DNA of 64,000 bases from assembly GCF_006704125.1 (NCBI RefSeq), contig NZ_VIGH01000002.1, positions 372,001 to 436,000 on the forward strand, given 5' to 3'. Below are positions 1 through 64,000 of the stretch, piece after piece. Numbering within the stretch: position 1 is the first letter of the stretch; each line of letters starts with the position of its first letter. The translations under genes and the position numbers were made by a program. The notes under the pieces were generated by a model. That model had not been told where the DNA came from, ran no database searches, and saw nothing but the letters and a program-made list of their open reading frames with translations. The stretch is from Rhodococcus spelaei. GTDB taxonomy: Bacteria > Actinomycetota > Actinomycetes > Mycobacteriales > Mycobacteriaceae.

Positions 1-1
1 A

Positions 2-478
2 ACCCCGATGTTCCAGTCAGGATGCCCGGCCGGCACGACCGGGTACACCGGCGCTCAGGCGGCGTTCAACTGCGTCGTCCGGTACCAGGACCAGGGTGGC
101 ACCTGGATCAATCTTCGAAGTGGGAAGGGCGATCCGAACGGCTTCGGGCAGTTGCACTACAAGACCGATCATCAGGTCAAGGATCGCTGGGTGGAGCTCC
201 TGCTGCAGGACAGCTACGGAGTTCCGACCTCGTTCAACGCAGAAGGGACGGGCGTTACCGCCAACCCTGATCGATACAGGTATGCGCAGGGGTTGTACAC
301 CGATTTCGCTGGGCAGCGAAACTATCTCATCGCGCTGCAGGTGATCGTCGACTTCGCCCCCACCAATCAGGTGTCCGACAACACGCAGTTCGGGATCGTC
401 ACCTCGTACTGCTCGGATCCGAACAACAACGACAACATCATCCAGTTCTGCCCTCAGCTACCGCCCCCGTACCTGTGA
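2..478 (+). CDS. C-terminal part of an exported protein, possible RNase-type toxin tail (cut by left edge)
   Basis: The frame is open to the left edge, so this is only the last 158 or so residues of a longer protein; the ATG at 8 is probably internal. The segment carries Cys residues suited to an exported protein and the pattern R-S-G-K, then GFGQLH, then DHQVKDR, then a run ending GIVTSYC. An early GFGxxH, a following H/K/R segment and a late G-[IV]-V-T-x-Y strand recall RNase toxins of the barnase/EndoU/colicin (BECR) fold, but I cannot assign a family. It is followed by a strong hairpin and lies beside two LGFP toxin genes, so it may be the tail of a third. No LGFP repeat is visible in the part present. 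Confidence 0.55.
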   Translation, partial: TPMFQSGCPAGTTGYTGAQAAFNCVVRYQDQGGTWINLRSGKGDPNGFGQLHYKTDHQVKDRWVELLLQDSYGVPTSFNAEGTGVTANPDRYRYAQGLYTDFAGQRNYLIALQVIVDFAPTNQVSDNTQFGIVTSYCSDPNNNDNIIQFCPQLPPPYL

Positions 479-964
479 GGTAACAAATGTCTTCGGGTTG
501 GGCGCAGAGATGCGCTCAACCCGAAGACATTTCGCATAGACGCGCCACCCGGTCGGCACCACACTCGGTGACTCGTGCAGCACGAGTTCTCGGCCAACTC
601 CGCCTGGCATCGCTCGCGATTGCGTGGCCAGCAATCCGGTCCCGGCGACAGTTGCCGCGAACACGGGAACCACGGGACTGTAGTCGCCGATGCGCCGCTC
701 CTCGCTCAAGGTGCCAGCAAGGGTATGGATCCCCTCGGCAATGCTGGTATGCCGGACGACAGCCTGGAATCCGTCCTCACCGGTCACCAGTGACACGCCT
801 GCATCCGCTGGCGTGGCCGGCGCAATGTGGCGAACCTCAGCTGTCACCGTGGAAACCAAGCCCGCGGGCGCCCCGTGAACGAGTGTGTTAAGCAGGCAAC
901 TGAGCGCCACTCGGTCACCGACCGCGTACTCGCGAGCAGGATTCGCGTCGAGGACGACCCACAT
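458..964 (-). CDS. Hypothetical protein, about 168 aa, beta-rich
   Basis: I do not recognise this family. The ATG at 964 is chosen over the one at 973 because AGGTGAGG lies just upstream of it. Codon choice looks like real coding sequence. The protein has alternating hydrophobic strands and no signal peptide or membrane segment. The reading frame runs through the hairpin at 485-532 and overlaps the end of the convergent partial gene by 21 bases, so the last 25 or so residues may be an extension past a lost stop. Its position against the toxin-like tail makes an immunity role conceivable, but the convergent orientation is unusual for that. Confidence 0.5.
   Translation of the reverse strand: MWVVLDANPAREYAVGDRVALSCLLNTLVHGAPAGLVSTVTAEVRHIAPATPADAGVSLVTGEDGFQAVVRHTSIAEGIHTLAGTLSEERRIGDYSPVVPVFAATVAGTGLLATQSRAMPGGVGRELVLHESPSVVPTGWRVYAKCLRVERISAPNPKTFVTSQVRGR
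485..532. terminator. Hairpin after the left-edge toxin-like gene
   Basis: Arms 485-505 and 512-532 pair over 21 bases with one G-T, around a 6-base loop. It starts 7 bases after the stop at 478. It also lies inside the reading frame of the minus-strand gene. Confidence 0.75.
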
Positions 965-996
965 GGACCTCACCTAACCCACGTTAGCGCGCGCAT

Positions 997-1253
997 TTGC
1001 GCTGCTGAACCGGGCGCGAACAGGGTGCCGGGGGCCATCCGTGACAAGTGTTGTCAAACAGGCTCGGAAGGAGGCCATCTCGGGTATCCGACCAGCGATG
1101 AGATCAACACCCGCTGAGCTAGCAGCGTTGGGAACTCGTATGAACGTGTTCCAGGCGGGGATATCGTCTGGAACGCGATTCAAGGAGCAGCCGATGGCGT
1201 CTGGGTTCGGGCGGAGAACATGTTGGTCGAACTCCGTGGATTCACATGCGCGA
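997..1253 (+). pseudogene. Decayed LGFP-repeat gene fragment
   Basis: Pieces of two LGFP repeats can be read in three frames. Bases about 1003-1114 give GAIRDK, then LGYPTSDE, then a stop. Bases about 1135-1160 give RMNVFQAG in another frame. Bases about 1158-1230 give GGDIVWNAIQGA in the third. These match the AIRDKW...LGYPT.DE and RMN.F..G.IYW cores of the intact proteins at 1837 and 9562. Neither end of the original gene is present. It is a frameshifted remnant of a paralogue. Confidence 0.7.
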
Positions 1254-1308
1254 GATCGAGCGCCCATCGGAACAACGATTGTGCTGTCGTTCCGATGGGC
1301 GCTCGATC
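1254..1308. terminator. Perfect 20-bp hairpin after the LGFP remnant
   Basis: Arms 1254-1273 and 1289-1308 are perfectly complementary over 20 bases, with a 15-base loop. It directly follows the LGFP remnant. Confidence 0.75.
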
Positions 1309-1317
1309 ACATCGGTG

Positions 1318-1496
1318 ATCGGCGGTACATCCTGCCGATCGAGGCACCCGACTGGGATGCGGCGACGGGATCCGACCACCTGATCACCCGGCTCGACTTG
1401 TTCTTGTATGCCCCTGGGTGGCAGGAGCGAAGTGCACACCCGATCAGCGAGGCAGTCTCCGTGGTGGTGATGCCCCCGCCTCCAGCTAACCGTTGA
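1318..1496 (+). pseudogene. Gene fragment, unknown family
   Basis: The open frame ending at the TGA at 1494-1496 has a plausible protein-like tail (ILPIEAPDWD, then LFLYAPGW, then a Pro-rich end) but no start of its own: upstream it runs into the hairpin at 1254-1308. It sits between two hairpins, just as the intact DUF2716 gene sits after a hairpin at 3841-3884. It may be what is left of an immunity gene, which is inference only. Confidence 0.3.
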
Positions 1497-1510
1497 AACA
1501 GGTCGTGTCA

Positions 1511-1552
1511 CGAGCGAAGCTCCCAACCGGTGATGGTTGGGAGCTTCGCTCG
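1511..1552. terminator. Perfect 18-bp hairpin
   Basis: Arms 1511-1528 and 1535-1552 are perfectly complementary with a 6-base loop. It closes the decayed module upstream of the RNase-toxin gene. Confidence 0.75.
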
Positions 1553-1676
1553 TCGGCAGGCACGTAACTCTCGGCGCACGTACGCACGTCCACGCAGAAG
1601 GAGAGCTCACACGCCGATCTCGTTCCGGTTCGGCCGCAAAGGATCGTTGGCGGCCGACAGCCTGACGGGGCTGACG

Positions 1677-1836
1677 CAAATTGGAGTTTCACCTCAAACG
1701 TACTGGCCAGTACTTTTTGTAACCAAAGCGAGACTTGTCAATTAAGTCCGAGATGTGAAGTTTACCTTTAGGTTCAGCAATGAACGACCCAGTTCACAGG
1801 TACCTCCCAGGAGCATTCCAGGAAAGCAGGTGCAGT
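1677..1836 (+). promoter_or_regulatory. Upstream region conserved with that of the second LGFP toxin gene
   Basis: About 160 bases match 9404-9561 almost base for base. Shared elements include the perfect 14-base palindrome GTACTGGCCAGTAC (1700-1713), then TTTTGTAACCAAAG, GAGACTTGT, AAGTCCGA, ACCTTTAGGT and an inverted GAAC/GTTC pair near 1780-1800. Conservation outside coding sequence, including the palindrome, points to shared regulation of both toxin genes. I could not fix -35 and -10 boxes. A GGA-containing ribosome site (about 1820-1830) precedes the TTG start. Confidence 0.6.
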
Positions 1837-3792
1837 TTGAACCAGAGTTCATGGCGCGGGCATGAGTACCGTCGCCGACATCGGAAGGGCGCCGCGCGGG
1901 CGCTCGGAACCCTCGCCGTCACCGCCACGCTCATGGTGACCGGCGTGAGCACCGCGATCGCAGCACCGACTACCTCGCCCTCGCCGACTCCGGTCGAAGT
2001 CGAAGAGTCCTCCACGGCAACCTCTTCGACGCCATCGACCACGACCACGACCACGACGCCACCGCCCACATCGGCGGCATCAGATCCTGTGTTGAAGGAA
2101 TCGCCCGCCGCGTCGGCGACCAAGCAGCGCACGTCGACACCCCCGGCGGTGCCCAGCACTGCGGTCGAAACCACTTCGCCTTCCCTCACGACGACGTCGA
2201 GCGCCGAGGCCACTAGCAGCTCACCGGCGCCGGCCGCCGCAGCGAACGGGAAGAAGATCCCGTACACGGGCAAGGCGACCGAGAACCCGAATGCCACCGT
2301 CGTACCGGGCAAGATGCGTTCGGATCGGGAGGAGATCCCGGAGGGCTTCACGAAGGCCGACGCGGACAAGGCCGAGACGCTCGAGGCCAAGGCCAAAGAC
2401 CCCAAGAACGCCCGGTCCACCTTCGGAATCCTGGCCTGCCAGTACTTTTGGCCGTCGCCCCACGCGGTGTGCGGCGCAATCCTGGACAAGTACCTGTCGC
2501 TCGGCGGCTCCAACAGCTTCCTCAAGCACCCGATCAACGTGGAGCTGGGCAACCCCGACGGCGTCGGTCGCCGCCAGGAGTTCCTGGTGGGTCCGATCTA
2601 CTGGCATCCCACCCATGGCGCTCATCCGGTCGTCAACAGCTTCATGACCAAGTGGGGCTCCAAAGGCTGGGAAGCCGGCATCCTCGGCTACCCCACCACC
2701 GACGAAGCGGTCAACCCGGACGGCGTCGGGCGACGCCAGAATTTCGTCGGCGGCACAATCTACTGGCACCCTCTAGCGGCACCCCAGGCCGCGTTCGTCG
2801 GCGGAGCGATCCGCGACAAATGGGGCCAGACAGGCTGGGAGGGACCGGGCGGCCTACTCGGCTACCCCACCGAAGACGAGAAAGTGGTCGGATCGAACGG
2901 CGCAGGCCGAATGAACCGCTTCGAGAGAGGCGTGATCTACTGGTCGCCAACTACAGGTGCGCACCCTGTATCGGGGATCATTCTTGCAGAATGGACCGAA
3001 TCCGGCTATGAAACCGGGTACTACGGCTACCCGACCGGTGACGAGTTCGCAATGAACCCAGGCCGCAAGCAGGTATTCCAAAACGACTACATTGACTTTG
3101 GGACAGCGCAGTCGATTTCAAAACAACACTACGACTGCTCGCTCAATCAGTCATGGCCTGTCGCAACCAGTTCGACAAACTGGGTAAGAAGCAATATTCG
3201 TGCGACGTGTACAGACCCGAAGCAGAAGATTGAGATGATCACTCAGTACTTCTACACTGCGCCCGGCCAGAGCAATGAAGTAAACCTAACTGAGGCCGTC
3301 CAGGTAGCTACCGGCCCCCAACCCCTCCATGAGTTCAAGCGCGGATATACATCGACTTGCGTCAATGGAACATATCGAGCGAGGACGAAATTCAATATCA
3401 TTAATGCGGACGGCGGAACCCTGCCTCCCCCTACTCCCCACAGGTCAGATCCCGTTGTGGTGAGCAATTGCCGAACAGTTGCGCCGGTGTGCCCCGCTAC
3501 CATGAGTCAACCAGATTGCAATGCATCGGTCGACGCATACCTATTCGCTGTACGGAAGAACATGGCCGCACGGCCGGGATATGCAGGTAAGAGCGTCTTC
3601 GACAACGACTTGAATCACCTACCGACCCCAGTGACGAAATGGCTAGAGTACGACGTCTATCTACCCGACTCAAACAATGATCGCACCGCCGAGCGTCTTG
3701 TTATCGACGACGGGGATCGCCTCGGGAAGATTTGGTTTTCCAAGGATCATTTCAAGACACAAGGAGGGTGGACTGGCTGGGAACTAGAATAG
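1837..3792 (+). CDS. Exported LGFP-repeat protein with C-terminal guanyl-specific RNase toxin domain
   Basis: A 651-residue protein. The TTG at 1837 is preferred to the ATG at 1780 because the paralogue at 9562 has a stop in the upstream frame and the same TTG context. Order of parts: signal peptide (Arg-rich n-region, cleavage near AIA-AP at 42), Thr/Ser/Pro-rich linker to about 130, a GKKIPYTGK...MRSDREEIP segment, four LGFP repeats (about 199-423), a Cys-containing spacer, then a microbial RNase (N1/T1/barnase) domain from about 550. The RNase core reads VF.N...LP, then EYDV, ERLVI and KDHFKT; E604, R620 and H638 line up with the catalytic Glu, Arg and His of RNase Sa. LGFP repeats bind the mycolata cell wall. 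The role as a secreted toxin is inferred. Base composition drops in the C-terminal half. Confidence 0.8.
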   Translation: MNQSSWRGHEYRRRHRKGAARALGTLAVTATLMVTGVSTAIAAPTTSPSPTPVEVEESSTATSSTPSTTTTTTTPPPTSAASDPVLKESPAASATKQRTSTPPAVPSTAVETTSPSLTTTSSAEATSSSPAPAAAANGKKIPYTGKATENPNATVVPGKMRSDREEIPEGFTKADADKAETLEAKAKDPKNARSTFGILACQYFWPSPHAVCGAILDKYLSLGGSNSFLKHPINVELGNPDGVGRRQEFLVGPIYWHPTHGAHPVVNSFMTKWGSKGWEAGILGYPTTDEAVNPDGVGRRQNFVGGTIYWHPLAAPQAAFVGGAIRDKWGQTGWEGPGGLLGYPTEDEKVVGSNGAGRMNRFERGVIYWSPTTGAHPVSGIILAEWTESGYETGYYGYPTGDEFAMNPGRKQVFQNDYIDFGTAQSISKQHYDCSLNQSWPVATSSTNWVRSNIRATCTDPKQKIEMITQYFYTAPGQSNEVNLTEAVQVATGPQPLHEFKRGYTSTCVNGTYRARTKFNIINADGGTLPPPTPHRSDPVVVSNCRTVAPVCPATMSQPDCNASVDAYLFAVRKNMAARPGYAGKSVFDNDLNHLPTPVTKWLEYDVYLPDSNNDRTAERLVIDDGDRLGKIWFSKDHFKTQGGWTGWELE

Positions 3793-3840
3793 GGGCAGTC
3801 CCCAGCCTGGCGCGAAGTAAAGTATAGCGCCTTGTCAACC

Positions 3841-3884
3841 GTGAGGGGGTCTCGGAATTCCGCATCACTCCGAGACCCCCTCAC
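3841..3884. terminator. 16-bp hairpin between RNase toxin and DUF2716 gene
   Basis: Arms 3841-3856 and 3869-3884 are perfectly complementary, with a 12-base loop. It lies between the toxin stop (3792) and the next gene (start 3913). If it terminates, the immunity gene needs its own promoter or read-through. Confidence 0.7.
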
Positions 3885-3912
3885 GAGTCCACGGTATCCA
3901 AGGAAGCGAAAT

Positions 3913-4446
3913 ATGACACTGGATCGCGATAGGCCTAGTTCAGGACGAATTTGGACTCCCATCGACCGAGCCGACAAAGTTCAGCTTTGGTCAGATTTCA
4001 ATAAGCGTTACAAGTTTCAACCCGGACTTGAGCCTGAGGATTTTCCTGGAATCGCAGAGCCTGTGCCGTCAATTACATTCAAGCTCGCCAAGAATCCCAC
4101 CAAGTCTGCATATCGGGATAACTTCAATCGGATCAATATGGAGGCTCTCCAATCTTTCCAGTCGATCGTTCCAGCGGGACGCGAAATGATAGCCTTGGAC
4201 TGGCAGCACCCATGCTTCCGGTTCATGCCGTCCGCGGTCGAATCATCAAATGAAATTGACTGGAAGATCCCGGTGTATCCGAATGGCGACTACTACATTT
4301 TCGTTACCGAATCGCTCAACGAGGGGACATTTGGGCACCCATGGGAGCATTCTATTTGCGTATTCGGATCGCAGCTAGTTGATGAACTTGGTAGTCGTCT
4401 GGGAAAATGGCTCACCCCGATAAGGATCGACGGAAAGTCCACCTAA
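3913..4446 (+). CDS. DUF2716 family protein, candidate immunity protein for the RNase toxin
   Basis: A 177-residue protein without signal peptide or membrane segment. The ATG at 3913 is chosen because AAGGAAG precedes it; the longer frame from 3832 would run through the hairpin. Features typical of DUF2716 are visible: an N-terminal W..F..R..F.P stretch, ALDWQHPCFRF in the middle, and a Y..GDYYIF segment leading into GTFGHPWE and CVFG. The family has no fixed biochemical role that I can state. Its place directly behind an RNase toxin gene suggests it binds and blocks that RNase. Base composition is unlike the chromosome: bases 3961-4020 hold 25 G+C of 60, against 44 of 60 at 22021-22080. Confidence 0.75.
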   Translation: MTLDRDRPSSGRIWTPIDRADKVQLWSDFNKRYKFQPGLEPEDFPGIAEPVPSITFKLAKNPTKSAYRDNFNRINMEALQSFQSIVPAGREMIALDWQHPCFRFMPSAVESSNEIDWKIPVYPNGDYYIFVTESLNEGTFGHPWEHSICVFGSQLVDELGSRLGKWLTPIRIDGKST

Positions 4447-4662
4447 TGAATACAACGAGGGGGTCAACGCGGCGTTCGCGGTCACCGGCACGCCCACGCG
4501 CCGTACGTGTGGTACGGGGCGGCCCGTGATGCGAGAGTGGAGACCGCGTGCGATTCGACGACGCGTTCGGCGTACGTCGGGGGATCGCCCGACACGGCCA
4601 GGGAGGCGATGGACCGGTGCTGGCAATACGACCGGGAGCGCCTTCTCGTTGAGTCCGACTGA
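4447..4662 (+). pseudogene. Frameshifted gene fragment after the DUF2716 gene
   Basis: Two joined frames read like protein: YNEGVNAAFAVTGTP, then in another frame HAPYVWYGAARDARVE through to LLVESD and a TGA at 4660-4662. There is no start or ribosome site. I do not recognise the family. From 4663 to 4930 I see no gene and no strong hairpin. Confidence 0.35.
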
Positions 4663-4930
4663 CGGGCTTTCGCTGCCGCGTTCCAGCGGTCGTCAGGGTT
4701 GGCCCAATACTCCCGAATCTGACCCGAAGTGCAAAGTAGCGCCCGTTAGGCGTTGATGTTCCGGCGTGAGCTGTTCATCGCCCTTGCGGCAGAATCTTTC
4801 GGCGCACCGCAGAGAGAATTGACCTGCCGGCACAGCGCGCCCTGATCGGCCAGGCGAACGGTGCGTGACCGGCGGGAAGATCTCTGTTGCCCCCGTGCAG
4901 CGAACCGCACCACCGACGAAGGGACAGATC

Positions 4931-5269
4931 GTGGCGAAGAAGGTACTTGTCGAGTACGTCGACGACATCGACGGCACCCCCCTCGACGCCGACGGCAAGA
5001 CCATCACCTTCGCGGTCGACGGAGTCGAATACTCCATCGACCTGCACAGCGAGAACGCCCGCGCATTTCACCGCGCACTCGACCATTACATCGAACACGC
5101 CACCAGATTGAGCTCCCGACGCGAAACTCCCGGCGTCGTGCTGTCGCGATCCCAGGCCCGCACGCGATCCCAGGCGATCCGACAGTGGGCGGCAACCAAC
5201 GGACACAGCGTGCCCGCGCGGGGCCGCATCCCGGGCGCAATAGAGCAGGCGTACATCGCGGCCCAGTGA
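4931..5269 (+). CDS. lsr2: Lsr2 family nucleoid-associated silencer
   Basis: A 112-residue Lsr2 homologue. Lsr2 is the actinobacterial counterpart of H-NS: it binds AT-rich DNA through the minor groove, oligomerises and silences foreign genes. The GTG at 4931 gives the usual VAKKV start and has AGGGA upstream. The N-terminal dimerisation domain (about 1-60, VDDIDG...FAVDGVEYSIDL) is followed by a basic linker and the C-terminal DNA-binding domain with IRQWAATNGH and the R-G-R hook in ARGRIPG (about 98-104). Its linker is less basic than in classical Lsr2. It stands next to unusually AT-rich toxin DNA, so local silencing is plausible. It is probably a second copy in addition to the chromosomal one, which is not in this window. 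Confidence 0.85.
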   Translation: MAKKVLVEYVDDIDGTPLDADGKTITFAVDGVEYSIDLHSENARAFHRALDHYIEHATRLSSRRETPGVVLSRSQARTRSQAIRQWAATNGHSVPARGRIPGAIEQAYIAAQ

Positions 5270-5301
5270 TCGTAGGGGTGGAGGGTCGGGGCCGGCCATC
5301 G

Positions 5302-5493
5302 TCACCCGAGATGTGTCGCGGTGGGCTGGTGGCCGAGCGTCCCGGTGGGGATGCCCAATTCGGTGAAGGTCGACAGCAGTCGGTCCACGTCTGCCGCGTC
5401 TCGGCAGCCGTATCGGGCGAGGTCGAACAGGGATCGGGCGACGGTCGGGTCGGTCCGGGCGGCCGCGACGGCGGCGTCGACTTCTTGCTTCAC
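5302..5493 (-). CDS. Small ORF downstream of tniQ
   Basis: A 63-residue frame from a GTG at 5493. The residues VKQEVDAAVAAARTDPT and the helical segment after them look like real protein. The same frame is open further upstream into the tniQ region, so this could instead be a tniQ C-terminus displaced by a frameshift. I cannot assign a family. Confidence 0.35.
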   Translation of the reverse strand: MKQEVDAAVAAARTDPTVARSLFDLARYGCRDAADVDRLLSTFTELGIPTGTLGHQPTATHLG

Positions 5494-5543
5494 GCGCGCC
5501 GAGACACAGCCGGTGTCCTCGGTGCTGGGTGCCGTGCCGCCGT

Positions 5544-6515
5544 TCAGGGACGGGGCGGCGCTCGGCGGAGATCCCGGTGCGAGGTGGAGACGGGTTCGGG
5601 TGTCAGAAGGGAGCCATGCGTGCCGCGGGCGAGGATCGTCCCGCGCTCGATCAGGCCGATGGCCGTGGCGGCAGCCTCGAGCAGGAGCGCCTGATCGGGC
5701 CAGGTCAACTCCTCGAAGGGTCGTCTGTGCAGGCGCATGTTCCGGCCACCGAGCTGCTCCCACACCTGCCGCAGATCAGTCCCCCGACACCCCGCCCGGC
5801 CGAGGGGCGCGCACAGTTCGTCGAGGAGGGTGCGCAGCAGGCGGAACCAGACGCCCGCGTGAACCTGTCTGCGCGGCAGCGTGACACGACCATCCCTCAG
5901 CGCCTGGGAGGTGCGTGCGTCCATCGCGGCCACCGGATCGGAGGCCGGTGTGGGCCGGTCCTGGTCGGACTCCCACCCCACGTAGACGGCGGGCAGGCAC
6001 TCGCACGGTTCGAGCAGGCATCGATGTGTCGGGCAGCTGAGCTGCAGCGGCAGGTTCCACGTCAGCAGCAGCGCCGGAACGACGGCGTCGTCAAGGCAGC
6101 GCCGGCAGGCCCGTTGGACGGGTCGCCCGGGTGGCAGCCATGGCCGCCAGCCGGGCGGCGGTGTGCGCGACGGCCGCCGGTCCGTTGGAAGCAGGACCGA
6201 GAACTGGCGGGTGTACGTCTCGAACGAACAGCTGCAGGGGTCGAGGCTGTCGAGCAGCCACGGTACGAGGCCGGCCAGGCTCATGCGGCGCAGCCGGTCC
6301 GGCTCGACACCGCTGCGCCCGGACAGGGACTCGAGCAGGTCCGGCGGCGGATCGGAGTCCAGGCCGGCATCCGTGATCCGGTGATGGCCCAGGTCGTGTT
6401 CGAGCAGTCCGGGCAGCGTGAGCTCGTAGGCGGCCGCGGTCCTGTGCAGCCACGAGGACAGGGCCTCGCCGTCGAGGAGTGCGGGATGGATCGGCCACCG
6501 CGCGGGCGGGGTCAC
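5544..6515 (-). CDS. tniQ: TniQ family transposition protein
   Basis: A 323-residue protein. TniQ works with TniA and TniB in Tn5053/Tn402-type and Tn7-like elements, where it helps choose or engage the target. The N-terminus (HPALLDGEALSSWLHRTAAAYEL) is the family hallmark. A zinc-binding segment follows in the middle: C..C (RACRRC), then C..H (SCPTH). The GTG start overlaps the tniB stop by 4 bases, showing translational coupling. The C-terminal 25 or so residues are Pro/Arg-rich and may be out of frame with respect to an ancestral end. It is the last gene of the tniA-tniB-tniQ set. Confidence 0.85.
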   Translation of the reverse strand: MTPPARWPIHPALLDGEALSSWLHRTAAAYELTLPGLLEHDLGHHRITDAGLDSDPPPDLLESLSGRSGVEPDRLRRMSLAGLVPWLLDSLDPCSCSFETYTRQFSVLLPTDRRPSRTPPPGWRPWLPPGRPVQRACRRCLDDAVVPALLLTWNLPLQLSCPTHRCLLEPCECLPAVYVGWESDQDRPTPASDPVAAMDARTSQALRDGRVTLPRRQVHAGVWFRLLRTLLDELCAPLGRAGCRGTDLRQVWEQLGGRNMRLHRRPFEELTWPDQALLLEAAATAIGLIERGTILARGTHGSLLTPEPVSTSHRDLRRAPPRP

Positions 6516-7426
6516 GGGATCTCGCGTTCGAATTGTCTGCGGCGCTCGCTCGGCCCCACGTACGCGGCCATGGTCAGGGTGCGCCGGTTGATGGCCTCCT
6601 CACCGCCCTCGACCGCCGCGACGGCGGCCTCGGTCAACAGCAGTGCCAGCTCTCCGATTGTGCCCTCGCTGCGCGCGAGCAGGTAGCTGGTCATGTCGTC
6701 GGTGGCGAGGTGTGAGCGTCGCCGCAGCGGGAAGGACGCGGCGAAGCTGGCCACCAGCGAACGTGAGTCCCCACCACCCTCCCACAGCGGCAAGGTCATT
6801 GGCGCGAAGCGGTTTTCGAGTTGGTCGTCGGTGCGGATGGCGAGGTAGGCCTCCCGGGTGCCGACGCCCACGATCGGGATCCGGAGCTCGTTGCCGAGGT
6901 AGCGCAGCAGGTTCAGGAATTCGCGGCGGACGCCGTCGCGTCCGGCCAGGACGTTGTGCAGCTCGTCGATCACCAGCATCCGCACCCCGGTCCGACGCAG
7001 CAGCGACAGGGTCGTCTGTTCGAGTTCGGACACCCGCCGGCGGGGCCGAACGCGTGCTCCGAGGGCGGCCTGCAGCGCCACGAAGAACCGGGCCACCGAC
7101 GGGTCGGAGGGCATCTGGACGGCAAGCACGGGGATGTGCTCGCGGTCGGTGTCGCTGACCGGCGGGTGCCGGCGCCGGAACTTCTCGACGATCATGGATT
7201 TGCCGTTGTTCGTCGGCCCGACCAGCAGCAGGTTCGGCATCCGCTGCCGGGCCGGCCAGGCCAGCAGCGTCTCGAGTCGGTCCAGGGCGGTGACCGCCCT
7301 GGGGTAGCCGATCCACCGGTCGGCGCGTATGTGTCGGAGCCTCTCGGATCCGGGCAGTCGCGCGACCGCGCGCGCGTCCTCGCGCAGGTGGGTCAGGTCC
7401 TCGGGTCGCTCGTCCATCGTCACCAT
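6512..7426 (-). CDS. tniB: TniB AAA+ ATPase of a Tn5053/Tn402-type transposon
   Basis: A 304-residue ATPase that regulates the TniA transposase and carries target DNA, like TnsC and MuB. The Walker A motif GPTNNGKS is at 70-77 and Walker B MLVIDELHN at 150-158, followed by a sensor-like GVGTREA segment. The ATG overlaps the last codons and stop of tniA, and the stop overlaps tniQ, so the three genes form one translationally coupled operon. The reading frame is intact. Confidence 0.88.
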   Translation of the reverse strand: MVTMDERPEDLTHLREDARAVARLPGSERLRHIRADRWIGYPRAVTALDRLETLLAWPARQRMPNLLLVGPTNNGKSMIVEKFRRRHPPVSDTDREHIPVLAVQMPSDPSVARFFVALQAALGARVRPRRRVSELEQTTLSLLRRTGVRMLVIDELHNVLAGRDGVRREFLNLLRYLGNELRIPIVGVGTREAYLAIRTDDQLENRFAPMTLPLWEGGGDSRSLVASFAASFPLRRRSHLATDDMTSYLLARSEGTIGELALLLTEAAVAAVEGGEEAINRRTLTMAAYVGPSERRRQFEREIP

Positions 7427-9095
7427 TCCTCGATGTCGTCGAACGGGGCGCTCACACAGTCGGTTTCGTTGTCGCCCTTGCCCTTCGGTGGGGGCGGTGG
7501 GTGTCCGGGCGCCGGTTCCTCCCGGAGGTGTCGGCGCCGTTCGCCGTCCCGGCGGGCCTTGCGGGTGGTCTTCTGCGCGACGGCGGTGATCTCGCGCATC
7601 TGGGCCAGCATGCGGAAGAGGGTGGCCTCGTCGACCTGACCTCGGGCCTGTTCACGCAGGCGGGCGATCGCCTGCCGTTGTTCCCACAGGGTCACCGGTG
7701 GGTGCGAGAGCGTGCGGTAGGGCACCTCGACGTAGTCGCGGCCCTCCGGGTCGAGCACCCACACTCGGCTGATGTCGCGTGGGTCGCGCCGGATGACGAA
7801 CTTCTCCATCCGGTCGCGGCGGGCGATCCACGGCTTGAGGGCGTTGGCGAAGTAGTGGATGTGGTCGATGACGAAACCGGTGCGGGTAAGCCGGCGCCGG
7901 ATGACCGGCAGGAAGTCGACCAGAAAGGCGGTCGGATTCGACACCAGGGTGGGTGTGCCGCACCGGGCGACCTCCTCGGCCCATCGGCCGGCGGGGGTCT
8001 GACCGAGACCGGCATGGACGCTGCCGTGGTAGGACGCGACGGCCAGGGTGAGCCAGCGCTCGAGTTCGGCCAGGGTCAGGGCCGCGGTGGCCTCGGAATC
8101 GTAGGCTCCCCTGGCCGTCGGATTCGAGAACGTCGTGCCGGGCAGCTCGTGCACCCGTGTCATGACGGTGCCGATGAGCCGTTCGACGATCCCGCCGTAG
8201 TGGGGGCGCCCGGGCGGGCGGTAGTCGAGGTCGATCCCGTGCTGTTGGCATCCTCGGCGCAGCGCCTCGCTCTTGAACTCCGGTGCGTTGTCCAGGTACA
8301 GCCGGTTCGGCTTGCCGCCCATCGGCCAGTCGACCCGACCGGACAGTCCCAGCGCGTCGAGCCACAGTCGTTTGTCGCAGCACACGTGACCAAGGCAGAG
8401 CCCGACCGACACCGCGGACGGGGCCTCAGCGTCACGACCATGCCGAGCACGCACCGGCTGCGCTCGTCGATCGCCACCGTCAGATAGGGGCGCCCGATCG
8501 GCTGCCGTTCCCGGTCGTCGACGACCATCACGTCCATGACGGTGTGATCGATCTGCACCCGCTCCAGGACTTCGCTCGCGGTCGGTGCCGTGCCCCCGAC
8601 CGCCTGCAGTGTCCTGGCAGCATCGCGGCCCTCCCGCCGCCGCGCGACCACGCCCGGATGCATCGCAGCAATCCGCGCGGAGACGGTGTTGCGGGCCGGG
8701 GCCGTCAGCCCCCGCTCCCGACACGCCTGCGCGATGCCCTGGTAAACGACGGCCAGCGACGGCTTCTGCCGCTTCAAGTAGACCCTGCGTAGATGCTCGG
8801 CCACCAACTCTTCGAGTTGATCCGGCAGACGGCCCCCGCCACGGCCCCCGGACGATCGGCCCCCGAGCAGATCCGAGACCACACCCGAACCGCGACGGCA
8901 CCGATCGACCAGCGTATACACCTGCCTGCGTGAGAGCCCCAGCCGCGCGGCGGCATCGTCTGCCGCCTTGTGCCCCACAGTGTCCATTGCGGACAACGGC
9001 GCAATCACCGCAAACCGCGCTCTGGCCTGCTCCCACATCGCGTCCGACGAGGTGAGCACACCGCTCTCCGTGACCGCGGGCCCCTCCGCGGTCAC
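7420..9095 (-). pseudogene. tniA: TniA transposase (DDE), split by a one-base frameshift
   Basis: This is the Mu/Tn7-like integrase-type transposase of the element. The N-terminal part (GTG at 9095, GGGGG upstream) has a helix-turn-helix (ARLGLSRRQVYTLVDRCRRG) and the first catalytic Asp in VQIDHTVMD. The frame then breaks: after CVLGMVVTL the correct reading moves to another frame at about 8425-8429, as if one base of a CTCGAG-like codon pair were lost. The rest, with the second catalytic residue in LYLDNAPEF, the final Glu in GGIVERLIG, and the Mu-type C-terminal domain, lies in the new frame to the stop at 7420. As sequenced, the catalytic triad is on two separate peptides, so the transposase is probably dead unless a programmed shift occurs. 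Confidence 0.82.
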
Positions 9096-9403
9096 GGGCC
9101 GAACCCCCGGCGCGCACGGCGCATGTCGCAGTCGACGATAGTGCACATCACTTCTGATCGGCAGTGTCAGAAGTTCCCCGCACGACACACCGTTACCCCA
9201 CGAAGCCGTGCAGTCGACTCCTGAAACCGACAGAGGCGGCGAATCGGCTCGGCGACCAACTCGCGGCGAGCCGGCGGAGATGTCTCATCTTCAGGTGTTA
9301 CAGAATCGGTCGATTGTTGGACGGCTTCGGCCCCCTCCCCAACACCTCCACTCCGAAGTCGGGCCGAAAGCGCCCGTTCCCGGCCGAATGCCGACATCCC
9401 CGC
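9096..9403. other. Gap between tniA and the second LGFP module
   Basis: I see no gene here. A weak open frame continues tniA to 9188. The transposon end should fall in this stretch, but I could not find a convincing terminal repeat with a matching target duplication. Confidence 0.4.
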
Positions 9404-9561
9404 CAAATTGGAGTTCAACCCAAACGTACTGGCCAGTACCTTTTGTAACCAAAGTGAGACTTGTTACCTAAGTCCGAAATGCGACGGTGACCTTTAGGTT
9501 CGGCAGTGAACGACTTCGTTCACAAGTACCTCCCAGAACTTCCCAGGAAGAAGGTGCAGGT
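9404..9561 (+). promoter_or_regulatory. Upstream region conserved with that of the first LGFP toxin gene
   Basis: This is the second copy of the 160-base upstream region at 1677-1836. The same 14-base palindrome lies at 9426-9439. The downstream inverted repeat is better here: GTGAACGA and TCGTTCAC flank two bases near 9506-9524. AGGAAGAAGG (9545-9554) is the likely ribosome site for the TTG at 9562. The upstream GTG frame, matching the ATG frame in the first copy, ends in a stop in this copy, which shows that the region is not translated. Confidence 0.6.
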
Positions 9562-12135
9562 TTGAACCACAGTCCAAGGCGCGGGCACGAGTACCGGCGC
9601 CGACATTGGCGGGGTGCCGCGCGAGCACTCGGAGCCATCGCCGTAGCAGCAACCATCGCGGTGACCGGGATGAACACCGCGACCGCAGCTCCCTCCACCA
9701 CGCCGACGCCAATACCCTCCGCGACTGAGAAGGCATACGAGACAACATCATCGGCAGTCCCGACAACCACCCCTGCGGCAACCGATCCCGCAGCCGAGGA
9801 AACGACCACCGCAACTACCATCACGTCACGGGTTGCATCCCCCGCACCCTCGACGAGCGCACAACTCACGACTAGTACGCCGGCTACGACGACTACCGAG
9901 CCAACTCCCAGCACCGCTCCAGCGCCGGCGGCGAGCGGGAAGAAGATCCCATACACCGGCAAGCCGACCGAGAATCCGAACGAGACCGTGATCCCCGGAA
10001 AAATGCGGTCGGATCGCGAGGAGATCCCCGGGGGCTACACCAAGGAACAAGCCGACAAGGCCGAGATGAAGGAAGCCCGGACGCAGAAACAGGCTCAACA
10101 GGCCCGCGCGGGCCTACTCGCGCCACCGCCGCCTGGATGCCAGCAGTACTGGCCGACAGAATGGAACGTGTGCGGCGCCATCCGCGACAAGTACAACTCG
10201 CTCGGCGGACCCCTGAGCTTCCTGCTGCTACCGGCGTCCCACGAGCTGGTCAACCCGGACGGGTTCGGCAGGCGCTCAGTCTTCCAGAATGGCCCGATCT
10301 ACTGGTCCGCGGCTGGTGGCGCGCACCCGGTGGTGAATCATTTCTTCGCCGCGTGGGCACGCAAGGGCTACGAGGGCGGATACATCGGATACCCGACCAC
10401 CGACGAGATCGTTAACCCCGACGGAATCGGCCGACGCCAGAACTTCACCGGTGCCACCATCTACTGGAAGCTGAACGAGGCCTACTCGATCGGCGGCCTG
10501 ATCCGGGACAAATGGGGCCAGACCGGCTGGGAAGGTCCCGGTGGCTTGCTCGGCTACCCCATCACCGATGAGGTCGTCCTGCCGGATGGGCAAGGACGAA
10601 TGAACCGATTTGAGCGTGGCGTTATCTACTGGCACCCGACCTTCGGCGCCCATCCGGTCACCGGCCGCATCCTCCTCCAGTGGGGAAGCGAGCAGTACGA
10701 AGCGGGAATATACGGCTACCCCACCGCTGACCCGCAGCAGGTTGGAACAAATCAAACCCAGCAGTTCCAGTACGGCACAATCGGCGGTCCTCAAGCTATC
10801 GCCCGCTTTACTGCGACGGAACCGGAAGACACCCCCAGTAACGTGAATATGCCCGACTATGTCGGATCAAATGGGCAGTACGTCACAACGCTTCCTGCCA
10901 ATTTCCAAACCAGGGACTGCAATACTGCTGGAACAGGTACTGGATCGGGGTACGCGGCGTGCGTCACATACGGCGCGCACACTACTGACCCGACCATCAT
11001 GATGACGCCAGGGCAACCTCCCCTCGAAGAACAAGCGCCGCCGCCCGTTCAGCCATTCTCGGCACCAATCGTTACAAAGAATTGGTGCGAAAAAGACTAC
11101 GACGAGGAGGCGAAGACAGGGAATATCACCAACAGCTGGATAGCGGAACGCACGTACGCTTGCTCGGTTCACCCCGTCGTTCTCACACTAAAGAATATAT
11201 CAACGAATGCGCTGCTGGCGAGAGCCAATGCGAAGTTCGTGCAGGAAGTCCACACTAAGTACAATGACCCGAAGCAAAATGAATATCGGGCAATGTTTGA
11301 CATTGAAAGCGTTTTCCGAACCCTGGAAGGGGCAAACGCGCCATTCACGCTGAGTGCAAGTATTTCATGCCCCACCAGCGCCTGCACGGCCGCCCAGCAG
11401 GACGGCATGGTCAATGAAAACATTGTTCCCGGCGCTCAACTGTTTGTCTACTCAAAGATCTCGTTTGGAGATCTCGCACCCGGCGCTCTCGTAAGCGGCC
11501 CCGCAGAGGTGGACTGGACGCTTAGCGGAATACCGACCAGTCCTGGATCAAACGAAGGGGTTGATTCCACACCCAATATTCGGTGCGATAATGACACTCC
11601 GCCGCCCGGGTTCGCCAAGGTGATCGGCAAAGGTTGCGTCTTCCCCAATCGGTCGCCAATCATGGACGTTGTTTCTGATCCAAATCAGCAAACGATTGCA
11701 AATCACATCAAGCGGGCCCAACAGTCGGGACTCAGGGGTGCAGAGACTCTATATGCGACAGGGCCGTTGAACCGGATGGCCGACAAGAATGAGAGGATCA
11801 AGAACCGCAATCGGGCTTGCCCGGGCACTGCCAACAAGTACGACACTGCTGGTGGAACGAAGAGTTGCGACGAATATCCGTTCGCATCAACAAAGCAGGG
11901 TGCCGCCCAGCCTTCGGATATCGTCCAACCGCCGAATGGCCGCACCTTCTCGGGATGTGGCGTCAATGACCTCCCGAGGGTCGACCCTAGTCGGACGGGG
12001 AGCAGCGGATACAGCGTCTGTATGGTCCCGGTTGGGGAACAAAGTAAGCAAGCGAACGCGATCGGATCGTTCTACTATCAGAACCGGCTCCTCGACGGCG
12101 AGGCGTTCTTTGTGAGAGCCGACACCGGTAACTGA
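9562..12135 (+). CDS. Exported LGFP-repeat protein with C-terminal NucA/NucB-type DNase domain
   Basis: An 857-residue paralogue of the protein at 1837, with the same TTG start, signal peptide (cleavage near ATA-AP at 42), Thr/Pro-rich linker, GKKIPYTGK motif and four LGFP repeats (about 190-410). The following 350 residues are unique. The end carries the NucA/NucB deoxyribonuclease signature: a CDEYPFAST block (C769, D770, E771), then SGYSVCMVPVGE (E826), QANAIGSFY and DGEAFFV. In Bacillus, NucA and NucB cleave DNA outside the cell; here the DNase is carried by a wall-binding trunk. Six or more Cys in the tail suit an exported protein. Use as an antibacterial toxin is inferred from the modular build and the small gene 36 bases downstream. 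Confidence 0.8.
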   Translation: MNHSPRRGHEYRRRHWRGAARALGAIAVAATIAVTGMNTATAAPSTTPTPIPSATEKAYETTSSAVPTTTPAATDPAAEETTTATTITSRVASPAPSTSAQLTTSTPATTTTEPTPSTAPAPAASGKKIPYTGKPTENPNETVIPGKMRSDREEIPGGYTKEQADKAEMKEARTQKQAQQARAGLLAPPPPGCQQYWPTEWNVCGAIRDKYNSLGGPLSFLLLPASHELVNPDGFGRRSVFQNGPIYWSAAGGAHPVVNHFFAAWARKGYEGGYIGYPTTDEIVNPDGIGRRQNFTGATIYWKLNEAYSIGGLIRDKWGQTGWEGPGGLLGYPITDEVVLPDGQGRMNRFERGVIYWHPTFGAHPVTGRILLQWGSEQYEAGIYGYPTADPQQVGTNQTQQFQYGTIGGPQAIARFTATEPEDTPSNVNMPDYVGSNGQYVTTLPANFQTRDCNTAGTGTGSGYAACVTYGAHTTDPTIMMTPGQPPLEEQAPPPVQPFSAPIVTKNWCEKDYDEEAKTGNITNSWIAERTYACSVHPVVLTLKNISTNALLARANAKFVQEVHTKYNDPKQNEYRAMFDIESVFRTLEGANAPFTLSASISCPTSACTAAQQDGMVNENIVPGAQLFVYSKISFGDLAPGALVSGPAEVDWTLSGIPTSPGSNEGVDSTPNIRCDNDTPPPGFAKVIGKGCVFPNRSPIMDVVSDPNQQTIANHIKRAQQSGLRGAETLYATGPLNRMADKNERIKNRNRACPGTANKYDTAGGTKSCDEYPFASTKQGAAQPSDIVQPPNGRTFSGCGVNDLPRVDPSRTGSSGYSVCMVPVGEQSKQANAIGSFYYQNRLLDGEAFFVRADTGN

Positions 12136-12171
12136 CAGCGGCAAGAACAAGAAGGTGGAGGAGGGCCGAGA

Positions 12172-12651
12172 GTGCGGATCTACACTGGAACTGTATGGGC
12201 TGAGGAACAGGTCTTCATCTGCGATTCCGGGGATCCGTTCTCTCGGTCCGAATCCATTGACTTCAATAATTCAGGGGTCGGGCCATTTTCCGGACAGGGA
12301 ATAATTCTCTTCGCGATACCCGAGTATTACGGGAGTATTCAGGTAACCGTGCAGGTACATGACTCCGATCCCGGGCTTGACGCCGAGACCTGGTCTCGGG
12401 TCGCCGAGGGGAACTTCGCCACCGATCTTGGTGAACTCCGAGTGCTCGGTGCTGAAATGAATGAAGCAACGGGCGAACTTGACCAGCCACTGACCTCCGC
12501 CGGTGCATACGTAGCACACCTCCGGCTCCATGTACGCCCGCTCCCCGTGCCTGAACAGCACACATGGGAGGACATTGGTGCAGTGTGCCTAGTCCAACTC
12601 TGGATTACCGGCGGGGCTGCACAAACTTCAGTTGATCCCTCTTATCGTTGA
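12172..12651 (+). CDS. Candidate immunity protein for the NucA/NucB-type toxin
   Basis: A 159-residue protein without signal peptide. The GTG start has a strong GGAGGAGGG upstream and no terminator separates it from the toxin. Visible features: a beta-rich N-terminal half, then LDAETWSRVAEG, a TDLGELRVLG strand and a GAYVAHLRLHVR strand near 115-125. Bacillus NucA has a dedicated inhibitor, ComJ (Nin). The layout here is similar, and strands ending in a G-x-Y-x-x-x-L/V segment could fit that fold, but I cannot prove homology. The function is inferred from position. Confidence 0.55.
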   Translation: MRIYTGTVWAEEQVFICDSGDPFSRSESIDFNNSGVGPFSGQGIILFAIPEYYGSIQVTVQVHDSDPGLDAETWSRVAEGNFATDLGELRVLGAEMNEATGELDQPLTSAGAYVAHLRLHVRPLPVPEQHTWEDIGAVCLVQLWITGGAAQTSVDPSYR

Positions 12652-12989
12652 CCCCGACAGGGGACATCTGACTGTAGGGTGTCGGTCTGCCACCGGAAGT
12701 TGTCAGCGCAGCGACGATTCTCGGACGGACCGGATAGTGACTCCGGGGAAGCCACCACTGACCAAAGTGCCCGTAATCGGATGTGCAGAAAACTTTCAAT
12801 TCTGCGACACCTATCGGTTGCGCTCTCCGGACCTCCAGCACTGCCAGTAAATAGACCCCAATCTCAGAGTGCATCGATCTGTTCCACTGGAACCAGGTAC
12901 GAACACCCTTGCCAGACTGCCGCTCCCCGCAACTCACCTGGTGTTGTCGGGAGGCGAGCCGGACCCCGGTTCCGGCGCTACGGTGAGGC
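12652..12989. other. Non-coding or decayed stretch after the DNase module
   Basis: I find no gene that I can support. Short frames on both strands lack starts and family features. The only secondary structure is a weak CCCC/GGGG hairpin near 12652-12662 just after the stop. Confidence 0.4.
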
Positions 12990-13553
12990 ATGCGCCTGGT
13001 CCCCGATCCGCCGACGCCGGACGATGATGACGAGTTCACGCTGACGCCGCGACAGATGCATATTGTCGCGATCGTGGCGCGGACCCTGGCCGACAGTGCC
13101 TACGACGACATCGACACCCACGGCGACGCGCCCGTGACCGCCGGCGCGGATCGGTCAGTGTTCACCGAGTACCCAGCCACCACGTGGGACCAGCCCGCGG
13201 CATGGCGCAGGCACGCCGCCAGGTCCTTCGACGACCTTGCCGCCGACGCTGAATCCGGCCGCTCACCACGACCGACGTGCACTGGCGAGGAAATGGCACT
13301 ACACCTGATCCTGCGACGCGCCTCTGCACTGCATCACGACGGTCATTTCGATGATGAATTGGCCGCCATTCCCAGGCATCCCGAGGATTCCGACTGGGCC
13401 GGCCCCCTGGACTACCTGTTCGAGGACCACGACGTGCTGACCCTGTTCGACGGCATTACACCCGACGACGGGGTCAACCTCGACCCACCGGCCTGGTTCG
13501 ATCCGTTCGAGCCGCCCCGAGCTCGCGACCCTCAGCGCGGATACCGCCGATAG
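12990..13553 (+). CDS. Hypothetical protein, 187 aa, acidic
   Basis: I do not recognise the family. The protein is rich in Asp and His, has no signal peptide or membrane segment, and shows an internal pattern of HLILRRASALHHD followed by DYLFEDHDVLTLFDG, which looks like a folded helical core. Codon usage is typical of the chromosome, unlike the toxin tails upstream, so this probably marks the return to core sequence. It stands alone, with about 160 bases of empty sequence on its right. Confidence 0.65.
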   Translation: MRLVPDPPTPDDDDEFTLTPRQMHIVAIVARTLADSAYDDIDTHGDAPVTAGADRSVFTEYPATTWDQPAAWRRHAARSFDDLAADAESGRSPRPTCTGEEMALHLILRRASALHHDGHFDDELAAIPRHPEDSDWAGPLDYLFEDHDVLTLFDGITPDDGVNLDPPAWFDPFEPPRARDPQRGYRR

Positions 13554-13714
13554 CCGTACCGGCGGACGGCCAGTAGCTGTCGGGCAGTCGAGGCCCGCTC
13601 GGCAGAAATTACGGCAACCCCACCGGGTCACGCAGCGCGACACCGATTCCCGGGACTTGACCAGTTCGGATCGTTCTGGTTGTCGCGATTGCCCGAGTGT
13701 TGCACTATGCCCTA

Positions 13715-14428
13715 ATGCCTACGTCTCAAGCGCCGTTCCTGTCGCCCCGGAGTCAGAAGATCCCGACAGCTCGGCAGTTTCTCGGCCTGCCAATGCTGTA
13801 CTTCGGCCTTGGATTGTTCCTTGCGCCTCTCGCGCTCACACTTTTGAAGTACCTCCTGCGAGTGGACTCCACGCAGGGCTGGTTCACGGTGTGCTTCCTT
13901 GCTCTCGTTCTCGCAGGCGGAGTCGGCTACGTCGCGTATCAAAGCCCTGTAATCGCTTGGTGGCATTGGCTGTTCATCGCGTTCGGCGCCAACCTGTTCC
14001 TCGGGGCACTCGCCCGTACAACAGAGGCCCAGGCCCTCTACGTCGTCTTCTCACTCGTCAACTTGGCGGGGTTCCTGGGAGCGGTCGCCGGGGGCATCGC
14101 CGCGAGCGTGCAAATGTCGAAACAACCTGCAACCGCACCCCACGACGCCCGAATGGTGGCCCCGATCGTCGGCCACACTGCCGATGGACAGCCGGTGTAC
14201 GGCGCCCCCATTCGTTCACAGTCCACCAACGTCTTCGCAATTCTTGCCCTCGTGTTCGGATTCCTCGGCGGCGTACTGGCGATCATCTTCGGTCACATCG
14301 CTCTGAGCCAGATCAAGCGCACTGGTGAGAGCGGCCGTGGCCTCGCCATCGCCGGACTGGTTTTGGGCTACTTCTTCGTCGCGTTCTGGCTGGTGCTCGT
14401 CATCTCGATAGCCTCCGGCAACGCGTAG
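13715..14428 (+). CDS. DUF4190 domain membrane protein
   Basis: A 237-residue inner-membrane protein. Four hydrophobic segments (about 18-45, 53-75, 80-100, 107-130) are followed by a soluble stretch with a VGHTADGQPVYG motif and then a C-terminal DUF4190 unit of two helices (about 170-235) with the typical FGHIALSQIKRTGESGRGLAIAGLVLGY. DUF4190 has no established reaction. The ATG at 13715 is preferred; a GTG at 13697 is possible, and neither has a clear ribosome site. Confidence 0.75.
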   Translation: MPTSQAPFLSPRSQKIPTARQFLGLPMLYFGLGLFLAPLALTLLKYLLRVDSTQGWFTVCFLALVLAGGVGYVAYQSPVIAWWHWLFIAFGANLFLGALARTTEAQALYVVFSLVNLAGFLGAVAGGIAASVQMSKQPATAPHDARMVAPIVGHTADGQPVYGAPIRSQSTNVFAILALVFGFLGGVLAIIFGHIALSQIKRTGESGRGLAIAGLVLGYFFVAFWLVLVISIASGNA

Positions 14429-14507
14429 CGCCAACGCCGCCCGGCTGGAGTGGAACTCCACCGCCGAATACGCCTGTCTGGCACACTTACTCGTTGCCGA
14501 CATGCAC

Positions 14508-14594
14508 GCCCGCCTGGCGGAACTGGCAGACGCGCCGGATTCAAAATCCGGTACCCGTGAGGGTGTGGGGGTTCGATTCCCCCTGCGGGCACCA
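14508..14594 (+). tRNA. tRNA-Leu (anticodon CAA)
   Basis: An 87-base gene including an encoded CCA. The anticodon stem CCGGA/TCCGG holds the loop TTCAAAA, giving CAA. The long variable arm and the GGTTCGATTCC T-arm fit a class II leucine tRNA. The seventh acceptor pair is a C-T mismatch. Confidence 0.95.
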
Positions 14595-14776
14595 CGTCGG
14601 CTGTACCGCGGCAACGTTGAGGCAGCGGACCGGATGCTGGTGGGGTGCCCGGGTGGGGCCCACGTTCCTCCGCGTTCAACCGGCCGATCATTCAACGGCT
14701 TGCACAGGGGGAAACCCCACCCGGGTGAGCCGACAGTACGCGCTGCGGTCGGCGCACCGCACCCGGATTTCCGTGC

Positions 14777-14812
14777 CGACGTCGCGCACGCGAGAAGCCG
14801 TGCGCGACGTCG
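14777..14812. terminator. 14-bp hairpin
   Basis: Arms 14777-14790 and 14799-14812 are perfectly complementary with an 8-base loop. It lies downstream of the broken monooxygenase gene on the minus strand. Confidence 0.6.
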
Positions 14813-14817
14813 CCGGG

Positions 14818-15203
14818 TCAACGCGCCACCGGTTGCGCCCCACCTTGCACCTCCGGTCACGTTCGGGAGTACTGGGCCGTATTGGGCGGGCGGGCCGTCG
14901 AAGAGATCCTCGCCCCGGGCCAGCAGTTGCCGACGCACCCCACTGTCGAGCCACCGCTTGAGGTTGTCGGTGCCGTCGAACCGGTAGACGACCGACCGGG
15001 CACCGGGCACCGGGCGTCGGGGCGACCTCGGTCCCCAGGAACCCTGTGAACACCGCCGCGGCGCCGTTCACTTCGTCCTGCCAGTGCCGGAATTCGGACT
15101 CGCGGCCGGGGCGGAGGCGTTGGGTGATCACCACGGTCGCGCACTGATGTCGCGGCGATGCGCCGTCCGGCACAGACACGTCAGTGAATCTACTCCGGGG
15201 CAC
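14818..15203 (-). pseudogene. Antibiotic biosynthesis monooxygenase (ABM) family gene, frameshifted and truncated
   Basis: The N-terminal half (CATVVITQRLRPGRESEFRHWQ...FTGFLGTEVAP) reads in one frame, and the continuation (PGARSVVYRFDGTDNLKRWLDSGVRR) in another. The break falls in a tandem CCCGGTG repeat at about 15000-15015, which suggests slippage. The sequence decays after GPVLPNVTGGARW. Intact relatives of this ABM subgroup usually continue into a longer C-terminal part. ABM proteins are small ferredoxin-like heme- or cofactor-free oxygenases; this copy is unlikely to work. Confidence 0.65.
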
Positions 15204-15227
15204 ACGCCCCGAGAGCCCGAAACGGTG

Positions 15228-16190
15228 TCAGCCCCGGAACGTCCGGCGGTACGCGACCGGCGAGACGCCGATCGTCGCGTTCAGGTGCTGGCGCAACGAC
15301 GCGGTGGTCCCGAAACCCGACCGCTGCGCCACCAGATCCACCGGAAGGTCGCTGGCCTCGAGCAGTTCCCTGGCCCGGTCGAGGCGTCGTGCGGTCAGCC
15401 ACCGGTTCGGCGTCGTCCCGACCTCCTCGCGGAAGCGGCGGGTGAACGTGCGCACGCTCATGTTCGACCGCTGCGCCAGATGTTCGAGCGACATCGGCTG
15501 GTCGATCTGTTCGAGGGCCCAATGCCGCACCGCCGCAGTCGATTCGGATGACGGTTCGGGAACCGGCCGCTCGATGTACTGCGCCTGCCCGCCATCGCGC
15601 CAGGGCGGCACCACGCACCGGCGCGCGACCCGGTTCGCCACCTCCGCGCCGTGGTCGCGGCGCACGATGTGCAGGCACAGGTCGATGCCCGAGGCGACGC
15701 CCGCCGACGTCAGGACCCGGCCCTCGTCGACGAACAGCACGTTGGGATCGACCCGCACCGCCGGGTACGTGCGCTGGAAGTGGTCGGCGTGGCTCCAGTG
15801 GGTGGTCGCGCGCAGGCCGTCGAGCACGCCCGCCGCGGCGAGCACGTACGACCCGATGCAGATCGACACCAGTCGGGCGTCCGGCCTGATCCGCGCGAAG
15901 GCCGCGGCCAGTTCGGGTGACAGTCGCCCGTCCTCGACCTCCGGCCCCAGTTCGTGCGTAGCGGGGATCACCACGGTGTCGGCGGTCTCGAGCAGGTCGG
16001 GACCGTGCTCGACGACGATGGCGAAGTCCGCCTCGGAACGGACCGGACCGCCGTCGAGGCTGCAGGTCCGCACGTCGTATAAGCCGGCCCCGTCGGCGCC
16101 GACCGCTCCCCCGAACACCCGCGACGGGATGCCCAACTCGAGGGGAATGACGCCGTCGAGCGCCAGGACGACCACGCGATGCACCGACAT
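15228..16190 (-). CDS. AraC family regulator with DJ-1/PfpI-like N-terminal domain
   Basis: A 320-residue regulator of the GlxA/FtrA type. The N-terminal two thirds is a class I glutamine-amidotransferase-like (DJ-1/PfpI) sensor domain (VVVLALDGVIPLELGIP...SICIGSYVLAAAGVLDG, with Cys in the nucleophile elbow). The C-terminal 100 residues are a double helix-turn-helix AraC domain (MSLEHLAQRSNMSVRTFTRRF, then VDLVAQRSGFGTTASLRQHL). It is divergent from an MFS transporter gene across 63 bases, which contain a TGGCT/AGCCA inverted repeat at 16211-16224, so it probably controls that transporter. Confidence 0.88.
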   Translation of the reverse strand: MSVHRVVVLALDGVIPLELGIPSRVFGGAVGADGAGLYDVRTCSLDGGPVRSEADFAIVVEHGPDLLETADTVVIPATHELGPEVEDGRLSPELAAAFARIRPDARLVSICIGSYVLAAAGVLDGLRATTHWSHADHFQRTYPAVRVDPNVLFVDEGRVLTSAGVASGIDLCLHIVRRDHGAEVANRVARRCVVPPWRDGGQAQYIERPVPEPSSESTAAVRHWALEQIDQPMSLEHLAQRSNMSVRTFTRRFREEVGTTPNRWLTARRLDRARELLEASDLPVDLVAQRSGFGTTASLRQHLNATIGVSPVAYRRTFRG

Positions 16191-16253
16191 GGCCGAATTC
16201 TTTCACATATTGGCTATCCAGCCACTGGTGTGTGCGACCAACGGCCCCGAACA

Positions 16254-17570
16254 ATGACATCCGTGACTTCAGAGATGACGGCCACCGGGCCGCTCGCGCC
16301 GATCCCGACGACCCGCCCGCGGATCCACCGGGCCTGGATCGTCGCCGCCGTCGCCTTCCTCGCCCTGGTCGGTGCGGCCAGCTTCCGCGCCGCGCCGTCG
16401 GTGCTGATCGAGCCGCTGCACGAGGACTTCGGCTGGTCCAGGGCGACGATCTCCGCCGCGGTCTCGGTCAACCTGGCGCTCTACGGGCTCACCGCGCCGT
16501 TCGCCGCGGCCCTCATGGAACGGTTCGGGATGCGGGCGGTGGTCTCCTCCGCACTCGTCCTGGTCGCGACCGGCAGCGGGCTCACGGTGTTCATGACCGC
16601 GGGATGGCAACTGGTGCTGCTGTGGGGCGTGCTGGTCGGCCTCGGGACCGGGTCGATGGCGCTGGCCTTCGTCGCGACCGTCACCGACCGCTGGTTCGTC
16701 GCCCGTCGCGGGTTGGTCACCGGCGTCCTCACCGCGGGCGGGGCGGCCGGCCAGCTGGTGTTCCTGCCCGTCCTCGCGATGCTCGCCGAGCGCTACGACT
16801 GGCAGGCCGTCTCGCTGACCGTGACCGTCGCCGCGCTGGCCGTCGTACCGCCGGTCCTACTGTTCCTGCGGAACCGGCCCGAGGACGCCGGGACCACCCC
16901 GTACGGCGCGGCGCCCGGCTACACACCACCCGTCCCTGCCACCACGACCCGAGGCGGCGCCGCCGGACGCGCTGTCGGCGTGCTGCTCACCGCGGCCCGC
17001 ACCCGCACGTTCTGGTTGCTGGCCGGGACGTTCGCGATCTGCGGCGCGAGCACCAACGGTCTGATCGGCACGCATTTCGTGCCGGCCGCCCACGACCACG
17101 GGATGCCGGCGACCGCGGCCGCGAGCCTGCTGGCGGTGATCGGCATCTTCGACATGGTCGGCACCATCGCGTCGGGCTGGTTCACCGACCGCTTCGACTC
17201 GCGCCGCCTCCTCGGCGCCTACTACCTGCTGCGCGGGATCTCGCTGATGTTCCTGCCGATCCTGTTCGCGGAGTCCGTGCACCCACCGATGCTCGCGTTC
17301 GTCATCTTCTACGGCCTCGACTGGGTGGCCACCGTGCCGCCGACGGTCGCACTGTGCCGCAAGCACTTCGGCGCCGACGCCCCGATCGTGTTCGGCTGGG
17401 TGCTGGCCTCGCACCAGATCGGTGCGGCCGCGGTGGCCTTCCTGGCCGGCCTCGTCCGCGATCAGTTCGGCGGGTACGACTCCGCCTTCTACGTCGCCGG
17501 CGCCCTGTGTGCGCTTGCCGCCGCTCTCTCGCTCGCGATCGGCAGGCGGGCCGCCGGCCACGCCGAGTGA
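16254..17570 (+). CDS. MFS transporter
   Basis: A 438-residue major facilitator with about 12 membrane helices and a central loop near 205-225. The ATG at 16254 is chosen over the upstream GTG at 16179 because the longer version would overlap the divergent regulator's start. The sequence FGWSRATISAAVSVNLALYGL and the overall layout fit the monocarboxylate/oxalate-formate-like MFS group. The substrate is unknown. The divergent AraC/DJ-1 regulator suggests an inducible carrier for a small organic compound. Confidence 0.85.
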   Translation: MTSVTSEMTATGPLAPIPTTRPRIHRAWIVAAVAFLALVGAASFRAAPSVLIEPLHEDFGWSRATISAAVSVNLALYGLTAPFAAALMERFGMRAVVSSALVLVATGSGLTVFMTAGWQLVLLWGVLVGLGTGSMALAFVATVTDRWFVARRGLVTGVLTAGGAAGQLVFLPVLAMLAERYDWQAVSLTVTVAALAVVPPVLLFLRNRPEDAGTTPYGAAPGYTPPVPATTTRGGAAGRAVGVLLTAARTRTFWLLAGTFAICGASTNGLIGTHFVPAAHDHGMPATAAASLLAVIGIFDMVGTIASGWFTDRFDSRRLLGAYYLLRGISLMFLPILFAESVHPPMLAFVIFYGLDWVATVPPTVALCRKHFGADAPIVFGWVLASHQIGAAAVAFLAGLVRDQFGGYDSAFYVAGALCALAAALSLAIGRRAAGHAE

Positions 17571-17613
17571 CAGCCGACACATCCAGGGTCGGAGTGTGGT
17601 CAAAGCAACAAAA

Positions 17614-17647
17614 TTGCACTCATCTGCAAGTTTGCAGACTCGTGCAA
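17614..17647 (+). promoter_or_regulatory. TetR-type operator upstream of the tetR-mmpL pair
   Basis: An inverted repeat with 16-base arms (17614-17629 and 17632-17647) and a 2-base centre; 13 of 16 positions match, with outer TTGCAC/GTGCAA and inner TCTGCAA/TTGCAGA blocks. It ends 19 bases before the TetR start, as expected for autoregulation. Confidence 0.7.
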
Positions 17648-17666
17648 TCTCGGTACCTTCGAGGAG

Positions 17667-18308
17667 GTGACCACGCAACTGCCACTACGCGACCGCAAGA
17701 AGGCCGCGACCCGGAGGGCACTGAGTGACGCCGCGGTTCGACTGGCCAAGACCCTGGGGGTCGACGCCGTCACGGCCGATGCGATAGCCGCGGAGGCCGG
17801 AGTGTCCACTCGGACCTTCCACAACTACTTCCCGTCCAAGGAAGAGGCCATCCTCTACCGCTTCGAGACGGACGTGGGCGAATGGGTGGCGCAACTCAGC
17901 GCCCGCCCCGCCGACGAAGCGATCTGGGACTCGCTCGAGCGATTGGTCGTCGGCATCGTGACGGACCCCGCACGCGACGTCGCCGAGACCTTCGCGGTGA
18001 TGGCACTCATCGAGGACAGCCCGGCGCTGATGGCCCGCAAACTCGAGGTGCACGGCCGGGTGAGCCGGATCCTCGGCGAAGCCATCGCGGACCGCACCGG
18101 GACCGACGTCGACAACGACCTGTACCCGAACCTGCTGCAGATGGCCTCCGGCGCCGCCTGCAAGGCCGCCATCGACCTGTGGATGCAGGGCAACACCGGC
18201 TACGACACCCCCGCTCCCCTCGTGACCGAGGCGTTCGCCCAACTCCGGGCCGGACTCCCCCCACCCGCCCGTCCCACGGTCACCGCGTCGCGGCCCGCCC
18301 AGTCCTGA
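17667..18308 (+). CDS. TetR family transcriptional regulator
   Basis: A 213-residue repressor. The N-terminal helix-turn-helix is clear (VTADAIAAEAGVSTRTFHNYFPSKEEAI, about 36-63), followed by a divergent all-helical ligand domain. The GTG at 17667 sits in GAGGAGGTGACC, so its ribosome site is very close or the message is nearly leaderless. The 34-base palindrome just upstream should be its operator. It is 36 bases from the mmpL gene and co-directional, so it very likely represses itself and that exporter. Confidence 0.87.
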   Translation: MTTQLPLRDRKKAATRRALSDAAVRLAKTLGVDAVTADAIAAEAGVSTRTFHNYFPSKEEAILYRFETDVGEWVAQLSARPADEAIWDSLERLVVGIVTDPARDVAETFAVMALIEDSPALMARKLEVHGRVSRILGEAIADRTGTDVDNDLYPNLLQMASGAACKAAIDLWMQGNTGYDTPAPLVTEAFAQLRAGLPPPARPTVTASRPAQS

Positions 18309-18344
18309 ACAGTCCCGACCAACCCTGACACCGAAGGGTCCTCC

Positions 18345-20720
18345 ATGGCCACCCATCTCTATCGGATCGGCAAGTTCGCCTACCGGCGAAAAGGCACCGT
18401 CCTGTCCATCTGGCTCGCGATCCTCGTCCTGATGGGCGTCGGGGCGGCCACCCTCTCCGGCCCGACGAACGACTCGTTCTCCATCCCCGGGACGCCTGCA
18501 CAGAAGGCGCAGGACCTGATGTCCGAGCGCTTCCCCGCCGCAGGCAAGGACCCGTTCAACTCCCTGTCGGCGCGGTTCGTCTTCGCCGCCCCCGAGGGCC
18601 AGACGCTGGCGACACCCGCCAACGAGGCGGCCATGGACGCGACGCTGGCGAAGGTGCGCACCATCGATCTGGTCGAGCCCGCCGCGAAGGTCGACCCGTC
18701 GGCACCCGCGGCCGGATCCGATCCGGCCGACCCGGCCGCGGGCCAGCACAGCGCCGCCCTGGTCAATCCCGTGGTCGCGAACGACGGGCTGATCAAGATG
18801 GTCACCGAGCAGGCCGAGAAGTCGGGCAAGCCGGTCGATCAGGCCGTCGCCGATGCCGAGGCCCTGTCCCCGCTGAGCCCCGACAAGACCGTCGGCTTCG
18901 TCGAGGTCCCCTTCAGCGGCTCGCACACCGACGTCACCACCGAACTGACCGACCAGATCGACGCCGCCGCACAGGTCGCCCGCGACGCCGGACTGACCGT
19001 CAAGCTGAGCGGTACCGCCGCCCAGACCCAGGAGGGGCCCGGCGGCTCGACCGAACTGGTCGGCATGGCCGTGGCCGCGATCGTCCTGATGATCACCTTC
19101 GGATCCCTCGTCGCCGCGGGCCTGCCGCTGATCTCCGCGATCATCGGCGTCGGCATCGGCAGCCTCGGTATCACCGTGGCCACCGGCTTCACCGAACTCG
19201 GGTCGATGACACCGACGCTGGCGATCATGATCGGCCTGGCGGTCGCCATCGACTACTCACTGTTCATCGTCTCCCGGTTCCGACACGAGATGACCGTGAC
19301 CGACAACCGCGAGGAGGCGGCCGGTCGCGCCGTCGGGACCGCCGGTTCGGCTGTGGTGTTCGCCGGCCTGACGGTGATCATCGCCCTCGTCGCGCTGCGC
19401 GTGGTCGGCATCAAGTTCCTCAGCGACATGGGTATGGCCGCGGCCTTCTCCGTGTTCGTCGCGGTCCTCGTCGCGCTGACGTTCCTGCCGGCGATGCTCG
19501 GACTGTTCGGCCGCAAGGTGTTCGCGGGCAAGATCCCGTTCGTCAAGGCCAAGGACCCCGAGTCCGGTTCCGTCAAGCCCGGTCCGGCCATGCGCTACGC
19601 GAACTGGGTGGCGCGCGTCCCCGCGGTCCCGCTGATCGGCGGCGTGCTGCTGCTGGCCGTGCTCGCCCTGCCCGCGACCGGGCTGAAGCTGGCCCTGCCC
19701 AGCGAGAGCACCGGTGACCCCGCGACCAGCTCGCGGCAGGCGTACGACCTCGTCGACGAGGGCTTCGGCCCGGGCCGCAACGGCCCGCTGCTGGTGGTCG
19801 TCGACGCGAAGGACGCGACCGTCCCCGCACCCGAGGCGTTCGGCACCGTCCTGCAGACCATCAAGGACCAGCCGGACGTCACCAACGCCCAGGTGATCGG
19901 GATGAACCCGGCCGGCGACACCGCGCAGATCATGGTGACCCCGTCCAGCGGGCCCACCGACGCCCGGACCGTCGACCTGATGCAGTCCATCCGCGACAGC
20001 GAGGCGGGCCTGCACGAGAAGATCGGCGTCAACTACGGCGTCACCGGCCAGACCGCGCTCGAGACCGACGTCTCGGACCGGCTGCAGAGCGCGCTGATCC
20101 CGTACCTCGCGGTGGTCGTGGGCTTGGCGTTCCTCCTGCTGATGCTCGTGTTCCGGTCGATCCTGGTGCCGCTCACCGCGACCGTGGGCTTCCTGCTCAG
20201 CGTCGCCGCGACGTTCGGTGCAACGGTCGCGATCTTCCAGAACGGCTGGGGCGGGATGATCGGTAATCCGCAGCCACTGGTCAGCTTCATGCCGATCTTC
20301 CTGATCGGTGTGGTGTTCGGCTTGGCGATGGACTACCAGGTGTTCCTGGTGACCCGGATGCGTGAGGAGTACGTCCACGGGGCGTCCGCCAAGGACGCGA
20401 TCAAGATCGGCTTCAGCCACGGCTCGCGAGTGGTCACCGCCGCCGCGCTGATCATGATCTCGGTGTTCGGCGCCTTCATGGCCGAGCCGAACTCGTTCAT
20501 CAAGTCGATCGGCTTCGCACTGGCCGCGGCGGTCTTCTTCGACGCCTTCATCGTCCGCATGGTGATCATCCCCGCGGTGATGGCACTGCTCGGCGACAAG
20601 GCATGGTGGATTCCGAAGTGGCTGGACAAGATCCTGCCGAACGTCGACATCGAGGGCGAGAAGCTGCGGCGTGAGCTGCCGGCGGAACTGCCCGAGGAGG
20701 AGACGGTCGCCGCACGGTAG
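18345..20720 (+). CDS. MmpL family RND transporter
   Basis: A 791-residue inner-membrane transporter. The topology is that of MmpL proteins: one N-terminal helix (RKGTVLSIWLAILVLMGVG), a large outer domain, a block of five or six helices (about 235-390) containing LAVAIDYSLFIVSRFR, then a repeat of the same plan with LAMDYQVFLVTRMREE near 660. The two D-Y pairs are the usual proton-relay residues. MmpL proteins export lipids or drugs across the envelope of mycolata. The cargo here is unknown. It is preceded by its probable TetR repressor and followed by a hairpin terminator. Confidence 0.9.
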   Translation: MATHLYRIGKFAYRRKGTVLSIWLAILVLMGVGAATLSGPTNDSFSIPGTPAQKAQDLMSERFPAAGKDPFNSLSARFVFAAPEGQTLATPANEAAMDATLAKVRTIDLVEPAAKVDPSAPAAGSDPADPAAGQHSAALVNPVVANDGLIKMVTEQAEKSGKPVDQAVADAEALSPLSPDKTVGFVEVPFSGSHTDVTTELTDQIDAAAQVARDAGLTVKLSGTAAQTQEGPGGSTELVGMAVAAIVLMITFGSLVAAGLPLISAIIGVGIGSLGITVATGFTELGSMTPTLAIMIGLAVAIDYSLFIVSRFRHEMTVTDNREEAAGRAVGTAGSAVVFAGLTVIIALVALRVVGIKFLSDMGMAAAFSVFVAVLVALTFLPAMLGLFGRKVFAGKIPFVKAKDPESGSVKPGPAMRYANWVARVPAVPLIGGVLLLAVLALPATGLKLALPSESTGDPATSSRQAYDLVDEGFGPGRNGPLLVVVDAKDATVPAPEAFGTVLQTIKDQPDVTNAQVIGMNPAGDTAQIMVTPSSGPTDARTVDLMQSIRDSEAGLHEKIGVNYGVTGQTALETDVSDRLQSALIPYLAVVVGLAFLLLMLVFRSILVPLTATVGFLLSVAATFGATVAIFQNGWGGMIGNPQPLVSFMPIFLIGVVFGLAMDYQVFLVTRMREEYVHGASAKDAIKIGFSHGSRVVTAAALIMISVFGAFMAEPNSFIKSIGFALAAAVFFDAFIVRMVIIPAVMALLGDKAWWIPKWLDKILPNVDIEGEKLRRELPAELPEEETVAAR

Positions 20721-20735
20721 TCGCGGCACACCACG

Positions 20736-20777
20736 ACACCTCCGGTCGCGTCGGGACACCGACACGACCGGAGGTGT
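20736..20777. terminator. Hairpin after mmpL
   Basis: Arms 20736-20748 and 20765-20777 form 13 perfect pairs (ACACCTCCGGTCG with its complement), starting 16 bases after the mmpL stop. Confidence 0.65.
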
Positions 20778-20873
20778 TGTCGTGTCCGGGCCTGGTTCCG
20801 CGCCTAGGCTGAACCCTCGACAACCATCTCGAGCGGGCGCGGTGGCCCGGCTCCGGAAGGCAGACGGGATTCC

Positions 20874-23132
20874 ATGGCACACCACGCTCATTCGGAACGC
20901 ATCGCGGGCCTGAGCCGCACGCAGAAGGCGACGCTGACGACGGGGGTCGGTTTCTGGCACACGGCCGCCGTACCGGACGCCTCGATCCCGTCGATCATGC
21001 TGACCGACGGTCCGCACGGCCTGCGCAAGCAGTCCGAGGGCGGTGATGCGCTCGGTCTCGGTGACAGTGTCCCGGCGACCTGCTTCCCGCCGGCCGCCGG
21101 GCTCGGCTCCAGCTGGAACGTCGACCTCATCCACACCGTCGGCGCCGCGCTGGGCACCGAAGCCCGCGCCGAGGGCGTCTCCGTGCTCCTCGGGCCCGGC
21201 GTGAACATCCGCCGCTCGCCGCTGTGCGGCCGCAATTTCGAGTACTACTCCGAGGATCCGTTCCTGGCGGGCGTGCTCGGTGCCGCATGGGTGCAGGGCG
21301 TGCAGTCCCGCGGGGTGGCCGCGTCGCTCAAGCACTTCGCCGCGAACAACCAGGAAACCGACCGGATGCGCATCGACGTCCAGGCGGACGAGCGCACCCT
21401 CCGCGAGATCTACCTCCCCGCGTTCGAGCGAATCGTCACCACCGCCCGTCCCTGGACGGTGATGTGCTCGTACAACAAGGTCCGGGGCGTTCAGGTGAGC
21501 GAAAACCGTTGGCTACTCACCGAAGTCCTGCGCGACGAGTGGGGTTTCGACGGTCTGGTGATGTCGGACTGGGGAGCGGTCAACGATCGGGTGCGGGCGC
21601 TGGCCGCCGGCCTGGACCTGACGATGCCCGCCGCGGCCGGCGACGACCGGGTGGTCGCGGCGGTCGAGGCAGGCGGGCTGGACGAGTCCGTGCTCGACCG
21701 TGCGGTCGGTCGGCTGCTGACCCTGCTCGATCGCACCGCCGCCCCCGCCGACGATCCGGCCGGCTACGACGCCGGCGCGCATCACGACCTCGCCGCGGTC
21801 GCCGCCACCGAGTCGGCGGTCCTGCTCAAGAACGACGGGGTGTTGCCACTCGACCTATCCGACCTCGACCGGGTCGCGGTGATCGGCGAATTCGCCCGCA
21901 CCCCACGGTTTCAGGGGTCCGGCAGCTCGCAGGTCGTGCCCACCCGCGTCGACTCGGCGCTCGACGCCATCGGCGATCTCGCCGGGGAGGGCGCTGCCGT
22001 CCGTTTCGCGCCCGGCTTCCGGTTCGACGGCACCGCGGACCCCGAATTGGTCGCCGAGGCGGTGGCGCTCGCCGAGCAGTCCGCGACGGTGCTGCTGTTC
22101 CTCGGCCTGCCGACCGAGTTCGAGTCGGAGGGCTTCGATCGCACCGGCATCGACCTGCCCGCGAACCAACTGGCCCTGATCGATGCGGTCGCCGCGGTCA
22201 ATCCTCGTGTCGCCGTGGTGTTGTCGAACGGCGCCGTCGTCGCGACGGCGTCGTGGCAGGACCGCGCGCAGGCGATCCTCGAGGGGTGGCTGCTGGGACA
22301 GGCCGGCGGATCGGCGCTCGCAGACCTGCTGTTCGGGCTGGCCAATCCTTCGGGACGGCTGACCGAGACCATCCCGCTGCGCCTCGCGGACACCCCGAGC
22401 CGTCTGAACTTCCCGGGCTCGGACGGTGTCGTCGTCTACGGCGAACGCATCCACGTCGGCTACCGGTGGTTCGACACCCTCGACCTGCCGGTGGCGTACC
22501 CGTTCGGATTCGGCCTGTCCTACACCACCTTCGAGTACTCCGACCTCGCGCTCGCCCCGTCCGCCGACGGACTCGAGGTGTCCTTCACGGTCACCAACAC
22601 CGGCGACCGCGCGGGCGCCGAGGTACCGCAGGTCTACGTCCGCGACGTCGAAGCGAGCGTCGACCGGCCCGCGCACGAACTGAAGGGGTTCACGAAGGCC
22701 CACCTCGCGCCCGGCGAGGCACGAAGGGTGACGGTCAGCCTCGACGGGCGCGCGTTCGCGTTCTGGTCTGTGCGCGAACACCGCTGGGTGATCGAGGCCG
22801 GCGACTTCGAGATCCGAGTCGGCGCCTCCTCCCGGGACATCCGGCTGGCCCGGACGTGGGCCTCCCCCGGTGACGGCATTCCGGCGACCCTGACCGGCAT
22901 GTCGACCATCGGCGACTGGTTCGCGCACCCGATCGGCGGGCCACTGCTGCTGGCGGCGTTCGCGGACGCGGGCGGCGGTGACGGCGCCGGATTCGGCGAC
23001 GTCGATCCGCTGGTCATGAAGATGGCGGCGGGGGCGCCACTGGCGAAGATGGCCTCGTTCGCCCCGGGCATGACAGCCGACCGGGTCGAGGGACTGGTCG
23101 AAGCAGTTCGGGCGCAGAGCACACTCGGCTGA
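20874..23132 (+). CDS. Beta-glucosidase-type glycoside hydrolase family 3
   Basis: A 752-residue GH3 enzyme that removes terminal beta-linked sugars. The N-terminal TIM barrel carries KHFAANNQETDR and the nucleophile motif GLVMSDWGAV (Asp at about residue 232). The alpha/beta sandwich domain follows (LLKNDGVLPL near 325, then VLLFLGLPTEFESEGFDR), with a C-terminal fibronectin III-like domain starting near 565 (EVSFTVTNTGDRAGAEVPQVYV). No signal peptide is seen, so it probably acts inside the cell on imported glycosides. The last 80 residues extend beyond the usual end of the family. It is followed at 35 bases by a DUF3533 gene. Confidence 0.92.
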   Translation: MAHHAHSERIAGLSRTQKATLTTGVGFWHTAAVPDASIPSIMLTDGPHGLRKQSEGGDALGLGDSVPATCFPPAAGLGSSWNVDLIHTVGAALGTEARAEGVSVLLGPGVNIRRSPLCGRNFEYYSEDPFLAGVLGAAWVQGVQSRGVAASLKHFAANNQETDRMRIDVQADERTLREIYLPAFERIVTTARPWTVMCSYNKVRGVQVSENRWLLTEVLRDEWGFDGLVMSDWGAVNDRVRALAAGLDLTMPAAAGDDRVVAAVEAGGLDESVLDRAVGRLLTLLDRTAAPADDPAGYDAGAHHDLAAVAATESAVLLKNDGVLPLDLSDLDRVAVIGEFARTPRFQGSGSSQVVPTRVDSALDAIGDLAGEGAAVRFAPGFRFDGTADPELVAEAVALAEQSATVLLFLGLPTEFESEGFDRTGIDLPANQLALIDAVAAVNPRVAVVLSNGAVVATASWQDRAQAILEGWLLGQAGGSALADLLFGLANPSGRLTETIPLRLADTPSRLNFPGSDGVVVYGERIHVGYRWFDTLDLPVAYPFGFGLSYTTFEYSDLALAPSADGLEVSFTVTNTGDRAGAEVPQVYVRDVEASVDRPAHELKGFTKAHLAPGEARRVTVSLDGRAFAFWSVREHRWVIEAGDFEIRVGASSRDIRLARTWASPGDGIPATLTGMSTIGDWFAHPIGGPLLLAAFADAGGGDGAGFGDVDPLVMKMAAGAPLAKMASFAPGMTADRVEGLVEAVRAQSTLG

Positions 23133-23167
23133 CGGACGTCCGGAGCCGACCACCCAGCGAGAGGCGA

Positions 23168-24517
23168 GTGACCGTGACCAGGCCGAAGCACGAAGCCCAG
23201 GAACCGACCGCCCCAGGGCAACGGACGAAGAAGCTGCGCAGCCCGCTGTTCTGGGCGGCGCCGATCGTGGTGGTGGCGCTGCTCATGTCGCTGCTGGCCG
23301 CGCTGTACCTGGGGGGCATTCTCGACCCGAAGGGCAGCCTGCACGGTTTCCCGATCGCGGTCGTCAACCAGGACGAGGGCGACGTCACCCCGGGGTCTGA
23401 CGTCCGGCAGAACATCGGCGACCAGATCGTCGACGGACTGGTGGCCGGGGTCCCCTCGGACAAGGTCGACCTGGTGCAGGTGGGGATCGGGAGCGCTCGG
23501 TCGATGCTCGATTCGGCCGAGGTGTACGGCGCGATCGTGATCCCGTCGGACTTCACCAAACGGCTGATGATCCTCGCCCAGTCGAGTGTCGTCCCGGGCG
23601 ACGTGGAGCGCCCGGTCATCACCGTGTTCACCAATCCGCGGGCGGGCACGTTCGGGGTCGGGATCGTGCAGTCGATCACCGAGCCCGCGATGGCCACCGT
23701 CAACGAGACCGTCGGCAAGCAGGTCAGCCAGCAGGTCGCCGCCGCGGTCGGGAGTACGCCGGTACCGGGCGCCTCACGGCTGACGCTCGCGACACCGATC
23801 GACGTGCAGACGGTCGCGCACAAGCCGCTGCCGGACGGCACCGGAAACGGCCTGTCCGCGTTCTACTACGCGCTGCTGGTGATCCTCGCCGGGTTCACCG
23901 GGGCGATGATCGTGAACACCCTCGTCGACGGCATGCTCGGGTTCGCACCCACCGAGTTCGGGCCGCGGTACCTGCACAATCCCGCGGTGGAGATCTCCCG
24001 GTTGCAGACCCTCGCCGTCAAGTGGGGCGTGATGCTCGTGCTCGCGCCGCTGGTGTCCGGGCTGTACCTGTGGATCTCGCACCTGCTGTCGATGCCGCTG
24101 CCGAACGCATTGGGGCTGTGGCTGTACGGCATGTTCGCGATCGCCGCGGTCGGAATCACCGCGATGTCGGTCCTCGCGGCCTTCGGTACCGCCGGGATGA
24201 TCATCAACCTGATCATCTTCGTCATCCTGGGTCTGCCGTCCGCCGGCGGCACCATCCCGATCGAGGCGACACCGCCGTTCTTCGGCTGGCTGGCAAGTTT
24301 CGAACCGATGCACCAGGTGTTCCTGGGTGTGCGGGCGCTGCTGTACTTCGGGGAGGGCGGGTCACGGGAACTCGCGCACGCGGTGATGATGACGGCGATC
24401 GGGCTGGTGATCGGGCTCGTACTCGGTGCGGTCGTCGCGGCGCTGTACGACCGCAAGGGGTTTCACCGCGGGGTGGCCAACCCCGAGCCGGCCGCCGATC
24501 CCGCGACTACCGCCTGA
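23168..24517 (+). CDS. DUF3533 / YhgE-Pip-like membrane protein
   Basis: A 449-residue membrane protein. There is one N-terminal helix (PLFWAAPIVVVALLMSLLAALYLG), a large extracytoplasmic domain with the family motif IAVVNQDEG near 58-66 and DVRQNIGDQIV, then five or six C-terminal helices from about 235. This is the plan of ABC-2-like SNG1/YhgE proteins. The job is unknown; relatives are tied to export or stress tolerance. GTG start with GAGAGGCG upstream. Confidence 0.8.
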   Translation: MTVTRPKHEAQEPTAPGQRTKKLRSPLFWAAPIVVVALLMSLLAALYLGGILDPKGSLHGFPIAVVNQDEGDVTPGSDVRQNIGDQIVDGLVAGVPSDKVDLVQVGIGSARSMLDSAEVYGAIVIPSDFTKRLMILAQSSVVPGDVERPVITVFTNPRAGTFGVGIVQSITEPAMATVNETVGKQVSQQVAAAVGSTPVPGASRLTLATPIDVQTVAHKPLPDGTGNGLSAFYYALLVILAGFTGAMIVNTLVDGMLGFAPTEFGPRYLHNPAVEISRLQTLAVKWGVMLVLAPLVSGLYLWISHLLSMPLPNALGLWLYGMFAIAAVGITAMSVLAAFGTAGMIINLIIFVILGLPSAGGTIPIEATPPFFGWLASFEPMHQVFLGVRALLYFGEGGSRELAHAVMMTAIGLVIGLVLGAVVAALYDRKGFHRGVANPEPAADPATTA

Positions 24518-24551
24518 TCTGCGCGGGCACTGGAAACACCGTCAGATCAGG
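24513..24551. terminator. Hairpin between convergent genes
   Basis: Arms 24513-24521 and 24543-24551 form 9 perfect pairs that include the ends of both convergent genes. It probably acts in both directions. Confidence 0.45.
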
Positions 24552-25444
24552 TTCGCGCCCTTGCCGATTCGCCGGCGAAGGTCCCGCATCAGCAGGTAGC
24601 TGCCACCGTTACGGATGAAGCTCGGCAGGAACCGGTTGACGAACGAGACGAAGATGAACAGGTGCTCGAAGCGGCGCCGGTCGTCCTCGGTCCACTCCAG
24701 GGCAAGTTGCTCCCGAAACAACGGGGGCAGGAACCCGATCGTCAGGAACCTCAGCAAGTTCCTGAACGGCGCCCGGATCGGCCAGGCGATCATCCGCAGT
24801 CCGACGAGGTCGTCGAAGAACTGCATCGACCGCTCGTCGAACTGCACCCGTTCGCACGCCGTGTTCCAGTACACGTCGAAGTCGGCACGGGTGGCGGGCC
24901 ACATGTCCTCGGTGACCTGCAGCGTCGTGCCGAGGGTGGAGGACCGCTGGTAGAAGTGCTCCAGGTCCTCGCCCGACAGTCTTCCGTGCAGCAACTGGTG
25001 CGAATCCTCGAACCCGATGTATAGGCACGCCGCGACCCACAGCTGCAGTTCCCGGTTGAAGGCGTTGTACTCGACCGGACTGTTCTCGTCGGACCGCACC
25101 TGCCGATGTGCGCCGTTCACCGCCTCCCGGTAGGCCGCGCGTTCGGTGTCGGTGCCGAGGATCGCGACCGCGAGGTACTGGGTGGTGGTGCGGGCCCGCT
25201 TCCACGGGTGGTGCATCAGCGCACCGGACGGCACCTTGCTCTCCATCACCCCGTACGCGACCTCCGGCCAGCCGATCTGCATGGCCACGTTCGCGGCGGC
25301 GCCCGCGAACGACCAGAAGTCGAGGGCGTCGGTGAGGTCCGGGTTCTTCCGGGTCCACCGCTTGCGGGAACTGGTGACGGTGATGCGGGTCTGCGCGGCG
25401 GTCAGCCGCGGACGGTCGTCGAGATTGACATAGCTGCGAGGCAC
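24542..25444 (-). CDS. Oxygenase MpaB family protein (DUF2236)
   Basis: A 300-residue protein of the MpaB/latex-clearing-protein type; family members bind heme b and oxidise organic substrates. The GTG at 25444 is chosen because AAGGAGGGC lies just upstream; the longer frame to 25687 has no ribosome site. Visible family features are the DFWSFAGAAANVAMQIGWPEVAYGV opening, HHPWKRARTT, the VNGAHRQVRS segment with its conserved His-Arg near 120, and WVAACLYIGFED. A substrate cannot be given. It is convergent with the DUF3533 gene. Confidence 0.82.
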   Translation of the reverse strand: MPRSYVNLDDRPRLTAAQTRITVTSSRKRWTRKNPDLTDALDFWSFAGAAANVAMQIGWPEVAYGVMESKVPSGALMHHPWKRARTTTQYLAVAILGTDTERAAYREAVNGAHRQVRSDENSPVEYNAFNRELQLWVAACLYIGFEDSHQLLHGRLSGEDLEHFYQRSSTLGTTLQVTEDMWPATRADFDVYWNTACERVQFDERSMQFFDDLVGLRMIAWPIRAPFRNLLRFLTIGFLPPLFREQLALEWTEDDRRRFEHLFIFVSFVNRFLPSFIRNGGSYLLMRDLRRRIGKGANLI

Positions 25445-25692
25445 ACGCCCTCCTTCGATGGATCCCCCGTGGGCGAAACGGTCGGTACACCAACAGTTCC
25501 GGACTCCGATCGCGTTCACCCCTCCGCGACCACGATCGGCACCTATGCGAATTGCCGTTAACATACCACCCGCGCGACCGACGTCGAGGACAATCGCCGA
25601 ACGGATCTGCCGCGGGTGATGACGCCCCGGCCTGCCGGTTCCCGCTACACTGCCTACTGCAGCGGGGACGGGCAGCGATGCCCACACCCCAC

Positions 25693-25768
25693 GCCCTCGT
25701 AGCTCAGGGGATAGAGCAACCCTCTCCTAAAGGGTAGGTCGCAGGTTCGAATCCTGCCGAGGGCACCA
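25693..25768 (+). tRNA. tRNA-Arg (anticodon CCT)
   Basis: A 76-base gene with encoded CCA. The acceptor GCCCTCG pairs with CGAGGGC, and the anticodon stem ACCCT/AGGGT holds CTCCTAA, giving CCT. The T-arm contains GGTTCGAATCC. Confidence 0.96.
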
Positions 25769-25791
25769 TGCCATCAGGGCCGGGCCGGTCA

Positions 25792-26598
25792 TCACGAGCT
25801 GGCCGCCGCCGCGATCACGTCGGCCACCACGCCCGGCTGCGAGACCAGCGCGACATGCGAGGCCTGCACCTCGCTGGTGTGGGCGCCGATCCGACCGGCC
25901 ATGAACCGTTGCGCGGCAGGCGGAATCACGGTGTCGTTCGCCGAGACCAGGTACCAACTCGGGGTGCTCGACCACGACGTGGGCCCGGACGGCTCGAGGT
26001 TCGCCCAGACCGCGAGGGACTTCTGGTGGGCGAGCATCGTCGCGGCCGTCGCGTCGCTGACGTCCGGCGCGAATACCTTGTGGAACGAGGAGTCGGCGAT
26101 GTAGGCGTCGAGGTTCTTGCCGCCGAACGCGTGCGCGTCGTCGACGACCTTCATCTGCAGCGCCGGCGGCAGCAGTTGACTGCCGGGGAATCGGATCGGG
26201 TCGAGCGCGAGCGCCACCGGTTCGCCCTGAGCCGGGGCGAAGGCCGCGACGTAGACCAACGCCTTGACGTTCGGATTGTGGGTGTTGGTGATGACGGCAC
26301 CGCCGTACGAGTGCCCGACGAGCACCACGGGACCGGAGATCCCGCCGAGAGTCTTCTCGATGGCGGCCGCGTCGTAGCCCGGACCGCGCAGCGGATTGTC
26401 GGGCACCACCACCGGGTAGCCCCGTCCGCGCAGGTTGGCGGCCACACCGTCCCAACTGGTGGTGTCGGCGAACGCGCCGTGCACCAGCACGATCGTCGGC
26501 AACGGTTTCGCGGCTGCCGGGCTCACGGCCATCGCCCCAGCGAGGGCCGCCAGAGCCAGCATGACGAAGGCTGCGCGGACGAAACGGATGATCTTCAT
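25792..26598 (-). CDS. Secreted alpha/beta hydrolase
   Basis: A 268-residue hydrolase with an N-terminal signal peptide (KIIRFVRAAFVMLALAALAGA, cleavage near AAA-KP). The start at 26598 has GAAGGGAC upstream. The oxyanion region VLVHGAFADTTSWD and the nucleophile elbow GHSYGG (Ser near 108) are clear, and a late SHVALVSQPG supplies the catalytic His. It resembles small esterases of the MhpC/salicylate-esterase-like group common in actinobacteria. The substrate is unknown. It is divergent from the solute-binding protein across about 200 bases. Confidence 0.85.
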   Translation of the reverse strand: MKIIRFVRAAFVMLALAALAGAMAVSPAAAKPLPTIVLVHGAFADTTSWDGVAANLRGRGYPVVVPDNPLRGPGYDAAAIEKTLGGISGPVVLVGHSYGGAVITNTHNPNVKALVYVAAFAPAQGEPVALALDPIRFPGSQLLPPALQMKVVDDAHAFGGKNLDAYIADSSFHKVFAPDVSDATAATMLAHQKSLAVWANLEPSGPTSWSSTPSWYLVSANDTVIPPAAQRFMAGRIGAHTSEVQASHVALVSQPGVVADVIAAAASS

Positions 26599-26806
26599 GA
26601 CGTGTCCCTTCGCAACGACTGCGACGACAACGATCACCGGCTCGACGGCCGGCTCCGACTGGGCTGCCGACAGGCATACCCACGGGCAACGATAGTCGCG
26701 CCCGAAGATCGGTCAGGGGAGAACGGTCCATTTCGTAGCGATGAGGAACCACACCGACCGGTATGGATGCCTTGCCTAACCTCCCCTTTGTCGGCACTAT
26801 GTCCGA

Positions 26807-27724
26807 GTGCCCAACATCGGTCGGAGTCCCGTCGCACTGCTGTCGCTGACCACCGCGGCGGTACTCGCGGCCGGCGGATGCTCGGCCTCGAACGCGGACA
26901 CCGACGCCGCGTCCGACCCGACCAGCATTCCCACCGCGTTCACGAAGCCGCCGTCGACCGCCGCGGTGAGCAACTGCGGACCGGACAGCGGCGCGACGAT
27001 CAGACCGGGCACGCTCACCATCGCCACGGACTCCCCCGCCTACGAGCCGTGGTTCGTCGGCGACGATCCGTCCAACGGCAAGGGTTTCGAGGGTGCGGTC
27101 GCCAAGGCCGTCTACCAGAAACTGGGCTACCGACCCGACGAGGTGCAGTTCGTGCGGGTGCCGTGGACGGAGGCGATCAAGCCGGGCCCCAAGACTTTCG
27201 ACTTCGACATCAACCAGGTCACCATCGTCGGTGACCGCCGCGACGCCGTCGACTTCTCGTCGCCGTATTACGCGGTGGCGCAGTCGATCATCGCGATGTC
27301 GGGCACGCGGGCGGCATCCGCCCACAATCTCAATGACCTGACCTCGTACCGGCTCGGCGCGCAAGCCGGTACGACCAGCCTCGCGGCCATCACCGGCACC
27401 ATCCGCCCCGCCATCGCGCCTACGACGTTTGCGACCAACGACGAGGCAAAGGCGGCCCTGGCCGCCGGTACCATCGACGCGCTGGTGGTCGACATCCCGA
27501 CCGGCCTCCAGATCACCAAGTCCGACCTGCCGAACAGCGTTCTCGTCGGCCAGTTCCCGCGACCCAACACCGTCACCGAGTTCTTCGGGCTGGTGCTCGA
27601 GAAGAACAGCAAGCTCACGTCGTGTGCGTCGGCAGCCCTCGACGGACTCTACGCCGACGGCACCCTAGACCAGCTGTCGCAGACCTGGCTGATCGACTCG
27701 GCCCGGGTGCCGATCCTCGAGTGA
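26807..27724 (+). CDS. Extracellular solute-binding lipoprotein, family 3
   Basis: A 305-residue lipoprotein. The lipobox LAAGGC places the lipidated Cys near 25. The body is a type 3 periplasmic binding fold (GTLTIATDSPAYEPWFV, GKGFEGAVAKAVYQKLGY, FDFDINQVTIVGDRRDAVDFSSPYY), typical of polar amino-acid receptors. Two Cys, near 57 and 284, may form a disulfide. No permease or ATPase gene is next to it, so it must work with an ABC transporter coded elsewhere or act as a stand-alone receptor. Confidence 0.87.
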   Translation: MPNIGRSPVALLSLTTAAVLAAGGCSASNADTDAASDPTSIPTAFTKPPSTAAVSNCGPDSGATIRPGTLTIATDSPAYEPWFVGDDPSNGKGFEGAVAKAVYQKLGYRPDEVQFVRVPWTEAIKPGPKTFDFDINQVTIVGDRRDAVDFSSPYYAVAQSIIAMSGTRAASAHNLNDLTSYRLGAQAGTTSLAAITGTIRPAIAPTTFATNDEAKAALAAGTIDALVVDIPTGLQITKSDLPNSVLVGQFPRPNTVTEFFGLVLEKNSKLTSCASAALDGLYADGTLDQLSQTWLIDSARVPILE

Positions 27725-27727
27725 GAC

Positions 27728-28159
27728 TCAGGCGTAGAGGCTGACGAACTTCTTCAGCGAACCCTCGATGTCGCCCTTGAGTGCCCTCGCGACACCGGAC
27801 CCGATCGGGCCGAACAGCGGCGCCCCACCGAGTTCGACGTCGAGGCCCACCTCCGAGCCGTCGCCCTTCGGCGTGACCGACAGCGTGAGGTTGACCCTGA
27901 CTCCGCCCTTGCCGTCGCCCTTGAGGGCCAGGCTGCGCGGCGGCTGGTAGTCGGTGATGACCCACTTGACGCGGTTGCGCATGCCCTTGACGGACACCAC
28001 CGACTCCGCGGTGGTCCCGGTGGCCAGCTGTGCGGGGATCTCGCAGCGCCAGCCGTCGTGGATCGAGAGCCAGTTGTCGAATTCCTCCAGCGCGCTTGCC
28101 TTTTCCCACGCATCCTGCGGAGCGAGTGGGACGGCGATCGAAACCTTGAGCTTGGCCAT
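27728..28159 (-). CDS. SRPBCC family protein, Rv0910-type toxin homologue
   Basis: A 143-residue START/SRPBCC-fold protein. It matches M. tuberculosis Rv0910 nearly end to end: the MAKL.V...VPL...AW opening, VKGMRNRVKWVITDYQPP, LKGDGKGGV and GGAPLFGPIG. Rv0910 was described as the toxin of the Rv0909-Rv0910 pair. The expected antitoxin gene is not adjacent: an Rv0909-type gene lies about 9 kb away at 37139-37330. Many SRPBCC proteins bind hydrophobic ligands, so a toxin role here is not certain. Confidence 0.82.
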   Translation of the reverse strand: MAKLKVSIAVPLAPQDAWEKASALEEFDNWLSIHDGWRCEIPAQLATGTTAESVVSVKGMRNRVKWVITDYQPPRSLALKGDGKGGVRVNLTLSVTPKGDGSEVGLDVELGGAPLFGPIGSGVARALKGDIEGSLKKFVSLYA

Positions 28160-28190
28160 CGATGAATCGTAGCGAACCGGAAACGAGAGC

Positions 28191-28226
28191 GTCCCGCACC
28201 CGGGTCGGGGAAACCGGGTGCGGGAC
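28191..28226. terminator. Hairpin after the acetate symporter gene
   Basis: Arms 28191-28203 and 28214-28226 form 13 perfect GC-rich pairs. It lies 24 bases past the symporter stop on the minus strand. Confidence 0.65.
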
Positions 28227-28249
28227 ACGTTCTCGAGCGGCGGATGCCG

Positions 28250-29887
28250 TCAGTGGGCCACGGCCTTCTCCACACCGACACCGGTGAGGGAGCGGACCTC
28301 CATCTCGGCCTGCTTGGCCGGGTCCTCGAGCTTCCGGCGACCGACGTACGTACCGACGATGCCGAGCACGAAGGCCAGCGGGATCGAGACGATGCCCGGG
28401 TTGGCCAGCGGGAACCAGGCGAAGTCACTGTTCGGGAACATCGACGACGGCTTGCCGGAGACGGCAGGCGAGAAGACGATCAGCACGAGGCAGCTGATCA
28501 GGCCGCCGTAGATGCTCCAGAGTGCACCGGTGGTGTTGAACTTCTTCCAGAACAGCGAGTACAGCAAGGTCGGCAGGTTCGCCGAGGCCGCGACCGCGAA
28601 GGCCAGCGCCACCAGGAACGCGATGTTCTGGCCCATCGCCATGATGCCCAGCACGATCGCGACGAGACCGATCACCACCACCGTGATCCGCGAGACGCGG
28701 ACCTGCTCCTCCTCGGATGCCTTGCCGCGCTTGATGACGCTGGCGTAGATGTCGTGCGCGAAGGACGCCGACGCGGTGATCGCCAGGCCCGCCACGACCG
28801 CGAGGATGGTCGCGAAGGCGACCGCGGAGATGATCGCCAGGAAGATCGTGCCGCCCAGCTCGAAGGCGAGCAGCGGAGCCGCCGAGTTCTCCTTGCCGGG
28901 TGCGGCGAGGATCCGGTCGGGGCCGACCATCTTCGCTGCGCCGTAGCCGAGAACCAGCGTGAACAGGTAGAAGGCGCCGATCAGGCCGATCGCCCAGGTC
29001 ACCGAGCGGCGGGCCTCCTTGGCGGTGGGCACGGTGTAGAAGCGCATCAACACGTGGGGAAGGCCCGCGGTGCCGAGCACCAGGGCGATGCCGAGCGAGA
29101 CGAAGTCCAGGCGCGACATCGAGCTGATGCCGTACTTCGCGCCGGGGGCCAGGATGTCGCGGCCGGCTGCGGCCTTGTTCGACGAGCCCGCGACCGTTTC
29201 CTGCGCCTGGGCGAGCAGCTGGGAGAAGTTGCCCTTGACGGCCAGCAGCACCAACACGCACATGATGCCCGCGCCGAGGATCAACAGGACCGCCTTGACC
29301 ATCTGCACGTAGGTGGTGCCCTTCATGCCGCCGATGAGCACGTACACGATCATCAGCACACCGACCACAGCGACGACGATCGACTGACCGGCCTTGCTGT
29401 GGATGTCGAGCAGCAACGCGACGAGTCCGCCGGCGCCGGCCATCTGCGCGAGCAGGTAGAACAGCGAGACCACGAGGGTGGACAGCGCCGCGGCCATCCG
29501 GACCGGACGCTGCTTGAGCCGGAAGCTCAGCACGTCGGCCATCGTGAATCTGCCTGTGTTGCGTAGTAGTTCGGCGACCAGCAGCAGCGCCACCAGCCAG
29601 GCGACGAGGAAGCCGATCGAGTAGAGGAAGCCGTCGTAGCCGTAGACCGCGATGGCGCCCGCGATGCCGAGGAACGAGGCCGCCGACAGGTAGTCGCCCG
29701 CGATCGCGAAGCCGTTCTGCGGGCCGGAGAACTGCGCGCCGCCGGTGTAGAAGTCGGAGGCCTTCTTGGTGGTGCGGCTCGCGCGGATCACGATGCCCAT
29801 CGTGATCACCACGAACGCGACGAAGATGGCGATGTTCAGGGTCGGGTTGCCGACATCGGTGCCCGATGCCGCGAGGATCTCGGTCAC
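28250..29887 (-). CDS. actP: Cation:acetate/monocarboxylate symporter (SSS family)
   Basis: A 545-residue sodium:solute symporter with about 13 helices, like ActP and corynebacterial MctC, which bring in acetate, pyruvate or propionate with a cation. Family motifs include NGFAIAGDYLSAASFLGIAGAI, GGMKGTTYVQMVKAVLL and TAGLPHVLMRFYTVPTAKEARRS. It overlaps the upstream DUF485 gene by 4 bases, the usual actP-yjcH arrangement. The propionyl-CoA-synthetase-like gene at 57971 could use what it imports. Confidence 0.9.
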   Translation of the reverse strand: MTEILAASGTDVGNPTLNIAIFVAFVVITMGIVIRASRTTKKASDFYTGGAQFSGPQNGFAIAGDYLSAASFLGIAGAIAVYGYDGFLYSIGFLVAWLVALLLVAELLRNTGRFTMADVLSFRLKQRPVRMAAALSTLVVSLFYLLAQMAGAGGLVALLLDIHSKAGQSIVVAVVGVLMIVYVLIGGMKGTTYVQMVKAVLLILGAGIMCVLVLLAVKGNFSQLLAQAQETVAGSSNKAAAGRDILAPGAKYGISSMSRLDFVSLGIALVLGTAGLPHVLMRFYTVPTAKEARRSVTWAIGLIGAFYLFTLVLGYGAAKMVGPDRILAAPGKENSAAPLLAFELGGTIFLAIISAVAFATILAVVAGLAITASASFAHDIYASVIKRGKASEEEQVRVSRITVVVIGLVAIVLGIMAMGQNIAFLVALAFAVAASANLPTLLYSLFWKKFNTTGALWSIYGGLISCLVLIVFSPAVSGKPSSMFPNSDFAWFPLANPGIVSIPLAFVLGIVGTYVGRRKLEDPAKQAEMEVRSLTGVGVEKAVAH

Positions 29888-30246
29888 TGCTGCGGTCCTT
29901 CCAGTTCTTCGCGGATCGCCGAGGACCGCGGGTCGAGCTCACGGTTCGCGAAGCGCACGTACAGTCCGGTGATCACGAAGGTCGTCACGAACTGGCCGAG
30001 GCCCAGGATCAAGCCCAGGTTGATGTTGCCGACGACCTTGGTCGCCATGAAGTCGCTCGCGTAGATGGCGAGCAGCACGTACAGGGCGTACCAGGCGAGG
30101 AAGAACGCCGTCATCGGGAACACGAAGCGGCGCAGCCTGCTTCGCAGTTCCTGGAACTGCGGGCTGGCCTGCATGTCGATGAAGGCCTGCTCGTCCGGGG
30201 TCGCCCGCTCGGGCGACCTCTCCGGACTCAGGTCTGCTGTGGTCAC
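29884..30246 (-). CDS. DUF485 membrane protein (YjcH-like)
   Basis: A 120-residue protein with two membrane helices (about 52-72 and 85-107) and the DUF485 pattern SPQFQELRSRLRRFVFPMTAFFLAWYALYVLLA. It is the small partner nearly always encoded just before acetate symporters. The GTG at 30246 has TAAGGAGT upstream, and the stop overlaps the symporter start. Confidence 0.88.
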   Translation of the reverse strand: MTTADLSPERSPERATPDEQAFIDMQASPQFQELRSRLRRFVFPMTAFFLAWYALYVLLAIYASDFMATKVVGNINLGLILGLGQFVTTFVITGLYVRFANRELDPRSSAIREELEGPQQ

Positions 30247-30391
30247 TGCGGACTCCTTAGCGAACGGGCAAAGTGAGGAAGGTCTAGCCGCAGACGGTAA
30301 TGAGATGCAGGTCACAGCCATAGCCGGTTCGACTGTTCGACGCCGAGCTGTCGAGTTGCGCGCCGGACGGTCGCTGTAGAGCGACGAACGG

Positions 30392-30452
30392 CACGGGCGG
30401 CTGCGCCGCCCGTGAGTCCTTCTGGCCCACACCGGGACCAAAAGGACTCACG
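30392..30452. terminator. Double hairpin after the second symporter gene
   Basis: Two stems lie side by side: 30392-30401 with 30405-30414 (10 pairs, 3-base loop) and 30411-30421 with 30442-30452 (11 pairs). They overlap the stop of the minus-strand symporter gene at 30448 and probably end the transcript. Confidence 0.6.
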
Positions 30453-32202
30453 GGGACCGGAGGTCCCCCTCCCGGTCGCGGCCGACGCCGAGCCGCTCCG
30501 GCGCGTGCATCCGGGTGAAGATGCGACCGACACCCTCCGGGACCCGGTCGCGTGTCACCCGACTGACCACGACCATCACTCCGAACGCGAGCGGGACGCT
30601 CACCGCGGCCGGGTACCCGACCAGCGCCGCGGCCCATCCGCCCCACAGGCTGTCGGCGATCCCGCCCGCCGCCGTGGCCAGCGCCGCGGCGCCGGACGCC
30701 AGCCCGCCCGCGACCATCCCCGCGGCGGCGCCCGGCGCGGTCAGCCCGCGCCACCAGATGCCGAGCACCAGCAGCGGGCACAGGGTCGACGCCGCGACCG
30801 CGAACACCATCCCGACCGTCCGCGACAGGTCCAGCGAGACCACCCCGACCCCCAGCGCCAGCGCCGTCGCGCCCGCCGCGACCGCGGCGACCCGGAAGTC
30901 GCGGACCCGCCCGCGCAGCACATCGGTGCTCAGCACGCCCGCGACGCTGACCAGCAGCCCCGAGGAGGTGGACAGGAACGCGGCGATGGCGCCGGCCGCG
31001 ACCAGTGCGGCGAGCAGTTGCCCGCCCCAACCCGAGAGCACCGTCCCCGGCAGCAGCAGGACCGCGGCGTCCGAGGTGCCGGTGATGAGCAACTGCGGGA
31101 CCCACAGCCGGGCGAAGACCCCGAGCACCGTGGGGAACAGGTAGAACACCCCGAGCAGCCCGATCACGGTCAGCGAGGTCAGCCTCGCCGTCCGACCGTC
31201 CGGGTTGGTGTAGAAGCGGACCAGCACGTGTGGCAGTCCCATCGCACCGAGGAAGATCCCGAGGATCAGCGAGTACACCTGGTAGAGCGGGTGCCGGCCG
31301 CCGAATCCCCAGCCGGGTTCGAGCCACTGCGCGTCGGTGGCCGGCGCCCCCGCGACCACCGGCACCGGCGAGCCGGCCTCGAGCACCAGCGAGGTGCCCG
31401 CCCCGAACCCGTGCTCGCCCGGCGGCAGGGACAGCGGACCGTCCACCGTGCGGTCGTCGATTGTGCCGGTCACGGTGGCCCGCAACGGGTCCGACACCTG
31501 GACCACCACGTCGGTGGTGATGTCGACGGTGGTCCGGTCGGCGACCGTGGGCGGCGCGGGCGAGCCGAGGTCGTGGGGTCCGCCGAAGAAGTGCACGCCG
31601 AGCACCAGGGCCGGCACGGCGACCGCGGTCAACTTGAGCCAGTACTGGAAGGCCTGTACGAAGGTGATCGAGCGCATGCCACCGCCGACGACGTTCGCGA
31701 TCACGATCAGCCCGACGCCCACCGCGCCCACCCAGGCCGGGATGCCGAGAAGGATGCCCAGCGTCAGGCCCGCGCCCTGGAACTGCGGCACCATGTAGAG
31801 GATGCAGATCACCGCGACGACGACCATCGCGAGTGAGCGCAATCGCGCTGAGCCGAGCCGGAACTCGGCGAAGTCGGGCACCGTGTAGGCGCCGGACCGT
31901 CGCAGCGGCGCAGCGACGAACATCAGCAACCCGAGGTACCCGGCGGTGAAGCCGACCGGATACCAGAGGGCGTCGGCGCCGTACTTCGCAATCAGGCCGG
32001 CGACACCGAGAAACGATGCAGCGGAAAGGTATTCACCGGAGATGGCGGCGGCGTTCCACCTCGGCCCCACGCTGCGTGAGGCGACCAGGAAGTCGGAGGT
32101 GGTGCGCGCCAACCGAACCCCGTACGCACCGATCGCCACCGTCGCGACCGCCGCCGCGACCAGGCCGACCACCGTGGCGACGGGAAACGCCTGTCCGGAC
32201 AT
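30448..32202 (-). CDS. Second sodium:solute symporter (SSS family)
   Basis: A 584-residue symporter related to the one at 28250 (SGEYLSAASFLGVAGLIAKYG, VVGGGMRSITFVQAFQYWLKL, GAMGLPHVLVRFYTNPDGRTAR). An insert of about 90 residues between the middle helices (near 215-310, THR/VAL-rich) appears to be an extracytoplasmic domain; it is found in the mycolata subgroup of these transporters. It is preceded by a small membrane gene and a LytTR response regulator plus kinase, all minus strand with tiny gaps, so its expression is probably under that two-component system. The substrate is probably a small carboxylate. Confidence 0.85.
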   Translation of the reverse strand: MSGQAFPVATVVGLVAAAVATVAIGAYGVRLARTTSDFLVASRSVGPRWNAAAISGEYLSAASFLGVAGLIAKYGADALWYPVGFTAGYLGLLMFVAAPLRRSGAYTVPDFAEFRLGSARLRSLAMVVVAVICILYMVPQFQGAGLTLGILLGIPAWVGAVGVGLIVIANVVGGGMRSITFVQAFQYWLKLTAVAVPALVLGVHFFGGPHDLGSPAPPTVADRTTVDITTDVVVQVSDPLRATVTGTIDDRTVDGPLSLPPGEHGFGAGTSLVLEAGSPVPVVAGAPATDAQWLEPGWGFGGRHPLYQVYSLILGIFLGAMGLPHVLVRFYTNPDGRTARLTSLTVIGLLGVFYLFPTVLGVFARLWVPQLLITGTSDAAVLLLPGTVLSGWGGQLLAALVAAGAIAAFLSTSSGLLVSVAGVLSTDVLRGRVRDFRVAAVAAGATALALGVGVVSLDLSRTVGMVFAVAASTLCPLLVLGIWWRGLTAPGAAAGMVAGGLASGAAALATAAGGIADSLWGGWAAALVGYPAAVSVPLAFGVMVVVSRVTRDRVPEGVGRIFTRMHAPERLGVGRDREGDLRSP

Positions 32203-32218
32203 CTTCGGCCGCCGCGGC

Positions 32219-32578
32219 TCAGTCGTCGGCCAGGTCGACGAACTCCTGCTCGGTGCGCTCCGCGAGCCGGATGTAGAGACGACCGACCGCGTACAGCACC
32301 GGGTACACCGCGACTCCGAGCACCACCCAGGCCACAGCGTCGGGCAGCGCCGGGACGGCGAACATCACCAGCGGTACCGCGCACACCAGCGCCACCACTC
32401 CCGCCGCGACGCGCAACGCGAGCCCCAGCTGCGCGCGCACCAGCGCACGGATCATCGCCTCGCCGACCTCGGTGTGTTCCTGGACCTCGACCCTCGTACG
32501 GACCACGCGGGCGCCGCGCCGGTGCGCCAGCACCACCCGCTCCCGGGCCCGCGGCGATCCGGCTCCCGGCGCGGTCAC
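32219..32578 (-). CDS. Small symporter-associated membrane protein
   Basis: A 119-residue protein with a basic N-terminal third and two membrane helices (about 53-75 and 80-98), ending in LYIRLAERTEQEF. The plan is the same as the DUF485 partner of ActP (29884-30246), which ends YVRFANRELD. The GTG start overlaps the stop of the response regulator by 4 bases, and it lies 16 bases before the symporter gene. It is likely a subunit or assembly partner of that symporter. Confidence 0.75.
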   Translation of the reverse strand: MTAPGAGSPRARERVVLAHRRGARVVRTRVEVQEHTEVGEAMIRALVRAQLGLALRVAAGVVALVCAVPLVMFAVPALPDAVAWVVLGVAVYPVLYAVGRLYIRLAERTEQEFVDLADD

Positions 32579-33393
32579 CGCGCGGTCCAGCTCTGCCGCG
32601 GCGTCCGCACCAGGCGGTCCTTGAGTTCGCGGGTGTGTCTGCGGCTGACCGGGAGCTCGACCACCGGGCCGTCCGCGGTGGTGCGCAGGCACACCACGGT
32701 TCCCGTGCCGACGCTGCGGATCCCGGTGACGAGCGGCAGCGACACCAGGTACGAGCGGTGCACGCGCAGGAACCCGGCCGGCTGCCAGCGGGCCTCGAGC
32801 GCGGAGATCGGAATCCGGACGAGGTGCGAGCCGGTCGCGGTGTGCAGTCGCGCGTAGTCGCCGTCGGCCTCCACCCACGCCACCGCCGACCGGTGCACGA
32901 GGGTGGTGACGCCGCCGAGTTCGACCGGAATCACCTCGTCGGTCTCGGTGGCGGGTGGCTCCTCGCCCCGACTCGACTGCGACCGGCGCGGCTGCCGGAC
33001 CCGGCGCACCGATTCGGCGAGCCGCTCCTCGCGCAGCGGTTTGAGCAGGTAGTCGACTGCGCCGAGATCGAACGCGTCGACCGCCCGGTCGTCGTGCGCG
33101 GTCACGAACACGACCGCGGGCGGGGCCGCGAACGCCGCCAGCACGCCCGCCAGTTCGAGCCCGTCCAGTCCGGGCATGTTGATGTCGAGGAAGACCGCGT
33201 CGATCGGGGCTGCGCGGCCGAGCCGATCCTTGATCACCCGAAGTGCGGTGGTGGCGTCGCTCGCGGTGAGGATCTCGCCGACGTCCTCTTGCGCGCGCAG
33301 CAGGTACGCCAGCTCGTCGAGCGCCGGGCGCTCGTCGTCCACGGCCAGCACGGTCAGTGGGGCCTCGCCCGACCCCTCGGCATTCTGCGTCAC
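32575..33393 (-). CDS. LytTR family response regulator
   Basis: A 272-residue regulator. The receiver domain (1-125) has VLAVDDERPALDELAYLL, the phospho-acceptor Asp at about 70 in VFLDINMPGLDG, VFVTAHD and the Lys in LLKPL. The C-terminal LytTR DNA-binding domain (about 155-260) carries VAWVEADGDYARLHT and FLRVHRSYLVSL. The GTG at 33393 is the best start. It pairs with the kinase at 33447 and is coupled to the downstream membrane gene by a GTGA overlap. LytTR regulators of this BtsR type often switch on carboxylate transporters, which fits the gene order. Confidence 0.9.
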   Translation of the reverse strand: MTQNAEGSGEAPLTVLAVDDERPALDELAYLLRAQEDVGEILTASDATTALRVIKDRLGRAAPIDAVFLDINMPGLDGLELAGVLAAFAAPPAVVFVTAHDDRAVDAFDLGAVDYLLKPLREERLAESVRRVRQPRRSQSSRGEEPPATETDEVIPVELGGVTTLVHRSAVAWVEADGDYARLHTATGSHLVRIPISALEARWQPAGFLRVHRSYLVSLPLVTGIRSVGTGTVVCLRTTADGPVVELPVSRRHTRELKDRLVRTPRQSWTAR

Positions 33394-33446
33394 AACGGAT
33401 CCATCGTGCCACGCCGGCGATTCTGTGCGCGTCACGGCGCGTCCGG

Positions 33447-34649
33447 TCACGCTCGGATCCCGGCGCGGAACTTCGGCACCCGCATGCTGACCTTGGTGCC
33501 GAGGCCCGGCGCGGTCTCGACCACCAGCCCGTAGTCGTTGCCGAACGCCGCGCGCAGGCGGTCGTCGACGTTGGCCAGGCCCACGTGGGCCGATTCCTTC
33601 GCACTCGGCCTGCCCGCGCCCGACTCGATCGCGTCCAGCGATCCCGACCGCAGCAGTTCCGGGTCCATCCCGGCCCCGTCGTCCTCCACACTGATCAGGC
33701 AGTCGGTGCCCTCGTCGGAGGCGACGATCGTGACCGTGCCGTGGGACTGGCCGGAGATCCCGTGCCGCACCGCGTTTTCCACCAACGGTTGCAGCGCCAG
33801 GAACGGCAGCACCACGTTGAGCACTTCGGGCGCCACTTGCAGGCGCACCTCGAGGGCGTTGCCGAACCGGGCGCGCTCGAGGGTCAGGTATCGGTCGATG
33901 TTGCGCAGCTCGTCCGCGAGCAGCGTGTACTCCCCCGCCGACCGGAACGAGTACCGGGTGAAGTCGGCGAACTCGAGGATCAGCTCCCGCGCGCGATCCG
34001 GGTCGGTGCGGACGAACGACGCGACGGTGTTGAGGGCGTTGTAGATGAAGTGCGGACTGATCTGCGCGCGCAGCGCCCGGACCTCGGCCCGGTCCAACCG
34101 GGCGCGGGAGGCGTCGAGCTCGGCCAGTTCGATCTGGCTGCACGCGTACCGGGCGACCTCGCTGATCGCGCCGAGCATGCCGGGGCCCGGCTCGGCGGTG
34201 GTGACCACGCCGAGCACCCCGACCACCCCGGAGTCCTCGATCAGCAGGGGCTGAACGATCAACGCCCGCACCGGTGCCCCGCCGAGCTCGCCCTGCCCGA
34301 CCAGCATCCGCCGCTCGCCCTCGACCGCCCGGACCGCGGCCTCGGCGAAGCGCGCGGCCAGATCCTCGTGCGGGCCGTTCCACGCCAGCACTGCGCCGTC
34401 GACGTCCGCGATCGCGAGGGCGTCGGCCCCGGTCAGGTGCCGCAGGTGCGGGGCGGCCTCGGCAGCGGAGGTGGCGTCGAGGCCACGCCGCAGCGGCCTG
34501 GCCGCCAGCGACGCGGTGTGCAGGGCGTCGTGCACGGCACGCTCGGCGGGGGTGGTCAGCACGCGACGAGTGCGCAGCCACACCGCGGCGATACCCACGA
34601 CTACGAGCACCGCCACCACGACGAGGACGGTGAGCACGGTGCCGGGCAT
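33447..34649 (-). CDS. LytS-type sensor histidine kinase
   Basis: A 400-residue kinase with one N-terminal membrane helix (4-25), a GAF-like domain (about 75-165), a His-kinase domain with the phospho-accepting H200 in AQISPHFIYNALNTVASF, and an ATPase domain with PLVENAVRHGI and VEDDGAGMD, then GLANVDDRLRAAFG. This is the LytS/YehU class. The ATG at 34649 overlaps the stop of the YjbR gene. It should phosphorylate the LytTR regulator 54 bases downstream. Confidence 0.9.
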   Translation of the reverse strand: MPGTVLTVLVVVAVLVVVGIAAVWLRTRRVLTTPAERAVHDALHTASLAARPLRRGLDATSAAEAAPHLRHLTGADALAIADVDGAVLAWNGPHEDLAARFAEAAVRAVEGERRMLVGQGELGGAPVRALIVQPLLIEDSGVVGVLGVVTTAEPGPGMLGAISEVARYACSQIELAELDASRARLDRAEVRALRAQISPHFIYNALNTVASFVRTDPDRARELILEFADFTRYSFRSAGEYTLLADELRNIDRYLTLERARFGNALEVRLQVAPEVLNVVLPFLALQPLVENAVRHGISGQSHGTVTIVASDEGTDCLISVEDDGAGMDPELLRSGSLDAIESGAGRPSAKESAHVGLANVDDRLRAAFGNDYGLVVETAPGLGTKVSMRVPKFRAGIRA

Positions 34650-35041
34650 CAGTCGACCGTCCGGTCGAGCAGCGCGATCAGCTTCGCGGGCGCAACACTG
34701 CGGTACGCGTGCTCGACGATGTCCTCCACGTCCACCCAGTGTCGTTCGGCGAGTGGGCCGTCCAGCGCGACGTCGAGGTAGACCCCGACCCAGCCGCGCC
34801 CGCCCACGTACGGCGGCACGAAGAACCGTCCCGGGTCGCGTCCGATCCAATCCTGTTGCGCCCCAGGCGGTGCCGCCGCCCAGAACGCTACCCGTGCATC
34901 ATGGTGCCGGTCGGCGAAGGTGACGAATTGCGGAGTCCGCCGAACGAACCAGGCCGGCTCGCCGTGACTGACCCGCTCGGTGGCTTCCGGCAGCGCCAGG
35001 CACAGTGCGCGCAGCCGGTCGAGCGGTCGGGGCACGGTCAT
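34649..35041 (-). CDS. MmcQ/YjbR family protein
   Basis: A 130-residue protein of the MmcQ/YjbR (DUF419) family, small proteins with a CyaY-like or double-wing DNA-binding-like fold and no proven reaction. Family features are LCLALPEATERVSHGEPAWFVR near the start and FVPPYVGGRGWVGVYLD in the centre. It overlaps the kinase gene by one base pair step (ATGA), so the two are probably co-transcribed. Confidence 0.85.
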   Translation of the reverse strand: MTVPRPLDRLRALCLALPEATERVSHGEPAWFVRRTPQFVTFADRHHDARVAFWAAAPPGAQQDWIGRDPGRFFVPPYVGGRGWVGVYLDVALDGPLAERHWVDVEDIVEHAYRSVAPAKLIALLDRTVD

Positions 35042-35068
35042 GCGCTCACGTTACGACAGGACGGGGCG

Positions 35069-36703
35069 TCACCACCGCTGCCGCTGCACTCGCGCTTCGG
35101 CCGCCGCCTCCTCCATGTCCAGACTCTCGAGCACCCGACGCAACACCTCGTCGTCCAGCTCGCCGGCGTCGCGGGCTGCGATCAACGCGCCGCGCTGAGC
35201 CTTGAGCACCCGGGTACGCAGCGCGTTGAACAGTGCGCCGGCGTCCCGGAGCTTCGCGTCGTGCTCACCGAGGTACTCCTCCTGCTCGGCCGCGATCCTG
35301 GCCTCGGCGGTGCGCCGCACCCTCTCGGCAAGCTCGACCAGCTCCTCGGTGCCCACCCCCGGCGGCGGGTCGCGCAGCACCTCGAGTAGCGCGGCGTCCG
35401 CGGCAGACCGCGACACCTGCCGGGCCAGGGTGGTCTGCTGCGCGGTCCGCTGCTCCTCGTCGGGATCGGCGACGTCGAGCAGCCGGATGAGGGTCGGCAG
35501 CGTCGCGCCCTGGATCAGCAGAGTCCCGACGGCCACCGTGAACGCGATCGCCTGGATGACCCCGCGACCGGGGAACGGGTCCCCCGCCAACGTCGTCAGC
35601 GGCACGCCGGACGCGGCGGCGAGGGTCACCACACCGCGCATCCCGGCCCAGGAGATCACCAGGTTCTGCCGCCAGTTCAGCCTCGCGTCCGAGGTGGGGA
35701 GCGAGACGATCGAGCGGGTGACCTTGCGTCTGCCGCGGTTGACGAAGATCCAGGCCGGCCGGACCACGATGACGAGCGCCAGCACGGCGAGTCCGTAGCC
35801 GAACACGTGATGCACCGGCAGACCGTCGGCCCGCACGTCGTCGATCACGAACTTCAGTTGCAGGCCCATGTACGCGAAGACGAACGTCTCGAGCAGCAGG
35901 TCCACCGTCGGCCACACCGCACGTTCCTGGATGCGGGTGTCCACCGACTCGTCGCCGACGGTGCGGCCGAGGACGAACCCTGCGGTGACGACGGCCAGCA
36001 CCCCCGACGCATGGATCTCCTCGGCCGCCAGGTAGGCGGCGAACGGCAGCACCAACCCGAGCACCGTCTCCATCGGCGAGTCCACGATCCGCGCGCGCAC
36101 CAGGCGCACCAGGCCCGACAGCACCAGGCCGACCAGCACCCCACCGACGATCTCGTAGAGGAAGAACAGGATCGGCGAGTCGATTGCGATCTTCTTGCCG
36201 GTCACCGCGGCGACGGACAACGCGAACAGCGTCAACGCGGCCGCATCGTTGACCAGGCTCTCGCCCTTGAGGATCGCCATCATGCGGGCGGGCAGGCCCA
36301 GTCGCCTGCCCACCGAGACCGCCGCCACCGCGTCCGGCGGAGCGACCACCGCGCCGAGCACGAAGGCCGCCCCGAGCGTGAACTCGGGGACCAGCCAGTT
36401 CGCGAAGAACCCGACCGCGACGGTGGTCACCACCACCATGCCGATCCCCAGCCGCAGGATCGGCGCGAGATTGCGGCGGAAGGTGCTGAACGAGAAGTCC
36501 AGCGCCGCCGAGTACAGCAGCGGCGGCAGCACCACCCCGAGCATCAGGTCCGGCGGCATCTCGAGGCGCGGTATGCCCGGGATGAAGGACGCCGCGGCAC
36601 CGATGGTGACCAGTACCAACGGAACCTGGAAGCCGAGGCGTTTCGCGAGGCCGGTGAGGGCGACCCCCGCGATGACGACGAACAGCAGCCAGGTGAAGTT
36701 CAT
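35069..36703 (-). CDS. Na+/H+ antiporter, CPA1 family
   Basis: A 544-residue antiporter with about 12 helices in the first 400 residues and a charged cytosolic tail of about 130 residues. Motifs include GAVVAPPDAVAAVSVGRRLGLP, LKGESLVNDAAALTLFA (the ND pair near 160 binds the cation) and WAGMRGVVTLAAASGVPLTT. It exchanges Na+ for protons to control pH and sodium. A YjbR gene lies 28 bases away and a DCC-protein gene 7 bases away, suggesting a shared transcript. Confidence 0.9.
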   Translation of the reverse strand: MNFTWLLFVVIAGVALTGLAKRLGFQVPLVLVTIGAAASFIPGIPRLEMPPDLMLGVVLPPLLYSAALDFSFSTFRRNLAPILRLGIGMVVVTTVAVGFFANWLVPEFTLGAAFVLGAVVAPPDAVAAVSVGRRLGLPARMMAILKGESLVNDAAALTLFALSVAAVTGKKIAIDSPILFFLYEIVGGVLVGLVLSGLVRLVRARIVDSPMETVLGLVLPFAAYLAAEEIHASGVLAVVTAGFVLGRTVGDESVDTRIQERAVWPTVDLLLETFVFAYMGLQLKFVIDDVRADGLPVHHVFGYGLAVLALVIVVRPAWIFVNRGRRKVTRSIVSLPTSDARLNWRQNLVISWAGMRGVVTLAAASGVPLTTLAGDPFPGRGVIQAIAFTVAVGTLLIQGATLPTLIRLLDVADPDEEQRTAQQTTLARQVSRSAADAALLEVLRDPPPGVGTEELVELAERVRRTAEARIAAEQEEYLGEHDAKLRDAGALFNALRTRVLKAQRGALIAARDAGELDDEVLRRVLESLDMEEAAAEARVQRQRW

Positions 36704-36709
36704 CGGCGT

Positions 36710-37114
36710 CTATCCGTGGTCCAGGTCCACCGCGCAGCTGCCGCCCTTGCCCGGCAGCCGGTGCCGGTTTGTCGCGACCGTCCGGTACGCCGCGTCCTGA
36801 ATCTGGCGGATCCCCCAGATTCGGTAGAAGTACAACGGGATTCGACTGCCGAGGACGCCGGACAGGGCCGCATTGACTGCGCCCGCGCCGTGGTGGCGAC
36901 CTCCGGACGAGTCCAGTGCCCAGGCCTGTTCGAGCGCCTGGTCCGTCGTCACGCCGAAGTGGGCGGGCGCGCCGGCCTGTTGCAGCGGCACGACTTTCAC
37001 CCGACCGCGGCGATCGAGCCGCGCGAGCAGTGCGGCGCTACGCACACAGAAGCCGCAATCCCGGTCGTAGAGCAACTCCACGGTGAAACGCGGGGCGGCC
37101 TGACGGTCGGGCAT
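36710..37114 (-). CDS. DCC-family thiol-disulfide oxidoreductase
   Basis: A 134-residue protein of the DUF393/DCC family, named for the D-x-x-C-x-x-C signature, here YDRDCGFC near 17-24. Later hallmarks are the LDSSGGRHHGAGAV region and YRIWGIRQIQDAAYRTVATNRHRLPG, with a last conserved Cys in GSCAVD. The family is thought to shuttle disulfides. It lies just before the antiporter gene. Confidence 0.85.
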   Translation of the reverse strand: MPDRQAAPRFTVELLYDRDCGFCVRSAALLARLDRRGRVKVVPLQQAGAPAHFGVTTDQALEQAWALDSSGGRHHGAGAVNAALSGVLGSRIPLYFYRIWGIRQIQDAAYRTVATNRHRLPGKGGSCAVDLDHG

Positions 37115-37138
37115 TGCGGCTCCTGTGGGTTGTGTGCG

Positions 37139-37330
37139 CTATTCCTTCGGCGGGATGACCTTCTTCGCCGCATCCTGGACCTTGTCGACCGTGTCCTTGT
37201 ACTTGCCGCCGGTCTTGTCGTCGATGAAGTCGCCCGCCTTGTCGACGGCGCCCTCCACCTTCTCCGCATTCTCGGACGCGATCTGCTTGCCCTTGCCGAA
37301 CAGGCCCTTCAACGTGTCTGCGAAGCTCAT
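37139..37330 (-). CDS. Rv0909/MT0933-type antitoxin-like protein
   Basis: A 63-residue amphipathic, Lys-rich helical protein (MSFADTLKGLFGKGKQ...AEKVEGAVDKAGDFIDDKTGGKYKD) typical of the MT0933-like antitoxin family. The ATG at 37330 has AGAAGGAGACGCC upstream. An upstream in-frame segment (to 37453) codes two copies of MPEAPPE; I leave it out because of the strong internal ribosome site. In M. tuberculosis the homologue lies between ctpE and the Rv0910 toxin. Here ctpE is adjacent, but the toxin homologue is 9 kb away at 27728. Confidence 0.8.
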   Translation of the reverse strand: MSFADTLKGLFGKGKQIASENAEKVEGAVDKAGDFIDDKTGGKYKDTVDKVQDAAKKVIPPKE

Positions 37331-37501
37331 GGCGTCTCCTTCTCCGATGCCGGACCGGCACCTGTCGTTCTCGGGCGGAGCCTCGGGCATGCCGTCGTGC
37401 TCCGGTGGAGCCTCGGGCATGTCGTTCAGGGGTCGATCCCCCGCACGGACCAAGTCTCACAGCTTTGACCGGTACCCGCCACAGTTGCACGCAGCGTGAC
37501 A

Positions 37502-39964
37502 CTAAGCCGCGGGCGACTCCGGCAGCGAGAACAGCCTGCGCTTGTCCCCGGAGATCAGCCCCGAGACCCACCACCCCAGTTCGACCAGCCCGATCCCCAC
37601 CGCGCCGCACACGACCGCGACGGTGGTCGCGGCGACGTTCGACGGGTCCAGCTTGAAGAACTCGCGGGTGAACGGGACCGAGAACAGCACCAGGTAACCG
37701 GCCACCGACCCCGCGATCAGCACGATCTTCCACCACACGTACGGCCGGGCCACGATCGCCAGCACCCAGACCGCGATCATGATCAGCGTGATGAGGGCAG
37801 TCGTGCTCGCCTGGATCGTCTGCGTCTCGGTCGCGTGCGGACCGGAATAGACGAGCGCGTACGCGACGAACGTCGCGATACCGATGACCAGGCCCGACGG
37901 GATCGCGAAACGCATCACCCGAGGCACGAACCCGGTGCGTGCCCGCTCGTTGTTCGGAGCCAGCGACAGGATGAACGCGGGGATACCGATCGTGAACCAG
38001 GCCGCGATCGTGACGTGTCGCGGTAGGAACGGGTACGGCATCGCGTCGAAGTCGAAGATCTGCGAGGCCACGCCCGACAGCCCGATCAACAACGCCAGCA
38101 ACACCGAGTAGACGGTCTTGGTGAGGAACAGATTCGAAACCCGCTCGATGTTGCCGATCACCCGCCGTCCCTCGCCCACCACGTACGGCAGGGTTGCGAA
38201 CTTGTTGTCCAGCAGCACGATCTGCGCCACCGCCCGCGTCGCCGGACTGCCCGATCCCATTGCCACGCCGATGTCCGCGTCCTTGAGGGCGAGCACGTCG
38301 TTGACGCCGTCGCCGGTCATCGCGACCGTGTGCCCGCGCGACTGCAGCGCGCCGACGATCTCACGCTTCTGGTCGGGCCGGACCCGGCCGAAGGTTGTGG
38401 ACTCGTCCAACGCGTCGGCCAGTTGGTCACGGTCGTCGGGCAATTCGCGCGCGTCGACGGCGCGATCGCCGCCCGACAGGCCGAGCGAGCTGGCGACCGC
38501 ACCGACCGAGACCGCGTTGTCACCGGAGATGACCTTCACGGACACCTTCTGCTCGGCGAAGTACTCGAGGGTCTCGCGGGCGTCGGGTCGCACCCGTTGC
38601 TCCAGCACGACCAGCGCTCGGGGTGTGACCTGTCCCGGCGCGGACGCATCGTCCACCGACCGGTCGCTGCTGCCGAGCAACAGCACCCGCAGGCCCTTGG
38701 CGCCGAGTTCCTCGGCGGTGCGGGCCGCGTCGGACTGCGAATCGAGGAGCACGTCGGGGGCGCCGAGCAGCCAGTTGCCCTTGTTCCCGTACGAGATTCC
38801 GCTCCACTTCTTCGCGGAGGTGAACGGGGCCACGGCGGTGGAGTTCCATCCAGGGTCGTGGTCGACCGACTCCGCGATCGCCAGCACACTGGCGTTCGGC
38901 CGTGGGTCGTCGCCGGCGAGCGCGGCCAGAGCGTCGCGTACCTCGGCGTCCTCGCCGGTGAGCACCCGCAGTTCCGACAGCCGCATACCGTTCTCGGTGA
39001 GGGTGCCGGTCTTGTCCGCGCACACCACGTCGACGCGGGCCAGCCCCTCGATCGCCGGCAGTTCCTGGACCAGGCACTGCCGCTGACCGAGCCGGATCAC
39101 ACCTACCGCGAAGGCGAGTGAGGTCATCAGCACCAGGCCCTCGGGCACCATCGGGACCAGCGCGGCGACCATGCCGCTCAGCGCGGAGCCCAGATTCTGC
39201 TGACTGATGAACAGCTGGTTGTAGATGATCAGCAGGCCCGCCGGGACCATCATGTAGGTGATGACCTTGAGGATCTTGTCGACGCCGCTGCGCAGCTCCG
39301 AGTGCACCAGGGTGAACTTGCTGGCCTCCTCGGCGAGCTTGGCCGCGTAAGCGTCCTTGCCGACCTTGGTCGCCTGGTAGGCACCACCACCGGCCACCAC
39401 GAAGCTGCCCGAGAGCACCTGTGCGCCAGGCAGTTTGTGAACGGGATCGGCCTCGCCGGTGAGCAGGGACTCGTCGACCTCCAGCGCCTCGCCCTCGACC
39501 ACGGTGCCGTCGACGACGATCTGGTCACCCGCACCGAGTTCGATGATCTCGTCGAGCACCACCTCGTTCGGCGCGACAGCGACGGCTGCGCCGTCACGGC
39601 GGACCTGCGGCTTGGCGGCGCTGACGATCGCCAGCTTGTCGAGGGTCTGCTTGGCGCGGACCTCCTGGATAATGCCGATCGCGCTGTTCGCGATGATCAA
39701 CAGGCCGAACATTCCGTCGATCACCGACCCCGTGGCGAGGACGATGATCAGCAGCACCCCGAGGATCGCGTTGATCCGGGTGAACACGTTGGCCCGGACG
39801 ATGTCCTTGATCGAGCGGCTCGCGCGGCCGGGCACGTCGTTGGTCTTGCCGTCCGCCTTGCGCCGGGCAACCTGTTCCGCGGTCAACCCGACCGCCAGGT
39901 CCACGTCGGTCACGGGGATGGTGGCAACTGCCCCCGGTCCAGCTGGATTCTCCTCGTCGGCCAT
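37502..39964 (-). CDS. ctpE: P-type cation-transporting ATPase, CtpE-like
   Basis: An 820-residue P-type ATPase. Motifs in order: the actuator LTGE ([11 protein letters not shown]), the phosphorylation site [12 protein letters not shown] near 317, [12 protein letters not shown] in the nucleotide domain, [21 protein letters not shown] in the P domain, and about ten membrane helices. CtpE of mycobacteria is a P-type calcium importer needed for envelope integrity. Position beside the Rv0909-type gene and before the metallo-beta-lactamase and echA6 matches the M. tuberculosis order and supports orthology. Confidence 0.9.
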
Positions 39965-39974
39965 GCCCGCCAGG

Positions 39975-41090
39975 TTATGCCAGTGCGAGCCACCAGCGCC
40001 GCTGGGCGTCCGGGCGCAGCACGTCGATCCGCTGTCCGGGCATCGGGACGCGGACCCGGGTGCCCGACCCCTCGGCGGCCGCGAGCAGCCGCGTCACCGG
40101 TTCCACCCAGGGATGGAAAGCCAGGTTGAAGGTGGCCCAGTGCACCGGGACCAGCACGCCGGCGGTGTCGTCGCCCACGGACAGGTCGGCGTGCATCCGC
40201 ACCGCCTCCTCCGGGTTCATGTGCACGTCCGGCCAATGCTCGTCGTAGGCGCCGACCGGCAGCAGCGTGAGGTCGAACGGGCCGTGCCGCTCCCCGATCT
40301 CGGCGAAGCGCAGGGAGTACCCGGTGTCACCGCCGAAGAACACCGCGTGCGCGGGCCCGCGAACCACCCACGACGCCCACAGCGTGGTGTTGCGGAGCAG
40401 TCCCCGCCCGGAGAAGTGCCGGGCCTCGGTGCAGGTGAGCGAGAGCCCGCCGAGCGTGACCTCCTCGTCCCAGTCCAGCTCGACGATCCGGTCCTCGGGG
40501 ACCCGCCAGTGCCGGAGGTGGGCGCCGATCCCGGTGGGGACCACGAACGGCGCGTCCTGGGTGCGCACCAGCGCCTCGATCGTGGCCTTGTCCAGGTGGT
40601 CGTAGTGGTCGTGCGAGATCACCACGGCGTCCACCCGCGGCAGGTCGGCGACGGCGACAGGGGCCGGGTGCAGCCGGGCGGGTCCGATCAGCCGCGACGG
40701 CGAGACCCGGTGGCTCCACACCGGGTCGGTGAGCACCCGGAACCCGTCGACCTCGACGAGCACGCTGGAATGGCCGTACCAGGTGACCGCCAACTCGGCC
40801 GCCTGCACGGGCGCGAGTGGAGTGGCGAGCGGGATCGGCCGACGGGGGCGACCGAGGCGGCCGCGGGTCAGGATCGACGACAGCAAGCTCGACTCGGAGC
40901 CCCGCACCACCTGGCTGCTCGGGTCGGAGTTGTGGAAGCGCCTGCCCCGATACCGCGACGACCCCAGCGCGTGCGGCGCGATCGCCGCCGTCGACGCGCC
41001 GATCTGGCCGGGCACACCCCAACTGGCCCTGACCAACGCCGCCGCGCCAGTCACCGCTACCGCCGCCGCCACCGCGGCCCGCACACCCAT
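39975..41090 (-). CDS. Metallo-beta-lactamase fold hydrolase (Rv0906-like)
   Basis: A 371-residue MBL-fold protein of the UlaG/NAPE-PLD group. The N-terminus is hydrophobic ([21 protein letters not shown]) and may anchor or export it. Metal ligands are clear: SHDHYDHLD near 190 (HxHxDH type), then [18 protein letters not shown] and a late [14 protein letters not shown]. The Ser-His near GHSSVLVE precedes the usual beta strands. It starts 1 base after the echA6 stop and ends 10 bases before ctpE, as in the M. tuberculosis region. The substrate is unknown; relatives act on N-acyl phospholipids or lactones. Confidence 0.87.
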
Positions 41091-41091
41091 C

Positions 41092-41823
41092 TCAGCGCCC
41101 CCGGAAGTTCGGTTGACGCTTCTCCTGGCGCGCCTCGCGCGCCTCGTGCATGTCGTCGCTGGTCCAGGCCGCACGCAGGGCGTCGAGCTGCTCGGGGGTC
41201 GGCGCGTCCTGGGTGCCGTCGTCGTTGAATGCGAGCTTGAGGTGCCGCAGCGACAGCGGTGCGAGTTCGGCGACTCGCTTGGCCCAGTCCTGCGCGAGCG
41301 CGAGGTCCCCGACCTTGTTGGCCAGCCCGCACGCGAGGGCCTCCGCGGAGCTGAGCCGGTCGGCCCCCATCAGGACGGTGCGGGCCGGCCCCCCACCGGC
41401 GAGTGAGACGAGCCGTCGGACGGTCCACGAGTCGACCGAGATGCCGAGTCGGGCCGCGGGCACCGCGAAGTAGGCCTCCGGCGCGACCACCCGCAGGTCC
41501 GCAGCGATCGCCAGCTGGGTGCCCGCGCCGATCGCCGGACCGTTGACTGCGGCGATCACCGGCACGGGCACCGAGTCGACGGTGTGCAGCATCTCGAGCA
41601 GGGTGTCGGTGAAACCGTCGGCGTACACGTCACCGGAGAGGTCGGCGCCCGCGCAGAAGGCGGATCCGCGCCCGGTCAGCACGATCGCTCGCGCGCCCCC
41701 GGCCACGGCCTCGTCCAGCGCGTCGCGCAGTAGCACGCACTGTTCGGTGTCGAGCGCGTTGCGTCGATCCTCGCGCTGCAGTTCGATGGTCACCACGTCG
41801 CCGTCACGGCTGGTCCCGATCAT
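41092..41823 (-). CDS. echA6: Enoyl-CoA hydratase/isomerase family, EchA6-like
   Basis: A 243-residue crotonase-fold protein, the same length as M. tuberculosis EchA6 and in the same gene order. The oxyanion-hole segments RGSAFCAGADLSGD (about 52-65) and NGPAIGAGTQLAIAADLRV (94-112) are present. In hydratases two Glu residues do the chemistry; at the matching places in the second segment and after it (AAR.GISVDSWTVRRLVSL) I see no clear Glu pair, consistent with EchA6 being described as a non-catalytic acyl-CoA carrier for FAS-II and mycolic acid synthesis. Confidence 0.85.
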   Translation of the reverse strand: MIGTSRDGDVVTIELQREDRRNALDTEQCVLLRDALDEAVAGGARAIVLTGRGSAFCAGADLSGDVYADGFTDTLLEMLHTVDSVPVPVIAAVNGPAIGAGTQLAIAADLRVVAPEAYFAVPAARLGISVDSWTVRRLVSLAGGGPARTVLMGADRLSSAEALACGLANKVGDLALAQDWAKRVAELAPLSLRHLKLAFNDDGTQDAPTPEQLDALRAAWTSDDMHEAREARQEKRQPNFRGR

Positions 41824-41861
41824 GGTGTGACCGTACCGTTCACCCCCGGGAGGTTGCCAGC

Positions 41862-42974
41862 ATGGAAACGCACGTGGACGTCGCGGTCATCGGCGCCGGG
41901 CAGGCCGGACTGTCGGCCGGGTACTACCTGCGCAGGCTCGGCCGCGAGGCCGGGATCGACTTCGTCATCCTCGACCACGCGCCGAAGCCGGGCGGTGCGT
42001 GGCAGTTCCGTTGGCCCTCATTGACTTTGAGCACGGTCAACGCCGTGCACGACCTGCCCGGCATGCCGTTCACCGATGTCCTCGACGACTCTGCGCCCAC
42101 CGAGGTGCAGGCGGCGGACGCGGTTCCGCGGTACTACGCCGAGTACGAGCGTCGATTCGACCTCCCGGTCCGCAGGCCCGAACACGTGCGGGTGGTGTGC
42201 GACCACGGTGACCACCGTGTCGACGACGACCCCGGCAGTCGCAGCGGCCCCCTCACGGTCGAGACCGGCGACGGCGGCCTGACCGTACGGGGCATCGTGA
42301 ACGCCACCGGAACCTGGGAGCACCCGTTCATCCCGCGCTGTCGCGGCGCAGAACTGTTCCTGGGCCGCCAACTGCACACCCGCGACTACACCTCCGCCGC
42401 GGAGTTCGCGGGCCGGCACGTGGTCGTGGTCGGCGGCGGCATCTCCGCGGTCCAGTTGCTCGACGAGATCTCCCGCGTCACCTCGACGACCTGGGTGACG
42501 CGCCGCGAGCCGCAGTTCCGTGACACCCCGTACACCGCGGCGGAGGGCCGGGCGTCGGTGGCGGTGGTCGAGGACCGGGTGCGCCGCGGGCTGCCTCCCG
42601 GGTCGGTGGTCTCGGTGACGGGGTTGCCGCTTACCCCGGCCCTGCGGGCGGCACGCGAACGCGGGGCACTGCACCGGCTGCCGATGTTCGACGAGATCAC
42701 CCCGGACGGGGTGCGCTGGGCCGACGGTGGCTTCCGCCGCGCCGACGTGATCCTGTGGTGCACCGGATTCCGTAGTGCCCTGGACCATCTCGCACCGCTG
42801 CGGCTGCGCGGGCCCGGCGGCGGCATCACGATGGACGGCCGCCTCGCGACGCGCGTGGCCGCGGACCGGCGAGTACACCTGCTGGGGTACGGGCCGTCCG
42901 CGAGCACCATCGGCGCGAACCGGGGCGGTCGGGCCGCGGCCGCAGAACTGATCGAGCACCTGACCGGAAACTGA
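41862..42974 (+). CDS. Flavin-dependent monooxygenase / NAD(P)-binding oxidoreductase
   Basis: A 370-residue FAD protein. The N-terminal Rossmann motif VAVIGAGQAGLSAGYYLRR binds FAD and a second one, VVVVGGGISAVQLLDEI near 180-200, binds NAD(P)H. ATG-type motifs continue with VNATGTWEHPFIP and VILWCTGFRS, as in group B flavin monooxygenases and CzcO-like proteins. The substrate is unknown. It is divergent from echA6 and convergent with an AraC-type regulator, which may control it. Confidence 0.87.
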   Translation: METHVDVAVIGAGQAGLSAGYYLRRLGREAGIDFVILDHAPKPGGAWQFRWPSLTLSTVNAVHDLPGMPFTDVLDDSAPTEVQAADAVPRYYAEYERRFDLPVRRPEHVRVVCDHGDHRVDDDPGSRSGPLTVETGDGGLTVRGIVNATGTWEHPFIPRCRGAELFLGRQLHTRDYTSAAEFAGRHVVVVGGGISAVQLLDEISRVTSTTWVTRREPQFRDTPYTAAEGRASVAVVEDRVRRGLPPGSVVSVTGLPLTPALRAARERGALHRLPMFDEITPDGVRWADGGFRRADVILWCTGFRSALDHLAPLRLRGPGGGITMDGRLATRVAADRRVHLLGYGPSASTIGANRGGRAAAAELIEHLTGN

Positions 42975-42993
42975 TCCGAAGGCTCACAGCGGG

Positions 42994-43953
42994 TCACACC
43001 GCGGCCCAGCTCCCCATCCTGATCTCGCGCGGAGTCGATCCGGTGACTTCGCGGACCGCGCGGCCGAACTGGCTGAGCCCGGCGAATCCGCTTCGGCGGG
43101 CGATCTGACCGATCGACAGGTTCGCGTGGTCCGGGTCGGAGAGCAGCTCCACTCCGAACCGGACCCGCCTGGCGCGGATCAGGCCGTAGACCGTGCGATC
43201 CTCGCCTTCCATCAGCTTGTGCAGGTAGCGAGTGCTCACGTTGATGCCCGCGGCCACTCGGTCGACGTTGAGGCCGGGGTCCGCGAAGTTCGTCTCGATG
43301 AACCGGTGGACACGGGCACGATTGCCCATGGTCATGTCGCCCGGATCGCCGGCACGATCCGACGACTGTCGGACCACGGCGAGCGCGAGGTCGACGACCG
43401 CGTGTTCGATCAACGAGATCTCGGCGGACGAGGTCGGCTCGTGCGCTGTCAACGGTTCGAGCAGACCCGCCAGTGCGACCCCGAGCGGGGAGCCGGACAG
43501 CACTGTGCCGCTGAGGTTTCGCGGATCGAGCGATTTCGCCGCCAGCAGGGTTCGCGGCAGGTAGATGAAGGCCACGTCGCTGCGGTCCGACAGGTCGAGT
43601 TCGAAACTTCGCCCGAAATCCACGTAGACGACGTCGCCCGCCTTGGCGAGGATCGTCGTACGGTCCTGCTCGAGACCAGCGGTTCCCGCGCGGACGCAGC
43701 CGAGCGCGACGTAACTCCCCATCACATCGCCGAGCATCCGTGAGGTGCGGGTACCGGTCACCGCCGTGGAGCGCATCCGATTGACCCGGACGTCCCCGAA
43801 GTCGGCGGACGCCATGGAGGCGCTGAATCGTTCCGGTTCGTCGGCGCTGAATCTGCAGATCCCCGAGAACATGTCGATGCCGTCCGAACCCGCCATGCTG
43901 ATTCCGCCCCGGAAGCGCTGGGTCAACCCCGTGTCTCGGACTACTGCATGCAC
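42994..43953 (-). CDS. AraC family transcriptional regulator
   Basis: A 319-residue regulator. The C-terminal AraC double helix-turn-helix is clear (LNVDRVAAGINVSTRYLHKLMEGEDRTVYGLIRARR, then IGQIARRSGFAGLSQFGRAVREVTGSTPREIR). The N-terminal 170 residues match the AraC-binding-like domain of NphR/AlkS-type activators (GDVVYVDFGRSFELD, YLPRTLLAA). The gene ends 20 bases from the end of the flavin monooxygenase, on the opposite strand. The inducer is unknown. Confidence 0.85.
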   Translation of the reverse strand: MHAVVRDTGLTQRFRGGISMAGSDGIDMFSGICRFSADEPERFSASMASADFGDVRVNRMRSTAVTGTRTSRMLGDVMGSYVALGCVRAGTAGLEQDRTTILAKAGDVVYVDFGRSFELDLSDRSDVAFIYLPRTLLAAKSLDPRNLSGTVLSGSPLGVALAGLLEPLTAHEPTSSAEISLIEHAVVDLALAVVRQSSDRAGDPGDMTMGNRARVHRFIETNFADPGLNVDRVAAGINVSTRYLHKLMEGEDRTVYGLIRARRVRFGVELLSDPDHANLSIGQIARRSGFAGLSQFGRAVREVTGSTPREIRMGSWAAV

Positions 43954-44039
43954 ACCGCCCCTGCCTTCCCCCCGACAAGAATTTTGCTAGACCATAGCTC
44001 AATCCTTACGAGGAAAGGCGGATCACGTCCGAGGTCGTG

Positions 44040-44840
44040 TCACGCCAACGACGTGCCCACCACCCAGCCCACGCCGCCCAGGACCACCAGGGCGACAACC
44101 GAGGTCATCACGAAGAGCCACACGCTCCAGTCCAGGCCCTCGCCGTTCGCGCTGTCCACGACAGTGCGACGGTCGTCCTCGGTCGCCACGGGCGTCGCGA
44201 CGACGTCGACGAGAGCACCGACGAGTCCGTCCACTCCGTCCGCATCGGAAGACCATGTGCCCGCTGTGATCTCACGGAGCACCGCGGACAGTCCACGAAC
44301 ATCGTCGAGTCGGGTGACGCTCGGCGGCCGACCAGGAAATGCCAGGTAGGCGATCCCGTCCATGCCCACCCGAACCCGGTTCGGATCGTCAAGGGAAACA
44401 ACCGTTTCGCCGTGATGCGCGTCCTGCACCGCCAGCGCCAACGGGATCAGTGCCGACGCCGCGCCGTGTTCGCCCGAATCTCCTGCCGCGACCTCCGCGA
44501 GCGACCGACTCGGCCGCCACTCGGAGACGACCACGGCGAGCGCGTCCACCGCGATCATGTCCAGAATGCCGGCCAGCGCGCCGGACCTGATCCGGCACAG
44601 CAAGACCGTGCGGGCGAAGTACTCGTCGACGGCCACCGCAGCCGACCCGGGCCCCGCGAAACTTGCGACCGTCAGCGCGACATCGCGGCCCATCGGCACG
44701 TCACGGGCATGCCAGAACTCGGTGTCCGGGGCCGATCCGCAGAGCGCGAGCAGTCGGTACCGCCCGCCCGCGAACAATGCACCCGGCACCCGTTCCGCGA
44801 CCGGGGTCCGTGGTGTCGGCAGCGTGACGGTTCTCGGCAT
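44040..44840 (-). CDS. Tail-anchored MurJ/MviN-type pseudokinase (copy 1)
   Basis: A 266-residue protein. The main domain (GALFAGGRYRLLALCG...EFWHARDVPMGRDVALTVASF...VVSEWRPSRSLAEVA) matches the kinase-like domain at the end of mycobacterial MurJ (Rv3910). The ATP-binding Lys of VALK is replaced (VALT), and HRD and DFG motifs are absent, so it cannot be an active kinase. A single C-terminal helix (WLFVMTSVVALVVLGGVGWVVG) anchors it, domain inside. The start at 44840 is chosen for its GGGAA site; an upstream start at 44987 would overlap the previous gene. It is paralogous to 45791-46672. Confidence 0.72.
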   Translation of the reverse strand: MPRTVTLPTPRTPVAERVPGALFAGGRYRLLALCGSAPDTEFWHARDVPMGRDVALTVASFAGPGSAAVAVDEYFARTVLLCRIRSGALAGILDMIAVDALAVVVSEWRPSRSLAEVAAGDSGEHGAASALIPLALAVQDAHHGETVVSLDDPNRVRVGMDGIAYLAFPGRPPSVTRLDDVRGLSAVLREITAGTWSSDADGVDGLVGALVDVVATPVATEDDRRTVVDSANGEGLDWSVWLFVMTSVVALVVLGGVGWVVGTSLA

Positions 44841-44937
44841 CGACAGTTCCCACTGCGACCCGAGGCTTCGCCCGAGGACGGGTACCTTCTGCTGCCCGAG
44901 GTTTCGCCCGCGAGGTTCCGCGGTCCGGCGTCGCTGG

Positions 44938-45669
44938 TCAGTACGCACGGGCCGCCGCCCCCGTCGTCGGTCCGCCCGCGAGCGCACGCAGGGCCGGCCT
45001 GATCAGTGCGCCGATCCTCGGTTCCGCAACCTCTGCCAGTTCGAGTGTCGGGCTGCCCCACGGTGTCCGAGCGGTGTCTCGGTACTCGAATTCCCAGCCG
45101 AGGGCGGAGTTCAGTCCCTCCGCCAGGGCCTGGTGGTACTCGTCCCACCCGTACTGCTGCCAGTCGAGGAACCGCTCGACCACCAACGGACGCCACAGCG
45201 CGTCGTGCAGGGCAGGCGCCTTGGCCGGCACGTAGACGCGACTGCGCACCGTGCGCCGTTCACCCGACGTCTCGGCGTTGGCGATCGCGACGAGACCCAC
45301 TGCGGGGCACCACTCCACCCCGGCGCCGATGTCGAGTCGCACCGCGGTCGCGTGCCGCTCCCACAACGCGAGCGTCCGGTCGACAGCCGCATCGTGCGCT
45401 GCGACGACCGTGTCGAGGCACTCCGATCCGGTGGCGAATGTCGCGGCCAGCACGGAGAGCATCGGCGAGAACGACATCTCGAATCCGACGACCCGCGAAG
45501 ACTTGTCACTTCCGGTGGCGGGGGCGGCGAACAGCCATCCCACCGATTTCTCGTCGGGTGGACGGGTGAATGCCATTCCACTGGTCGATGCCCCCGCCCA
45601 GCGTAGTCGCGCGATATCGCACGCTTTGAGCGACGGAATCGAATTCACATGCGCGACAACCCACGTCAT
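44938..45669 (-). CDS. Relaxase-like protein lacking the metal-binding histidines
   Basis: A 243-residue soluble protein that looks like the core of a MobF/TrwC relaxase: VGFEMSFSPMLSVLAATFA matches the usual GFDLTFSAPKSVSVLWAL; AHDAAVDRTLALWERHATAVR, GLVAIANAETS and the RALW...GWDEYHQALAEGLNSALGWEF stretch follow in the expected order. The HTHVVV segment that carries the metal-binding His cluster is replaced by VRSRVYVPAK, and the catalytic Tyr region is missing. It is therefore unlikely to nick DNA. It sits between two pseudokinase genes on the same strand. The assignment rests on pattern only. Confidence 0.55.
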   Translation of the reverse strand: MTWVVAHVNSIPSLKACDIARLRWAGASTSGMAFTRPPDEKSVGWLFAAPATGSDKSSRVVGFEMSFSPMLSVLAATFATGSECLDTVVAAHDAAVDRTLALWERHATAVRLDIGAGVEWCPAVGLVAIANAETSGERRTVRSRVYVPAKAPALHDALWRPLVVERFLDWQQYGWDEYHQALAEGLNSALGWEFEYRDTARTPWGSPTLELAEVAEPRIGALIRPALRALAGGPTTGAAARAY

Positions 45670-45790
45670 GGCTTCGATTCTGGCACTCGAAGTGCGCGAG
45701 CGCCGGACGAGAATCGAGGGTGCGCGCTACCGTGCGCGAATCGTCGAAACCATATGCACAGATTGAGCAGTGGTCAGACCGGCGCAGTGG

Positions 45791-46672
45791 TCAGACCAGT
45801 GATGTCCCCACGAACCAGCCCAGCGCGCCGAGAAACACCAATGCCACCACCGAGATCGCCACGAACAATCGCACGTTCACCTCGGAACCGCCCTGGTCCG
45901 GACCTGCCGCGGACACGGCCTCGGCGTCGAGGGCCTCGGCCCGCGCCGCCGCCACCTCGGCCTGAGCGACGATGTACTCGAGGGTGCGGACGACGAGGTC
46001 CGCGCTCGACGCCCCCGAACAACCCGTCCCCGCAGTCAATTCGTCGTAGGCGGCGCCGAGCACCCGAACGTCCTCCTGCCGCGTGGCGCTCGGATGCAGG
46101 CCGGGGAACGCCAGATACGCAGTCCCGTCCATACCGACCCGGATTCGGTTCGGATTATCCAGGGAGACAACCCGTTCGGGACGTCGATGCGCGCCCTGCA
46201 CACCACGCGCCAACGGCAGGAGCGCCGCAGCCGCGCCGGCGGCACTCGGACCGCCCGCAGCGACCTCCGCGAGCGTGCGGCTCGGCAACCACTCCGACAC
46301 CACGACGGCTGCGGATTCCACGACCACCATGTCCAGGATCGGCGCCAGCGCCGCGGACCGGACTCGGCCCAACCAGACGGTGCCCGCGAAGCAGTCCGCA
46401 ACGGCGGCCGCCGCGTCGGGCCCGCGTCCCGCGAAGTCCACCACGGTCAGCGCGACGTCCTGCCCCGTCGCCAGGTCGTGGGCGTGCCAGAACCCGGTGT
46501 CCGACGTCGCGTCGCAGCGCTCGAGCAGTCGGTACCGCCCCGCCGCGAACAGTGCGCCCGGCACCCGTTCCGGCGTCGGAGGAGGCGGTCGCGTGATCGA
46601 CTTCGGCGTGATCGGTGGCGGCCGCTTCTGATTCCGACGTCGGTGGTCAGTACGCGCAGCACCCCGCGTCAT
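45791..46672 (-). CDS. Tail-anchored MurJ/MviN-type pseudokinase (copy 2)
   Basis: A 293-residue paralogue of the protein at 44040: Pro/Arg-rich N-terminus, pseudokinase domain (VPGALFAAGRYRLLERCD...GQDVALTVVDFAGRG...VVSEWLPSRTLAEVAAG, DNPNRIRVGMDGTAYLAFPGLHPSATRQEDVR), an Ala-rich helical stretch and one C-terminal membrane helix (LFVAISVVALVFLGALGWFVG). The catalytic Lys, HRD and DFG are again missing. The DNPNR.RVGMDG.AYLAFPG block is nearly identical in both copies, so the domains are conserved by selection. In mycobacteria the related MurJ domain binds FhaA. A binding role at the membrane is inferred. Confidence 0.74.
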   Translation of the reverse strand: MTRGAARTDHRRRNQKRPPPITPKSITRPPPPTPERVPGALFAAGRYRLLERCDATSDTGFWHAHDLATGQDVALTVVDFAGRGPDAAAAVADCFAGTVWLGRVRSAALAPILDMVVVESAAVVVSEWLPSRTLAEVAAGGPSAAGAAAALLPLARGVQGAHRRPERVVSLDNPNRIRVGMDGTAYLAFPGLHPSATRQEDVRVLGAAYDELTAGTGCSGASSADLVVRTLEYIVAQAEVAAARAEALDAEAVSAAGPDQGGSEVNVRLFVAISVVALVFLGALGWFVGTSLV

Positions 46673-46794
46673 GGGCTCGATTCTCCCACTCCTGGTCGAC
46701 GCCCGCCCGGTGACGAGGGGCGCTGCGGATGCCGTGCGCGAATCGTCGAATCTCCGTGCGCGGATCGCCCGCTACCGGTCCCCGCTCGGGCAAC

Positions 46795-48669
46795 TCACGG
46801 CCTGGGCACCACGACGCCGACCGGCCCGACGCCGACGCACAGAGTCAGGGTCGGGTCGAGGGCGCGCACCTTCAACCGGTCGCCGCCGCCGACGAGCCGC
46901 ACGAACACGCTGTTCGGGCCGCGCCGGACCGGCACGACGACCGGACTGCCGTCCTGCATGGCCAGCTCGATCCGTCCGTCGTCGTTCGCGAAGTAGTTCA
47001 GCTGCGCCGTCCACTCCCAGCCCGACATCGGCCCGTCGAGCGGCAACTCCGACCCCTCCGCGGTGACGCGATGACCGCAGCCGGGCACCGGTCCGGCCTC
47101 GATCGCACGGGTCCAGGTCACCTCGGCGTCGACCACCCCGCCCGAGTCGTCGATCATCCGGAGTTCCGGCGTGGACTCGGCGAACGCGGGCCGCTCCGGC
47201 AGCGGCGCGAGCACCCGACCGGCGAGGTTGTGCGGGTACGCGACCGGAAGCAGCACCCAGATCGAGACGGGCTGTTCGAGCAGCGGGACGTCGCGGTGCG
47301 CGGCGAGCGAGGACCGCGCGGTGGCGAGGTAGTCGACGGTCGGGTTGTCCTCCCAGCTCCTGGTGAAGGTCGCCGTCGACCACAGACATCCGGCGACGAA
47401 CACCCCCGCGAGCACGGCCGCCACCGCGCGACGGGTGCGGGTGAGCGGGCGGACCCGCGTCACCCAGCGGTCCCGAACGGGGGCGCGCAGGACCAACGCC
47501 ACTGCGATCGCCAGGACGACGGCGCTGTCCGCCAGGTAGCGCAGCGTCTGCCCCAACTCGTAGGTGGTGTCCGGACCGGACCGGACGATCACCATCGCGG
47601 CCTCGGAGGCGAGCACGTACGCCGCCGCCGCGGGCCACACCCACCCGACGCGCCGCTTCCACAGCACGCTGCCGAGCACGATCGCCACCGCCGTGGCGAC
47701 ACCGGCCACGACCAGCACTGTCGGCGGGTCGGCCCACGGCGGGCTCGGCGGCCAGCGGTCCCACGACCACGGCCCGCCGAGCACCGTCGGCAGCAGCCCC
47801 TTCGTGGTGGTGTGGGTCAGCAGCGCGGCGGTCATCTCCGAGTTCTGTACGGCGACCGTCGGTTCGACCGCGAACCGGTACACCACGGCCCAGATCGCGA
47901 CCACCACCGCGGACGGACCCCACAACGCCACACCCCGCACCAGCGCGCCGCGCACCGGTCGTCGACGCCCGTCGACCCGTCGCAGCAACACGACCACCGC
48001 AAATGCCACGAACGGGACGAGAACGGACTTCTCGAAGAACAGCAACGACCCGACGAACACCACAGTGCCGCTGACCGCGTAGCGGCGACGCCCGGTGCGG
48101 CACAGCGCGACCGCGTCCGCGGCGACCCAGGCCAGCGCGGCCTGCAGCGGCAGCGCGTTCAGCCCCGCCGCCCACCACGCGAACGACGGCAACGTCAGCG
48201 GCGAGAACAGGTACAGCCCCAGCGGGACCAGCAGCATCATCCCCGAGGCTCCGCCCGAGAGCGTTCCGGGCCTGCGGCCGAGCAGGACCGTCAGCAGTCG
48301 CAGCACCGCCAGCGAGGCGAGCGCCTGCAGCAGCACCAGCATCACCGCAGGCACCGCCCACTGGTACGGGGCCAGCCGGGTTGCCAGGCCCGCCGCGAGG
48401 AACGCCGCCGGCATGAAGTGCCCGTCGTGGTCGTAGAGCAGGAACTCGCGAGACAGCAGCGGCAGGCTCGCCGAGCGGCCGGCCAGGATCAGGTCGTCCC
48501 AGTAGAAGTAGCCCCGCGCCGCCACCACGCCGCGCACGACCAACTGCACCGCGATCAGTGCGACCGCGAGTTGGAGGACGCGAGCGCCGGCAGGTCGCGG
48601 GAAAGGTTCGGTCCGCGACTCCCGAGGTCCGGCCGATGTCGCGCCGACGACCGAACCTGGAACTCGCAT
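46795..48669 (-). CDS. Large polytopic membrane protein, unknown function
   Basis: A 624-residue protein with about 11 membrane helices in the first 480 residues, then an extracytoplasmic domain of about 170 residues ending at a hydrophobic strand. The first loop YFYWDDLILAGRSASLP, with an Asp pair and a following DHDGHFMPA, is the layout seen in GT-C-type glycosyltransferases and related envelope proteins. I cannot assign an enzyme. The tail contains two Cys (PGCGHRV and LTLCVGVG) that may pair. It stands alone between a mycoredoxin-like gene and the pseudokinase genes. Confidence 0.7.
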   Translation of the reverse strand: MRVPGSVVGATSAGPRESRTEPFPRPAGARVLQLAVALIAVQLVVRGVVAARGYFYWDDLILAGRSASLPLLSREFLLYDHDGHFMPAAFLAAGLATRLAPYQWAVPAVMLVLLQALASLAVLRLLTVLLGRRPGTLSGGASGMMLLVPLGLYLFSPLTLPSFAWWAAGLNALPLQAALAWVAADAVALCRTGRRRYAVSGTVVFVGSLLFFEKSVLVPFVAFAVVVLLRRVDGRRRPVRGALVRGVALWGPSAVVVAIWAVVYRFAVEPTVAVQNSEMTAALLTHTTTKGLLPTVLGGPWSWDRWPPSPPWADPPTVLVVAGVATAVAIVLGSVLWKRRVGWVWPAAAAYVLASEAAMVIVRSGPDTTYELGQTLRYLADSAVVLAIAVALVLRAPVRDRWVTRVRPLTRTRRAVAAVLAGVFVAGCLWSTATFTRSWEDNPTVDYLATARSSLAAHRDVPLLEQPVSIWVLLPVAYPHNLAGRVLAPLPERPAFAESTPELRMIDDSGGVVDAEVTWTRAIEAGPVPGCGHRVTAEGSELPLDGPMSGWEWTAQLNYFANDDGRIELAMQDGSPVVVPVRRGPNSVFVRLVGGGDRLKVRALDPTLTLCVGVGPVGVVVPRP

Positions 48670-48707
48670 GATCTACGAACCCTATCGCCGAACGCCGGGT
48701 CGACGGT

Positions 48708-48971
48708 TCATCCGCGACGGAGCGCGTCCACCACCATCCTGGGCGGCGGATTGACGTGCGCGACGCCGTCGATGACGACGGTCGGCACCGTCTCGTTCCC
48801 GTCCGCGACGGACCGGACGAACGCCGCGGCGTCCGGGTCCTTCCAGATGTCGACCTCGCGCGGGCGCAGGCCGCGCAGTCGCAGCGTCGCCCGCATCCGC
48901 ATGCAGAACGGACAGCCCGGACGCCAGTACAAGGTCACCTCTGCGGGAGCGTTCACCGCCTCAGTCTCCAC
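48708..48971 (-). CDS. Glutaredoxin/mycoredoxin-like protein
   Basis: An 87-residue thioredoxin-fold protein with the active site CPFC (WRPGCPFCMRM, Cys at about 19 and 22) and the cis-Pro in ETVPTVVID. Short glutaredoxins of this type in mycothiol-using actinobacteria are mycoredoxins that reduce mixed disulfides with mycothiol. It is divergent from the PAP2 gene across 32 bases. Confidence 0.83.
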   Translation of the reverse strand: METEAVNAPAEVTLYWRPGCPFCMRMRATLRLRGLRPREVDIWKDPDAAAFVRSVADGNETVPTVVIDGVAHVNPPPRMVVDALRRG

Positions 48972-49003
48972 GCGGGCCGCGGCACCGCGCTACCTTCGAG
49001 CCG

Positions 49004-49600
49004 ATGACCGCCCGGAATCTGCTCCGCTGGTGGCCGCCGATGGGCGTGCTCGCCATGATCGCGCTCGGCCTGGCCGTGGGCCGCGGCTCCACCTCGGTCG
49101 ACGCGGCATTCCTCGACGATGCCAGGGAGGTGACCGGCCAGCGCCCGACATGGCTGCTGGCCTTCACCGACTGGTGGCTGCTCGGACCGGTGCTGGCTGC
49201 CTCGCTCGCGGTCGCGCTGTGGCGCAGGCAGTGGCGACTGGCGGCGGTGGTCGCGGTGTGCCCGTGGCTGGTCCTCACGATCAACCAGGTGCTCAAGCAC
49301 CTCTTCGACCGCCGCAACGGCCCCTACCTGGAGTACCCGAGCGGGCACACCACGCTGGTGGTGGTCGTGACGGGGATGGCACTGCTGGTGGTCGGGGTGC
49401 GCTGGTGGGCGGTGGCAGTCGTGGCGGTGGTCTGCGCGCTCGGCATGCTCGGCCTGGTCACCAACGGCTTCCACTACCTCACCGACACGATCGGCGCGGC
49501 ACTGCTGACCACCGCGCTGGTCTGCCTCGCCGCCCGGGTGGCCGGCCTGATGCCGGCGCGACCACCCGGCGGCGGGCGGCACGAGGAACCGGCCGATTAG
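49004..49600 (+). CDS. PAP2 family membrane phosphatase
   Basis: A 198-residue membrane protein with five or six helices. The PAP2 catalytic signature is present: K(H)LFDRRN near 103-110, YPSGHTT near 116-122, and NGFHYLTDTIGA near 152-163. Such enzymes remove phosphate from lipid phosphates such as undecaprenyl or phosphatidyl phosphates. Its stop overlaps the end of the convergent aldo/keto reductase gene by 4 bases. Confidence 0.88.
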   Translation: MTARNLLRWWPPMGVLAMIALGLAVGRGSTSVDAAFLDDAREVTGQRPTWLLAFTDWWLLGPVLAASLAVALWRRQWRLAAVVAVCPWLVLTINQVLKHLFDRRNGPYLEYPSGHTTLVVVVTGMALLVVGVRWWAVAVVAVVCALGMLGLVTNGFHYLTDTIGAALLTTALVCLAARVAGLMPARPPGGGRHEEPAD

Positions 49601-50448
49601 CCCATGTCGAATTCGTCGGGGTTCGGACCGAGCCGGTTGCCCGTGTCCAGACCCGCGATCGCGGCGAGGTCGTCGGCGTCGAGTTCGAAATCGAACACCT
49701 CGATGTTCTGGCGAATCCGGTACGGCGTCACCGACTTCGGGATAACCACGTTGCCGACCTGAAGGTGCCAGCGCAGCACAACCTGGGCAGTGGACCGCTG
49801 GTGCTTCTCGGCGATGCGTCCGAGCACCGGGTCGTCGAGCAGACCCCGGCCCTGCCCCAGCGGCGACCACGCCTCGGTCACGATGCCGTGCTCGGCGTGG
49901 AAGGCCCGCAGCTCCGGCTGCGCGAAGTCGGGGTGCACCTCAACCTGGTTGATCACCGGGACCACCCCGGTCTCGTCGATGATCCGGGTCAGTTGCGCCG
50001 GCTGGAAGTTGGAGACGCCGATCGACTTCACCCGGCCGTCGGCCCGCAGCTCGGCGAACGCCCGCCAGATGGCGAGGTAGTCCTCGCGCATCGCCCGCGG
50101 CCAGTGGATCAGGTACAGGTCCAGGTAGTCCAGGCCGAGCCGGTTGAGCGAGGCCTCGAACTCGAAGAACACCGCGTCCCGCGTCCACGGTTGGGCGGTG
50201 CCGTTCCAGAGCTTGGTGGTGACGAACAACTCGTCGCGGGCGATGCCGGACGAGGCGATGGCGCGGCCGGTGCCGGCCTCGTTGCCGTAGATCGCGGCGG
50301 TGTCGATGCTCCGGTAGCCGATGCTCAACGCGCTGGTCACCGCGGTGAAACTCTCGTCGTCGGGCACCTGCCACACCCCGAAACCGAGCTGGGGAACGGT
50401 GTTGCCGTCGCTGAGGGTCACGTTCGGGACTGGGCTCACAGAGGTCAT
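49597..50448 (-). CDS. Aldo/keto reductase
   Basis: A 283-residue NADPH-dependent reductase with the usual (beta/alpha)8 barrel. The catalytic set is visible: D in SIDTAAIYGNE with its Tyr, K in VTTKLWN and H in LYLIHWP. The cofactor-binding end reads NVVIPKSVTPYRIRQNIEVFDFEL. The start at 50448 is the ATG of MTSVSPVPNVTLSDG. It belongs to the AKR5-like group (2,5-diketogluconate reductase type). The physiological substrate is unknown. Confidence 0.9.
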   Translation of the reverse strand: MTSVSPVPNVTLSDGNTVPQLGFGVWQVPDDESFTAVTSALSIGYRSIDTAAIYGNEAGTGRAIASSGIARDELFVTTKLWNGTAQPWTRDAVFFEFEASLNRLGLDYLDLYLIHWPRAMREDYLAIWRAFAELRADGRVKSIGVSNFQPAQLTRIIDETGVVPVINQVEVHPDFAQPELRAFHAEHGIVTEAWSPLGQGRGLLDDPVLGRIAEKHQRSTAQVVLRWHLQVGNVVIPKSVTPYRIRQNIEVFDFELDADDLAAIAGLDTGNRLGPNPDEFDMG

Positions 50449-50523
50449 AGAAGCAGACAACGGCCCACACCGCAGACTTGTTCCGCACGACCGCGCGATC
50501 GGGGCGCCTGCGAGAATTGCCCC

Positions 50524-52164
<1,641 letters not shown>

Positions 52165-52267
52165 GCGGGGCTGCCCGGACTCGTCCTCCGCTCTACACTC
52201 GGGCACGAGTCCGGTTTGCCACCGGCCCCTCCCCCGTCGTGTCCGGACCTAGCCCAGTGGAGACTGC

Positions 52268-53167
52268 GTGACTGCGAACACCCTTGCCGTGGACCGAGTC
52301 TCCAAGCGCTACGGGGACGTGGTCGCACTGGACGACCTCAGCTTCGAGGTCCACCCCGGCGAGATCTTCGGCTTCGTCGGTTCCAACGGCGCGGGCAAGA
52401 CCACCACCATGCGGATTGCGCTCGGCGTGCTCAGCGCGGACTCCGGTGAGGTCCGGCTCGGCGACCGGCCGATCGACCTCGACGTCCGCCGCACCATCGG
52501 CTACATGCCCGAGGAACGCGGCCTGTACCCGAAGATGAAGGTCGGTACGCAGCTGTCGTATCTGGCCGAGCTGCACGGGCTTTCCCGGACCGAGGCTCGC
52601 ACCGCCGTCGAGCACTGGACGGAACGCCTGGGCATCTCCGAGCGACTCGGCGACACCGTGGACTCGCTCAGCCTCGGCAATCAGCAGCGGGTCCAGCTTG
52701 CCGCCGCCCTGGTCCACGACCCGGCGGTGCTCGTCCTCGACGAACCGTTCTCCGGCCTGGACCCGGTGGCCGTCGACGTGATGAGTGCGGTCCTGATCGA
52801 GAAGGCGGCCACCGGTGTGCCGGTCATCTTCTCCAGTCACCAACTCGACCTGGTGCAGCGGCTGTGCCACCGCGTCGGCATCATCGCCCGCGGCCGGATG
52901 CGCGCCGTCGGCACAGTCGACGAACTCCGCGGCACCGGTCGCCAGCAGCTCCTCGTGCACGCGCCCGGTGCGCCGACCGGCTGGGCGGACGGTCTCGCCG
53001 GCGTCCGCACACTCGGCCACAGTGACGGCCGCACCAGGCTCGAACTCGACGCGGAGACCGACGATCAGCAGGTCCTTGCCGCCGCGCTGAAAACGGGACC
53101 GGTGCACGAGTTCTCGCTGCACAGGCCCTCCCTCACCGAACTGTTCCGAGAGGTCGTGGCCGCGTGA
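52268..53167 (+). CDS. ABC transporter ATP-binding protein (DrrA/NatA type)
   Basis: A 299-residue ATPase. Walker A GSNGAGKTT is near 40-48, the signature is the degenerate LSLGNQQRVQLAAAL, and Walker B is VLVLDEPFSGLDP. A C-terminal DUF4162-like domain follows (GRQQLLVHAPGAPTGWADGL). GTG start. The stop overlaps the permease start by 4 bases, so the two make one exporter. Confidence 0.9.
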   Translation: MTANTLAVDRVSKRYGDVVALDDLSFEVHPGEIFGFVGSNGAGKTTTMRIALGVLSADSGEVRLGDRPIDLDVRRTIGYMPEERGLYPKMKVGTQLSYLAELHGLSRTEARTAVEHWTERLGISERLGDTVDSLSLGNQQRVQLAAALVHDPAVLVLDEPFSGLDPVAVDVMSAVLIEKAATGVPVIFSSHQLDLVQRLCHRVGIIARGRMRAVGTVDELRGTGRQQLLVHAPGAPTGWADGLAGVRTLGHSDGRTRLELDAETDDQQVLAAALKTGPVHEFSLHRPSLTELFREVVAA

Positions 53168-54387
53168 GCGCTCCCACCCCGATGCGCACCCGAACTGCAC
53201 TGGGCAACACCCGCGCGATCCGCCTCGTCGCCCGGCGCGAATTCCGCACCCAGGTCCGGAAGAAGAGCTTCCTGATCAGCAACGTGATCGTGCTGATCGC
53301 GATCGTCGGCGGCATCGTCGGATACTCGATCTTCTCCGGCGGCAGCGCAGAGGACCGCGCCACCGTCGGACTCGTCGGCGACCAGTCGCTGTCCGCCCTG
53401 CTCGTCTCGGCGGGCGAGCGGACCGGCACGCTCGTCGAGGTGTCCGAGGTGCCCGACGAGGCCACCGCCCGCGACCGCGTCGAGTCGGGCGACCTCGACG
53501 TCGCCCTGGTCCCGCATCCCGACGGATCTGCCACGGCCGTCACCGATTCGGAGATCGACGCGGGCCTGCACACTGTTCTCGTCGCCGCGGTGTCGGGCCG
53601 GGCCCAGCAGTCGGCGCTGGCCGCGCAGGGCGTGGACATGGCGGCCCTCGACAAGGCCACCGCCACCGCCGCGGTTACCGTCGACGCGATCAACCCACCC
53701 GATCCCGAACGGGGACAACGGGTCGCGCTGTCCATCGCCGCAGTGATCGTGCTGTACATGCAGATCCTCGCGTTCGGCATGTACGTGGCGATGGGAGTCG
53801 TCGAGGAGAAGTCCAGCCGGGTCGTCGAGCTCCTGCTGTCCACCCTGCGACCGTTGCAGCTGTTGTGGGGCAAGATCATCGGCATCGGCGCGGTCGGGTT
53901 GCTGCAGCTGACCGCCTACGGCGTCGCGGGCATCGGCGCGGGCATGGCGACCGGCGCACTCACCGTCACCGGTGCCGCACTCGGCACCGTGGCGGGCACC
54001 CTCGGCTGGTTCGTCCTCGGCTTCGCGTTCTTCGCCGTGCTGTACGCCGCGGCCGGCTCGATGGTCTCGCGACAGGAGGACGTCAACTCCACCGCGATGC
54101 CGATGACACTGCTGATCATGGCGATGTTCTTCACCGCCTTCTCCGCCGTCGGAAACCCGGACGGCACGCTGAGCAACGTGCTGAGCTGGATACCGCCGTT
54201 CTCCGCGGTGCTGATGCCGCTGCGGATCGCGGCCGGTGTCACCGGGCCGGGGCAGGTGCTCGGCACCATCGCGATCATGCTGGCCGTCACGGTCGCCCTC
54301 TCGCTTGTCGCGGCCAAGATCTACCAGCGCTCCATCCTGCGGGTCGGCAAGACGGTGTCGTGGAAAGAGGCGTTCGGGCGCACGTAG
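53164..54387 (+). CDS. ABC-2 type exporter permease (NatB type)
   Basis: A 407-residue permease. One helix after a basic N-terminus (KKSFLISNVIVLIAIVGGIVGY), a large extracytoplasmic domain, then five or six helices from about 185. MGVVEEKSSRVVELLLSTLRPLQLLWGKIIG is the hallmark of NatB-like ABC-2 permeases. It works with the ATPase at 52268. NatAB in Bacillus extrudes sodium; the cargo here is unknown. Confidence 0.88.
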   Translation: MSAPTPMRTRTALGNTRAIRLVARREFRTQVRKKSFLISNVIVLIAIVGGIVGYSIFSGGSAEDRATVGLVGDQSLSALLVSAGERTGTLVEVSEVPDEATARDRVESGDLDVALVPHPDGSATAVTDSEIDAGLHTVLVAAVSGRAQQSALAAQGVDMAALDKATATAAVTVDAINPPDPERGQRVALSIAAVIVLYMQILAFGMYVAMGVVEEKSSRVVELLLSTLRPLQLLWGKIIGIGAVGLLQLTAYGVAGIGAGMATGALTVTGAALGTVAGTLGWFVLGFAFFAVLYAAAGSMVSRQEDVNSTAMPMTLLIMAMFFTAFSAVGNPDGTLSNVLSWIPPFSAVLMPLRIAAGVTGPGQVLGTIAIMLAVTVALSLVAAKIYQRSILRVGKTVSWKEAFGRT

Positions 54388-54417
54388 CCGCCGACGCCTC
54401 GGGATATGGTCGGGCAC

Positions 54418-55914
54418 ATGACCGAGCGACTGTCCGCCCACGAGATGCTCGACCTGGTACTCGACACCGACAGCTACGTCTCCTGGGACCGGCCTCCGAT
54501 CCGGGTGGACACCGACCCGGCCTACCGAGCCGACCTGGACGCGGCGGAGGCGAAGACCGGCCTGGACGAGTCGGTGATCACCGGCGAGGGCGCGGTGCGC
54601 GGTCGCCGGGTCGCGGTGATCGCCTGCGAGTTCGGCTTCCTCGCCGGCTCGATCGGCGTCGCCGCCGCGGAACGGATCGTCTCCGCCGTGGAGCGCGCGA
54701 CCGCCGAGTCCCTGCCGCTGCTCGCGTCGCCGACCTCCGGCGGCACCCGCATGCAGGAGGGCACCCTCGCCTTCGTTCAGATGGTGAAGATCGCCGCGGC
54801 GATCACCGTACACAAGGCGACCCACCTGCCGTACCTGGTGTACCTGCGCAACCCGACCACCGGCGGGGTCTTCGCGTCCTGGGGTTCGCTCGGGCACGTG
54901 ACGGTCGCGCAGCCCGGCGCACTGATCGGGTTCCTCGGCCCACGCGTCTACCAGGCCCTGTACGGCGAGAAGTTCCCCGACGGCGTGCAGACCGCCGAGA
55001 ACCTCTACGCCAACGGCGTCATCGACGGGGTGGTGGAACCGAAGTGGTTGCGGCACCTGGTCCATCGGGCGTTGCGGGTGATGACCGGCGAGTCCGACGA
55101 GTGGGTGGACGGGCACCCCGAACCCGCCGAGATCCCGGACGTGCCGGCGTGGCAGTCGGTGATGCTCTCGCGACGAACGGACCGGCCCGGCATCCGACAG
55201 TTGCTGAGATACGCTGCCACCGAACAGGTTCCGCTCAGCGGCACGGGCCAGGGCGAGGCCGACAAGACGGTGCTGGTGTCGCTGGCCCGGTTCCGCGGGG
55301 CGCCGTGCGTCCTGTTCGGCCAGGACCGCAGCGGCCAGTCGGCTCAGCACACGATGGGACCCGCAGCACTGCGCGAGGCGCGCCGGGCGATGAAGCTCGC
55401 CGAGGAGCTGGGCATACCGCTGGTGCTGGTCATCGACACCCTCGGAGCGTCACTGTCGAAGGAAGCCGAGGAACGCGGGCTCGCCCCCGAGATCGCGCGC
55501 TGCCTCGCCGATCTCGTCACCCTCGACACCGCGACCGTCTCGGTGCTGCTCGGTCAGGGCACCGGCGGCGGTGCACTGGCCCTGCTGCCCGCCGATCGGG
55601 TGCTCTGCGCACAGAACGGCTGGTTGGCCCCGCTGCCGCCGGAGGGCGCCAGTGCCATCGTGCACCGGGACACCACGCACGCCCCGAGCATGGCTGCGGC
55701 CCAAGGCATCCGATCCCTCGACCTGCTCCGCGACGGCGTGGTCGACGCGATCATCCCGGAAGTGCCCGACGCCGCGGACGAGCCGATCGGGTTCTCCAAG
55801 AGGGTCGGCGAGGCGATCGCCCGCGAGTTGTCGAGGCTGGTCGACGTGCCTGCCGAGCAGCGGTATCGCACGCGGATCGCACGCTACCGCAACCTCGGTA
55901 TCGCCGGAGAGTGA
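54418..55914 (+). CDS. accD3: Acyl-CoA carboxylase carboxyltransferase subunit, AccD3-like
   Basis: A 498-residue protein holding both halves of a carboxyltransferase: an AccD-like beta half (GEGAVRGRRVAVIACEFGFLAGSIG, SPTSGGTRMQEG, NPTTGGVFASWGSLGHVTVAQPGALIGFLGPR) and an AccA-like alpha half (ALREARRAMKLAEELGIPLVLVIDTLGA, LGQGTGGGALALLPADRVL). It transfers carboxyl from biotin to an acyl-CoA for fatty acid synthesis. No zinc ribbon is seen at the N-terminus. Length and position next to prrA and near echA6 match M. tuberculosis AccD3. The ATG at 54418 is used; 54406 is also possible. Confidence 0.87.
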   Translation: MTERLSAHEMLDLVLDTDSYVSWDRPPIRVDTDPAYRADLDAAEAKTGLDESVITGEGAVRGRRVAVIACEFGFLAGSIGVAAAERIVSAVERATAESLPLLASPTSGGTRMQEGTLAFVQMVKIAAAITVHKATHLPYLVYLRNPTTGGVFASWGSLGHVTVAQPGALIGFLGPRVYQALYGEKFPDGVQTAENLYANGVIDGVVEPKWLRHLVHRALRVMTGESDEWVDGHPEPAEIPDVPAWQSVMLSRRTDRPGIRQLLRYAATEQVPLSGTGQGEADKTVLVSLARFRGAPCVLFGQDRSGQSAQHTMGPAALREARRAMKLAEELGIPLVLVIDTLGASLSKEAEERGLAPEIARCLADLVTLDTATVSVLLGQGTGGGALALLPADRVLCAQNGWLAPLPPEGASAIVHRDTTHAPSMAAAQGIRSLDLLRDGVVDAIIPEVPDAADEPIGFSKRVGEAIARELSRLVDVPAEQRYRTRIARYRNLGIAGE

Positions 55915-55960
55915 GAGTGTGGGATTCCTCCCGGATTCCGGGAGGAATCCCACACTCTCA
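55912..55960. terminator. 23-bp hairpin between convergent accD3 and GPP34 genes
   Basis: Arms 55912-55934 and 55938-55960 are perfectly complementary over 23 bases with a 3-base loop. The left arm begins with the accD3 stop codon. It should stop transcription from both sides. Confidence 0.85.
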
Positions 55961-55968
55961 CCACCCTG

Positions 55969-56643
55969 CTAGCTACCGCCGGCCGCCACCGACGGCACGA
56001 TCACCGCCGCGATGATCGCGGCGTTGACGGCCTCGACTGCCTTGCGGACGGCGGCCCCGGCCCAGTCGTCGGCGGCGACTGCCTTGGCGCGCTTGCGGAT
56101 CGCCTTGCGGTCCGCATCCGGGAACACCTTGTGTGCGGCGTCCACCGCGGACAGCAGCGACACCAGTGCGGCCGTCCGCGGTTCAGGTCCGGTGCCGTCG
56201 ACCAGCACCGCCCACAGCTTCTCGCGCACCACCCGCTCGTGGGAGGGATCCACCGACGGCCACGTCTTGGTCGGGAAGATGCCGAGCAACTTGCCCTTGC
56301 GCTCGTGCACCCAGCCCCGCTCGACGATGCGTCCGAGCACAGCCTCCCGCAGCCCCTGGCCGAGTTTCTCGATCGCCCGCTCCGGCTTCATCGGCTTCGA
56401 ACCCCGCAGCTGGGCGGTTGCCCGCGCGAGGATCGGGTCCAGCGGCGCGGTGCGATCGCGCAGCACCAGCCGACCCTTCTTCACCTCGCCGTCCTCCGCG
56501 GCGGGTTCGACCACCCCGTCCAGCGCGAGGTCGAGCAGCACCGCTCCGGCCAGTGCGCGGGGCAGCGCGGTGCCGTCCACCAGCGGCTTTCCGGTCTTGC
56601 CGTCGAGCAGGAGCAGGAGCAGGTCCTCGGCGAGCAGAGTCAT
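55969..56643 (-). CDS. GPP34 (GOLPH3-like) family phosphoprotein
   Basis: A 224-residue protein of the GPP34 family. The sequence TLLAEDLLLLLLDGKTGKP is the typical opening, followed by LAGAVLLDLALDGVV, REAVLGRIVERGWV and RTAALVSLLSAVDAAHKVFPD. Eukaryotic GOLPH3 binds PI4P at the Golgi; the bacterial relatives have no known role, though they may bind acidic membrane lipids. It is convergent with accD3 and divergent from a lipoprotein gene. Confidence 0.88.
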   Translation of the reverse strand: MTLLAEDLLLLLLDGKTGKPLVDGTALPRALAGAVLLDLALDGVVEPAAEDGEVKKGRLVLRDRTAPLDPILARATAQLRGSKPMKPERAIEKLGQGLREAVLGRIVERGWVHERKGKLLGIFPTKTWPSVDPSHERVVREKLWAVLVDGTGPEPRTAALVSLLSAVDAAHKVFPDADRKAIRKRAKAVAADDWAGAAVRKAVEAVNAAIIAAVIVPSVAAGGS

Positions 56644-56694
56644 GGCTCCACCGTACGACGTCCGCTCCGCCGATCGGGATAGGGTTCGTCGGAT

Positions 56695-57852
56695 ATGACG
56701 GGTGTGCGAAACACGATTCAGGCCGCGGTACTGGTGACGACGGCGGCCACACTGACGGCGTGCGGATCACGCGACTACCCCGGGGTCGACCTCGACGTGC
56801 TGCCGGCGGACGCGGTGGGCGCGATCTCCGTGGGGGCCGTGGATTTCGTACAGAGCGACATCTTCAACCAGAACCGCTCCCTGACTTTCCTTTTCGATGA
56901 AGGCGGGGAGGTGGTCGGGCGCATCGAGGGCGACGAGATCCACGCAACCCAGGCACTGGCGTCACCGGGCCGACTGGTGACGGTGTCCGCGCATGCGGTC
57001 ACGACGATGACCCCGACGTCACGCATCGATTTCGGTATCGACGAGTCGACAGTCCAGGCTGCGGTGAACGACCCGGCGACCGGCGTGGCGACCGTCTGGT
57101 TCAACGGCGGCCGGGAGAGCGTCTTCGTCACCGTCGCCGGCGACGGCCAGGCCGCCACCGGTTCGGTGCCCGGCCTGGTCGACGCCGCGGCGCAGTGCGG
57201 CGACCGCGTGGTCGCCGTCGCACGGGACGTCGGCCCCGCCGACACCGATGGCCGATACGTCGCCAGGCTGTTCGAGGTGCCAGTCGGCGGCGACCCGGTC
57301 GAGCGGGGGAACTGGCTCACAGGTCTCGACTTCTCGGCCGCATCGGCGGCTGCCGTCTGCACCCCCGATGGTGGGGCGATGCTCTCGCTGCACCGGTCGC
57401 CGCCCGCGGCCGACGGCAGCGAGTCGGGGCTGACGTTGGTTCGCACGGACCCGACCGCCGGGGACCGGGACGCCCGGCCGATCGCGATGGACGGCCACTC
57501 ACCGGCAACGCGCCGCGGCTCGCTGACCGTCGTCGAGGACCGCTTGTACTGGCTCAACTGGGACGGCGATGTGCTGTCGGTGCCCCTCGACGGCCCGGCA
57601 GATGCACGGCCGGAATGGACGATCCCCGAAGCGGGCGAGGGCACCGTCGCGTCGGTGACCGGCACCACCGTCGCCGTGCTCGACCCCGCACAGCGGCCAC
57701 CGACCCTCACCCGCTACGACCTCGTCAGCGGTGCGCGGGCGGGCGAACGCGTCGAGTTGGCGTGGCTGGCGGAGGTTGCCGGCACAGGGACCGAGAGCGG
57801 CAACAACACCTACGCCGTCTCCGATCTCGACCTCCTCCCCGTGCCCCGGTGA
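56695..57852 (+). CDS. Hypothetical lipoprotein with probable beta-propeller body
   Basis: A 385-residue lipoprotein. The lipobox LTAC puts the lipidated Cys near 23. The rest is a series of beta strands with repeats of the kind GRLVTVSAH, ATVWFNGGRESVFV, RLYWLNWDGDVLSVPL and GTTVAVLDP, suggesting a six- or seven-bladed propeller on the outer face of the membrane. I do not recognise a family or substrate. The gene is alone, divergent from the GPP34 gene. Confidence 0.7.
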   Translation: MTGVRNTIQAAVLVTTAATLTACGSRDYPGVDLDVLPADAVGAISVGAVDFVQSDIFNQNRSLTFLFDEGGEVVGRIEGDEIHATQALASPGRLVTVSAHAVTTMTPTSRIDFGIDESTVQAAVNDPATGVATVWFNGGRESVFVTVAGDGQAATGSVPGLVDAAAQCGDRVVAVARDVGPADTDGRYVARLFEVPVGGDPVERGNWLTGLDFSAASAAAVCTPDGGAMLSLHRSPPAADGSESGLTLVRTDPTAGDRDARPIAMDGHSPATRRGSLTVVEDRLYWLNWDGDVLSVPLDGPADARPEWTIPEAGEGTVASVTGTTVAVLDPAQRPPTLTRYDLVSGARAGERVELAWLAEVAGTGTESGNNTYAVSDLDLLPVPR

Positions 57853-57970
57853 CCACCGTTCACCGACCGTTCACGACCACCCACCGACTGTCCGATCGCC
57901 ACGGGCATTCCACCGACCCCGTCACATAGGGTGTAGTGCACATCACAGGTCAGCGAGAGGACACGAGTCG

Positions 57971-59881
57971 ATGAGTTCAGTCGGGCACGCGAACGGTGGC
58001 TATGCGGAGGCATTCGGCCAGAGCGTCGAGGACCCCGAGGGATTCTGGCTCGGCGCGGCCGAGGCAATCGACTGGGTCGCCCCGCCCACCCGCGCCCTCG
58101 ACGACTCGGCCGCCCCGATGTACCGCTGGTTTCCGGACGCCCGGATGAACACCTGCTTCAACGCCCTCGACCGGCACGTGGCGGCGGGGCGCGGGGAGCA
58201 GGCCGCACTGATCTACGACTCCGCGATGCTGGGCACCACCCGCACCTACAGCTATGCCCAACTGCTCGACGAAGTGTCGCGATTCGCGGGTGGGCTTGCT
58301 GCGCAGGGCATTTCCGCAGGTGATCGCGTGGTCGTGTACATGCCGATGATCCCCGAGGCGGCCGTCGCGATGCTCGCCTGCGCGCGGATCGGCGCGATCC
58401 ACTCGGTGGTGTTCGGCGGGTTCGCCGCCGCCGAACTCGCGGCCCGCATCGACGACGCACAGCCGAAGGCACTGGTCACAGCGTCCGGCGGGCTCGAGCC
58501 GGGACGCACGATCGAATACCTACCCTTGGTCGAGCGGGCGCTCGGGTTGACCGCCCAGGCACCGGCGACGGTGATCGTCAAGAAACGGGAGCAGATCCCG
58601 GGCGCCGCTTCCGATTACCCGGGTTGGCTGGACTGGGACGATGCCGTTGCGGCCGCCGGACCCGTCGACTGCGTGCCCGTGGCGGCGACCGACCCGCTCT
58701 ACATCCTCTACACCTCCGGCACGACCGGTAAGCCCAAGGGCGTGGTCCGCGACAACGGCGGGCACGCCGTCGCGCTGGCCTGGTCGATGCGCAACATCTA
58801 CGACATCGGCCCCGGCCAGGTCATGTGGACCGCGTCGGACGTCGGCTGGGTGGTCGGTCACTCCTACATCGTGTACGCGCCACTGCTGGTCGGCGCGACG
58901 ACCGTCATGTACGAGGGCAAGCCGGTCGGCACACCCGACGCGGGCGCGTTCTGGCGGGTGATCGCCGAGCACAAGGTGCGGGCACTGTTCACCGCACCGA
59001 CCGCGATCCGCGCCATCCGCAAGGAGGACCCGGACGCGAAAGAGCTTGCCCACTACGACATCTCCTCGATGACCACGCTGTTCGCCGCGGGTGAGCGACT
59101 CGACCCGGACACCTACGAATGGGCCACCCGCGAGCTCGGCGTGCCCGTGATCGACCACTGGTGGCAGACCGAGACCGGTTGGGCGATCTGCGCGAACCTG
59201 CGGGGACTCGACCCGATGCCGATCAAGGCCGGCTCGCCAACGGTGCCGGTGCCCGGTTACCGCGTCCAGGTGGTGGACGCCGAGGGCGCAGAGGTCGAGG
59301 CCGGCGCCGAGGGCAACATCGTGATCGCGCTGCCACTGCCGCCCGGCACCCTGGCCGGGTTGTGGCGCGACGAGGAGCGCTACGTCAAGTCGTACCTGGC
59401 GACCTTCCCCGGCTACTACCTGACCGGCGACTCCGGCTACGTCGACGCCGACGGGTACGTGTTCGTCCTGGGCCGCAGCGACGACGTGATCAACGTCGCC
59501 GGGCATCGGCTCTCGACCGGCGCGATGGAGGCCGTCGTCGCCCAGCACGCGGCCGTCGCCGAGTGCGCGGTCGTCGGCATCAAGGACGAGCTCAAGGGCC
59601 AGCGCCCCAGCGGCTACGTCGTGCTCAAGGCCGGTGCGGAGGTCGAGCCCGAGCAGCTGCGCACCGAGCTGGTGGCGATGGTCCGCGACCAGATCGGCGC
59701 CGTCGCGACCTTCCGCGACGTGACGGTCGTGCAGGCACTGCCGAAGACCCGCTCCGGCAAGATCCTCCGCAAGACGATGCGCCAGATCGCCGACCACGAG
59801 GACTACACCGTTCCCTCGACGATCGAGGATCCCGCGGTGCTCGACGCACTGACCCGGCTGCTCGGCGGCCCGGGCGCCTGA
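57971..59881 (+). CDS. prpE: AMP-binding acyl-CoA synthetase, propionyl-CoA synthetase-like
   Basis: A 636-residue ligase that makes acyl-CoA from a short acid, ATP and CoA. The acetyl-CoA synthetase-type N-terminus ([30 protein letters not shown]) is followed by the P-loop [18 protein letters not shown] near 248, [35 protein letters not shown], the [21 protein letters not shown] pair and the catalytic Lys in [13 protein letters not shown]. The motif set fits PrpE more than Acs. RBS AGAGGA. It could activate carboxylates brought in by the symporters at 28250 and 30448. Confidence 0.87.
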
Positions 59882-59936
59882 CACACTCAGAGGATTCTCA
59901 GAGCGGCGACGAGACCCGGCCAGGCACAATGGCGGG

Positions 59937-60644
59937 GTGACCGATCCCGCTACCGCGACCGTCCTGGTCGTCGACGACGACCAGGACGTCCTCGCGTCCC
60001 TGCGACGCGGCCTGCGCCTGTCCGGCTTCACCGTCCTCACCGCGGCGGACGGTGCGCAGGCACTGTCGGTGGTCGCCGAGCGCTCCCCCGACGCCGTGGT
60101 GCTCGACATGAACATGCCCGTCCTCGACGGCGCCAGCGTCGTCACCGCGCTACGGGCGATGGGCAACGACATCCCGATCTGCGTGCTCAGCGCCCGCTCG
60201 TCGGTGGACGACCGGGTGGCCGGCCTCGAGGCCGGCGCGGACGACTACCTGGTCAAGCCTTTCGTACTCGCCGAACTGGTCGCCCGGATCCGCGCGATGA
60301 TGCGCAGGCGCACCGCTCCCGCTGCTGCGCCCGCACCGGCAGGCAGCATCGGGGTCGGAGGCTTGTCGGTGGACCTGCTGGGCAGGCGGGCCGCCCTGGA
60401 CGGGATCGAAATCGAGCTCACCAAAAGGGAATTCGAGCTGCTCGCCGTCCTGGTCCGCAATGCCGGGGTAGTCCTGACCCGCGAGCGGCTGCTCGAACTG
60501 GTCTGGGGGTACGACTTCGTCGCCGACACCAACGTGGTCGACGTGTTCGTCGGCTACCTGCGGCGCAAGCTCGAGGCGCACGGCCACCTCCGCATCCTGC
60601 ACACCGTGCGCGGCGTCGGCTTCGTGCTGCGGGACACCCAATGA
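59937..60644 (+). CDS. prrA: OmpR-type response regulator PrrA
   Basis: A 235-residue regulator. The receiver has VVDDDQDV near 11-18, the phosphorylated D57 in [12 protein letters not shown] and the switch Lys in YLVKPF. The C-terminal winged helix (about 140-230) shows [32 protein letters not shown] and [10 protein letters not shown]...[11 protein letters not shown] start. It overlaps prrB by 4 bases. Neighbouring accD3 and the length fit M. tuberculosis PrrA, an essential regulator linked to respiration and nitrogen stress. Confidence 0.92.
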
Positions 60645-61954
60645 GCCGTCGGCGGTCGCATTCGCTGCGGGCCCGCGTCGCAGCCGCCACCGCCCTCGGC
60701 GCCGCCATCATCGCCGCACTGCTCGGCATCTTCATCTCCGTCGCGATCTCCCGCAACAACGTCAGCCAGTTGGACCGGCGGCTGGACACCGCGTCCAGCG
60801 TGCTGATCGCCAACGTGGCGTCCGCGACCTCGTTCCTGCCGACCTTCGGCGACGGCGGCGCGTTCGCGGTGACCATCCGCTCCGGCGGGTCCGTCGTCGT
60901 CAGCACCCCCACCCAACTGCCCTCGCTCGAGCCGGGCGCCACGACCGTCCGCGTCGACGGCGTCGACTACCGCGTGGTCACCAACCCGATTCCGAAATCG
61001 TCGCTGCTGCTCTCGTTGGCGGTGCCGGCGTCCGAGGCCCGCGACGTGACCACCGACCAGCGCCAGTGGGTGATCATCGCCGGACTGCTCGCCGTCGCCG
61101 CCGCGACCGGGCTCGGCTGGATCTTCGGCGGCCGTGCGGTGCGCCCGATCGTCTCGCTCACCCACCAGATCGGTAGTGACACACCGCAAGCCGCACAAGT
61201 ATCCGGGGTTCGCGAGGCGGAAGAGCTGGCCGACGCCATCGAGCTGATGCTCGGCCGAATCGCGGACGCGCAGTCCCAGACCACCGCCGCCCTCGACACC
61301 GCGCGAGACTTCGCCGCAGTCTCCGCCCACGAGCTGCGCACCCCGCTGACCGCGATGCGCACCGACATCGAGGTGCTCAGCACCCTCGAACTCGACGACG
61401 CGCAGCGCGCCGAGATCCTCGCCGACCTGGCCCGCACCCAAGGCCGTGTCGAGGCCACCCTGTCCGCACTCGAGCGGCTCGCCTCGGGCGAGCTCTCCAG
61501 CGAGCGGGACCACGTTCCCACCGACCTCGTGGAACTGTGCGACGCGGCCTCGAACGACGCCGAGCGCCAGAATCCGAACCTGACGGTGCGCGTCGAGTCC
61601 GACCCGGTGCTCGTGATCCGCGGACTGCCCGCGGGAATGCGTCTGGCCGTGGACAATGCCGTCGCGAACGCGGTTCGCCACGGCGGCGCCACCGAAGTCG
61701 CGCTGGCCGTGCAGCGGCTCGATGACGGCACCGTCCGGCTGACCGTCGACGACAACGGCCGCGGCATCCCCGAACCGGAACGCGAGGTGGTCTTCGAGCG
61801 CTTCCGCCGAGGCTCCGCCGCTTCGACCGGCGGCTCCGGCCTGGGGCTGGCACTGGTCGCGCAGCAGGCCCAATTGCACGGCGGCCGAGCGTGGTTCGAG
61901 GACAGCACCCTCGGCGGGGCGCGCCTGGTGTTCGACATCCCGCCCCGCCCCTGA
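60641..61954 (+). CDS. prrB: Sensor histidine kinase PrrB
   Basis: A 437-residue kinase with two membrane helices (about 15-36 and 143-163) around a short extracytoplasmic sensor domain, a HAMP-like linker, a dimerisation domain with H230 in [14 protein letters not shown], and an ATPase domain with [24 protein letters not shown] and [18 protein letters not shown]. The start overlaps the prrA stop, so the two are translated together. It is followed at once by a strong terminator. Confidence 0.92.
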
Positions 61955-61975
61955 CCTCGCCGCCCGCGCCCCCAA

Positions 61976-62040
61976 GCATTGAATGGGGGTTCAGTGACCA
62001 CCTTTCGACCCAGAATGACCACTGAACCCCCGTTCAATGC
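61976..62040. terminator. 21-bp hairpin after prrB
   Basis: Arms 61976-61996 and 62020-62040 pair over 21 bases with a single T-G, around a 23-base loop. The palindrome begins 21 bases after the prrB stop. Confidence 0.8.
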
Positions 62041-62088
62041 AAGGCGGGGGCTGCTGGGGCAAGGCGGGGACGCCGGAGTCCGCGCATG

Positions 62089-62127
62089 CGAAAGGCCCCG
62101 TATCGCATTGCGACACGGGGCCTTTCG
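62089..62127. terminator. 13-bp hairpin after the FKBP gene
   Basis: Arms 62089-62101 and 62115-62127 (CGAAAGGCCCCGT and its complement) are perfect. It lies 23 bases past the stop of the minus-strand FKBP gene. It also faces prrB, so the two hairpins separate the convergent transcripts. Confidence 0.8.
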
Positions 62128-62149
62128 GATCTGTCAGGCGCTGGGTTTC

Positions 62150-62875
62150 TCAGACACCCAGCAGGTCGATCACGAAGACCAGGGTCTTGCCGCCGAGCGG
62201 GTGACCCGAGCCGGCCGGACCGTACGCCAGCTCCGGCGGGACCGTCAGCTTGCGTCGGCCACCGACCTTCATGCCGGGGATACCTTCCTGCCAGCCCGGA
62301 ATCAACCGGGGCAGCGGGAACTTCACGGACTCGCCGCGCTGGAACGAGGAGTCGAACACCTTGTTCGTGTCGTACTCGACGCCGTGGTAGTGCACATCGA
62401 CGACGCCACCGGGCTGCGCCTCGGCACCGTCACCGACGGTGATGTCCTCGATCACCAGCTCGGCCGGGGCCGGGCCGGTCGCGGGCTCGATCACCGGCGC
62501 CGCCGGCGGAACCACGACGTCGAGGAGATCGATCACGAAGACGAGGGTCTTGCCCGAGAGCTGGTGTCCGGCACCGGCCGGGCCGTAGGCGAGCTCCGGC
62601 GGGATGGTGAGCTGGCGGCGACCGCCGACCTTCATCCCGGGAATGCCCTCCTGCCAGCCCGCGATCAGGCCGGCGAGCGGGAAGTTGATCGACTCGCCGC
62701 GGCTCCACGAGGAGTCGAACTCCTCGCCAGAGTCGAACTCGACGCCGAGGTAGTGCACCTCGACCTTGGCGCCGGGAGTGGCCTCGGCGCCGTCACCAAC
62801 GGTGATGTCCTTGATCACGAGCTCGGTGGGCGCGGGGCCCTCCTGGAACTCGATCACCGGCTGCTCGTTGCTCAT
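62150..62875 (-). CDS. FKBP-type peptidyl-prolyl isomerase, two tandem domains
   Basis: A 241-residue cytosolic protein made of two complete FKBP domains (about 15-118 and 135-241) with near-identical blocks: VHYLGVEFDSGEEFDSSW then VHYHGVEYDTNKVFDSSF; GWQEGIPGMKVGGRR in both; PPELAYGPAG in both. FKBPs speed up cis-trans turning of prolyl bonds. The usual actinobacterial protein at this locus type has one domain of about 120 residues, so this copy has undergone an internal tandem duplication. It starts 5 bases past the citrate synthase stop, so the two are co-transcribed. Confidence 0.9.
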   Translation of the reverse strand: MSNEQPVIEFQEGPAPTELVIKDITVGDGAEATPGAKVEVHYLGVEFDSGEEFDSSWSRGESINFPLAGLIAGWQEGIPGMKVGGRRQLTIPPELAYGPAGAGHQLSGKTLVFVIDLLDVVVPPAAPVIEPATGPAPAELVIEDITVGDGAEAQPGGVVDVHYHGVEYDTNKVFDSSFQRGESVKFPLPRLIPGWQEGIPGMKVGGRRKLTVPPELAYGPAGSGHPLGGKTLVFVIDLLGV

Positions 62876-62880
62876 GCGAC

Positions 62881-64000
<1,120 letters not shown>

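Follow-up and report, generated by a model that had tools for sequence, protein, structure and literature searches.

Two genes for LGFP-repeat proteins, p1 and p2, lie in the 64,000-nt stretch of the Rhodococcus spelaei genome analyzed here (the window), and the locus raises the question of whether they belong to a polymorphic toxin-immunity system. Polymorphic toxin systems consist of a constant exported N-terminal part, an exchangeable C-terminal toxin and an adjacent immunity gene. Comparative genomics supports the core idea of an earlier sequence-only reading, namely that toxin tails are exchanged behind an LGFP trunk and that each tail goes with its own small gene. The genes very probably represent a polymorphic toxin-immunity system in which a secreted LGFP trunk, predicted to bind the cell wall, is the constant part.

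The two LGFP proteins share a front half

The predicted toxins p1 (1837..3792, plus strand) and p2 (9562..12135, plus strand) each contain a signal peptide, a linker, a trunk motif and four LGFP repeats, which are followed by a group T3 domain and a barnase-type RNase in p1 and by a conserved region and a NucA/NucB DNase in p2. A DNA comparison reveals 82% identity over 289 nt between 1677-1964 and 9404-9689, which include the upstream regions, and 71% identity over 749 nt between 2222-2943 and 9912-10632, and no match between the tail regions is reported in the same comparison. In the protein alignment, the signal-peptide region, the Thr/Pro linker, the GKKIPYTGK block and the LGFP repeats are common to both proteins, and the sequences diverge afterwards; the DNA and protein alignments thus agree with the shared upstream region, shared front half and unrelated tails described in the sequence-only reading. 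Pfam assigns LGFP with E-values of 2.8e-62 (p1, five stretches) and 9e-55 (p2, three stretches), and our own repeat profile finds four repeats in each. Apart from LGFP, the nuclease domains and a weak DUF6330 match, the Pfam scan of p1 and p2 contains no other domain, and NCBIfam yields nothing significant for p1, p2 and their neighbors. The GC content falls from trunk to tail in both genes (0.65 to 0.53 in p1 and 0.64 to 0.56 in p2).

The TTG starts proposed at 1837 (p1) and 9562 (p2) are plausible because the protein similarity sets in directly behind these codons, although the earliest in-frame starts lie further upstream (ATG 1780 in p1 and GTG 9487 in p2). The shared upstream regions (1677..1836 for p1 and 9404..9561 for p2, both on the plus strand) contain the 14-bp palindrome GTACTGGCCAGTAC at 1700-1713 and 9426-9439, respectively, and with up to one mismatch this palindrome occurs only upstream of p1 and p2 in the 4.8-Mb genome. 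The fetched loci contain no exact copy outside the R. spelaei genome and only two similar sites, which lie upstream of Nocardia trunk genes (L067 and L076); an operator common to the whole family was therefore rejected, and the palindrome is claimed for the R. spelaei genome only.

Tails and partner genes of p1 and p2

The tail of p1 is a predicted barnase-type RNase (about 3577-3753, plus strand) that retains the catalytic Glu, two Arg and the His. The Pfam match to Ribonuclease PF00545 (9.1e-5, 23.4 bits for the whole protein) lies just below the 24-bit cut-off, and the EY, R...R and DH motifs are conserved in 12 of 12 sequences of an alignment that includes 10 PF00545 reference domains. A 10-sequence RNase profile finds p1 at 3.6e-7 among 75 tails and misses the R. 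opacus homolog of p1. The next gene (3913..4446, plus strand; frame open from 3832) is a predicted immunity gene of the DUF2716 family (PF10898, 1.6e-45). Its ATG at 3913 fits a relative, and its product shares 46% identity over 167 aa with that of the gene behind the corresponding homologous toxin of R. opacus pCP105. On p174, a decayed barnase and DUF2716 module is followed by a helix-turn-helix gene and a RES family gene.

The tail of p2 is a putative NucA/NucB DNase (about 11761-12114, plus strand), as judged from PF14040 (1.2e-7, over the cut-off) and a DEYP motif, which appears as CDEYPFAST in an alignment of 17 tail sequences. The profile of this alignment hits only NucB entries in the PDB, at E-values that are not significant (1.5 and 1.6), although the DE[WY]P.A motifs line up. 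No significant PDB match is obtained in sequence searches with either tail (p1 or p2), with DUF2716 or with a two-sequence barnase alignment. The gene after p2 (12172..12651, plus strand), in which Pfam finds no family, is a predicted immunity gene and may be assigned, as a distant and diverged member, to the family found behind NucA/NucB proteins. Single-sequence BLAST links it to two of six NucA/NucB-protein partners (E = 5.5e-4 and 0.002). Single-sequence searches find nothing on plasmids and, in 298 genomes, a single weak match (E = 9.4e-4) in addition to the gene itself. A profile of the six partners, chosen after these weak BLAST links had shown up, retrieves the gene product at E = 2.3e-5 among 1182 sequences, and 0 of 1000 shuffled copies appear at E up to 1 with this profile. 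Two Streptomyces plasmids encode relatives of the p2 tail (E = 2e-13 and 1e-11), which are NucA/NucB proteins with no LGFP or trunk match; these genes are followed by relatives of NucA-tail partners, which indicates that the predicted tail-immunity cassette is common to other trunks.

A third copy and a predicted orphan immunity gene

A third LGFP copy, p0, which was beyond the reach of the sequence-only reading, begins upstream of the window (trunk from G000:C11:371186, LGFP matches at C11:371471-371920), and its tail ends at window position 478. In a three-frame view p0 is frameshifted, with its N-terminal part in another frame. The predicted C-terminal effector tail of p0 (group T10; 8..478, plus strand) matches a single plasmid record, R. 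jostii RHA1 pRHL3, where an LGFP protein has a tail that is 78% identical to it along all 156 aa. The predicted immunity gene of p0 (458..973, minus strand) is convergent and overlaps the toxin end by 21 nt. Its product is 47% identical over 162 aa (E = 1.7e-45) to that of a pRHL3 gene (L026 6635-7144, minus strand), which is likewise convergent at the equivalent place beside the homologous tail. The expectation of a different small gene behind each toxin thus holds for p1 and p2, whose partners are on the same strand and match the tails, but not for p0, whose partner is convergent.

An LGFP repeat remnant, PGAIRDKCCQTGSEGGHLGYPTSDEINTR (1028..1117, plus strand), was assigned by eye from the translation and the DNA, and it adjoins a predicted orphan immunity gene of the T9 type whose toxin is absent (1113..1496, plus strand). 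The start of this gene was picked by eye in a frame that is open from 1041. Across 124 aa, the 1041-1496 frame shares 34% identity (E = 9e-17) with the gene that follows the T9-tail toxin of Nocardia arizonensis (L088), and no second copy is found in the R. spelaei genome at E up to 0.001. The 5' end of the orphan gene has probably decayed. An Lsr2-family gene inside the island (4865..5269, plus strand; PF11774 3.2e-21, PF23359 2.8e-13) is a neighbor and not a proven component. The transposon genes between the p1 and p2 cassettes (5544..9117, minus strand; from Pfam and the ORF list) are also neighbors and not components; they comprise TniQ (5544-6515), TniB (6512-7426) and the C-terminal part of a Mu-type transposase (7420-9117), whose N-terminal part was placed in another frame by eye.

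Tail diversity and pairing with adjacent genes

The related trunks surveyed, at 17 loci on plasmids and 64 in genomes, yield 75 tails of at least 60 aa, which form 18 single-linkage BLAST groups (93 trunk ORFs over the profile score, minus one duplicate, three off a contig end and 14 with tails below 60 aa). The plasmid trunks are from 17 regions fetched from 65 matching plasmid records, and one genome locus, L105, is below the trunk score. The number of independent folds is lower than 18 because profiles unite some BLAST groups: T15, T17 and a separate effector family, D1, are joined, and T9 and T10 are linked more weakly. As expected by the sequence-only reading, LGFP proteins of the trunk family do not all end in one domain. 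Its emphasis on nucleases holds for p1 and p2, with their RNase and DNase domains, but the relatives also carry amidase-like or peptidase C92-type, phospholipase A2 and DUF6973 tails. Candidate C-terminal toxin domains recognized by Pfam are PF14040 in T0, PF00545 in T3, PF05708 in T2, PF09056 in T7 and PF22322 in T5, and 13 of the 18 groups have no convincing Pfam match, with one member scanned each; of 10 proteins searched against NCBIfam, one has a weak YiiX-like match (0.018) and the others have none. Tails of different groups occur on trunks with as much as 96% identity, and trunk identity is at least 75% in 74 of the 2404 different-group pairs compared. The predicted proteins therefore join a constant trunk to unrelated C-terminal domains, as polymorphic toxins do. 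In some cases the trunk protein lacks a tail, and an effector-like gene of its own comes next.

The adjacent gene also appears to track the tail type, as would be expected of polymorphic toxins. For 74 tails, a homologous adjacent ORF is present in 46 of 285 same-group pairs versus 2 of 2416 different-group pairs, and 0 of 2000 shuffles reach 46 same-group matches; the pairs depend on one another, and relatedness is not accounted for in the shuffling. The corresponding values are 39 of 114 versus 0 of 1371 with the NucA group excluded, and 28 of 175 versus 2 of 2209 with trunks limited to at most 70% identity. No homologous neighbor is found in 239 of the 285 same-group pairs (164 of 171 for NucA/NucB tails). 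The partners of p0, p1 and p2 are all homologous to partners of homologous tails elsewhere, distantly in the case of p2. In a simple hydropathy scan, four TM-like segments are present in three of three phospholipase-tail partners and three in each of the T4 and T5 partners (two of two tested for each), and no such segment is present in four of five nuclease partners, the fifth having one; of three C92-tail partners, one has a lipobox pattern, one a TM-like start and one neither.

Predicted orphan and fused immunity genes, a further mark of polymorphic toxins, are exemplified by the window gene at 1113-1496, a second DUF2716 gene in the R. spelaei genome (C1:94391) and loci L120 and L121. Two immunity types adjoin each other with no trunk nearby on a plasmid of R. 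pyridinivorans SB3094, and two immunity types are fused on R. ruber pmega_3.

Distribution of the trunk

Relatives of the trunk were found at 65 genome loci in Rhodococcus, Nocardia, Corynebacterium, Gordonia, Dietzia and other genera by a scan with exact peptide patterns, which favors close relatives. The trunk is not exclusive to mycolata because 10 of these loci are from Streptomyces, Saccharothrix or Umezawaea, which are genera without mycolic acids (L105, one of the 10, matches the LGFP repeats only); this corrects the mycolata restriction in the sequence-only reading. Occurrence is sparse: with the best 13 or fewer candidates scored per genome, at least 10 of 397 genomes of the order are positive, two of them through the beginning of the LGFP part alone. 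Among the 65 plasmid records with a match, 24 match over at least 80% of the query and 33 are typed as mobilizable or conjugative, some of these matching the LGFP repeats only. Contigs of chromosome size (over 6 Mb) carry three of the 65 genome loci. A phage or prophage origin was rejected, as no trunk relative was confirmed in viral_contigs and the phage matches are partial, with lysins among the matches listed.

The GKKIPYTGK motif, noted in the sequence-only reading, is common to p1, p2 and close relatives but is not general, as a motif of this form is present in 14 of 92 trunk ORFs. MRSDRE is present in 53 of 92, and the MRSDREE-containing segment is among the most conserved trunk parts in a 10-sequence alignment. 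A crude heuristic on stop-to-stop frames (basic and hydrophobic stretches plus an AxA-like site) indicates an export signal in 74 of 85 assessable N-terminal regions, p0 being among the 11 without, and to this extent the family has the predicted export of polymorphic toxins. A small, predicted secreted single-LGFP protein is encoded head-to-head with the toxin gene at 11 Rhodococcus and Rhodococcoides loci.

Proposed mechanism and comparison with known systems

The architecture, tail diversity, trunk/tail shuffling, tail-neighbor pairing and orphan and fused immunity genes are documented at the level of predicted genes and proteins; antibacterial use, neutralization by the neighbor and LGFP docking on a wall are inferred. 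At its front the toxin would carry an export signal and a Thr/Pro linker. Next would come the charged segment TENPN...PGKMRSDREE, which stands behind GKKIPYTGK in the closest relatives, and then LGFP repeats like those of PS1, a wall protein of corynebacteria. The C-terminal tail would be a swappable effector, an RNase in p1, a DNase in p2 and, in relatives, a peptidase C92-type, phospholipase A2 or DUF6973 domain or a type without a Pfam family. The adjacent gene would encode the cognate immunity protein, protecting the producer and its kin. New tails would come as tail-plus-immunity cassettes recombined behind the trunk, and cassette replacement would leave orphan immunity genes. No translocation device for the tails was identified. 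Because the relatives carry many other tails, the trunk looks like an undescribed front end for swappable weapon proteins; none of the papers listed in literature searches, with subscription journals mostly outside the search, appears to describe LGFP as a toxin trunk, in line with the novelty first suggested.

Barnase and NucB are stand-alone secreted bacterial enzymes. The tails of p1 and p2 have the same catalytic domains but stand behind a shared wall-binding trunk. In the part of Zhang et al. 2012 (PMC3482391) covered here, LGFP is not found; Tox-Barnase and Tox-NucA are among the toxin types, and polyimmunity loci and fused immunity domains are described as in the present family, whereas the partners given there for barnase/NucA toxins are Imm-Barstar and Imm36, SUKH or NTF2, not DUF2716. 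The Streptomyces umbrella toxins are likewise secreted actinobacterial polymorphic toxins, with lectin domains, mostly of beta-propeller-fold families, placed for target-cell engagement (PMC11062931). An umbrella particle is built from several proteins, among them ALF-repeat and separate lectin subunits, whereas the LGFP toxins would combine wall-binding repeats and toxin in one chain, and the Pfam scan of p1, p2 and eight neighbors contains no ALF repeats of the UmbC kind. The LGFP domain of PS1 is homologous to the trunk repeats (PDB 6swz and 6sx4, trunk profile E = 1.3e-41 and 9.9e-40), but the match in chain 6sx4 is at 401-585 of 620 residues, whereas the trunk LGFP precedes a variable tail. 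In R. spelaei, mycolyltransferase-like, PGRP-like and SpoIID-like proteins (named by eye) have LGFP near the C-terminus. LGFP is also the predicted cell-wall-binding part of phage LysA endolysins (PMC9671378), but 0 of 206 matching phage records cover at least 80% of the trunk query. A type VII toxin was rejected, as p1 and p2 have no WXG100/LXG domain at E up to 1 and have an N-terminal signal sequence instead; anti-phage defense was rejected, as a PADLOC search with 10 proteins found nothing at E up to 0.01.

Alternative explanations

The five repeated motifs of mycoloyltransferase A are presumably the PS1 LGFP domain. The proteins could be secreted degradative enzymes held by LGFP on the producer's own wall, for feeding or biofilm, with neighbors whose sole task would be to shield the producer until export, in the manner of barstar. 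Such a role fits the presence of LGFP repeats in PS1, the title of Dietrich et al. 2020, which ties the five repeated motifs to cell wall binding, and the NucA/NucB enzymes without an LGFP trunk but with related neighbor genes on Streptomyces plasmids. It is nevertheless unlikely in view of the 18 tail groups on one trunk, the unrelated tails on nearly identical trunks, the orphan and fused immunity genes, the plasmid location and the sparse occurrence. The plasmid matches, with 24 records over at least 80% of the query, and the helix-turn-helix and RES family genes behind the decayed module on p174 would suit plasmid maintenance or toxin-antitoxin modules, in which toxin and neighbor act only inside the producer and stabilize plasmids or islands. 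However, the export signals in 74 of 85 N-terminal regions (by the crude heuristic), the long extracellular-type trunk, the toxin gene preceding its partner and the three loci on chromosome-sized contigs make this role highly improbable.

A different question concerns the task of LGFP within the same trunk-tail system. LGFP may hold the toxin on the producer surface for contact-dependent delivery, with specificity arising from the variable tail or some receptor and not from LGFP. LGFP proteins sit on walls of the producer's own kind, the trunk also occurs in Streptomyces, and the MRSDREE-containing segment is among the most conserved parts; against this stand the LGFP regions of phage lysins, since their predicted binding to the host wall (PMC9671378) means that LGFP can serve as a targeting part. 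Surface retention is a real possibility, to which we give somewhat less than an even chance. Within the polymorphic toxin-immunity system, a tentative and rather doubtful proposal is that the trunk is a wall lectin aiming toxins at arabinogalactan-mycolate envelopes, a one-chain counterpart of the umbrella toxins specialized for mycomembrane crossing and used within mycolata as well as by Streptomyces and relatives against mycolata. The single-LGFP protein would then mask the producer's wall sites as a second immunity layer.

Significance

Protein weapons between bacteria with a mycolic-acid envelope are, to our knowledge, little studied, and we know of no answer to how large proteins pass through this envelope. 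The trunk family, with its partly mobilizable or conjugative plasmids and repeats with homology to a solved structure, would offer a concrete entry point to such weapons, the trunk itself being a candidate wall-binding part. If the masking proposal were true, the head-to-head single-LGFP protein would represent receptor-masking immunity beside tail-specific immunity. Additionally, the 13 of 18 tail groups without a convincing Pfam match supply candidate new toxin families, and candidate immunity families come from the neighbors, with DUF2716 as one for which an immunity role is predicted.

Two predicted LGFP toxins with a common trunk and different tails

DNA and protein alignments, together with Pfam searches, confirm the two-gene architecture claimed in the sequence-only reading, in which the predicted LGFP toxins p1 (1837..3792, + strand) and p2 (9562..12135, +) have a common front and different ends. 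In the DNA comparison, the upstream regions are 82% identical across 289 nt and the trunks (the constant N-terminal parts) 71% identical across 749 nt, and no match is reported between the tails (the variable C-terminal effectors). The protein alignment reveals a common signal region, linker, GKKIPYTGK block and LGFP repeats, and Pfam matches LGFP in both proteins. The end of p1 matches barnase-type RNases (E 9.1e-5; 23.4 bits against a cut-off of 24), and that of p2 matches NucA/NucB (E 1.2e-7). The gene 3' of p1 (3913..4446, +) belongs to DUF2716, and the gene 3' of p2 (12172..12651, +) matches no Pfam family.

The EY, R...R and DH positions of the PF00545 alignment, which we take to be the catalytic Glu, Arg and His, as in RNase Sa and barnase, are kept in 12/12 sequences, comprising 10 reference domains, p1 and its R. 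opacus homologue. Among 75 tails, a profile of these 10 references detects p1 (3.6e-7) and does not detect the R. opacus homologue, which has a Pfam match at 24.1 bits. The only PDB matches of the p2 tail profile are NucB entries, which are not significant (E 1.5 and 1.6), and a DE[WY]P.A motif is in register between the profile and these entries. GC declines along both cassettes: in p1 the linker and trunk have 0.65, the tail 0.53 and the partner (the adjacent predicted immunity gene) 0.50, and in p2 the corresponding values are 0.64, 0.56 and 0.56; positions 15001-64000 have a GC of 0.70.

The palindrome GTACTGGCCAGTAC lies upstream of p1 and p2 (1700-1713 and 9426-9439), and, with at most one mismatch, it is found nowhere else in the 4.8 Mb genome. 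It is a candidate private operator; the pair would also be accounted for if the palindrome was copied when the upstream region was duplicated. Transposon genes (TniQ, TniB and a transposase split across two frames; 5544-9188) are inserted between the two cassettes and adjoin an Lsr2 gene (4865-5269).

A third copy and leftover predicted immunity genes

LGFP matches directly upstream of the window belong to a third trunk, p0, the N-terminal part of which is in a different frame and is not recognised by the signal heuristic. The p0 tail, which ends at 478, shares 78% identity with the tail of a pRHL3-encoded LGFP protein of R. jostii RHA1; at both loci the toxin end is overlapped by a convergent gene (458..973, - strand, at p0), and the two convergent proteins share 47% identity. 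Between p0 and p1, an LGFP repeat remnant is visible by eye (1028-1117), and a frame sharing 34% identity with a Nocardia arizonensis gene that adjoins a different tail type appears to be an orphan immunity gene. By eye, a tyrosine recombinase-like gene (843-2015, -) lies upstream of p0 in L019, the stretch around p0, as do an Xre-like gene and then a RES-domain-like gene (3409-4372), all within 843-4372, and the locus looks like an island. The R. spelaei genome has a second DUF2716 gene at C1:94391, and inspection by eye of the ORFs listed around it picked out none that looks like a toxin.

Elsewhere, on an R. pyridinivorans SB3094 plasmid, DUF2716 comes after a gene homologous to the L039 partner, and R. 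ruber pmega_3 carries an L038-type partner fused to DUF2716; the stretches examined on both contain no trunk or LGFP match. In Gordonia polyisoprenivorans p174, a barnase-like fragment, interrupted by a stop codon, precedes a DUF2716 gene. Since DUF2716 neighbours differ on other plasmids (for example, a GH25 lysozyme gene in Streptomyces), the family is not bound to LGFP toxins. A search mostly outside subscription journals found no paper on DUF2716. The orphan and fused genes are similar to the polyimmunity loci that a 2012 survey describes for polymorphic toxins (PMC3482391).

Tail diversity and shuffling

The C-terminal diversity that was to be sought among LGFP proteins is present, with 18 tail groups on one trunk family. 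Tails of at least 60 aa occur in 75 of 93 trunk ORFs gathered and fall into 18 BLAST groups: NucA/NucB (19), T1 (9), peptidase C92-type (8), T3 (6), T4 (5), DUF6973 (5), phospholipase A2 (4) and others. Barnase is detected in two of the six T3 tails, and 13 of the 18 groups yield no convincing Pfam match with one member scanned per group. Two Speluncibacter jeojiensis loci with 96% identical trunks have tails from different groups; trunk identity reaches at least 75% in 74 of the 2404 different-group pairs compared, and same-group tails are found on trunks as low as 44% identical.

Another 14 trunk ORFs, some broken or truncated, are tail-less, and six are followed by a D1 family protein, which has a profile relation to tails T15 and T17 and a weaker one to T9 and T10. 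This arrangement is probably a split version, with the effector as its own gene. The separate proteins behind the tail-less trunks of L034, L036, L037, L072, L081 and L095 (and L090 by eye), which show this profile relation to T15 and T17 and, less strongly, to T9 and T10, have an RRG(F/Y)...DK...KH-like motif. Some toxins are followed by small ORFs of membrane-anchored or lipoprotein-like character (L045 7157-7489, L048 7134-7466, L029 7379-7765, L030 6942-7355), in which a DG.P...(D/E)F..D...G-like segment looks, by eye, like the beginning of several NucA/NucB tails.

Distribution of the trunk family

A tblastn search with the trunk matched 65 plasmid records, 24 of them across at least 80% of the query, and the weaker matches include LGFP-only proteins. 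Scanning of genome contigs confirmed 65 loci, the majority from Rhodococcus, Rhodococcoides and Nocardia, with others from Skermania, Speluncibacter, Aldersonia, Antrihabitans, Corynebacterium, Dietzia and Gordonia; ten are from Streptomyces (8, including L105, which matches the LGFP repeats only), Saccharothrix (1) and Umezawaea (1). The tailed loci of the last three genera (L058, L060, L062, L064-L066, L046, L057) carry only NucA/NucB (6) and DUF6973 (2). Of 397 genomes sampled evenly across the order, own genome included, ten match a 93-aa query from the N-terminal trunk; for two of the ten, the match is confined to the beginning of the LGFP part. The trunk has no match in five other genomes from the genus of R. 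spelaei, none of 206 matched phage records spans 80% of the query, and viral contigs yielded no confirmed relative. The family is thus sparse and accessory. A relaxed GKKIPYTGK motif is found in 14/92 trunk ORFs and MRSDRE in 53/92.

The trunk profile matches the PS1 LGFP domain (6swz, E 1.3e-41; 6sx4, E 9.9e-40) and, weakly, Photorhabdus lectins (E 0.001-0.003). By its title, a 2020 paper by Dietrich et al. ties five repeated motifs in the C-terminal domain of a Corynebacterium mycoloyltransferase A to cell wall binding; this is presumably the PS1 domain. In phage lysins, LGFP is the predicted wall-binding part (PMC9671378). Three more R. spelaei LGFP proteins, named by eye, have repeats near the C-terminus.

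Of the 78 loci whose upstream sequence extends for 1200 nt or more, 11 encode a small secreted-looking single-LGFP protein head-to-head with the toxin, and another two have one close by (L086 6885-7475, +; L119 1210-1752, +). The 11 minus-strand ORFs, directly upstream of the trunk gene and given stop to stop, are L029 4009-4383, L030 3831-4277, L031 3006-3500, L033 3896-4249, L035 4852-5367, L071 3872-4231, L080 3862-4272, L084 3794-4351, L089 3752-4111, L090 3741-4178 and L096 3723-4157. No such protein was found in the window. The protein could possibly shield the wall receptor or act as an accessory binder.

Pairing of tails with partners

A homologous adjacent ORF is shared by 46/285 same-tail-group locus pairs versus 2/2416 different-group pairs, and none of 2000 shuffles reached 46 (largest 15); the pairs are interdependent, and the shuffles take no account of relatedness. 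The counts are 28/175 versus 2/2209 for trunks at most 70% identical, and 39/114 versus 0/1371 with the NucA group removed. The majority of same-group pairs have no detectable common neighbour, foremost in the NucA group (7/171 with one). A profile of six NucA/NucB partners, four from Nocardia and two from Streptomyces plasmids in which neither LGFP nor the trunk is matched, detects the p2 partner (E 2.3e-5 in 1182 sequences) and none of 1000 shuffled copies of it; the DNase cassette is thus also found without the LGFP trunk. In combination with the pRHL3 and DUF2716 matches, this gives all three window toxins a partner homologous to that of a homologous tail elsewhere, distantly so for p2.

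A simple, crude hydropathy scan of 23 chosen partners predicts four TM-like segments in phospholipase-tail partners (3/3 tested) and three in T4 and DUF6973 partners (2/2 each). Of three C92-tail partners, one has a lipobox pattern, one a TM-like start and one neither. Barnase partners look soluble (2/2), as do two of three NucA/NucB partners, the remaining one having one TM-like segment. These predictions fit immunity in the compartment of the toxin's presumed action.

Proposed mechanism

Architecture, tail diversity, shuffling, pairing and orphan genes are established at the level of sequence. The toxin would be exported by its signal peptide, the trunk would bind the wall, of either the target or the producer, the tail may act in neighbouring cells, and the partner would neutralise it. 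The LGFP proteins could possibly be feeding enzymes instead, a reading that accounts poorly for tail shuffling and orphan immunity genes, and an intracellular toxin-antitoxin module, which the toxin and partner could otherwise form, is at odds with the export signals. The closest parallel in working principle is the Streptomyces umbrella toxins, in which lectins bind the target and the construction differs (PMC11062931). No paper on LGFP-trunk polymorphic toxins is apparent among the matches listed, mostly outside subscription journals, and LGFP is absent from the main part of the 2012 survey text (PMC3482391).

Rhodococcus plasmids that type as conjugative (L030, L031, L033, L034, L037) have ScbR-family autoregulator genes near their LGFP toxin genes, and L033 additionally has a ScbA/BarX gene. 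Expression of the LGFP toxins may be under gamma-butyrolactone-type signalling.
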